Of a DNA stretch of 35,823 nucleotides, positions 1 through 35,823 are shown piece after piece (position 1 is the stretch's first letter; the number at the start of each line of letters is the position of its first letter). Origin of the DNA: Gammaproteobacteria bacterium (GTDB lineage Bacteria; Pseudomonadota; Gammaproteobacteria; Acidiferrobacterales; Sulfurifustaceae); NCBI GenBank assembly GCA_016194665.1, contig JACQBD010000090.1, forward strand, positions 1 to 35,823. Direction: 5' to 3'. The notes beneath the pieces are model-generated. The model was not told the origin of the DNA and did no database searches. It saw only the letters and a list, made by a program, of their open reading frames with translations. A program made the translations under genes and the position numbers.

Positions 1-2
1 TG

Positions 3-1193
3 GAGCGCGCGGTGGCCATGGTCAAGCGCGCGCGTAATTATACCGACGACGTGGAATTTTCTCCGGAAGACGCCGGCCGTTCGGAAATCGATTTTCTTTG
101 CCGCGTATTAGAAGCCGTGATCAAAGCCGGCGCCGGCACGGTCAATATTCCTGACACCGTCGGCTATAACCTGCCGCATCAGTTCGGCGGGCTTATTAAA
201 ACTTTGCGCGAACGCGTGCCGAATTCGGATAAAGCGATATTCTCGGTTCATTGCCATAACGATTTGGGCCTTGCGGTCGCCAACTCGCTTTCAGCGGTGT
301 TAAACGGCGCGCGCCAAGTGGAGTGCACGATTAACGGTTTGGGTGAACGCGCCGGCAACGCCGCGTTGGAAGAAGTCGTTATGGCGGTGCGCACGCGGCG
401 CGATCTTTTTAGTTGCGACACGCGCATCGACACGACGCAGATTGTTCCGGCCTCGCGTTTGATTTCGAATATCACCGGCTTTCCGGTGCAGCCGAATAAA
501 GCCATCGTCGGCGCCAATGCGTTTGCACACGAATCCGGCATTCATCAAGACGGTGTGATTAAAAAGCGCGAGACTTACGAAATCATGCGCGCCGAAGACG
601 TGGGTTGGTCGGCGAACCGCATGGTGCTCGGCAAACATTCCGGTCGCAATGCGCTTAAAAGCCGGCTTAAGGAATTGGGCATCGATTTCAAAACCGAACA
701 AGAATTGAACGCCACGTTCGAACGTTTCAAAGATCTCGCGGATAAGAAACACGAAATCTTCGATGAGGATTTGCAGGCTCTGGTAACGGAAGCCGACATG
801 GAGCAGGAGAACGAACACTATCGTTTGGTGTCGCTTAAAGTTTGCTCGCAAACCGGGGAAACGCCGTTCGCCGATGTCACGCTTACCGTGAATGGCGCGG
901 AAAAGAAAACCGGCGCGGCCGGCGGCGGACCGGTGGACGCGGCTTTCAAAGCGATCGACAGTATCGTCGGCAGCCGCGGCCAGTTGTTGCTGTACTCGGT
1001 TAACAATATTACCAGCGGCACCGATTCGCAGGGAGAGGTGACGGTGCGTTTGGAACTGGGCGGACGTATTGTCAACGGTCACGGTGCGGATACCGATATT
1101 GTCATCGCTTCCGCCAAGGCGTATCTGAATGCCTTAAATAAACTTATCGTGCCGGCGGAGCGTACGCATCCGCAAGCGGGACAACAGATATAA
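3..1193 (+). CDS. leuA: 2-isopropylmalate synthase, 5'-truncated by window edge
   Basis: Catalyses condensation of acetyl-CoA with 2-oxoisovalerate, the first committed step of leucine synthesis, in the cytoplasm. About 396 codons are visible; the reading frame is open to the left edge, so roughly 120 N-terminal residues lie outside (E. coli LeuA is 523 aa). Visible signatures are the metal-binding HCHND motif in [15 protein letters not shown] and the [14 protein letters not shown] motif of the HMGL-like TIM barrel. Next comes the linker ([21 protein letters not shown]), then the C-terminal leucine-binding regulatory domain, which contains a glycine-rich [16 protein letters not shown] segment. 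Leucine feedback inhibition is therefore expected, by family knowledge. A 12-bp perfect hairpin follows the stop codon. Identification is very secure; only the true start is missing. Confidence 0.97.
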
Positions 1194-1212
1194 CGTTGGG
1201 AAATTCGATAGT

Positions 1213-1250
1213 CCTCGTTGTTCGGCGATAAATGCGCGCGAACAACGAGG
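1213..1250. terminator. Perfect 12-bp hairpin downstream of leuA
   Basis: CCTCGTTGTTCG at 1213-1224 is exactly complementary to CGAACAACGAGG at 1239-1250, with a 14-nt loop. It starts 20 nt after the leuA stop and ends 40 nt before the next gene. There is no T-run after it, so it is not a textbook intrinsic terminator. It may be a Rho-assisted terminator, an mRNA 3'-end stabiliser or a copy of a dispersed repeat. Confidence 0.5.
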
Positions 1251-1289
1251 CTCATCACGCTAAATCGAAGCTAAATCTAGGAATCGTGA

Positions 1290-2165
1290 ATGCATAAGAA
1301 AGGCAGTCGCTTAATTTTTCCCGGATTATTTTTTTGCATTTGTTGGGCATGCATGCCGGGATTTCAGGTTATGGCGGCAGGAAAAAAAGCCGCGAATCAA
1401 CCCCCAGTGGCCGCGGAACCCGGCTGGAAATATCGCATAGCCTTTAAAAATCTTCCCGGCATAGACAACATCGTAGCGGCGCCCGACGGATCGTTGTATG
1501 CCACGCAAGAGTTGGCGCAAGCAGCCGGCAAGGTCATACGCATCCATCGCGGTCAAATAAAAACCGTGCTCGCCGATTTAGATAGAGCGGACGGACTTTT
1601 AATGCGCGGAAAATTTTTATACATTACCGAAGAAACAAACGATGGACGTGTTTTAGAATTCAATCTCACCACCAAAACGCAAAAAATTTTGGCCACGCTG
1701 CGTCATCCGGAAGGCATCGACATGCTTGCCGATGGCAATTTCGTCGTGGCTGAAGACAATGTCAATGGACGTTTAGTGCGCGTGCTTCATGACGGCGGCG
1801 AACCGGTGGAAGTGATATTGGGCGGTTTGAACCGGCCGGAAGGCGTGACGGTGGATACGAAAGGCCAAATCATTTTCGCCGAGACGGCGACCGGACGTGT
1901 GTTGGCGTATAAGGATGGCGAGATAAATGTGATCGTCGATGATTTGGATGAGCCGGATCAAGTCGAGCTGGCGCCAGATGGCGCGCTATGGATCAGCGAA
2001 GACGTAAACGACGGCAGATTGTTGCGCCTGAAGGATGGAACATTGGAAACGGTGTTGTCAGGATTGCGCTCGCCGCAAGGCATCGCTTTCGGTAGCGACG
2101 GCACGATATGGCTAGCCGAACGCGGGCGTCAACGGATATTGGCCATCACCGCGGTGAATGAATGA
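1290..2165 (+). CDS. Secreted SMP-30/NHL-like beta-propeller protein
   Basis: A 291-aa protein with an N-terminal signal peptide (positive MHKKGSR, then a hydrophobic stretch, with probable cleavage around residue 29 after VMA), so probably periplasmic. The mature part is a chain of about 40-residue repeats with recurring patterns such as HPEGIDMLADGNFVVAED, RPEGVTVDTKGQIIFAE, EPDQVELAPDGALWISED and SPQGIAFGSDGTIWLAE. This is typical of six-bladed propellers of the SMP-30/gluconolactonase, NHL or Vgb-lyase type. AGGA at 1279-1282 is spaced 7 nt from the ATG. The substrate cannot be told from sequence; it could be a lactonase or a binding protein. It seems to be a single-gene unit, separated from leuA by the hairpin. 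Confidence 0.75.
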   Translation: MHKKGSRLIFPGLFFCICWACMPGFQVMAAGKKAANQPPVAAEPGWKYRIAFKNLPGIDNIVAAPDGSLYATQELAQAAGKVIRIHRGQIKTVLADLDRADGLLMRGKFLYITEETNDGRVLEFNLTTKTQKILATLRHPEGIDMLADGNFVVAEDNVNGRLVRVLHDGGEPVEVILGGLNRPEGVTVDTKGQIIFAETATGRVLAYKDGEINVIVDDLDEPDQVELAPDGALWISEDVNDGRLLRLKDGTLETVLSGLRSPQGIAFGSDGTIWLAERGRQRILAITAVNE

Positions 2166-2206
2166 CACGCGCTTGTTTTTTCGCCTAGCTTCCGTATGCT
2201 AAGCCT

Positions 2207-2938
2207 ATGAGCACGCAAGAAGTTCAGCGCCAACGCTACCTTGACGCTCTAGGTGTAACGCGTTGGGAATTGCGCCAGGCGGACGCTTCGCCGCCTATAG
2301 CAGTGAGCGCTGTGTCCGATGGTATTTCAACAAATCCCATTCCGGTTAAATCGGGAATTACCGAGAAAACTCCCACGAATGTCGGCGCCATGGATTGGGC
2401 CGATCTGGAAGCGACGGTGCGTGTTTGCACCAAATGCCCGCTGCATGCAACGCGCACCCAAACCGTTTTCGGCGTCGGCAATCGCCAAGCGCATTGGATG
2501 TTCGTCGGCGAAGCACCGGGCGCCGATGAAGACCGGCTCGGCGAACCGTTTGTGGGACGCGCCGGTCAATTGCTGAACGCCATGTTGTTCGCCGCCGGTT
2601 TAAAACGCGAAGAGGTTTATATCGCCAATGTGTTGAAATCGCGCCCGCCGGGAAATCGCGACCCGCAACCGCAAGAAGTAGCGCAGTGCGAGCCTTATCT
2701 CATTCGCCAGATCGAGCTTATACAACCGCGTCTGATCGTCGCGCTCGGGCGCCACGCCGCGCATAGTTTGCTGAAGACCGAAATGGCATTGGCAAAATTG
2801 CGCGGTCAAAAACTGTCGTATCACGGCACGCCGCTGATCGTGACTTATCATCCCGCATATTTACTGCGTAATCCCATCGATAAACGCAAGGTCTGGGAAG
2901 ATTTGTGTTTGGCCAAACGCATTATGGAGCAAGCATGA
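2207..2938 (+). CDS. Family 4 (Fe-S) uracil-DNA glycosylase-like protein
   Basis: A 243-aa protein of the thermophile-type UDG family, which removes uracil from DNA after cytosine deamination. The first ~65 residues are a variable, probably flexible leader. The catalytic core starts with the Fe-S pair CTKC and has motif [21 protein letters not shown], a conserved LIVALG strand, and motif [10 protein letters not shown]. The family's second cysteine pair is normally KCRPP followed 16 residues later by Cys. Here the first member reads KSRPP (codon TCG), while the second Cys (AQCEPYL) is kept, so one of four [4Fe-4S] ligands appears replaced by Ser. The stop overlaps the rimI start by ATGA, indicating translational coupling; udg-rimI neighbourhoods are common in beta- and gammaproteobacteria. 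Confidence 0.9.
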
Positions 2939-3411
2939 GCGCCGTGGTTAAGGCTCCGCAGCCTATTCTGCGTCCAATGACGGGGCTCGATTTGGCGGCG
3001 GTAATGGAAACCGAAAATACAGTATACGAATTTCCTTGGACCTTGCCGATTTTTCGCGATTGTTTGCGCGTCGGTTGCCAATGTTACGTTTACGAAAGCG
3101 ATCAAGGCATCGTCGGTCACGGCATTATGTCCGTGGCCGTGGGCGAATGTCATATTTTAAATATCTGCATTCATCCAAAATATCAGCGGCGCGGACTGGG
3201 CGAGGGCATGGTGTATTTTTTGCTCGACATGGCCAAGCTTAAAAAAGCGCGCGTGGCATTGCTTGAAGTGCGCGCTTCCAATTCCGCGGCTTACCAGCTA
3301 TACACTAAAATCGGTTTCGACGAAGTGGGCTTACGCAAAAACTATTACCCCGCGCGCCAGGGACGCGAAGACGCCATCATTCTTGCGAAAGATTTAACCG
3401 TTGGCAGTTAA
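2935..3411 (+). CDS. rimI: Ribosomal protein S18 alanine N-acetyltransferase
   Basis: GNAT-family acetyltransferase of 158 aa (E. coli RimI 148 aa) that transfers acetyl from acetyl-CoA to the N-terminal alanine of S18. Visible features are the substrate-side PWTLPIFRDCL segment, the core strand HILNICIHPKYQ, the acetyl-CoA pyrophosphate loop QRRGLGEGM, and the LLEVRASNSAAYQLYTKIGF motif typical of RimI. I chose ATG 2935, inside the stop of the upstream glycosylase gene (ATGA overlap), because a longer frame beginning at 2905 only adds residues antiparallel to no known homology. The two genes form a short operon. The convergent protease gene begins only 14 nt beyond the stop. Confidence 0.92.
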   Translation: MSAVVKAPQPILRPMTGLDLAAVMETENTVYEFPWTLPIFRDCLRVGCQCYVYESDQGIVGHGIMSVAVGECHILNICIHPKYQRRGLGEGMVYFLLDMAKLKKARVALLEVRASNSAAYQLYTKIGFDEVGLRKNYYPARQGREDAIILAKDLTVGS

Positions 3412-3425
3412 GCGCGAATTTTGAA

Positions 3426-4214
3426 TTAAGGTTTGGTTGCGGTTTTTTTATATTCCGTATCGGCTTGCGGAAGCAGACCTTCAAGTTGGCTAATGCGCTT
3501 TTCGTCGAGCGGATGGGTGCTGAGGAACGCCACCGGTTTGCCGCCGCCGTGTGTTTTATTGTATTCGGAAAAGCGTTTCCAAAACGCCACCGCCTCGTGC
3601 GGATCGTATCCGGCGCGCGCCATGTATAGTAAACCTAAATGATCGGCCTCTAATTCTTGATCGCGCGAATGCGGCAGCGCCACACCGAGACCGTAAGCTT
3701 GCTGAATTAATGCGCGATTGGTTTCGGATGTACGACCCAGCGCTGCTTCTCCGAGTATTTGAAATAAGGCGTCTTGCGACATGCGTTCGGCGCCATGTCG
3801 TGCTACGGCATGCGCGACTTCATGGCCGATCACCGTGGCCAGACCGGCATCGTCCTTAGTGATCGGGAGTATGCCGCTGAAAACACCCACCTTACCGCCC
3901 GGAAGACAAAATGCATTCGGCACATCGGGTTTATCGAACAATACAAATTCCCACTGGGCGTTCGCCATCGGCGCCACTGCCGCGATGCGTTGCCCTACGC
4001 GTTGTAATTGTGCGTTGCCGGCCGGATCCTTGGAAATGGGCGTTGATTTTTTAAGTTTATCGAATTCTTGCGAGCCCATCTGTGCTTCTTGGGCAGGATT
4101 AACCAGAAGAAGTTGAGAGCGGCCGGTTTCGGGCACCGCAGAGCAGGCGGCCAGGAGCGTGCATAAAATAAAAATGCTTGGATTAATTTTTAATATTTTT
4201 GGATTGAATGTCAT
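3426..4214 (-). CDS. M48-family metalloprotease, outer-membrane lipoprotein type
   Basis: A 262-aa protein resembling LoiP/YcaL-type M48 peptidases of the periplasmic face. The N-terminus carries a lipoprotein signal ending in the lipobox LLAAC (Cys about residue 24), predicting lipidation. The zinc site is HEVAH (about residue 131 from this start), with the downstream glutamate ligand in ELEADHLG. The STHPLDEKRI motif near the C-terminus is also typical of the family. The usual job is turnover of misfolded or mis-assembled envelope proteins. ATG at 4214 is preferred; an in-frame TTG at 4223 lies too close to the possible AGGGA ribosome site. Transcription converges with rimI, and no clear terminator is visible in the 14-nt gap. 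Confidence 0.9.
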   Translation of the reverse strand: MTFNPKILKINPSIFILCTLLAACSAVPETGRSQLLLVNPAQEAQMGSQEFDKLKKSTPISKDPAGNAQLQRVGQRIAAVAPMANAQWEFVLFDKPDVPNAFCLPGGKVGVFSGILPITKDDAGLATVIGHEVAHAVARHGAERMSQDALFQILGEAALGRTSETNRALIQQAYGLGVALPHSRDQELEADHLGLLYMARAGYDPHEAVAFWKRFSEYNKTHGGGKPVAFLSTHPLDEKRISQLEGLLPQADTEYKKTATKP

Positions 4215-4314
4215 GATCGTCAATTTCCCTGAATCGTTTTTAGTGGTGATAAGTAGCAGTGAAATATCAGTTTTCCCGCTAGAATGCCATGGGGTGAATA
4301 CCTAGGAGCCCATT

Positions 4315-4845
4315 GTGTCGGAAAATAAAAAGCTTATCTATCATGGAAAAATTATCGATTTGTATCTTGAAAAAGTAGCCTTGCCTAATGGCGCGCTAGC
4401 CGAATTGGAAATTGTACATCATCCGGGCGGAGCCGCCGTGGTGGCATTGGATGGGAATAATCTTGTATGCATGTTGCGGCAATATCGATACGCCGCCGGT
4501 GGATGGTGCTGGGAATTGCCTGCGGGTAAACTCGAAAATACCGAGCCTCCGTTGAAAACCGCGCAACGCGAATTAGCGGAAGAGGCCGGCGTGGAAGCGG
4601 CACGCTGGCAAAGCTTAGGGAAAATTGTCAGTTCGCCGGGCGTGTTTACCGAAATTGTCCATCTATTTTTGGCGCGTGATTTAACCGGCGTGGCGGCGCG
4701 TCCGGAGGAGCACGAGCTGATCGAAATTCATTGGATGCCGCTTGCCCAGGCGCTGGCATGGGCGCATAGCGGCGTTATCACGGACGCGAAAACCTTGGCC
4801 GGTCTTTTGCGGATTCAGAAACTAGACGGCATCAACGTTAGTTGA
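4315..4845 (+). CDS. NUDIX hydrolase, ADP-ribose pyrophosphatase-like
   Basis: A 176-aa cytoplasmic hydrolase of nucleoside diphosphates linked to another moiety. The Nudix box is complete and fits GX5EX7REUXEEXGU exactly (starting GKLENTE and ending RELAEEAGV). The preceding VRQYR-like segment (MLRQYRYAAGGWCWELPAG) and the 'SPGVFTEIVHLFLARDL' stretch are typical of the ADP-ribose pyrophosphatase (NudF-like) group. Translation starts at GTG 4315, supported by AGGAG at 4303-4307 seven nt upstream. The substrate assignment is by family only; GDP-mannose or other ADP-sugars are alternatives. The gene converges with the PDC-sensor gene, 14 nt away. Confidence 0.9.
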   Translation: MSENKKLIYHGKIIDLYLEKVALPNGALAELEIVHHPGGAAVVALDGNNLVCMLRQYRYAAGGWCWELPAGKLENTEPPLKTAQRELAEEAGVEAARWQSLGKIVSSPGVFTEIVHLFLARDLTGVAARPEEHELIEIHWMPLAQALAWAHSGVITDAKTLAGLLRIQKLDGINVS

Positions 4846-4859
4846 AAATAAAACCATTA

Positions 4860-5831
4860 TTATTTGGAGCGCTTCACGTCGGCGCGCGTATTGAGTGTGC
4901 CCAGCCAAAATGACAGATCCTTTTGCAAAAATTCATCCGCCGGCATGTAATGCGAGCCATCGCAAGAAAAGGTGAGGCCCACCAGACCGTTGATAATATT
5001 GATCGAGCTCGATCGCAAGTAAAGTGTTTCATCGGCGAAGCGCAAGGATTTAAATTCATCGAGAATATGATGTATTTGTTCCGGCGTAATTTTTGCATTG
5101 GCAGGATACGCGCATACAGGGTAGGTAAGGCAAATATCCGGATTAATGACCTCGTCCACGCCATGCAGACGGTAATTGTAAGGATCGTCGAACAGCCACA
5201 GCGAACAACGACCGCTTGAGAAATGAATCTTGCTGTGAAACACGCCATGCTGTGTCATGAGTCGATAAATCAGATCGAGCGCACTGTCGATGTGCGTGTC
5301 CAGCAAACTGGGCGTGCGCTCTTGCATAAACACCGTGCCGCGCACCGCCGGGTCGCCGCGGAATTGCTGCCAGTGCATTTCGGGAGCGGTCAAGTGCGCG
5401 TCTTGCAATAAATCGGCTACCGCGAAATCGGCGGCGATAAATCCAAGCAGGTTATTATTTTTGCTGACGGCTTGCAGAGCAGTGATGCATTGTTTGGGAA
5501 CATATTGGCTCATGTATACCGAAGACAGCATCACGCCTTTAAAGGGCAAGTGGTTTTTGAGATAAGGCCGTTGCGATAAATCGCGTCCGCGCCAGCTGGG
5601 ATCGATGCTATCGGCTTGGACCATGGAAGAAATTTCAATGCCATTGATATCCCAGGCGTACAGCAAATGACAGTGCGGAATATTTTTGATCGCATCCTGT
5701 AGAATACGGTCGAGCGCGTCGGCTTGCGGCCAGATGGCGGCGCAATCGCGACTGATGCTTCCCATGGGTTCGCTAATGGCGTCGGCCAAGGCGGCCTTTT
5801 TAGTCAGAATGGCTTGTTGAATAAATGACAT
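4860..5831 (-). CDS. Soluble PDC/Cache sensor-domain protein
   Basis: A 323-aa protein with no signal peptide or membrane helix, so apparently cytoplasmic. Residues ~50-145 look like a PDC/dCache ligand-binding fold: a GIEISSMV strand, GRDLSQRPYLKNHL (the RPY pattern that follows the sensor strand), SSVYMSQYVPKQCITALQAV, and NLLGFIAADFAV. The remainder (~150-323) is not recognised; it contains HFSSGRCSLWLFDDPYNYRLHGVDEV and ends in a helical segment. Most Cache domains are extracytoplasmic parts of chemoreceptors or kinases, so a stand-alone cytoplasmic version without an output domain is unusual. It is divergent from the nitroreductase gene with 58-70 nt between starts. Confidence 0.7.
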   Translation of the reverse strand: MSFIQQAILTKKAALADAISEPMGSISRDCAAIWPQADALDRILQDAIKNIPHCHLLYAWDINGIEISSMVQADSIDPSWRGRDLSQRPYLKNHLPFKGVMLSSVYMSQYVPKQCITALQAVSKNNNLLGFIAADFAVADLLQDAHLTAPEMHWQQFRGDPAVRGTVFMQERTPSLLDTHIDSALDLIYRLMTQHGVFHSKIHFSSGRCSLWLFDDPYNYRLHGVDEVINPDICLTYPVCAYPANAKITPEQIHHILDEFKSLRFADETLYLRSSSINIINGLVGLTFSCDGSHYMPADEFLQKDLSFWLGTLNTRADVKRSK

Positions 5832-5901
5832 GTATTCCTTTGATTTTTATCGAGCAGATCTGAATGCGGTTTAATAGTTTATTTAAAAGATGGAGATGAT
5901 G

Positions 5902-6498
5902 ATGAGCAATAAAATTCTTAGCGATGAGGCACTCAATACCTTATTTCGTTCCGCGCGCAGTCATAATGCATGGATTGATAAGCCTGTCTCCGACGATCAG
6001 TTGCATCAGCTATATGAGTTAATGAAATGGGGACCAACCAGTGCCAATTGTACACCCGCGCGCATCATTTTCGTACGTAGTGAAAAAGCCAAGGCGCGTC
6101 TTAAACCATATCTTGATGACGGCAATGTTAAAAAGTCGATGACCGCGCCGGTGGTCGCGATTATCGGCATGGATATGGAATTTTATGAGAAGCTTCCTAA
6201 ACTTTTTCCACACAATTTGGAAGCGCGTTCATGGTTTGCGGGCAAACCAGATAAAATTCATGAAACTGCTTTTCGCAATAGCACCTTGCAAGGCGCTTAT
6301 TTTATTTTGGCGGCAAGAAGTTTGGGTTTGGATTGTGGGCCCATGTCGGGTTTCGACGCCAAAAAGTTGGACGCCGAATTTTTTCCTGATGGGAAAATTA
6401 AGTCTAACTTTATTTGCGCCATCGGTTATGGCGACGCCAGCAAACTTTTTCCGCGGGGAAATCGCCTCAGTTTTGAGGAAGCTTGCCAAATTCTCTAA
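5902..6498 (+). CDS. Nitroreductase-family protein, RutE/HadB-like (malonic semialdehyde reductase type)
   Basis: A 198-aa FMN-dependent oxidoreductase. Diagnostic segments are the N-terminal [17 protein letters not shown] (phosphate/FMN contacts), the [17 protein letters not shown] motif, the [19 protein letters not shown] helix, and [12 protein letters not shown] with [11 protein letters not shown]. These match the RutE/YcdJ/HadB subgroup, which reduces malonic semialdehyde to 3-hydroxypropionate in pyrimidine degradation. No other rut genes are in the window, so the physiological substrate is open. Several in-frame ATGs occur at 5890, 5896, 5899 and 5902; GGAG at 5892-5895 fits ATG 5902 best (6-nt spacing). 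The gene stands alone. Confidence 0.88.
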
Positions 6499-6718
6499 AG
6501 TCTTCCTTTAGCTACTGGCGCTAATACGAAGACAAGCTTAAGGCTAAAATGCCTTCGCTTTCTGTGTTTCTAATCGAAAGTCCGCCTGTTTTGTTAGCTT
6601 TGCTGCTGAAATACGTGATAGATCTGAGCTCAAGCCGCGTTTCCTGGCATATTCCTTGCTTTTACCTAAGCTTAAGTAGTGGGCTTATTGAATATACAGG
6701 GGATTTAGTGAAAATATC

Positions 6719-7915
6719 ATGAGCGTCATTAAAACATTTCCGGGCGTGGTTGGGTTTTACGTGCTGACCTCCCAAGGCCAACTGGGTTTTTACGACCAGG
6801 ACAAAAAATTTGTCGTGGACGCCAAGTTAACGGAAGTATTTGCTGCTTATCTCCAGCAGTATCTAAAAATATACGAAAAAAACCCTGATCAAGAAAATTT
6901 CCGACTGGCGCTTATTTACAGCTCGCAAGAGAAAAAACCGTGGGGCTCGGAAACTCTTTTTCTGGAAAAAAATATTGTTCGCCGACTCTACCCCGTTACC
7001 GGCACGGTGACTGAAGATCTGACTTCTTTCCAAACGAAAAATCGCGCCAAAAGTATTTATCGCGGCATGGAGCTTTTCCTTGAGTATCAAGATAGCGCTA
7101 CGCCGAATATGCCGATTTATTGTCCGGTGCTGTACGACCGCGGAACGGCTTTGGATGATTACGGACCCTCCTTGGATCGACCGGTGACCTCGGTTGACCG
7201 GGATACATCCGTCATCGAGGTGATTAATATACTGGCCGGCATTCCCGTGGCGCGACGATTTGCTTCAGAAATAACGATTCTCAAAGAAAAAATATACCAA
7301 GGGATCGTGAAAAAGGGCATGCGTAAATCGACAGAGTTTACGTTGATTGAAGACGTCCGACGCAACGTGACTACTCCTATCACCACCGAAGTCAAGGCTG
7401 GCGATTCTTACGGTCACGCCGATAAGCGCAGCGATCGCCGTGTTACTTTGGATTCACAGACCGATGGAAAAAACCTGGTTTCAGGCACAGGCATGAGTCA
7501 TGATGCATTGATCAAAAATATTGCCGCGTCGCTGATAGGGCAACCTGAGCCGGCCACTGCCACGATATTTAAAGCCTTTGCCAAGTTCCGCGATGTAGAT
7601 CACTCAAAACTCGAAGCGCTCGCGGAAAAATGCCTTATATATAAGGCTCCGCCCGGTACGCAACTGTTGGAGCGCGGGACTAAGGATACGATGAATCTTT
7701 ATTTACTCGAAGGCAGTGTGCAATTAATAGCTGCCGATGGCGGCGTGAAATTTATCGAGGGTGGTACTCCCACAGCACAAAATCCAGTTTCATCTCTCAA
7801 GCCGCGTATGTACACGGTTACTGCTTTTACCCGCGTGGCATTTTTATGGATCGATGACAAATTGGTTGAAGAAATTCTTCAGGCTAAGTCAGCGCTTCGA
7901 CGCGGCACGGTATAA
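6719..7915 (+). CDS. Unrecognised N-terminal region fused to a cNMP-binding-like domain
   Basis: A 398-aa soluble protein. Residues ~295-385 resemble a cyclic-nucleotide-binding (CRP-type) beta-barrel: LIYKAPPGTQLLERG, then TMNLYLLEGSVQLIAADGG, and MYTVTAFTRVAFLWIDD. The phosphate-binding cassette with Gly-Glu and Arg that contacts cAMP is not recognisable. Its place is taken by a proline- and serine-rich stretch (GGTPTAQNPVSSLKP), so cAMP binding is doubtful. There is no C-terminal helix-turn-helix. The first ~290 residues (starting FPGVVGFYVLTSQGQLGFYD) match no family I know; a strand-rich start suggests a small sensory domain. AGGGGA lies about 12-15 nt upstream of the start, a weak spacing. 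It has no operon partner. Confidence 0.65.
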   Translation: MSVIKTFPGVVGFYVLTSQGQLGFYDQDKKFVVDAKLTEVFAAYLQQYLKIYEKNPDQENFRLALIYSSQEKKPWGSETLFLEKNIVRRLYPVTGTVTEDLTSFQTKNRAKSIYRGMELFLEYQDSATPNMPIYCPVLYDRGTALDDYGPSLDRPVTSVDRDTSVIEVINILAGIPVARRFASEITILKEKIYQGIVKKGMRKSTEFTLIEDVRRNVTTPITTEVKAGDSYGHADKRSDRRVTLDSQTDGKNLVSGTGMSHDALIKNIAASLIGQPEPATATIFKAFAKFRDVDHSKLEALAEKCLIYKAPPGTQLLERGTKDTMNLYLLEGSVQLIAADGGVKFIEGGTPTAQNPVSSLKPRMYTVTAFTRVAFLWIDDKLVEEILQAKSALRRGTV

Positions 7916-7982
7916 TTTTAGTTTTAATTTTTTTATCCCCATTTTTTTAAATATCGTCGTGCCCACCGCGTAGGGAAAAATT

Positions 7983-8558
7983 TTATTCAAAAGGCGCGCC
8001 CACGGGATTGCGCATACGTTCGAGGATCATCGCGCGCACCGCTGCACGCCGTTTTTCGCGCGCCACCGCTGCTGCTAAAATTTGTTGCTGGCGTTTTGCT
8101 TCCTCATCCTCAGCCGGGGCTTGCGCTACCACCGCCGGAACGGCTACAGGCGCGGGAGCCTTAATGTTTTTGAGGGGGGCAGGAGCTTTTTGACGTTTTT
8201 CAATGGACGGAGACGATCTTTGAACTGGCGCAATAGAAGCTTTGATAATAGCTTCAGCAGCTTGATCTTTCTTTACGTCGGCTTCGATTTCCGGACGCAT
8301 GCTCAGCTTTCTTTTGGCCATCGGGTCGCCGCGTTCGGCTGCTTTCGCATACCACTTAAAGGCCTCATCGACATTTTGTTTGGTACCGAGTCCTTGTTCG
8401 TGCATTTCGCCCAGATAATATTGCGCGCGGGCATCGCCTTTTTCAGCCAGCGTCATTTGCACTTGGAATAAGCGTTGGTCGGCATCTTCAAGATTGCCGG
8501 CAAATGCCGATAGGCTTGCGATAATAAATAATAAATAGCTGATAGCTTTGATTGCCAT
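7983..8558 (-). CDS. Periplasmic Sel1-repeat protein
   Basis: A 191-aa protein with a signal peptide (MAIKAISYLLFIIASLSAFA, cleavage after AFA). One clear Sel1-like repeat follows at ~43-80: ARAQYYLGEMHEQGLGTKQ then NVDEAFKWYAKAAERGDPMA. Such helical repeats mediate protein-protein contact. The C-terminal half is low complexity, rich in Ala, Pro, Lys and Gln, followed by an Arg-rich helix (REKRRAAVRAMILERMR). Start ATG 8558 is chosen because GGAG lies 6 nt upstream; an ATG at 8582 has no ribosome site and would spoil the signal peptide. No partner is evident from neighbours. Confidence 0.8.
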   Translation of the reverse strand: MAIKAISYLLFIIASLSAFAGNLEDADQRLFQVQMTLAEKGDARAQYYLGEMHEQGLGTKQNVDEAFKWYAKAAERGDPMAKRKLSMRPEIEADVKKDQAAEAIIKASIAPVQRSSPSIEKRQKAPAPLKNIKAPAPVAVPAVVAQAPAEDEEAKRQQQILAAAVAREKRRAAVRAMILERMRNPVGAPFE

Positions 8559-8749
8559 GACTAACTCCCGAATTAATCTCATGCATCCTTAATATAAAAA
8601 ATAGACCATATTGATCTATTTAGGTATGCCTGTTTTATGCCAACACTGCGCCAAACATCGGCTATTTCTGCCCGCATATCCTTAATGGCTGATAAATAAG
8701 CGAAATGGACGGAAAAATAACTTGTCAGTTTAGCTAGTTTAGACGGGTT

Positions 8750-9147
8750 TTAGCCCAACGCTAGACATAATTGTTCGCGAAAACGCATTACACGAGGATC
8801 GTTTTCTCCGAAAAGCGCGAACAGAACCGGTAAATCTTGGCGGCCTGCGTGATCGCGAAAATTTTGGTCGCGCCGCACGATTTCAAGCAATTGTTCCATG
8901 GCTTCAGCATAATCATCACGCATGATTTTTTTGGTTCACGCATGCAGCAGCATGGGATTTAAGCAACGGGAGTTCGTCGGTATTGAGCATCACCAATAAA
9001 AAATGGCCGTTAAATTCGGCGGGTAATTTTATGAGTCGCGGCATAAGCATCGTGCTCGACCCAGCGCGCGGCGACCAATAATTCACCAGCATCGTCCTTG
9101 ATGGAATTTTCCATGACCAGAGTGCCGATATAAGGGGAAACGCCCAT
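8750..9147 (-). pseudogene. Decayed ybbN/cnoX-like thioredoxin-TPR gene
   Basis: Three pieces of a YbbN-type protein occur in order on this strand but in different frames. First, MGVSPYIGTLVMENSIKDD begins at 9147 and resembles the family's N-terminus. Then, after a frame change near 9075, comes MLVNYWSPRAGSSTMLMPRL followed by LPAEFNGHFLLVMLNTDELP, a thioredoxin core in which the CxxC site has become AGSS. Finally, in a third frame, YAEAMEQLLEIVRRDQNFRD through the stop at 8750-8752 matches the C-terminal TPR-like region. The middle (about half of a normal ~280-aa protein) is missing between roughly 8935 and 8960. Frameshifts plus an internal deletion argue for a pseudogene rather than sequencing error alone. 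Confidence 0.8.
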
Positions 9148-9234
9148 AGCTTACGATATAGAAAGACCCACAAGGAACAAATGCGCGGACGGCTGTCTAT
9201 AATTAAAAATACGTTCTTTAATCGTGAGGCCAGC

Positions 9235-9489
9235 ATGCGCTATATTTATCCCCGTCCGCGCGATCTCGGTTTTAAGATTTCTCCGCATTTACTTGAGAAA
9301 CGTTTTAACGCCGGTTTTCAACACGCCCTGACTGGCGGGCATCTTACCCAGGCGAAATATTTCCGCCGTTCCTTCCGCCTCGGTTTTCGCTTTGCCAAGC
9401 TTTATTTGCGCGAGCTACGACGGCGCCAGGGAATATTGGATTTTCCCATGAAAGCCAAAGTTCGATTACACGCTATTTGGCCGGATTAA
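9235..9489 (+). CDS. Small basic protein, unknown function
   Basis: An 84-aa, strongly basic, probably soluble protein with Arg/Lys and aromatic residues throughout (MRYIYPRPRDLGFKI, FRRSFRLGFRFAKLYLREL). There is no signal peptide or recognisable domain. GAGG at 9226-9229 with 5-nt spacing supports ATG 9235. It is divergent from the ybbN-like pseudogene and is followed by a 7-bp hairpin. The charge pattern would suit nucleic-acid or ribosome binding, but that is inference. Confidence 0.55.
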   Translation: MRYIYPRPRDLGFKISPHLLEKRFNAGFQHALTGGHLTQAKYFRRSFRLGFRFAKLYLRELRRRQGILDFPMKAKVRLHAIWPD

Positions 9490-9505
9490 CGCTGTTTTCA
9501 GCGTT
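9488..9505 (+). terminator. Weak hairpin after the small basic gene
   Basis: AACGCTG (9488-9494) pairs with CAGCGTT (9499-9505) around a TTTT loop, starting within the stop codon. There is no strong T-run behind it, so termination efficiency is doubtful. Confidence 0.3.
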
Positions 9506-9534
9506 TCGCGGTGGAATTAGCGGAACTAATCGGC

Positions 9535-9540
9535 TATAGT
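9535..9540 (+). promoter_or_regulatory. Possible -10 box for the cold-shock gene
   Basis: TATAGT matches the sigma-70 -10 consensus at five of six positions. A poor -35 (TGGAAT, 9512-9517) lies 17 nt upstream. It would give a leader of roughly 105-110 nt before the cold-shock start codon; long leaders are a known trait of cspA-type mRNAs. Confidence 0.3.
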
Positions 9541-9654
9541 GAAATGGCTGCATCTTTGTTGGCGTTTCGGTGGTTCCTCGTAAGGTTTCTTCCGTAAATT
9601 TCTTGCATAGATTGCAACATAAACTTTCCTTCTATTTTTTCGAGGTTATTGTTA

Positions 9655-9861
9655 ATGCGTACTGGTACTGTAAAGTGGTTCAACGATTCGAAAGGTTTTG
9701 GTTTTATCAAGCCGCAAGACGGTGGCGAAGATGTATTTGTACATCATTCTGTTATCCAAGGTTCGGGCTTTAAGTCCTTGGCCGAAGGGCAGAACGTCAG
9801 TTTCGAGTCCCAAAAGGGGCCGAAAGGTATGCAGGCGACCAAAGTCGTCGTTGACGCTTAA
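9655..9861 (+). CDS. Cold-shock protein, CspA family
   Basis: A 68-aa single cold-shock domain that binds single-stranded RNA/DNA and melts mRNA structure. Both RNA-binding motifs are present (KGFGFI in RNP1, VFVHHS in RNP2), as is the typical start [23 protein letters not shown] 9655 has GAGG nine nt upstream (9642-9645); an in-frame TTG six bases earlier is less likely. The gene has its own long leader and a strong terminator directly after it, so it is monocistronic. Which csp paralogue it is cannot be decided. Confidence 0.96.
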
Positions 9862-9880
9862 GAACACAAGCTGTTTATTA

Positions 9881-9912
9881 GAAACCCCCGCCACCCGGCG
9901 GGGTTTCTTTTT
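9881..9912 (+). terminator. Intrinsic terminator of the cold-shock gene
   Basis: GAAACCCCCGCC (9881-9892) pairs with GGCGGGGTTTC (9897-9907) with one bulged C and an ACCC loop. TTTTT follows at 9908-9912. This is a classic Rho-independent terminator 20 nt after the stop codon. Confidence 0.9.
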
Positions 9913-9982
9913 ATAAAGTGTATAAATTTTGCTGACCGATTTTTATATCATCGCGCGTTTTAATTTTTAGCTGCCTAATTTT

Positions 9983-11563
9983 ATGTCCGACCTGAATCAG
10001 GAAATCGCCCGACGGCGCACCTTCGCGATCATCTCGCATCCGGACGCGGGTAAAACCACGCTGACGGAAAAGCTGTTGCTGTTCGGCGGCGCGATTCAGC
10101 TGGCGGGCGCGGTGAAGGGCCGCAAGGCCGCGCGCCACGCTACTTCCGATTGGATGGAGCTGGAAAAGCAGCGCGGTATCTCCGTGACGTCGTCGGTGAT
10201 GCAATTCCCGTATAAGGACTGCATCGTCAATTTGCTCGACACCCCCGGCCACGAAGATTTTTCCGAAGATACCTATCGCACCTTAACCGCGGTGGATTCA
10301 GCATTGATGGTGATCGACGGCGCGAAAGGCGTGGAAGAGCGCACGATCAAGCTCATGGAAGTGTGCCGCTTACGGCACACGCCGATCATCACGTTTATCA
10401 ATAAACTCGATCGCGAATCGCGCGATCCGGTCGAGCTCATGGACGAAGTCGAAACCGTGCTCAAGATACGTTGCGCGCCGGTCACCTGGCCTATCGGCAG
10501 CGGCAAACGATTTAAAGGTGTGTATCACTTGGTCGACGACAGCGTGCATTTTTTCAGTCCGCAACATGGCGGCAAGATTCAAGCAGGCGTGGTGGTTCGA
10601 GGTCTCGATAATCCAGAATTGGATACCCTGCTGGGCGAGCAAGCGGCGGAACTGCGCACCGAAATCGAATTGGTCAAAGGCGCGAGCCACGAATTCAACA
10701 AGGAAGAATATCTGCAAGGCTTGCAGACGCCGGTATTTTTCGGATCCGCGGTAAATAATTTCGGCATTCGTGAGTTGTTGGATAAATTCGTGCAACACGC
10801 ACCGCCGCCGCAAGCGCGCGCCGCCACCACGCGTTTGGTTTCACCACAAGAGCCTTTTTTCACCGGTTTTGTGTTTAAGATTCAAGCCAACATGGATCCC
10901 AAGCATCGCGACCGTATCGCTTTTTTTCGCGTGACTTCGGGGAAATATTCCAAGGGCATGAAAATGCACCAAGTGCGCTTGGATCGCGACGTGCAAATTG
11001 CTAACGCCATTACTTTCATGGCGCGCGAACGCGAGCAAATAGAGACAGCCTATGCCGGTGACATCATCGGTTTATATAACCATGGCACCATCCAGATCGG
11101 CGACACCTTTACGCAAGGCGAAGATTTGCGATTCACCGGCATTCCATATTTTGCCCCCGAACTTTTTCGGCGCGTGATACTGCGCGATCCCTTGCGCATG
11201 AAAGCGCTGCAAAAGGGGCTCGATCAGCTGAGCGAAGAAGGCGCCACGCAAATCTATCGGCCGTTGATTAGCAACGATCTAATTTTGGGCGCGGTCGGCG
11301 CCTTGCAATTCGATGTGGTCGCGTACCGTTTAAAACATGAATACGGCGTGGAATGCACTTACGACACCATAGACGTCAACACCGCGCGCTGGGTCGATAG
11401 CCAAGATGCCAAACGTTTCGAAGAATTTCGTAAAAATTGCGAATCCCGACTGGCGCTCGACCGCGCCGGCAACTTGGCGTACTTGGCGCCTACCATGGTC
11501 AATCTTGAGCTGACGATGGAGCGTTGGCCGCAAGTGCGTTTCTTCGCCACGCGCGAACATTAA
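9983..11563 (+). CDS. prfC: Peptide chain release factor 3
   Basis: A 526-aa translational GTPase (E. coli RF3 529 aa) that removes RF1/RF2 from the ribosome after peptide release. The G domain shows G1 SHPDAGKTT (about residue 18-26), the switch region [14 protein letters not shown]3 DTPGHED (about 86) and G4 NKLD (about 140). The RF3-specific [18 protein letters not shown] and [20 protein letters not shown] follow the family closely. Domains II and III are complete through [14 protein letters not shown]. Length and motifs are normal. It follows the cold-shock terminator, so it should have its own promoter. Confidence 0.98.
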
Positions 11564-11690
11564 TGCCGCGGAATATCTCAGTGTTTACAGAGCTAAGCAG
11601 CTCGTTTTACCATGGTGGTCATTCGAAATTTTTTGTTGCACTAGCTAACGGCCTAGGTTCAAGGTCGATCGGCTTGCCAGAGGAATGCTG

Positions 11691-12104
11691 ATGGACAAGT
11701 TAAGTCCGGAAGATCGCATAGCGCTCACGCGTTTCATCATTAATATGCTGGATGGTTGGGGCTTAAACGCGGCGCAGCAAATCGCCTTGCTGGCTTTGCC
11801 GGAAGGCACGCGTCCCGGCGCGATCCGTCAATTTCGTCAAAGCACGCCTTTCCCCGACGATCCGGCTTTAATGGAGCGCGTCGAACATTTAATCGGCATC
11901 GCCGATGCTTTGCGCACTTCGTATCCGCATAATTCGCACATGGGCGGCATTTGGATGAAGCGGGTGAATCACCGTTTCGACAATCGCGCGCCGCTGGCGG
12001 CGATGTTAGAAGATGGGTTAGCGGGAATCATCGCGGTGCGCGTGCATTTGGATTGCGCTTACGATTGGCATATCAGCGGCTCGGACGGTTCCCCGGCTAA
12101 ATAA
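11691..12104 (+). CDS. Orphan Xre/MbcA/ParS-type (DUF2384) antitoxin-like protein
   Basis: A 137-aa protein. The N-terminal half (LSPEDRIALTRFIINMLDGW, LNAAQQIALLALPEG) resembles the Xre-like helix-turn-helix of ParS/MbcA/Xre antitoxins. The C-terminal half (HMGGIWMKRVNHRFDNRAPL, AAMLEDGLAGIIAVRVHLD) resembles the toxin-binding domain of the same family, in which a W(L/M)..N..(F/L)..R.PL pattern is usual. AGAGG at 11679-11683 fits ATG 11691 (7-nt spacing) better than ATG 11685. No RES-type toxin is adjacent, so it is either an orphan antitoxin or a DNA-binding regulator. A weak GAGCT/AGCTC hairpin lies between prfC and this gene. Confidence 0.75.
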   Translation: MDKLSPEDRIALTRFIINMLDGWGLNAAQQIALLALPEGTRPGAIRQFRQSTPFPDDPALMERVEHLIGIADALRTSYPHNSHMGGIWMKRVNHRFDNRAPLAAMLEDGLAGIIAVRVHLDCAYDWHISGSDGSPAK

Positions 12105-12161
12105 AATTTTAATTTTTTCGTGCGCAACACGACAGATTAGAAGAGATGAAGGAGTTGCCTA

Positions 12162-12563
12162 ATGGAAAATTATAAATGTGCTTTCAGCAACACCATGATG
12201 CAGGGCGGTTTTGCTTGCGATCAAGCCGGTCACGTGGTGCGCCGCGCCGGCCCCGATATCGCTTGCCAGTCGCAAGCCGCGCATGAACAATGCGAACAAG
12301 TATTTCAGCAAATGAAGGCCGCGGCCTTGCCGGCGTTTGGAGTCGAAGACGACTTGTTGAGCATGCCGCACAGCGTGCTCGTCAAAATCCAGTTCGGCGG
12401 TTTGCTCGGTTTGCAGGCGCAAGTACACGCCGCGGATGCGGCGGCCACGACGGTAAAGAATATTCACGCGTTAATCGACGCAGCGTTGCAAAAGCAGGAA
12501 AATATTTCTTATGCCAGCTTGGTGGAAAACATGACTGCCTATAAACTAAAGCGCCGCGGTTGA
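12162..12563 (+). CDS. Four-cysteine conserved protein upstream of a Rieske ferredoxin
   Basis: A 133-aa cytoplasmic protein that I do not recognise. All four cysteines are in the first third (C6, C19, C35, C44; spacing 12, 15 and 8), in KCAFS, FACDQAG, DIACQSQ and HEQCEQV. This suggests a metal- or Fe-S-binding head. The rest (FGVEDDLLSMPHSVLVKIQF, then GGLLGLQAQVHAADAA, then a helix IHALIDAALQKQENISYASL) looks like a mixed alpha/beta domain. AGGAG precedes ATG 12162 with good spacing. It lies 29-50 nt before the Rieske gene and in the same direction, so the three genes to 14066 probably form one operon. Confidence 0.7.
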   Translation: MENYKCAFSNTMMQGGFACDQAGHVVRRAGPDIACQSQAAHEQCEQVFQQMKAAALPAFGVEDDLLSMPHSVLVKIQFGGLLGLQAQVHAADAAATTVKNIHALIDAALQKQENISYASLVENMTAYKLKRRG

Positions 12564-12612
12564 ACACCGCCGCGTTCCAAAAATAAATCACATGAATTTT
12601 GAGCAAGCGGCC

Positions 12613-12939
12613 ATGTCAGACGGATATATTAAAGTGGGTGAAATTGACGCGGTATTGCCCGGTAAGATGAAATGCGTCAACGTGAACGGGCGGCGGATTT
12701 TGTTGGCGAATGTCGACGGCCGTTTCTACGCCACCGACGATACCTGCACCCATGAGGACGCTTCCTTGTCGACCGGTTTTTTGAAAGGCGAGCTGGTAAA
12801 GTGCCCGCTGCACGGCAGCCGTTTCAATGTGTGCACCGGCGCGGTATTGGACGAACCCGCGGAAATAAATTTAAAGACTTATCCTGTTCGGCTTGAAGGT
12901 AAAAACATTATGATCGCTTTAACCGCATCCAAAATATGA
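12613..12939 (+). CDS. Rieske-type [2Fe-2S] ferredoxin
   Basis: A 108-aa single-domain Rieske protein of the NirD/bacterial ferredoxin-component type. The cluster ligands are complete: CTH (C45, H47) and CPLH (C64, H67) in a CxH-X16-CxxH arrangement, followed by GSRFNVCTGAVLDEPA. There is no signal or membrane segment, so it should act in the cytoplasm as a small electron carrier. Start choice is uncertain: ATG 12613 gives the usual MS...IKVGEID beginning, while ATG 12592 would add seven residues; neither has a good ribosome site. The stop overlaps the next start by ATGA, so it is probably translationally coupled to the TrpD2-like gene. Confidence 0.92.
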   Translation: MSDGYIKVGEIDAVLPGKMKCVNVNGRRILLANVDGRFYATDDTCTHEDASLSTGFLKGELVKCPLHGSRFNVCTGAVLDEPAEINLKTYPVRLEGKNIMIALTASKI

Positions 12940-14066
12940 GTGCAACGACTCCCGCCATGTCTTCCGATCCGTTGGTGATGATGCGTTCTATCATCAAGCG
13001 CATCGCCACCGGTCCGGAATTGAGCAAGGATATCGCGCTGGAAGAAGCGCGCGCCGGCATGCGCTTCATCCTCAACGCCGAAGTCGATCCGGTGCAAGCG
13101 GCGATTTTTCTGATCGCGCTGCGCATGAAGCGCGAGACCGACGATGAAAATCGCGGCGTGCTTGAAGCGATTCGCGAGGCCACGCAAACGGTCACGGCTC
13201 CGGTCGATGAAGTGGTCGACATCGCCGATCCCTACGATGGTTTTAATCGCAGCTTGCCGGCATCGCCATTTTTACCCGCAGTGCTCGCGGCCTGCGGCGT
13301 GCCGGCGATTTCGCACGGCGTGGAGAGCATGGGCCCGAAGTACGGCCTCACGCATCGCCAAGTGCTGCGCGCCGCCGGCATGAACGTCGATTTTTCGCCG
13401 GCGCAAGCCGCGGCGCGTCTCGGCGATGCGGCTATCGGCTGGGCGTATGTCGATCAGCAAGCCTTCTGTCCCAAGCTGCACAATTTGACGCCGTTGCGCA
13501 CGCTCATCGTCAAACGTCCGGTGATTACAACCGTCGAAGTACTTACCGGCCCGATCCGCGGCCGCAAAAAAACGCATTTAGTTACCGGCTATGTGCATAA
13601 ACCTTACCCGCGCATTTATGCCATGCTCGCGCGCCACGCGGGTTTCGATTCGGCTTTATTAGTGCGTGGCGTAGAAGGCGGTGTGATTCCGTCCTTGCGC
13701 CAGACGGGCAAGGTATTTTATTACCATGACCGCGGCGAAGAGCAGTCGCAGGAATTCAATCCTTTGGATTTGGGCATTGACCAAGCGGTGCGCGCACCGC
13801 AAATTCCCAACCAAGCGGCGGCCGAAGGAGAGGGCGATGCAGTAGAGGCGAACTTCGATGCGGTAGCGCTGGCGCAGATTGCGGCGCAAACCGGCCATGA
13901 TGCGCTCGCCGGCCAAGCCGGCCCGACACGCGATAGTTTGGTTTACGCCGCTGCCTTATGTCTGTGGCATCTGAAACGCTACTCTTCTTTAAAGAATGCC
14001 GCGGACGCTGTGCGCCAAGTGCTCGATTCTGGAAAGGCACTGGCGCATTTTCAGCACGCGCGGTAA
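12936..14066 (+). CDS. TrpD2/YbiB-like protein (anthranilate phosphoribosyltransferase homologue)
   Basis: A 376-aa protein with the class III phosphoribosyltransferase fold. The N-terminal helical domain is visible (ALEEARAGMRFILNAEVDPV then QAAIFLIALRMKRET), followed by the alpha/beta domain. The PRPP-binding GTGGD motif of true TrpD is absent. At that place it reads DPYDGFNRSLPASPFLPAVL, then CGVPAISHGVESMGPKYG. This resembles the YbiB/TrpD2 branch, reported to bind nucleic acid rather than to make tryptophan. No trp genes are nearby. The ATG lies inside the Rieske stop codon (ATGA). The Rieske-TrpD2 pairing suggests a redox-linked role, which is inference. Confidence 0.82.
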   Translation: MSATTPAMSSDPLVMMRSIIKRIATGPELSKDIALEEARAGMRFILNAEVDPVQAAIFLIALRMKRETDDENRGVLEAIREATQTVTAPVDEVVDIADPYDGFNRSLPASPFLPAVLAACGVPAISHGVESMGPKYGLTHRQVLRAAGMNVDFSPAQAAARLGDAAIGWAYVDQQAFCPKLHNLTPLRTLIVKRPVITTVEVLTGPIRGRKKTHLVTGYVHKPYPRIYAMLARHAGFDSALLVRGVEGGVIPSLRQTGKVFYYHDRGEEQSQEFNPLDLGIDQAVRAPQIPNQAAAEGEGDAVEANFDAVALAQIAAQTGHDALAGQAGPTRDSLVYAAALCLWHLKRYSSLKNAADAVRQVLDSGKALAHFQHAR

Positions 14067-14088
14067 AGCGCTCGTTTTATTGAGCGCT
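14067..14088. terminator. Shared hairpin between convergent genes
   Basis: AGCGCTC (14067-14073) pairs with GAGCGCT (14082-14088) around a T-rich 8-nt loop that contains the FKBP stop codon. It begins immediately after the TrpD2-like stop and is followed by a pyrimidine-rich run on the plus strand, so it may serve both transcripts. Confidence 0.5.
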
Positions 14089-14817
14089 GTCTTTCTTCTC
14101 TTCTTTATTGTCTTTGGCTTCTTTATTTTCTTCCTCATTCTTTACCGAAACTAATTCGATATCGAAAATCAGCGTTTCATTCGGGCCGATAACATTACCC
14201 GCGCCGCGATCGCCGTAGCCGAGTTCGGCTGGAATATAGACTTGCCACTTGGAACCTTCTTTCATCAGCGGCAAAACTTCCTGCCAACCCTTGATCACGC
14301 CGGTTAACGGAAAAGTCGCCGGCTCGTTGCGCTTGTAAGAACTGTCGAATTCGGTGCCGTTAATGAGACTGCCGCGGTAATGAGCGACGACCGTATCGGT
14401 GGCTTTAGGCTGTTTGCCTTTGCCTTCGGTAATCACCTTGTATTGCAATCCGCTGGGCAAGCTAACGACACCTTCTTTTTTCTTGTTGGCTTCTAAAAAG
14501 GCTTTACCCGCTTCGGTATTTTTGGCGGCCATGGCTTGTTGCTTCTCCATTTCTTTCTTGTAGTGCGCTTGCACCGACGCCTGCATTTCGTCGGCTTTCA
14601 TGCGCGGTTTGGCGCCGGACATCGCATCTTCGATACCTTGCGCGAATGCCTTGTTGTCCACGTCGAGATTTTGACGTTTGATATTTTGCCCAATCTGGGT
14701 GCCAACGCTGTAGCTGAATTTCTGCTTGTCCGTTTTAAGCCCCGTGGCCGGTTCTTTTCCGAAGGCGGTGGTAGAAATAGAAAGAGCGATGAGGCTCAGC
14801 AGTACTCCGGTTTTCAT
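14077..14817 (-). CDS. Periplasmic FKBP-type peptidyl-prolyl isomerase (FkpA/Mip type)
   Basis: A 246-aa protein with a cleavable signal peptide (MKTGVLLSLIALSISTTAFG). The N-terminal helical dimerisation domain follows (FSYSVGTQIGQNIKRQNLDV, FAQGIEDAMSG, then a long helix to about residue 115). The FKBP domain runs ~120-222, with GLQYKVITEGKGKQPKATD, YRGSLINGTEFDSS, VIKGWQEVLPLMKEGSKWQV and YGDRGAGNVIGPNETLIFDI. It isomerises prolyl bonds and chaperones envelope proteins. The last ~20 residues are an unusual highly charged Lys/Glu/Asn tail. Length fits FkpA/Mip. Transcription converges with the TrpD2-like gene across a shared hairpin. Confidence 0.95.
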   Translation of the reverse strand: MKTGVLLSLIALSISTTAFGKEPATGLKTDKQKFSYSVGTQIGQNIKRQNLDVDNKAFAQGIEDAMSGAKPRMKADEMQASVQAHYKKEMEKQQAMAAKNTEAGKAFLEANKKKEGVVSLPSGLQYKVITEGKGKQPKATDTVVAHYRGSLINGTEFDSSYKRNEPATFPLTGVIKGWQEVLPLMKEGSKWQVYIPAELGYGDRGAGNVIGPNETLIFDIELVSVKNEEENKEAKDNKEEKKDSAQ

Positions 14818-15076
14818 TGCGACTCCTTAAATTAATTTGATAATTTTTTAATGGGATACCCTACGGCGGATAAATAACCGCGGCTATAGTCGCATATCTG
14901 CTTAAAACACACCAAGGCTTATATGCGCGATGCGGGCTGCCCTGTCATAAAAGCCCTATTTTTTCAGGCGTGTAAACCGGATGCGCGGGGCTGCGTTTAA
15001 TCTCCATAACTGACAGACGTTATTCAGCATTTAAATTTTTAAAAAACTGGCAATTATTTCTATAGGAGACAATAAA

Positions 15077-15664
15077 ATGAGCGACGTAGCAGGCAGGAAT
15101 TTATTTACCACCTCGGTGGCGATAATCGTATTGGTGGCCGGGGTAGCGGCCGCGGGCGTTCTGACCGGCGTATTACCCTATAAATCTAAATCAAGCACCA
15201 ATGAGCCCGAGACCAGCATAAGCGCGCAAGAAAAGTTTGTGCCGCCGCCCATGCCTGTTCAAAAATCTACGCCACATAAGGTTCATGCACCCATGGCGCC
15301 TCTTGCCAGCGCTTTACCGCCAGCGCCGGTGTGCGGTAACTGCGGCGTGATCGAATCGATTGAGAGCTTTACCGAAAAGGGAAGCGCTTCGGGCGGCGGC
15401 GCTGTCGCCGGTGGATTATTAGGCGGCATACTCGGACATCAGGTCGGCCGTGGACGCGGCCGCGATTTGGCTACGGTGGCCGGTGCGGTGGGCGGCGCGA
15501 TAGCGGGCAATGCGGTGGAAAAAAATTCCAATAAAGTGACGCGCTATCATGTCGGCGTGCGCATGAACGACGGCACGCGTCAATTGCTGACGCTCGATAC
15601 GGTTTCTAATATTGCGATGGGCGGCCGCGTGAGAATTATCAACGGCGCGCCGGTGTCCGATTAA
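15077..15664 (+). CDS. Glycine-zipper 2TM-domain envelope protein
   Basis: A 195-aa protein with one N-terminal membrane anchor (VAIIVLVAGVAAAGVLTGVL). A proline-rich linker of about 70 residues follows. The SlyB/17-kDa-antigen type glycine zipper then runs through SASGGGAVAGGLLGGILGHQ, VGRGRGRDLATVAGAVGGA and IAGNAVEKNS. The C-terminal domain (YHVGVRMNDGTRQLLTLDTV then SNIAMGGRVRIINGAPVSD) is standard for the family. It is likely a structural inner- or outer-membrane-associated protein. AGGAGAC at 15062-15068 is well placed. CxxC (CGNCG) before the zipper is a small oddity. It is monocistronic, and two dispersed repeats follow. Confidence 0.85.
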   Translation: MSDVAGRNLFTTSVAIIVLVAGVAAAGVLTGVLPYKSKSSTNEPETSISAQEKFVPPPMPVQKSTPHKVHAPMAPLASALPPAPVCGNCGVIESIESFTEKGSASGGGAVAGGLLGGILGHQVGRGRGRDLATVAGAVGGAIAGNAVEKNSNKVTRYHVGVRMNDGTRQLLTLDTVSNIAMGGRVRIINGAPVSD

Positions 15665-15690
15665 AAAATAAAATAGATAGTAATACGTAG

Positions 15691-15716
15691 GGCGCAATAG
15701 CGCAGCGTATTGCGCC
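15691..15716. repeat. Dispersed repeat with GCGCAGCG loop
   Basis: GGCGCAATA (15691-15699) and TATTGCGCC (15708-15716) form a perfect 9-bp stem around the loop GCGCAGCG. The reverse complement of this loop occurs in the loop of another inverted repeat at 27704-27728. It is therefore likely a member of a dispersed intergenic repeat family. Confidence 0.6.
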
Positions 15717-15776
15717 GCATGAGAATGTAAAAAACCATACGGCGGGTTACGTCGCACCCTCATCCCTCACCCCTTA

Positions 15777-15802
15777 CCCTCTCCCGCTCGCGCGGGAGAG
15801 GG
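15777..15802. repeat. REP-like hairpin between glycine-zipper gene and valS
   Basis: CCCTCTCCCGC (15777-15787) pairs perfectly with GCGGGAGAGGG (15792-15802) around a TCGC loop. It sits 21 nt beyond the valS stop and resembles the CCCTCTCCC...GGGAGAGGG repeats scattered in many proteobacterial genomes. It may also end valS transcription. Confidence 0.65.
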
Positions 15803-15823
15803 GGAGTTGGTGATACGGCGATC

Positions 15824-18475
<2,652 letters not shown>

Positions 18476-18560
18476 GCAAACCGTTAAAGGTTAAAAAGCG
18501 CACGGAATTCTACGCTATTTTTCACTTTTAACGCAGGCGCTTTATTTATTATGAGAACCG

Positions 18561-20186
18561 CTAATTTTTAGAGCTTCCCTTATCGCCTTTTTCAAGTTCG
18601 GCGCGCATCAATTGCTGCAAACGCAGGATGGTTTTGGTGTCCATGCCGGCGCTGCCGGATTTGCGCATCTCGATATTCAATTTGGCCACGGCGCGCACCA
18701 CGATATCGCGCGCTCGATCCGATCCCGACGGCGGCGGTTTTTTGGTTTCGGCCGCGGGTTTTTTCGGCGTCAGGCTGCTGCCCGCCGGCGGCGCGACGAC
18801 TTCCTGCAAGACAGGAATGTCATCGAGATCGAATGAATGCTGGTTTTGATTGCCAGGGGATTTTTTGGGCGCGGGAGTTTCTGCGCTTACCGGTGTCATG
18901 GCGGGTGCGGTTGGCAAGTCCAATGTCGAAGCCGGTGTTTCAGTTTTTTTAGTTTGCGGTGGCAAGTTTACCGGCGGCGTTTCGGCCACGGTTAAAGCGG
19001 GCGGCGCGCTCGGCGGAGCTTCGGTGGTGGCGAGCGTTAGCGACGGCGATTCTTTTTCAATCGGCGGCGTTTCATTGCCAGTAATCGGAGCCGCTGCTTG
19101 CGTCGGCGTTTCAAAATCGATGCTATTAAAATCGACCGTGTGTTGGTTCGTGGAATTTTCCACCGGCGCATCGTTTACTATTTCCAGCGTAATCTTTTTT
19201 TCCGGCGGCGCCGGTTCGGTCACGATGACTTCATCATTGGCGGCGGCCACATATTCTTGTACGGCAGAGGGCGGTGTTTCTCCTTGTTCTGTCACCGCAT
19301 CGAAATAATCCTTCTCATCGAAAGATTCGTCGACTTCAATGGTGGGCAATGTTTCATCGGCTGGGCCCTCCATTTGTGTCGGCGTTTCTATCGGCTCTTC
19401 AAAGTTAATTTCGGTGCTGTCGTCGATTATCTCCGGCGCTGACGCAGCCGGTAACGATTCTGACTGTTGAACCAAGGGCTCTAGTTTTTGCGCCAGCAGC
19501 ACCGGCGCTTCATCGAGGATAAGTTTTTGTTGCACCACTTCGACATTGGCGCTGGCGGGCATTGGCGGTTCGATCGGCGGCGGAATATCTTCTATAGCTG
19601 TTTCGGTGGCGATAGCGGCAGCGGGCGGTTCCGGTTCTGGTTCGCTTAACAGATCCAAAGAGATTTCGCCGGGAAATTCCAAGCTATCCGCGGTAACGGA
19701 ATCTGTCAGCGGTGGTTCTATTTCCAGCGCGTCATCCAAGGTCAATGCATCATCTAAAGATATCAAATCCTCGGAAATTGTTTCCGTCGCCGGTGCTGGT
19801 GGGACTTCAGCAAGTGGCTCGACGGCATCAGCAGCAGGGGTAGTTTCAGCGCTAGCCGTTGACGATGTTTCACCGATAGCCAACTCGTTGGTAATGAGAT
19901 TTTGTAACGACTGCATCACGGCTTCGAAGTTGACGGGGCCGGCTTGCGGCGTCGTCGGTGAAAAATCTTCGTGTAATGAAGCTAATGATTCGCTTTGGAT
20001 TGCTTGCTGATTGAGAGCTGCGGATGTGTTTGGGACGTCGCTGACATCAGCCGATGTCTGTTCGCTAGGACTAGGTTTGCCCTCGACCAAATCGTTGCGA
20101 ATCAAATCCTGCAGCGACTTCAGCACTTCTTCAAGCGTGTGCTTTTCAGAAGGCTTGTGTTTGTATTTGGGATCGGGCGTGGTCAT
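18561..20186 (-). CDS. Acidic, proline/threonine-rich 541-aa protein with short helical repeats
   Basis: No known domain is recognised. It is soluble, strongly acidic and mostly low complexity (Glu, Pro, Thr, Ala), so largely disordered. Two clear copies of a helical motif occur: LEEVLKSLQDLIRNDLVEG (about residue 18-36) and FEAVMQSLQNLITNELAIG (about 85-103). The C-terminus has a related helix, ILRLQQLMRAELEKGD, after a basic segment RARDIVVRAVAKLNIEMRKS. This implies structured ends joined by a long flexible spacer. The start overlaps the holC stop (ATGA), so it is translationally coupled to the polymerase III chi subunit and is upstream of valS. The GC-biased, repetitive codons (GGCGTTTC-like blocks) suggest expansion of the spacer. 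Confidence 0.8.
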   Translation of the reverse strand: MTTPDPKYKHKPSEKHTLEEVLKSLQDLIRNDLVEGKPSPSEQTSADVSDVPNTSAALNQQAIQSESLASLHEDFSPTTPQAGPVNFEAVMQSLQNLITNELAIGETSSTASAETTPAADAVEPLAEVPPAPATETISEDLISLDDALTLDDALEIEPPLTDSVTADSLEFPGEISLDLLSEPEPEPPAAAIATETAIEDIPPPIEPPMPASANVEVVQQKLILDEAPVLLAQKLEPLVQQSESLPAASAPEIIDDSTEINFEEPIETPTQMEGPADETLPTIEVDESFDEKDYFDAVTEQGETPPSAVQEYVAAANDEVIVTEPAPPEKKITLEIVNDAPVENSTNQHTVDFNSIDFETPTQAAAPITGNETPPIEKESPSLTLATTEAPPSAPPALTVAETPPVNLPPQTKKTETPASTLDLPTAPAMTPVSAETPAPKKSPGNQNQHSFDLDDIPVLQEVVAPPAGSSLTPKKPAAETKKPPPSGSDRARDIVVRAVAKLNIEMRKSGSAGMDTKTILRLQQLMRAELEKGDKGSSKN

Positions 20187-20635
20187 GCGTTCACACTTTG
20201 AGCATCGAGCGCCAGTTTATGCGTTTGCAATTCATAGCCGCGGTCACGGTAAAATCGAAAGCGATCGCGCGCTTGGGTTTTCTCGGTTTCAGCGCCGCCG
20301 ATCACTTCCGCCACGCGTTGAAAACGGCTGAAGCATTCCGGCACTTGCGGCGCCAGATTAATCAGCACGTCGTCGAAAGTCGGCGGCGGTTGTTCGGGGC
20401 CGATCAGCACCGGTAGCGGGGTCTCCATTAGCTCTGAAGTTAGTCCGTGCGGGATGAAACTGCCAGCGCTGAAGGTCCACAGCAGCCGGTCGAGGCGCTG
20501 AGCGTGGCTTAAATCGGACGTAAGGATGTAAATGCGGTGCCCGAGATGGAAGGCTTTGTGGGTAAGTTTGCATACCGCGGCGTCTTGTCCGCCGTCGGCG
20601 GCATTTTCAAGGAGATAAAAATCTACCCGTGTCAT
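20183..20635 (-). CDS. holC: DNA polymerase III subunit chi
   Basis: A 150-aa clamp-loader accessory subunit that links the replicase to SSB. It begins with the typical [20 protein letters not shown] and continues through [20 protein letters not shown] and [39 protein letters not shown] then follows, all standard for HolC. It overlaps pepA upstream (ATGA) and the 541-aa gene downstream, as in the conserved gammaproteobacterial pepA-holC-valS cluster. Its length is normal. Confidence 0.95.
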
Positions 20636-22143
20636 GCGCCGTTTTCCGCGCCGCCTTGGCGTGCGCGATTAATAAGGAATTGCACCAACAGCGGCACCGG
20701 CCGGCCGGTGGCGCCTTTATCTTTGCCGGTTTTCCAGGCGGTGCCGGCGACGTCCAAATGCGCCCATTTGAAATTTTTGGTGTAGCGCGCCAGAAAACAC
20801 GCGGCGGTAATGGCGCCGCCTTCGCGCCCGCCGATGTTGGCCATGTCGGCAAAATTGCTGTCGAGTTGTTTTTGATATTCATCCCACAACGGCAGCTGCC
20901 ACGCGCGATCGAAGGAATATTTTCCGGCGTTTAAAATTTCGCGCGCCAGTTGATCGTTGTTCGCCAACAAGCCGCTGGCGTGCGCGCCGAGCGCGATGAC
21001 GCAGGCGCCGGTGAGCGTGGCGATGTCGATGACCGCGGCCGGTTTATAGCGCTCGGTGTAGGTGAGTGCATCGGACAAAATCAAACGGCCTTCGGCGTCG
21101 GTGTTGAGCACTTCGACGGTTTGGCCGGACATGCTGGTGACGATATCGCCGGGTTTGTTGGCGTCGCCGTCGGGCAGATTTTCCGAGCTGGGAATGACGC
21201 CGACGACGTTGAGCGGCAATTTTAATTCGGCCGCGGCTTTGACCGCGCCCAACACGGAGGCGCCGCCGCACATGTCGTATTTCATTTCATCCATGTTGGC
21301 CGCGGGCTTGATGGAGATGCCGCCGGCGTCGAAGGTCAGTCCCTTGCCGACCAAAGCCACCGGCGCGTCGTTTTCATTGGCGCCTTGGTATTCGAGCACG
21401 ATCAGCTTGGGCGGTTGGCGGCTGCCGCGCGCGACCGACAGCAGCGAACCCATGCCTAGTTTCTGCATGTCGTCTTTTTCAAGAATGGTAATTTTTAAAT
21501 TATAGGTTTTGCCGAGTTCGATGGCTTGTTCGGCGAGATAAGTCGGCGTGCAAATGTTGCCGGGCAGGTTACCCAAGTCGCGCGCCAGTTTGACGCCGTC
21601 GGCGATCGCCTGGCCTTCTTTGATCGCTTGTTCGCCGGTGCCGAGATCGCTGCGTTTCGGCACCGCGAGAATCACACGGCGTAACGCACGGCGATTATTG
21701 TTCGGTTTGCTTTTCATTTGATCGAAGCGATACAAGCTGCTTTCGATGATTTCCACCGCTTGCCGCACTTTCCAGGAAATATCGCGGCCTTTTACTTCGA
21801 GCTCGGTGAGGTAAGAAGTAATTTCGCTGGCGCCGGTGTCGCGCAAGGCGCTGATGCTTTTGGCGATGATTTCGCGGTAGCGGTTTTCGTTGAATTCTTT
21901 TTCGCGCCCGCAGCCGACCAATAGCACGCGTTCGCTGGGAAGTTGCGCGAGGTTGTGCAGCAATAATGTTTGCCCGGGTTTTCCTTCGAGGTCGCCGCGG
22001 CGCAAGATGGCGCTGATGGCGCCTTGAGTCACTTCATCGATCTGCTGCGCGACCGCGGAAAGTTTGCGCGTCTCGAAAACGCCGGCGACGATACACCCGC
22101 TGCGTTGTTTTTCGGGCGTACCGCTTTTAACGATAAATTCCAT
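20632..22143 (-). CDS. pepA: Leucyl (cytosol) aminopeptidase
   Basis: A 503-aa M17 aminopeptidase with two metal ions, E. coli PepA length. Metal and catalytic segments are [20 protein letters not shown] (about 263-282), [20 protein letters not shown], and [16 protein letters not shown] (about 346-361). The C-terminus [20 protein letters not shown] is typical. It cleaves N-terminal residues from peptides; in E. coli PepA also binds DNA. It is the first gene of a minus-strand operon with holC, divergent from lptF across about 212 nt that should hold both promoters. Confidence 0.97.
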
Positions 22144-22355
22144 GCCTACCCCTTATTTTAATCCAGCGTCCACGGCCACAGATGTGGTATATTTTTGTCG
22201 ATGCCAAGCCATGCTTGTATTGCACAATCAAGTTCTTAGAGACTGTAAGATGAAAGAAGTGACGGTTTTGCATGCTCTCCCGCTGAATCCATCCAGCGAG
22301 GGGCATTTTCCAATGTTTGCTTGCTCCTTGTCAAAATATCTGCGTTGCTCACGAC

Positions 22356-23453
22356 GTGATCATTAATCGCGCATTTTATCGGGAAACCGCCAGCTCCACC
22401 TTGGCGATCGCCAGCGTATTGTTAGTGGTGATGGTGCTCATGAGCATGACCTTGCTCTTAGGCCGCGCGGTGCGCGGCGATCAGCCGAGCGAGATAGTGT
22501 ATCTCTTGCTCGGTTTTCAGACCTTGGCCAAGGTCGACGTATTGTTACCGCTGGCGTTGTATCTGGGCCTGTTGCTGACCTTAAGTCGTTGGTACCGCGA
22601 CAGCGAGATGACGGTGCTGGCGGCGTGCGGTGTTGGATTGATGCATTTTTTGCGGCCGGCGTTGAAGCTCGGTCTGGTGTTCGCCCTGATCGTGGCCGTC
22701 GGCTCATTTTATTTTACACCGCTGGCGGCGCGCCAGATCGATAAAGTCAAAAACGAAAGCACCCACCGCAGCGATCCAAATTTCTCCGCGCCCGGCGTGT
22801 TTGTCGAATCGATCAGCAAGGGGCGAATTTTTTATGCCGAGCATATTCAAGACAACGGCGATGTCGCGGGTGTTTTTGTCAGCAGTTTGGAAGAAGGCAA
22901 ACAGGGGGTGATGATGGCCAAGTACGGACATGTTTTCACCGACTCCAAAACCGGCGATAAATTTTTCGCGCTGCACAATGGCACGCTCTACGAAGGCGAG
23001 CCCGGCATGCCCAATTACCGCATTTTGGAATTCGATATTTATAACCTGCGCATCGAGCCCAAAAAACTTTTGGATGTACCGGTGACCACCTCCGGCTTGC
23101 CCTCGGTACTGATGTTTAGCCGCAGCGCCGATCGCGAAGTCAACGCCGAATTGCATTGGCGTTTGGGCAAAACCTTGGCGTCGTTCGTATTAATTTTGTT
23201 CGCCATGGCGCTGGCTTATACCGATTTGCGGCGCGGCCGTTTGTCCAATCTGTTCGTCGCCATTGTGGTGTATTTTATTTATTCCAATTTGCTCGGCATC
23301 GGTGAAACCATGTTGCAGAAAGGCAGCGTACCCGCGGCGCTTGGCTTGTGGTGGGTGCACGGCGGCATGGCGCTGGTGGCGATCCATCTGCTCATTCAGC
23401 GCGCGCATAATCAGCCTTTGTGGGCGCTGCCCGCGATATTCAAACGCCAATGA
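22356..23453 (+). CDS. lptF: LPS export permease LptF
   Basis: A ~365-aa inner-membrane subunit of the LptB2FG transporter that extracts lipopolysaccharide. It has N-terminal helices (LAIASVLLVVMVLMSMTLLL; VDVLLPLALYLGLLLTLS; LRPALKLGLVFALIVAVGSF), a periplasmic beta-jellyroll, then C-terminal helices (TLASFVLILFAMALAYTDLR and so on). DSEMTVLAACGVG is the coupling-helix region that contacts LptB. I chose GTG 22356, which gives the family-like start VIINRAFYRE; an earlier TTG at 22317 adds unlikely residues. No good ribosome site is visible, so the start is uncertain. It overlaps lptG by ATGA. Confidence 0.94.
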   Translation: MIINRAFYRETASSTLAIASVLLVVMVLMSMTLLLGRAVRGDQPSEIVYLLLGFQTLAKVDVLLPLALYLGLLLTLSRWYRDSEMTVLAACGVGLMHFLRPALKLGLVFALIVAVGSFYFTPLAARQIDKVKNESTHRSDPNFSAPGVFVESISKGRIFYAEHIQDNGDVAGVFVSSLEEGKQGVMMAKYGHVFTDSKTGDKFFALHNGTLYEGEPGMPNYRILEFDIYNLRIEPKKLLDVPVTTSGLPSVLMFSRSADREVNAELHWRLGKTLASFVLILFAMALAYTDLRRGRLSNLFVAIVVYFIYSNLLGIGETMLQKGSVPAALGLWWVHGGMALVAIHLLIQRAHNQPLWALPAIFKRQ

Positions 23454-24532
23454 CGACGTTCACGCTGCTTGACCGCTTGATCGCACGCCAAGTGTTTTAC
23501 AGCATGTTGCTGGTGTTGAACGTGCTCGTGGCGCTTGCGGTGTTTTTTATTTTGATCGACAGTTTAAAAGATTACGGCAAGGCGAATTTTGGATTACTCG
23601 CGCTGATTAAATACGTCATCTTGAAACAACCGGGGCAGGTGTATCAGCTGTCGCCGATCGCCGCCTTGATCGGCGCGATGATGGGGCTATCGACGATGGC
23701 GCTTAATTCCGAGCTCACCGCCATGCGCGCCGCCGGCGTGTCGGTGATGCGCATCGTCGGCTCGACGATGAAAATAGGTATTATCTTTGCGCTGATTATA
23801 TTTCTGGTGGGCGAGTACATCGTGCCAGCCGCGGAAAACTACGCACAACGTGGGCGCGCCAAAGCGCTGGCTACTGCGCTCGAACAAAAAAGTTCCGGCT
23901 TGTGGCTGCGCAGCGGTGGGTCGTTTGTGAACATGGGCGAAGTGTTACCGGATTTGAGCTTGCTGCGCGTGAGCATTTACGATTTCGACAATTCCGCGCA
24001 TTTGCGCACGCAAACATTCGCCAAGCGTGCCTGGCACGACGGCGATAAATGGTGGCTGGAAGATATCCAACAAAGCCTGATTGTCGGCAGAGAAGCGGTG
24101 AACGTGCGTCACGTCGCTAAAGAAGATTGGCTCACGGAGGTGACGCCTGAAATCGTTTCGGTGTTCGCGGTGCAGCCGGATAGTCTTTCGATCCAGCAGC
24201 TGCATTATTACATTCATCATTTGCAGCAGAATAATCAAGACACGCGCAATTTCCGTTTGGTGTTTTGGCAGAAGACATTCATGCCGCTCGCGACTTTGGT
24301 GTTGATGTTGCTGGCGACGCCGTTCGTATTCCGCCAAATTCGTAGCGGTGGTATGAGCAGCCGAATCTTTATCGGCATTATGTTTGGTTTGGCGTTTGTC
24401 ATTATCGATCAGAGTTTCGGCTATTTCGGCGTGCTCTACGATATCCCGCCGTTCGTGGGCGCGTTGCTGCCGATTGTTATTTTTTTAGGCATGGCGCTTT
24501 TTCTTTTACGACGCGCCGCTCGCGGTTTATAG
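23450..24532 (+). CDS. lptG: LPS export permease LptG
   Basis: A 360-aa partner of LptF in the LptB2FG complex. It starts MTTFTLLDRLIARQVFYSML and shows the same plan: helices VLNVLVALAVFFILIDSL and SPIAALIGAMMGLSTMAL, the coupling segment NSELTAMRAAGVSVMRI, a periplasmic jellyroll, and C-terminal helices LATLVLMLLATPFVFRQIRS and beyond. ATG 23450 lies inside the lptF stop (ATGA), which decides the start. LptB and the periplasmic parts are not in this window. The transcript ends before the AT-rich stretch that follows. Confidence 0.96.
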   Translation: MTTFTLLDRLIARQVFYSMLLVLNVLVALAVFFILIDSLKDYGKANFGLLALIKYVILKQPGQVYQLSPIAALIGAMMGLSTMALNSELTAMRAAGVSVMRIVGSTMKIGIIFALIIFLVGEYIVPAAENYAQRGRAKALATALEQKSSGLWLRSGGSFVNMGEVLPDLSLLRVSIYDFDNSAHLRTQTFAKRAWHDGDKWWLEDIQQSLIVGREAVNVRHVAKEDWLTEVTPEIVSVFAVQPDSLSIQQLHYYIHHLQQNNQDTRNFRLVFWQKTFMPLATLVLMLLATPFVFRQIRSGGMSSRIFIGIMFGLAFVIIDQSFGYFGVLYDIPPFVGALLPIVIFLGMALFLLRRAARGL

Positions 24533-24875
24533 ACCTCGATTTTATATGGCTAAAACTTTAATTTTTTTATTCAAAAAAAAATCGGGCAGCAATGCATTAA
24601 TCGGTATGCATCGATGCCTGATTTAAAGATGAAGGCCTAAAATCCCCTAGAAATAAGCTACCGCATTTTTATTCCCCATTTTTGAAAAAATTCTCTTTAT
24701 TAAAACAGTTTAAAAAAATTATATACTCCCCGTCGTTCTATGGACCTCAGTCAAAGATATTCTCTCGTCTGCCATCAATATCGTGTGACACGGAATTTTA
24801 GTTAGATCGTTACGCAAGCCGTTGAGAAATCTGTAATCAAAAAATCGGTAACTACAAAGTTTAGGAGATCTTTCC
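24533..24875. other. AT-rich non-coding stretch upstream of the SoxB-like gene
   Basis: No gene was seen in these 343 nt. The stretch is markedly AT-rich. TATACT at 24722-24727 could be a -10 box about 150 nt before the start codon, but no good -35 accompanies it. AGGAG lies just before ATG 24876. A long 5' leader of about 140 nt would result, and I see no known riboswitch in it. Confidence 0.4.
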
Positions 24876-26963
24876 ATGAAGCATTTGAACTTTAAGAAAG
24901 GAGCGCTCGCGTTGGGCTTAGCGGCCCTAACGTTTGCGCCCTTAACATTCGCCGCGGGTAGCGGTGAGGTCACATTCATTCACATTGGCGATATCCACGG
25001 CCACTTGCTGCCGCGGCCTAATCTGCGCAGCGACGCGGTGGGTTCCCATTGGGAAGGCGGCTTGGCGCGCATGTACACGGTTATTAAGGGCATGCGCAGC
25101 GAGGCAAATAAGTGCGCTTATGTGAGCGGCAAGAAGGTCTGCACTAACACTTCGCTGCTTATCAACACTGGCGATACCGTACAAGGCTCGGGCGAAGCGC
25201 TGTTCAGCCGCGGCCAGGCTTTGATCGACGTGGTTAACATGTTCGGCATCGATGCCGACGCTCCCGGTAACTGGGATTTTCTTTACGGGCCTGCGCGTTT
25301 TGAGGAAACCTTCGTCGGTACGGCAACCACTCCGCCGTTGGCCAACTGGCATGCCATGGGCTCCAACCTGTATTACACCAACCAATTTGACGATGCCGCG
25401 GTATGCGCCGTGACAGCGACGGATCCGGCCACCGGTACGGTGCGTCCGCGCAAACGCGTGTTGCCTACTTATATGATTAAGCAAGTCGGCGGCGTCAAGA
25501 TCGGCATCTTGGGCATGACGACGGCGCGCGCTATTGCCGCGGTCGGCACCAGCGTGACCAAGAATTACATGTTCACCGATGGCAAAACCGAAGTACCGTG
25601 CTTCGTCAATCGCCTGCGTACAGTGGAAGCTGTGGATGTGGTAGTCATGATCTCGGAGATGGAAATGTCTCGCGACATCCAGATCGCCGAGACGCTGGCT
25701 CCTGCTCCAGACGTGATCCTCAACTCCGACATGCATGAGCGCACAACCAGCCCCATCGTCGCGAACAATATCGACGGTCGTCGCACGCTCATTGTTGAAG
25801 AAGGCCAAGACGGTACCACGGTCGGCAGAATGAAACTCACAGTGAGCAACGGTGCTATCACCAGCTGGGATTTCAAACAAAAGACCGTCACCGACGAAAT
25901 TATTCCTGATTTAAATGTCGCTGCTAAAATATATCAGGTACGTAAGCCTTTCGTGAAAGCGACCTTCGTAGCCGGTCAAACGGTAACGGTAGGCGGCAAC
26001 ACCACCATGTTGATGCGTCCGGTGGACGAGATCATCGCTTATTCGCAGGTGGGACTGCACCGCTCCAACTTCGTGGGCGAAGACATGCCTGGCGTGGTTG
26101 AAGGCACTTCGCACGATCTGATCGCCGACGCCATGGCCGCTTTGGGCCAAGCTCAATCGGCGTCGATTCGCGGTTTCCGTTATGGAACCCACGTGCGTCC
26201 GGGTGGCGTCATCACCATGAACGACATCTATCATTACATTCCCATTGCGTCCAAGCTGGGTCGTACCGACAAAGCTTGCGGAGCTGACTTGAAGTTCGCG
26301 ATCGAGCAATCCATCGGTGGCACCTTCCATCCCGATCCGGGCCAATGGACCGGCGGCTGGATGTTTGGCTACAGCGGCTTGAACTACGACGTGGATGCTT
26401 GCGATGGATTCATGGGCGCCACGCCGATTAATCCGACCCCGCTGACGTTTGCCAATCCCACCGCACCTTGGACCACTAACCGTGGCAGCAACATCAAGGT
26501 GAAAGGCGTTGCGATTGACGATCACGAGCTTTACGACAACCGCGCTACGCTCAACGGCGCCGCCAATCCCAACTACCAGATGTGCATACCTTCCGATGGC
26601 AGCGCTCCTCACGGCGGTTACACAGTCACTGGTTATTGGTTTGCGGATGACTCGACCACCATCAACAACTGCAATCCTTGCCGTGGTCGCGTGGTTCAGG
26701 TGGTGATGAACGATGGCAGCATCGTTCAAGTCGCCGGTCCCGGCGTGGTGGCTGGCACTCCGCTGCCCAACAGCTTGGATGTGCTGGATGTCAGCGAAGC
26801 AGTGGTCAAGTATCTGCGTGGAAACCTGAATGGCGTGGTGACGAGCAGCAATCTGCCGATCCATCGTTTGACGGTGAAGCGTTTGCCGACCATCAACCCT
26901 TACAGCTTCCCACAGATTCAACCTCTCAAGGGAGCTTCGGTGGCAACTTGCCCCGCCCTGTAA
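24876..26963 (+). CDS. Periplasmic SoxB/5'-nucleotidase-family protein with altered metal site
   Basis: A 695-aa protein with a clear signal peptide (cleavage around residue 26, TFA-AGS). Motif I FIHIGDIHGHLLPRP and motif II LLINTGDTVQGSGEALFSRG place it in the UshA/SoxB metallophosphoesterase superfamily. GNWDFLYG, at the usual GNHE, resembles the GHWEFTYG of SoxB rather than nucleotidases. Two further ligand sites, usually SH(L/N)G and GGHxH, read SEMEMS and NSDMHERT, so two His are acidic here. The C-terminal half covers the substrate-binding domain. There are no sox genes around, so neither thiosulfate nor nucleotide hydrolysis can be assumed. The strong ribosome site, strong terminator and C-ending codons suggest high expression. 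Confidence 0.8.
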   Translation: MKHLNFKKGALALGLAALTFAPLTFAAGSGEVTFIHIGDIHGHLLPRPNLRSDAVGSHWEGGLARMYTVIKGMRSEANKCAYVSGKKVCTNTSLLINTGDTVQGSGEALFSRGQALIDVVNMFGIDADAPGNWDFLYGPARFEETFVGTATTPPLANWHAMGSNLYYTNQFDDAAVCAVTATDPATGTVRPRKRVLPTYMIKQVGGVKIGILGMTTARAIAAVGTSVTKNYMFTDGKTEVPCFVNRLRTVEAVDVVVMISEMEMSRDIQIAETLAPAPDVILNSDMHERTTSPIVANNIDGRRTLIVEEGQDGTTVGRMKLTVSNGAITSWDFKQKTVTDEIIPDLNVAAKIYQVRKPFVKATFVAGQTVTVGGNTTMLMRPVDEIIAYSQVGLHRSNFVGEDMPGVVEGTSHDLIADAMAALGQAQSASIRGFRYGTHVRPGGVITMNDIYHYIPIASKLGRTDKACGADLKFAIEQSIGGTFHPDPGQWTGGWMFGYSGLNYDVDACDGFMGATPINPTPLTFANPTAPWTTNRGSNIKVKGVAIDDHELYDNRATLNGAANPNYQMCIPSDGSAPHGGYTVTGYWFADDSTTINNCNPCRGRVVQVVMNDGSIVQVAGPGVVAGTPLPNSLDVLDVSEAVVKYLRGNLNGVVTSSNLPIHRLTVKRLPTINPYSFPQIQPLKGASVATCPAL

Positions 26964-26982
26964 GCAGTTAGTTTTTGTAGAT

Positions 26983-27015
26983 AACGGCCCGGCAATATGC
27001 CGGGCCGTTTTTTTT
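26983..27015 (+). terminator. Strong intrinsic terminator
   Basis: AACGGCCCGGC (26983-26993) pairs perfectly with GCCGGGCCGTT (26999-27009) around an AATAT loop. A T-run extends to 27015. It ends the SoxB-like transcript 20 nt after its stop codon. Confidence 0.96.
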
Positions 27016-27036
27016 GCAGAAAAATATTTTGAATTA

Positions 27037-27528
27037 TTAACGCTTAATGGAAGTGCACAGGATCAACATTAATCCCAAGCAAACGAAACCGATGAAAAAA
27101 ATAAATGTCCACGCAGGCATGCTCAGCCCCAGAAAAGTCCAGGTGATTTGCGCACAGTCGCCGCTGCCGGCCAGCACGAGTTTCAGCGTTTTCGACAAAG
27201 GAAAACTTTCCAGCATGTAATTGAAGTCGTAACTGCAACCCGGTTGTTGATCGAAAGGCAGATGTTGTATCCACACATGCCGCCCGGCGACACCCGCGCC
27301 TAGTCCCGCGCACAACACTACCAGCCCGCCGTACACGCGCCGTCCCCAGGTTGTGGGATTATGTACCGCGCCGATAAGTAAAATGACGCCTATACCCATC
27401 ACAAACAACCGTTGAAAAATACATAATGGACAAGGCTCTAAATGTTGGGCGTACTGAAAATATAAGGCCGCGGCGATTAAGCCGACGCAAATCAGAAAAC
27501 CGCTTAGAAATATTTTTCTCTGAGACAT
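27037..27528 (-). CDS. dsbB: Disulfide bond formation protein B
   Basis: A 163-aa inner-membrane quinone reductase that reoxidises DsbA. Four membrane helices are visible (FLSGFLICVGLIAAALYFQY; LFVMGIGVILLIGAV; RVYGGLVVLCAGLGAGVAG; PAWTFIFFIGFVCLGLMLIL). The first periplasmic loop holds the CPLC site (C33, C36). The second holds the other pair, in QQPGCSYDF and GSGDCAQITW. All four functional cysteines are present and the length is normal. DsbA is not in the window. It is convergent with the SoxB-like gene across that gene's terminator. Confidence 0.96.
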   Translation of the reverse strand: MSQRKIFLSGFLICVGLIAAALYFQYAQHLEPCPLCIFQRLFVMGIGVILLIGAVHNPTTWGRRVYGGLVVLCAGLGAGVAGRHVWIQHLPFDQQPGCSYDFNYMLESFPLSKTLKLVLAGSGDCAQITWTFLGLSMPAWTFIFFIGFVCLGLMLILCTSIKR

Positions 27529-27703
27529 AAAGATTTAGTTCCAGATTTAGATACGGTAAGGTCGATGTTATCAAAAACTTGCCATTCGCCCATTACTTTA
27601 ATTGACTGGTTGAAGCGGGGCTATCACGAACGGCCGGCGAACATTCATGCCCGCTGTACAGTTACAAGCGGTTTTTGTACCCCAGCAACCACCAAACGAT
27701 TTG

Positions 27704-27728
27704 TTGGGGTTCGCTGCGCTCACCCCAG
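27704..27728. repeat. Dispersed inverted repeat with CGCTGCGC loop
   Basis: TTGGGGT (27704-27710) and ACCCCAG (27722-27728) form a 7-bp stem (six Watson-Crick pairs and one G-T). The 11-nt loop contains CGCTGCGC, the reverse complement of the loop at 15700-15707. It lies in a 238-nt intergenic stretch (27529-27766) in which no gene was seen. Confidence 0.5.
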
Positions 27729-27766
27729 CCTACATTTAGGCGCTCAATTTTGCGATAGGTTAAATA

Positions 27767-29263
27767 TTAATTTTTTGCCTCGCGCAATTTAGGCGCGGCT
27801 GAGATTTTAGCGGCGGCTGCCAAGCGCCGTTCGATTTGCTCGAGCCGGGCGCGGATCGCTTCGCCCATGGCGATTTGAGGGTTGGAAAATTCCTCGCGTT
27901 TCTCTTTTTCACGCGCGCGAATGATCGGCACCGCGCGTTGAAAGGCGGTCTCGAACGAGTAAGTTTGACGCAATTGTTCATCGAACAACGCCTTGGCGAA
28001 ATAGGTGAAATCGGATTCCGCGCCGCAGCCAAAGGAAGTGTGCGTGGCATCGGACGCGGTCATCACCAAGGTCGTTGGTCCCCGCAGAGGTTCGATGAAG
28101 CCGCCGGCGTAACACGCCGAGACGATCACCACGCGCCATTTTATTTTAGCCTCATCGAGTAATTGCTTGAGCAGCGTCGGATCCAGCTCTTCCAGCTGCA
28201 ACGGCCAATAATCGTTCGACAAGCGATGCTTCTTCGAACCGTGCGAAGTCAGGTAAACCACGACCACGTCATTTTGCGTATCGATGACGGCGCCGATATG
28301 TTGCAGCGATTCGCGCAAGTTGGTGACGGTCGCGAGCGGATAGCGGCGCAAGGTTTTATTGTTGTTCACCAGCAGCAAGGAACGGCCGTGCGTGCCGAAG
28401 CGTTCGTCCATCAAACTTCGAATTACTTCGCTTTCTTTTAGAAACACATCTTCATAAGAATAGGGCGCAAAGCCGACGAAATATAAATGCGCGGATCCTT
28501 TTTTGTTCGGCAACAGTGCTTTGATCGTCTGTTCCGCCAAGCGCGGCTGCAGGTATAGCATTTCTTCTGCCACCGGCGAATCCGCCTTAGGCGTATTGAG
28601 ATCCGCGTACTTATCCGAGGATTGGTACCATATCGGTTGCGGCGGCAACAAAAATCCAAGAGCGCCCATGAATAACAGCGGCGTCATCGTTAGCAAAACT
28701 CGCCGCGTGGATAGCTGCGCCGCGCGCAGTATAAATACCGCCGCGATCGCAATAAGCCATACGAACGCACCATAATAAACGCCGATCCATAACCAAGAAA
28801 TTTTATCCGGCGGCAATAATCGCGTGCCGACATGAATCGCCGCGGTTAACACCAAGTCGGTTATTAACATGGCAGAAAATAAAACCACCGGCAGCAGTAG
28901 CGGATTCACCCGCGTCACCGCTAAGCGCGCGCTCAACCATCCGACCAGCAGAAAGATCGGCAGGTCGAACCACAGGCCGCGTATTTCGTTCCAATTGAAG
29001 ACCACCGTGCCGCTGTAAAACGTACGGTTCAGGATAACGCCGAGACCAATGGCCAATAGCGCCATAACGATCAACTGTTCGGCGGACACGGCCCACGACT
29101 TGGCTTCAACCCGTTTGAAAAAAATAATTTTCGCGCCGTTCCATAAATTAGCCAACAAAGCGCGCGTTATTTTTCGAAACCGCGAGCGCAGGGACGGGGA
29201 AGATTGACGGTTGGAGCGATTTGGCGCGCGCGGCGCGCGGGACGCGGAACGTTTATTTTTCAA
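27767..29263 (-). CDS. Membrane-anchored C13-family (legumain/caspase-like) peptidase
   Basis: A 498-aa protein. A basic Arg/Lys/Ser-rich head (residues 1-50) precedes five predicted membrane helices between ~62 and ~210 (e.g. LIVMALLAIGLGVILN, FDLPIFLLVGWLSARLAV, LLLPVVLFSAMLITDLVLTA). The catalytic part follows, with His in VVVYLTSHGSKKH (about residue 338) and Cys in VVIVSACYAGGFIEPL (about 383). This is the His-Gly and Ala-Cys arrangement of clan CD. A C-terminal coiled coil (REKEKREEFSN, RARLEQIERRLAAAAK) closes it. The topology places the protease after the last helix. Function in bacteria is unproven. No obvious substrate gene is linked. Confidence 0.87.
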   Translation of the reverse strand: MKNKRSASRAPRAPNRSNRQSSPSLRSRFRKITRALLANLWNGAKIIFFKRVEAKSWAVSAEQLIVMALLAIGLGVILNRTFYSGTVVFNWNEIRGLWFDLPIFLLVGWLSARLAVTRVNPLLLPVVLFSAMLITDLVLTAAIHVGTRLLPPDKISWLWIGVYYGAFVWLIAIAAVFILRAAQLSTRRVLLTMTPLLFMGALGFLLPPQPIWYQSSDKYADLNTPKADSPVAEEMLYLQPRLAEQTIKALLPNKKGSAHLYFVGFAPYSYEDVFLKESEVIRSLMDERFGTHGRSLLLVNNNKTLRRYPLATVTNLRESLQHIGAVIDTQNDVVVVYLTSHGSKKHRLSNDYWPLQLEELDPTLLKQLLDEAKIKWRVVIVSACYAGGFIEPLRGPTTLVMTASDATHTSFGCGAESDFTYFAKALFDEQLRQTYSFETAFQRAVPIIRAREKEKREEFSNPQIAMGEAIRARLEQIERRLAAAAKISAAPKLREAKN

Positions 29264-29414
29264 TTTCGGCCCTTTCGAATGAATAGATAATCGGCTTCTT
29301 ATCGAAAAAGCTTAGCAGGCTATCGGCATTTCTCTATGCCGGCTTTTAGGGCGAGAGTTCGTTTATATTTTCAGGTAGCAAATCCACGCTAGCACGAGAG
29401 GCGGGAGAAATAGC

Positions 29415-30218
29415 CTAAGTGGTGGGTGTAGGCGATGGGGGCATGTCGGAGAGTGAGGCTTGTTGCCCCGGGGTGGTATCCGGTTGCGCCCGCGCTTGTA
29501 GACGGCGCTCTAATACTTTTCCAATTGCGAATACTTCTTTGTGGCCGATCATTGCGTGCAATAAAGCAGCTCCGACATGCATGCTGAGATAGCCCATGGT
29601 CAGCAAGGAGAAGAGATAATGAGATTTTGCGAGCCAGGTATCGGCGGCGACGGATATGCCGTCGATGGTGAGCAGCACCAGCCAAACGCCTAACACACAG
29701 GCGGTAAGTGAAAAAAAGATACCGAGTCCTTGTAACGCGGAAGAGAGGTAATAGGTATCGGATAAATCGCAGCGACTAATTTCGTTATAGAGCCGCCTAT
29801 AAGTACGGCGATGCAGCCAGGGAAACAAGTCGGAGAGGGATTTTCCATAACGTTTTGCCGACCACAGCAAGTAGACCGAGCTGATGACAATAAAATTGAT
29901 GCCGATGAATTTATGCAGATTAAAGAAAATAAGATCGCGTGACATCGTTTTGGCGACTGGGTCCATGGCCAGCGAAAAAAGCACGCATAAGGAAACACTG
30001 CAGGCCATTCCGAGGTGCAGCCACTTCACCAAGATGTCGGGTTTTTTCACAGCTTGAAAAATATTCACCAGTCGCAACCACCAATGTCTAAAACTACTGA
30101 CAGCGGTTGCTTTCCACAAGCCGGATAAAGCTGTAGTTGCTATTCGGAAAAATACTAAGCGACGATTCGAAAATAGGTAATAGTGGTAAATATTGCCAGA
30201 CAATGTGGGAAGCCGCAC
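29415..30218 (-). CDS. Cytochrome b561-type membrane protein
   Basis: About 268 aa with four or five membrane helices and histidines at helix positions suited to b-type haem ligation: VKWLHLGMACS, FNLHKFIGINFI, KSHYLFSLLTM, and MHVGAALLHAMIGHKE. This follows the prokaryotic b561/Ni-Fe-hydrogenase cytochrome-b pattern. The C-terminus is a proline/threonine-rich cytoplasmic tail. The start is uncertain: the long frame begins at a GTG with no ribosome site, and the first 60 residues are not typical of the family. It begins 25 nt after the S8-like gene on the same strand, so the two may be co-transcribed. Its redox partner is unknown. Confidence 0.75.
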   Translation of the reverse strand: MRLPTLSGNIYHYYLFSNRRLVFFRIATTALSGLWKATAVSSFRHWWLRLVNIFQAVKKPDILVKWLHLGMACSVSLCVLFSLAMDPVAKTMSRDLIFFNLHKFIGINFIVISSVYLLWSAKRYGKSLSDLFPWLHRRTYRRLYNEISRCDLSDTYYLSSALQGLGIFFSLTACVLGVWLVLLTIDGISVAADTWLAKSHYLFSLLTMGYLSMHVGAALLHAMIGHKEVFAIGKVLERRLQARAQPDTTPGQQASLSDMPPSPTPTT

Positions 30219-30243
30219 ATTGTCAATCTATAGAGCGCTAAGA

Positions 30244-31773
30244 TTAGCGAGTTTTGTTGCGCCGTCGCGCGACCAAAAATAATCCCCCCAGTCCGGAGAA
30301 CAGAAGCGGTAAGGCGGCGGGAATAGGTACGGAGGTTAGATTCCACGCCAACGCATAATCGCCGTCAAACGCGACTTGCGATTTGCCGGGAACGACCTCA
30401 AGTAAATAATTTCGATTGGGCGCTAAGCTTGTCCAAATATTTTCTGTGTTTTCTGTTGAGCTCGATGAGTCGGCGAGTAACAACGGAATACCGCCGCTTA
30501 TGTCGTATAACAAAAGATCCAGATCGAACAAGGTCGCCGCGCCAGAGAAAGCGGGCCCCGCGCCTTCGGCGATTTTAATATTCCACACCAAGGCAGCCGT
30601 TAATTTGCTAAGCCCCAATGGCGTGGAAAATTTGTATTGCGCGGTGTTATTGCTTCCACCGGCGCCGCCAAAATGCGGATCGTAATCGAATCCACGCGCG
30701 TTAATGAGTCCCGCGGCCGCGCCGCCGTCTTCAGCGCTATTTTGTTCGCCGGCCGCGAGCATGTGATAGCTGTTGAATATATTAATTTGACCCGCGCCGA
30801 AGCGTTTATCCAAACCATTCGCCGTTTGATTGGCGGGATCAAGGCGGTAGTCGACGATATTGGCGCTGCTCGTGTTATTCGTTTGACGATCGGCGCCCGC
30901 CATTAACGCCGCTTTGACCACTTCCGATCGCTCGGCGTTGTAAATCACATCGCCGTTGCGATTGGTGGTCGATTGCGTATTCAAGTCGGTGGAAAGATTT
31001 GGATTGTTGTGTCCGACGTTCACCAGCAAGGCCGCGGCCGAAGCCACTACCGGCGTGGCTTCGCTCGTGGTCGGCATCGGCGCGACGATATCGGGACGCA
31101 CGCGGCCGGCGGTATATGTGCTGTCCAATGACGGCGAGCCGGTGGTATGTTGGCCGTCGCTGCGCCCGACCGCGATCACGTTATAGGCGGAGCTGAGCAG
31201 CGGACTATTCGCCCCCACGCCGTTATTGACGCCGACCACTTGAATGAATTCATCTCGTGCCACAACCCAATCCACGCGTCGTAAAATATCGGCATCGGTC
31301 GCGGCGTTATCGGTACTACCGATCCAACTATGATTCGCCACGCGGCTGGAGGAAATTAACGGCTTGCGCGTATCGCCCATGCCGCGCAAATAATCCGCGC
31401 CCAACCAGTTATCCGCCAAATAGGCATCGATTAAATTAATTCCCGGCGTCATGGAATAACTATTCCCATAAAAAATCGCGCCCACGCCCGTGGCGTGTCC
31501 GGAATAAACGCCCGAACTAAGTCCGGATTTGTCGGTGATGGTCTTTCCCAAAAATTGCGCGTTGTTCGGATCGGGAAGATAAATTGTCGGGGGATTATCC
31601 GCAGCGGCTTCGACATGACTCAGCCTGACACCCGCACCATTCGGCAAGCTCGCGCCTAATTCGGATTGCAGAGCGGTGTAGCCGATGTCGTTTCGATAAT
31701 CGGCCGACGACGCCGAAATATAATAAAACGGAGATAGCCACAATAAAATTATTAAACGAGAACGTATGTTCAT
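30244..31773 (-). CDS. S8 (subtilisin)-like protein with VPLPA-CTERM sorting signal
   Basis: A 509-aa exported protein with a signal peptide (MNIRSRLIILLWLSPFYYIS). Subtilase features are SGHATGVGAIFYGNS (His about residue 91) and TTSEATPVVASAAALLVNVG (Ser about 236), plus an oxyanion-like VANHSW. The usual Asp motif (V.V.D(T/S)G) is replaced by GVRLSHVEAAAD, so activity is doubtful. The C-terminus VPIPAALPLLFSGLGGLFLV then RRRNK is a VPLPA-CTERM signal (Pro-rich motif, helix, Arg cluster) for exosortase processing. No exosortase is in the window. GGAGGAG at about 31780-31786 fits ATG 31773; an upstream in-frame ATG at 31809 is rejected. Confidence 0.85.
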   Translation of the reverse strand: MNIRSRLIILLWLSPFYYISASSADYRNDIGYTALQSELGASLPNGAGVRLSHVEAAADNPPTIYLPDPNNAQFLGKTITDKSGLSSGVYSGHATGVGAIFYGNSYSMTPGINLIDAYLADNWLGADYLRGMGDTRKPLISSSRVANHSWIGSTDNAATDADILRRVDWVVARDEFIQVVGVNNGVGANSPLLSSAYNVIAVGRSDGQHTTGSPSLDSTYTAGRVRPDIVAPMPTTSEATPVVASAAALLVNVGHNNPNLSTDLNTQSTTNRNGDVIYNAERSEVVKAALMAGADRQTNNTSSANIVDYRLDPANQTANGLDKRFGAGQINIFNSYHMLAAGEQNSAEDGGAAAGLINARGFDYDPHFGGAGGSNNTAQYKFSTPLGLSKLTAALVWNIKIAEGAGPAFSGAATLFDLDLLLYDISGGIPLLLADSSSSTENTENIWTSLAPNRNYLLEVVPGKSQVAFDGDYALAWNLTSVPIPAALPLLFSGLGGLFLVARRRNKTR

Positions 31774-31917
31774 TTTTTCTCCTCCACGGCGCATGTTTGG
31801 CGGATTCATTCTTTTTGTTAGAGGTTGGGTTTTGTCGCAGGTTGCGGGTAGAAAACAATTAAACTGATGATACCTTAAGCTTTATGTGTCTATCGAGCGA
31901 ATAGTTATCTCTTTGGC

Positions 31918-31980
31918 GGATCAAGCGGATCAAGGGAGCGGATCAAGGGGTAGGGGATCAAGGGGTAGGGGATCAAGGGG
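31918..31980. repeat. Tandem GATCAAG repeats left of the RAYT gene
   Basis: GGATCAAG begins at 31918, 31927, 31940, 31955 and 31970. The last three copies are GGATCAAGGGG at an exact 15-bp period. The last copy runs into the left inverted flank of the transposase unit. Confidence 0.85.
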
Positions 31981-32808
31981 TCAGGGCCCTTGAAAAATTC
32001 CGTCAATCAAAAATACTCTTATGCTGATCCCGAAACACTTCACTCTTGCGATCACCGCCATGCGGCAAGCGTTCGATTCTACGCTTCAAAGTCGTTTCAA
32101 TATTTTCCTTGAACCGGTTACTACCCAGGACAGTTCCGGTTTCCGTGGCGCTGCGTATCGCTTGAAGTTCCATGGGATCAGTGTGAGCGTTAAACAAAGC
32201 ACGATAAGCCATGCAACGTTGCGTATCATCGGCATCCAAGTTTATATAGAGAAAATGCGGCGTCAGTAGCGTATCGGTTTGACCGAGCGCATTGTGCCGA
32301 TAACTTGACCAACGATAATCACCGGGTTGCGAAACCATTCGTGCCCGCACCGGGTTTAGCTCGATATATCGGCTGCATATCAGTAGATAGCGATCAGAAT
32401 CAATCAGTGCTGATTTGTAACGTCCTTCCCACAATGTACCCGTACGGCGATACACGTGATTGATGTAACGTACGTAACGCCGACCGACCGATTGCAATAC
32501 CACCGAAGGCGATTCAACCGATTCCGGCGTCAGCAATAAATGCACATGATTAGTCATCAGAACGTAGGCGTGGAGACGACAGCCGTAACGACGTGATGCG
32601 TCCTCCAGACTATCTAAGTAAAAACGGTAATCGTCATCGGCAAAGAAACACGGTTCTCGGTTGTTACCGCGCTGGATGAGATGCAGCGGTTGTCCGGGTA
32701 TCACAAGACGAGGAAGTCGGGCCATGATGGCATTCCATTGCAGTTTGATAAATTTGAGGAAGAGTAAGCGGTGGGGTGAAAGTTTTCAAGGACTCTGACC
32801 CCTTGATT
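31972..32808 (-). mobile_element. REPtron: RAYT gene between inverted REP-like ends
   Basis: The left end (31972-31996, beginning ATCAAGGGGTCAGGGCC) is the inverted counterpart of the right end (32783-32808, beginning TTTTCAAGGACTCTGACCCC). Aligned in the same sense they differ at only a few positions. Between them lies one HUH transposase gene on the minus strand. Tandem partial copies of the ends extend outward on both sides. This fits the REP-associated tyrosine transposase type of domesticated element. Confidence 0.8.
32003..32725 (-). CDS. REP-associated tyrosine transposase (RAYT, Y1_Tnp family)
   Basis: A 240-aa HUH single-strand nuclease/transposase. It begins MARLPRLVIPGQPLHLIQRG, normal for the family. 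The metal-binding HUH pair is TNHVHLLL (H60, H62) and the probable catalytic tyrosine is Y120 in SRYIELNPVRARM. GTLWEGRYKSALI is also conserved. The C-terminal ~70 residues (RFKENIETTLKRRIERLPHG) are basic. The frame appears intact. RAYTs cut at REP hairpins and are thought to spread them in the genome. It lies between inverted REP-like ends (31972-31996, 32783-32808). Confidence 0.93.
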   Translation of the reverse strand: MARLPRLVIPGQPLHLIQRGNNREPCFFADDDYRFYLDSLEDASRRYGCRLHAYVLMTNHVHLLLTPESVESPSVVLQSVGRRYVRYINHVYRRTGTLWEGRYKSALIDSDRYLLICSRYIELNPVRARMVSQPGDYRWSSYRHNALGQTDTLLTPHFLYINLDADDTQRCMAYRALFNAHTDPMELQAIRSATETGTVLGSNRFKENIETTLKRRIERLPHGGDRKSEVFRDQHKSIFD

Positions 32809-32834
32809 CGCCTTGATTCGGACCCCTTGATTCG
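32797..32834. repeat. Tandem CCTTGATTCG repeats right of the RAYT gene
   Basis: CCTTGATTCG occurs at 32801, 32811 and 32825; the first and third copies extend to GACCCCTTGATTCG. The last copy abuts the SymE-like fragment without a start codon. Confidence 0.85.
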
Positions 32835-33017
32835 CACTACGATTACAAACTGAAGGGAGACGCCAACCTTTACCGCGTTAACCGGGCGGTGCCGTGGGTA
32901 CAGTTGAAAGGGTATTGGTTGGAAGCCGTGGGGTTTAACATTGATACGCGGATTCAGGTTAGGGTGATGAAGGGGTGTTTGGTGTTGACGGTGATCACCG
33001 AACCGCAGGAAGAATGA
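32817..33017 (+). pseudogene. SymE-family toxin fragment lacking its start
   Basis: Reading in frame to the TGA at 33015-33017 gives SHYDYKLKGDANLYRVNRAV, PWVQLKGYWLEAVGFNIDTR, then IQVRVMKGCLVLTVITEPQEE. This matches the SymE-type swapped-hairpin domain (PWLxLxGxWLExAGF.I...V.V.V..G.LVI). The frame is closed upstream by TGA at 32814-32816 and contains no ATG before the domain. The expected first ~15-20 residues are replaced by REP-like repeats. SymE proteins are type I toxin-antitoxin toxins or RNA-binding proteins. Here the gene looks decapitated, unless it starts at an internal GTG (about 32889). Confidence 0.8.
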
Positions 33018-33040
33018 AGCCCGGCGTGAGCCGGGCTTCA
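33015..33040. terminator. Perfect 11-bp hairpin overlapping the SymE-like stop
   Basis: TGAAGCCCGGC (33015-33025) pairs with GCCGGGCTTCA (33030-33040) around GTGA. The stem includes the stop codon of the SymE-like fragment. The T-rich sequence after it is loose, but position between convergent genes fits a bidirectional terminator. Confidence 0.6.
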
Positions 33041-33062
33041 TTCGTTGGGTTTATTTCATTGC

Positions 33063-33305
33063 TTAACTTAATTTATTTTTCCTTTTGTGTCGAAAGAAAG
33101 AATAAATTCCCCAGCCGATAGCCATGGCGATGGGGACGTAACCCGTTACATCTGTGTAATCTTTGACCAGAGATACGACTCCAGCCGCTGCGCACAAAAT
33201 GACAAATAGAATGTCAGCAATTTCACTTTGGCGATTAAGAGTCGCTAAATTAAGGATGTTTACCATTATAAAAAGCACCATCAATATAAAAGTGGAAGTA
33301 TCCAT
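33063..33305 (-). CDS. Small three-helix membrane protein, candidate Rhs immunity protein
   Basis: An 80-aa protein of unknown family with three hydrophobic segments: TFILMVLFIMVNILNLATL (about 4-22), IADILFVILCAAAGVVSLV (about 29-47) and GYVPIAMAIGWGIYSFF (about 55-71). A positive tail (RHKRKNK) should lie in the cytoplasm. The start is 15 nt after the Rhs stop, and GGGAG in that gap (about 33315-33319) serves as ribosome site. The gene and the Rhs tail are both clearly more AT-rich than the Rhs core. Position directly behind an Rhs C-terminus is where immunity genes lie; membrane immunity proteins usually oppose membrane-acting toxins. Function is inferred from context only. Confidence 0.65.
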   Translation of the reverse strand: MDTSTFILMVLFIMVNILNLATLNRQSEIADILFVILCAAAGVVSLVKDYTDVTGYVPIAMAIGWGIYSFFRHKRKNKLS

Positions 33306-33320
33306 TATGTTTCGCTCCCT

Positions 33321-35823
33321 TTATTTCTTATCAGCTGGGCATTGTTTTGTTTTATCGCATTTTTTTTCACATATTTTCTCAACAACAATTTCACAAGCTA
33401 TGTAGGCACCGCCTTTTGCATACCAGGGACCTGGCGTGCTTTCGGGAGGTAGCCCGGCGCCGCAACTTGGATCTGCACAACGCTTTCCATTATTCTGCTG
33501 CTGAACCCAATCGTGAATGGTGTCCGGTGTGTTGGGATCGTAAGTTGTGCTGCCATCCGCATTGATGGTTGTGCCTAATCCCGTCGGATCCGTCCACCGC
33601 AACGGATTATTTAATACCGGCACATACGGATTCAATTCCAGCAGGCCTTTCCCTGTTTTCCATCGTTGAACATGTTCTACGACCGACATTTTATCGGCCG
33701 TGATCCATCTTCCGATCCGGGGGTCGTAGTAGTTGTTCCAGTTGTAATACAAACCAGTTTCTTGATCCGCATACATTCCGGACAACCTCACATTATTCCC
33801 AATCGCCTGCTTCGCAATCGTAACCCCCCCAAACGGCTCATACTCCGCCCGCCACACCACCGCCCCGACACTGTTCGTCATACTCTGCGGCGCCCCCAAC
33901 TGATCCGTATGGTAATAATAAATATCGGCGTCCTGATCGATGCGCGCCAACAGCATATTATTTAAATACACATACCCCTTCGTATTCCCCCCCTGACTTT
34001 CATACAACAACTCCCCCGCCGGCCCATAATGAAACCGCGTCGTCAGACCCTGAGCGGTTTTGCGGGTACGTTGATCGAACGCATTGTAAGCATACGTCGC
34101 CGCCCCGGAGAGAGCGCTGACCATCCGCCCGTAGCCGTCATACCCCAGCACGTACGCGGTGTTATTCCACGACGCGTTCCCCGCCGCGTCGTACAACCAA
34201 TACTGACTTTCGTTGTCCATGAGCCGGTTTCGCTGGTAGGTGTAAGTCTGCGTGCTGCCGTTACGCGTCTCGCTTTGGCGGTTACCGTTCGGATGGTAGA
34301 GATAACTTAAACTGCCGTAGCTGCCGGTCTGCGTGTTGGCGGCGCTGGCGAGCTCGTTGATGGGATCGTAGGTAAACGTTTGCGTCGTATCATTGCCATC
34401 GTATAGCTCCTGCAAGTTACCCGCCGGATCGTAGCTGGCGTTCTTCCATCGCGGACCGCTGCGCTGAAAAGTAGGGCGGTAACCCTGATCCTGGTTCATA
34501 AAATAATACTGCCCGTTACCGAAGCTAAAGCTATTCACGGGACCGAAGGGATAATAGCGCAGGGCACTCGCCAGGATCGTGGTCACGCCGTTGGCACGGG
34601 TGCTCACTTGGCTGACTCTTCCCAACGGATCGTACTCGTAATCCACCGTACGGTCCGACGGATAGCCAATGCGCAGCAATTTTCCCCCCGGTGAGTAGGT
34701 GTAGTTACTGTAGAAGTTCGTGTTGAGATCGAGCTGAAAATTATTCCGCCCCAGACCGTCGTAGCCCAGCATCAGTTGGTAGCCGCCGCTGGGAAATAAA
34801 TAGCACAGCCGTCCCGTAAAGCAGCTGTCGTAAAAATACGTATACGCCGGAGTGCCGCCAGCGGTACTTTGCTTCGATAACACCCGGTTCAAGGAATCGT
34901 AGGTGTACGCGGTCACCTGTCCCAAGGCGTTGGTCACGGTTAACACATTGCCCGCGGCATCGTACGTGTAACTCGTCGTGCCGCGATCGCGCGAGACCTC
35001 TTTTAATAAATTCCCGAGATCGTCGTAACTGTACGTGGTAGCGATATTATTCGGCGCCGTCACCGCCACCGGCCGGTCGTTCACGTCATAGCCGTACAGC
35101 GTACTCTGGCTTAAGGCGTTGACGCTGTTCATCAGGCGATTCAAGGCGTCGTAACTTTGGCCGCTGTTGTGATTGTTCGGATCGGTTTCGGAGAGGGAAT
35201 TTCCCAGGGCATCGTTGAGAATGGTCGTCACACTGCCGGCGTCGCCCGGAAACCGGAGCTGGCTTAAATGATTGCGCAAGTCATAGGCATAACCGACCGA
35301 ACGCGTGAGGTAGCCGGTGGGGTCGTAGGTGTAATCCGTGATGCGGTTGCCTTTGAGGTCGTAGGTGTAACGAATGCTGTTGCCGGCGGCATCGGTGATG
35401 GTTCTTAGGTAATGGGCGTCATCATAACCGTAGGTTAACACCACCCCGTCGGGATCGATCACGCGACTGACATCGCCCCAGGGGGTGTAGTCATACTGGG
35501 TCATGGCGGCACTGCCGGCGGTCGGGGTGAGGGTAATGGTCTTGACGCGTCCGCGCGAATCATAGGTATACGCCGTGACTACGCCGTTGGCATCGGTCAG
35601 GCGTAACAACCTTCCGTTGGCATCGTAATCAGTAAAGTTTGTCACCTGACCTAACGCATTGGTGACCGACTGTAACTGTCCGCAGCCACCGCCGGTGGTG
35701 CAGGTGTAATAAGACAAGGTGGTCACGTCGTTGACGTCGGTGCGGGGGCCGTTGAGGGAAGTCACTTGGCCATTGGCGTTGTAGCTTACGTTCACTGTGC
35801 GCGAGACGGGGGTGGCGGTGGGG
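33321..35823 (-). CDS. Rhs-repeat protein, 5' end beyond the window, with variable C-terminal tail
   Basis: At least 833 codons, open to the window's right edge (the residues before GTG 35795 continue the frame). It is built of many YD repeats (YDANGRLLRLTDANG, YDSRGRVKTITL, YDDLGNLLKEVSRDRGTTSY). The Rhs-associated core follows: YYYHTDQLGAPQSMTN, EYEPFGG, then GLYYNWNNYYDPRIGRWITA. It ends in NPLRWTDPTGL (33576-33590), the usual boundary between the conserved shell and the toxin. The 84-residue tail has six cysteines (e.g. RCADPSCGAGL, ACEIVVEKICEKKC) and matches no toxin I know. The last ~150 nt are AT-rich. The downstream membrane protein is a likely immunity partner. No secretion-system gene is visible. 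Confidence 0.92.
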   Translation of the reverse strand, partial: PTATPVSRTVNVSYNANGQVTSLNGPRTDVNDVTTLSYYTCTTGGGCGQLQSVTNALGQVTNFTDYDANGRLLRLTDANGVVTAYTYDSRGRVKTITLTPTAGSAAMTQYDYTPWGDVSRVIDPDGVVLTYGYDDAHYLRTITDAAGNSIRYTYDLKGNRITDYTYDPTGYLTRSVGYAYDLRNHLSQLRFPGDAGSVTTILNDALGNSLSETDPNNHNSGQSYDALNRLMNSVNALSQSTLYGYDVNDRPVAVTAPNNIATTYSYDDLGNLLKEVSRDRGTTSYTYDAAGNVLTVTNALGQVTAYTYDSLNRVLSKQSTAGGTPAYTYFYDSCFTGRLCYLFPSGGYQLMLGYDGLGRNNFQLDLNTNFYSNYTYSPGGKLLRIGYPSDRTVDYEYDPLGRVSQVSTRANGVTTILASALRYYPFGPVNSFSFGNGQYYFMNQDQGYRPTFQRSGPRWKNASYDPAGNLQELYDGNDTTQTFTYDPINELASAANTQTGSYGSLSYLYHPNGNRQSETRNGSTQTYTYQRNRLMDNESQYWLYDAAGNASWNNTAYVLGYDGYGRMVSALSGAATYAYNAFDQRTRKTAQGLTTRFHYGPAGELLYESQGGNTKGYVYLNNMLLARIDQDADIYYYHTDQLGAPQSMTNSVGAVVWRAEYEPFGGVTIAKQAIGNNVRLSGMYADQETGLYYNWNNYYDPRIGRWITADKMSVVEHVQRWKTGKGLLELNPYVPVLNNPLRWTDPTGLGTTINADGSTTYDPNTPDTIHDWVQQQNNGKRCADPSCGAGLPPESTPGPWYAKGGAYIACEIVVEKICEKKCDKTKQCPADKK

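What the first reader, a model, noticed from the sequence alone, without database searches (positions are those of the whole stretch)
33063..33590. Candidate new polymorphic toxin-immunity pair at the end of an Rhs gene
After the DPTGL boundary the Rhs protein carries an 84-residue, six-cysteine tail that I cannot assign. Fifteen nt later comes an 80-aa three-helix membrane protein with its own ribosome site. Both are AT-rich compared with the Rhs core, as expected for exchangeable modules. A Cys-rich tail with a hydrophobic patch (WYAKGGAYIACEIVV) opposed by a membrane immunity protein would suggest a membrane-acting toxin.
Basis: partly seen in the sequence, partly recalled or inferred. Interest (0 to 1): 0.65.

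Follow-up and report, generated by a model that had tools for sequence, protein, structure and literature searches.

The report
Rhs toxin tip with membrane immunity gene
The end of a large secreted bacterial Rhs protein carries a small, exchangeable, cysteine-rich tip of unknown family, followed directly by a gene for a small membrane protein; this looks like one more toxin-and-antidote pair of a well-known bacterial weapon type, but toxicity is inferred and not shown.

Summary
On the minus strand an Rhs gene (open at the contig edge) ends in PxxxxDPTGL plus an 84-residue, six-Cys tail. Fifteen nt later an 80-aa membrane protein starts behind a good ribosome site. The tail and the small protein match no Pfam, NCBIfam or PADLOC family. 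Two refinements. (1) The boundary is real: the Rhs core is 62% identical over 757 aligned positions to an Rhs of the same genus, and the match stops at DPTG; that Rhs then carries an unrelated phospholipase-A2-like tip. (2) The tail is not one AT-rich module. Its first ~38 residues are core-like in GC and reappear (66% over 29 residues) in one relative, where a different Cys-rich C-half and different small membrane genes follow. The variable part is therefore only ~46 residues. Homologous cores in this genome begin with signal-peptide-like N-termini, and no T6SS sheath gene (VipA) was found in the 82%-complete genome. Best reading: a Sec-exported polymorphic Rhs toxin with a membrane immunity protein, a new orphan member of a known kind. 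Membrane action is plausible but weakly supported, because the tail itself has no transmembrane helix. Decay is a real rival: the contig joined to this gene's 5' end carries a frameshifted N-terminal part.

The parts
33321..35822 (-). Rhs/YD-repeat protein, C-terminal 833 aa (5' end runs off the contig)
   Evidence: Pfam RHS_repeat E 5e-52, RHS E 1e-15, NCBIfam Rhs_assc_core E 2.5e-18; core 62% identical over 757 aligned positions to same-genus Rhs in G007
33693..33695 (-). Asp710 of 'ITADKM', placed like the first Asp of the Rhs aspartyl self-cleavage site (inferred)
   Evidence: position; role by analogy with Tse5 D1141/D1164 (PMC9637101)
33576..33590 (-). DPTGL module boundary with second Asp (Asp745); inferred self-cleavage after Leu749
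   Evidence: homology to the G007 core stops here
33462..33575 (-). tail residues 1-38, containing YDPNTPDTIHDWVQQQNNGKRCADPSC: conserved linker/entry-like part, core-like GC (54%)
   Evidence: 66% identity over 29 residues to the G002/JACQER010000102.1 tail; 0 of 5000 shuffles as good
33324..33461 (-). tail residues 39-84: variable, AT-rich (41% GC), four-Cys candidate toxin part
   Evidence: no homologue at E<=0.001; AlphaFold2 pLDDT about 30-40 here
33315..33320 (-). AGGGAG ribosome-binding site of the small gene
   Evidence: sequence
33063..33305 (-). 80-aa membrane protein, candidate immunity protein
   Evidence: hydropathy, AlphaFold2 three helices, no confident homologue
33012..33043 (.). 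perfect 14-bp hairpin GAATGAAGCCCGGC-TCAC-GCCGGGCTTCATTC closing the two-gene unit, probable terminator shared with the opposing symE remnant

Best explanation
A polymorphic toxin locus of the Rhs kind. The Rhs protein is probably exported through Sec. Its YD-repeat shell wraps the C-terminal piece, which is cut after DPTGL by the built-in aspartyl self-cleavage site and released near or on a neighbouring cell. The released 84-residue piece has two parts: a conserved ~38-residue linker or entry segment and a swapped ~46-residue Cys-rich part that does the damage, probably outside the cytoplasm or at the inner membrane, with Cys pairs oxidised to disulfides during export. The 80-aa protein sits in the producer's inner membrane and blocks the toxin there. 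Shown here: module boundary, replacement of the tip in a close relative, operon-like layout, hydrophobic small protein, and signal-peptide-like N-termini on homologous Rhs proteins. Inferred: cleavage, toxicity, disulfides, membrane target, immunity.
For: Core 62% identical to the G007 Rhs with the match ending at the boundary, after which G007 has an unrelated 11-Cys phospholipase-A2-like tip with CC..H..C. The tail's N-part recurs in G002 (named record JACQER010000102.1), but there the C-half and the downstream small membrane genes are different: the C-half and the following gene change together. Both Asp of the Rhs self-cleavage site are placed as in Tse5, which cleaves directly after DPxGL. 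Ribosome site, 15-nt gap and closing hairpin. In 67 Rhs ends of the order and class, tips with 5 or more Cys are more often followed by a small protein with 2 or more membrane segments (10/23 against 6/39, p 0.02; 8/21 against 6/39, p 0.06, without the two loci that suggested it). Rhs N-termini in this genome (C25, C43, C132) and in G007 look like Sec signal peptides (read by eye), and no VipA was found in the genome.
Against: No relative of the exact pair exists anywhere searched, so co-inheritance of this tail with this gene is untested. The tail has no predicted fold (pLDDT 42) and no catalytic signature, and 46 residues is short for a toxin. C43, whose end overlaps this gene's start by an exact 119 nt, carries an N-terminal part with a frame change and a missing stretch, so this copy may be decaying. 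The hydropathy of the tail is low. The Cys/membrane association is exploratory and borderline.
Confidence: 0.66

Rival explanations
1. Decaying or truncated tip: the window tail is what remains of a longer Cys-rich tip like the 154-residue one in G002, and the Rhs gene is itself a pseudogene; the small membrane gene is a surviving orphan immunity gene.
For: The G002 tail shares the N-part and is 70 residues longer. The window tail also ends in a C-x3-C-x(4,5)-CP pattern like G002 (CEKKCDKTKQCP against CTKKCKDDNCP), but this is not significant (2-6% of shuffles as good). C43, whose end overlaps the window's Rhs start exactly over 119 nt, has its N-terminal part in two frames. A RAYT gene and a broken symE lie next door.
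Against: The 833 codons in the window are open without a stop. C25 carries an intact signal-peptide Rhs N-part that ends at the same branch point (97.5% identical over 202 nt to C43) and may be the true partner. The GC step inside the tail looks like a swap rather than a deletion.
Confidence: 0.2
2. The tip is a Sec-exported, disulfide-bonded binding or enzyme-inhibiting peptide, or an adhesin-like terminus, not a toxin; the membrane gene is a chance neighbour.
For: No toxin family match; six Cys; low hydropathy; small size.
Against: Exact tip replacement in a close relative, and the layout of an immunity gene directly behind the tip as in many of the 67 surveyed Rhs ends.
Confidence: 0.12
3. 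The tip is an enzyme acting on envelope components (lipid or peptidoglycan), with the membrane protein shielding the target, as for the phospholipase-A2-like Rhs tips followed by small membrane proteins.
For: PLA2-like tips with following membrane genes occur in the survey (L058, L107, L116) and the closest core carries a PLA2-like tip.
Against: The window tail lacks CC..H..C or any HD..Y-type signature, and ~46-84 residues is small for a lipase.
Confidence: 0.1

Closest known systems
Tse5/Tsi5 (Rhs pore-former with 2-TM immunity, PMC9637101)
   Same: Rhs shell, Asp-pair self-cleavage after DPxGL, C-terminal toxin without a known fold, small integral-membrane immunity protein encoded with it
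   Different: Tse5 is T6SS-delivered with a PAAR-like N-terminus; its toxin is 149 residues with membrane-inserting segments; no sequence comparison was made here; the window tail is shorter, Cys-rich and not hydrophobic
CDI ionophore toxins with CdiI (PMC11630599)
   Same: bipartite toxin (N-terminal entry part, C-terminal active part); very hydrophobic immunity proteins of 72-100 residues
   Different: CdiA, not Rhs; five-helix ionophore; two-helix immunity; no sequence comparison made here
Tox-WTIP and Ntox38 (PMC3482391)
   Same: small non-enzymatic tips: WTIP occurs on RHS proteins with T2SS/Sec export; Ntox38 is only 33-43 residues
   Different: window tail lacks RxxR, Wx[ST]IP and transmembrane helices; Ntox38 is actinobacterial and T7SS-linked
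Phospholipase-A2-like Rhs tips (G007, L107, L116, L058)
   Same: Cys-rich tips on signal-peptide Rhs of related bacteria; in L107, L116 and L058 followed by small membrane genes
   Different: they carry the PLA2-type His/Cys signature; the window tail does not
Bacterial teneurin-like proteins (PMC13018210)
   Same: signal-peptide export, YD shell, polymorphic C-terminal toxin with immunity gene in the same operon
   Different: teneurin-type architecture; no evidence that the window protein is one

Membership tests
Rhs polymorphic toxin system | YD/RHS repeats and Rhs-associated core ending in PxxxxDPxGL | tested here: met
Rhs polymorphic toxin system | conserved core with unrelated tips in relatives, switching at the boundary | tested here: met
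   62% identity over 757 aligned positions ending at DPTG against G007, different tip; 67 tips surveyed
Rhs polymorphic toxin system | cognate immunity gene directly downstream | tested here: inconclusive
   small membrane gene at +15 nt, but no second copy of the pair to test co-inheritance
Rhs polymorphic toxin system | tip is toxic and neutralised by the neighbour | not testable with these tools
   needs expression assay
T6SS-delivered Rhs (PAAR-Rhs) | T6SS present; PAAR N-terminus | tested here: not met
   no VipA in the 82%-complete genome; homologous N-termini look like signal peptides, no PAAR seen by eye; the window's own N-terminus is off the contig
Tox-WTIP pore-forming tip | two TM helices, RxxR and Wx[ST]IP | tested here: not met
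   motifs absent; maximum 19-residue hydropathy 0.69
Phospholipase A2-like tip | CC..H..C active-site signature | tested here: not met
   absent in window tail, present in G007 tail
Tse5-like Rhs pore-former | Asp pair for self-cleavage | tested here: met
   D710 and D745 by position; cleavage itself not tested
Tse5-like Rhs pore-former | membrane-inserting C-terminal toxin | tested here: not met
   no TM segment by hydropathy

The most novel reading that the evidence does not exclude
A new family of very small (~46-residue), disulfide-stabilised, Sec-delivered Rhs toxin tips, in which a conserved ~38-residue entry segment is combined with interchangeable Cys-rich membrane-active ends, each matched by a small multi-helix immunity protein.
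Probability: 0.2. Interest if true: 0.6.

Novelty: new member of a known kind. Interest (0 to 1): 0.36.

Why it matters
Rhs tips are a main source of undiscovered bacterial toxins. If toxic, this would be among the smallest Rhs tips, and the split into a shared segment and a swapped end would give a testable model for how Rhs proteins without a type VI machine get their payload to the membrane. As it stands it is a single orphan example of a well-established layout.

Tried and rejected
Pfam, NCBIfam and PADLOC scans of tail and small protein: no family above its cut-off; weak membrane-protein matches such as YabQ, E 0.002, below cut-off. PDB sequence search: only chance Cys-pattern matches (parkin, sphingomyelinase, E 0.04 and worse). 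Plasmids, phages and viral contigs: no relatives. Weak hits to the tail in other genomes: of those translated (L004, L007, L015, L018), none showed an Rhs tip. The weak relative of the small protein in G007 (27%, L029) is a small membrane ORF upstream of an aminotransferase gene (ArnB-like by eye), away from Rhs, and the G058 hit lies in a 248-aa frame. Similarity of the last 12 residues to the G002 tail: not significant. AlphaFold2 of the tail: no usable model, so no fold search was run. P0002 is not detectably homologous to the small membrane proteins after the G002 tail. One query (protein 4, symE) carried extra N-terminal letters that are not in the window; the clean repeat is.

Full report
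Observation. The window is the whole of contig C109 of a 2.45-Mb, 82%-complete genome. The only named relative found, one that the search lists in the same genus, is a groundwater Gammaproteobacteria MAG. On the minus strand an Rhs ORF (33321-35822) runs in from the contig edge and ends in DPTGL plus 84 residues with six Cys. AGGGAG lies 9 nt before an ATG that starts an 80-aa ORF 15 nt after the Rhs stop. A perfect 14-bp hairpin follows. The AT-richness is only half right: the first half of the tail has 54% GC, like the core, and only the second half (41%) and the small gene (38%) are AT-rich.

The boundary is real. The window's Rhs core aligns at 62% identity over 757 positions to an Rhs in another genome of the same genus (G007:C103), and the match stops at DPTG. 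From there G007 has an unrelated 107-residue tip with 11 Cys and a phospholipase-A2-type CC..H..C signature. Both Asp residues corresponding to the Rhs self-cleavage site are in place. Cleavage after Leu749, as in Tse5, would release exactly the 84-residue piece; that step is inferred.

The tail has two parts. The only relative in 84,980 species scanned by peptide pattern, and in the genomes of the order and class searched by phmmer-type comparison, is in JACQER010000102.1 / G002:C191. Residues 10-38 are 66% identical there (0 of 5000 shuffles as good). After that the two differ: G002 goes on for another ~110 residues with more Cys and glycine-rich stretches, and is followed at +30 nt by a different 96-aa membrane protein and then a second one. 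The window's membrane protein has no detectable similarity to either. So the shared segment stays while the C-half and the following gene change, which is what a cognate pair predicts, but this is a single comparison.

Context in relatives. Sixty-seven Rhs ends from the order and class were extracted. Tips are very diverse. Tips with at least five Cys are followed by a small protein with at least two membrane segments in 10 of 23 cases, others in 6 of 39 (p 0.02; p 0.06 after leaving out the two loci that suggested the idea). The thresholds were chosen here, so this is a hint only. Several of these pairs have phospholipase-A2-like tips, so a membrane immunity gene does not prove a pore-forming tip.

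Export. Rhs N-termini in G007 and in this genome's contigs C25, C43 and C132 look like signal peptides (read by eye, no dedicated predictor), and the T6SS sheath gene VipA was not found in this incomplete genome. Sec export fits a Cys-rich payload that could form disulfides in the periplasm; the last step is inference.

Which N-terminus belongs to this gene is not settled. The end of C43 is identical to the window's start over 119 nt, as expected for neighbouring contigs in an assembly graph. C43's Rhs part is split over two frames with a missing stretch. C25 carries an intact N-part that ends at almost the same point and is 97.5% identical to C43 over 202 nt, but it does not overlap the window exactly. 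The window's gene may therefore be intact (C25) or broken (C43). No joining was attempted.

Mechanism. The best-supported account is a Sec-exported Rhs polymorphic toxin whose released tip acts outside the cytoplasm or at the inner membrane and is blocked by a membrane-embedded immunity protein. Precedents: Tse5/Tsi5 (PMC9637101), CDI ionophores with 72-100-residue hydrophobic immunity proteins and bipartite toxins (PMC11630599), and tips as small as 33-43 residues (Ntox38, PMC3482391). Against a simple pore-former: the tail has no hydrophobic stretch long enough for a membrane helix, and structure prediction gave no fold.

Verdict. The feature is real, the layout is that of a known kind, and the tip and small gene are orphan families. 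The observation that the tail is bipartite, with only ~46 residues variable, is the main addition. Interest is moderate to low until toxicity is shown.

Noticed in passing
window 32841-33017, + strand: Truncated symE-like toxin gene (Pfam SymE_toxin E 4e-15 over the last 37 profile positions; the start is missing), convergent with the Rhs unit and cut next to two 21-nt direct repeats at 32791-32835.
   Followed up: partly
window 32003-32725, - strand: REP-associated tyrosine transposase (RAYT; Y1_Tnp E 1e-12) beside the broken symE; the GGGGTCAGAGTC motif next to it occurs once in the window, and AAGGGGTCAGAGTC once in the genome.
   Followed up: partly
L027 2180-2896 / G002:C191: Orphan Rhs tip of about 250 aa that starts with its own signal-peptide-like sequence and lacks the YD shell; several further short Rhs-tip ORFs (205-274 aa) lie in the same genome (C107, C22, C67, C124, C89).
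   Followed up: partly
L054/L128 (G007:C103), L058, L107, L116: Phospholipase-A2-like Cys-rich tips on Rhs proteins (signal peptide seen for G007), with small multi-helix membrane proteins directly downstream in L058, L107 and L116: a recurrent toxin/immunity layout in these bacteria.
   Followed up: partly
L040/L126 (G000:C132) and L041 (G020): A second Rhs in the same genome has a 9-Cys tip with a distant relative in another family of the order; both are followed by similar 106-110-aa soluble proteins.
   Followed up: no
window 27767-29263 and 30244-31809, - strand: Peptidase C13 (legumain-like) protein and a VPLPA/PEP-CTERM-type sorted protein with a weak subtilase match, upstream of the RAYT.
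   Followed up: no
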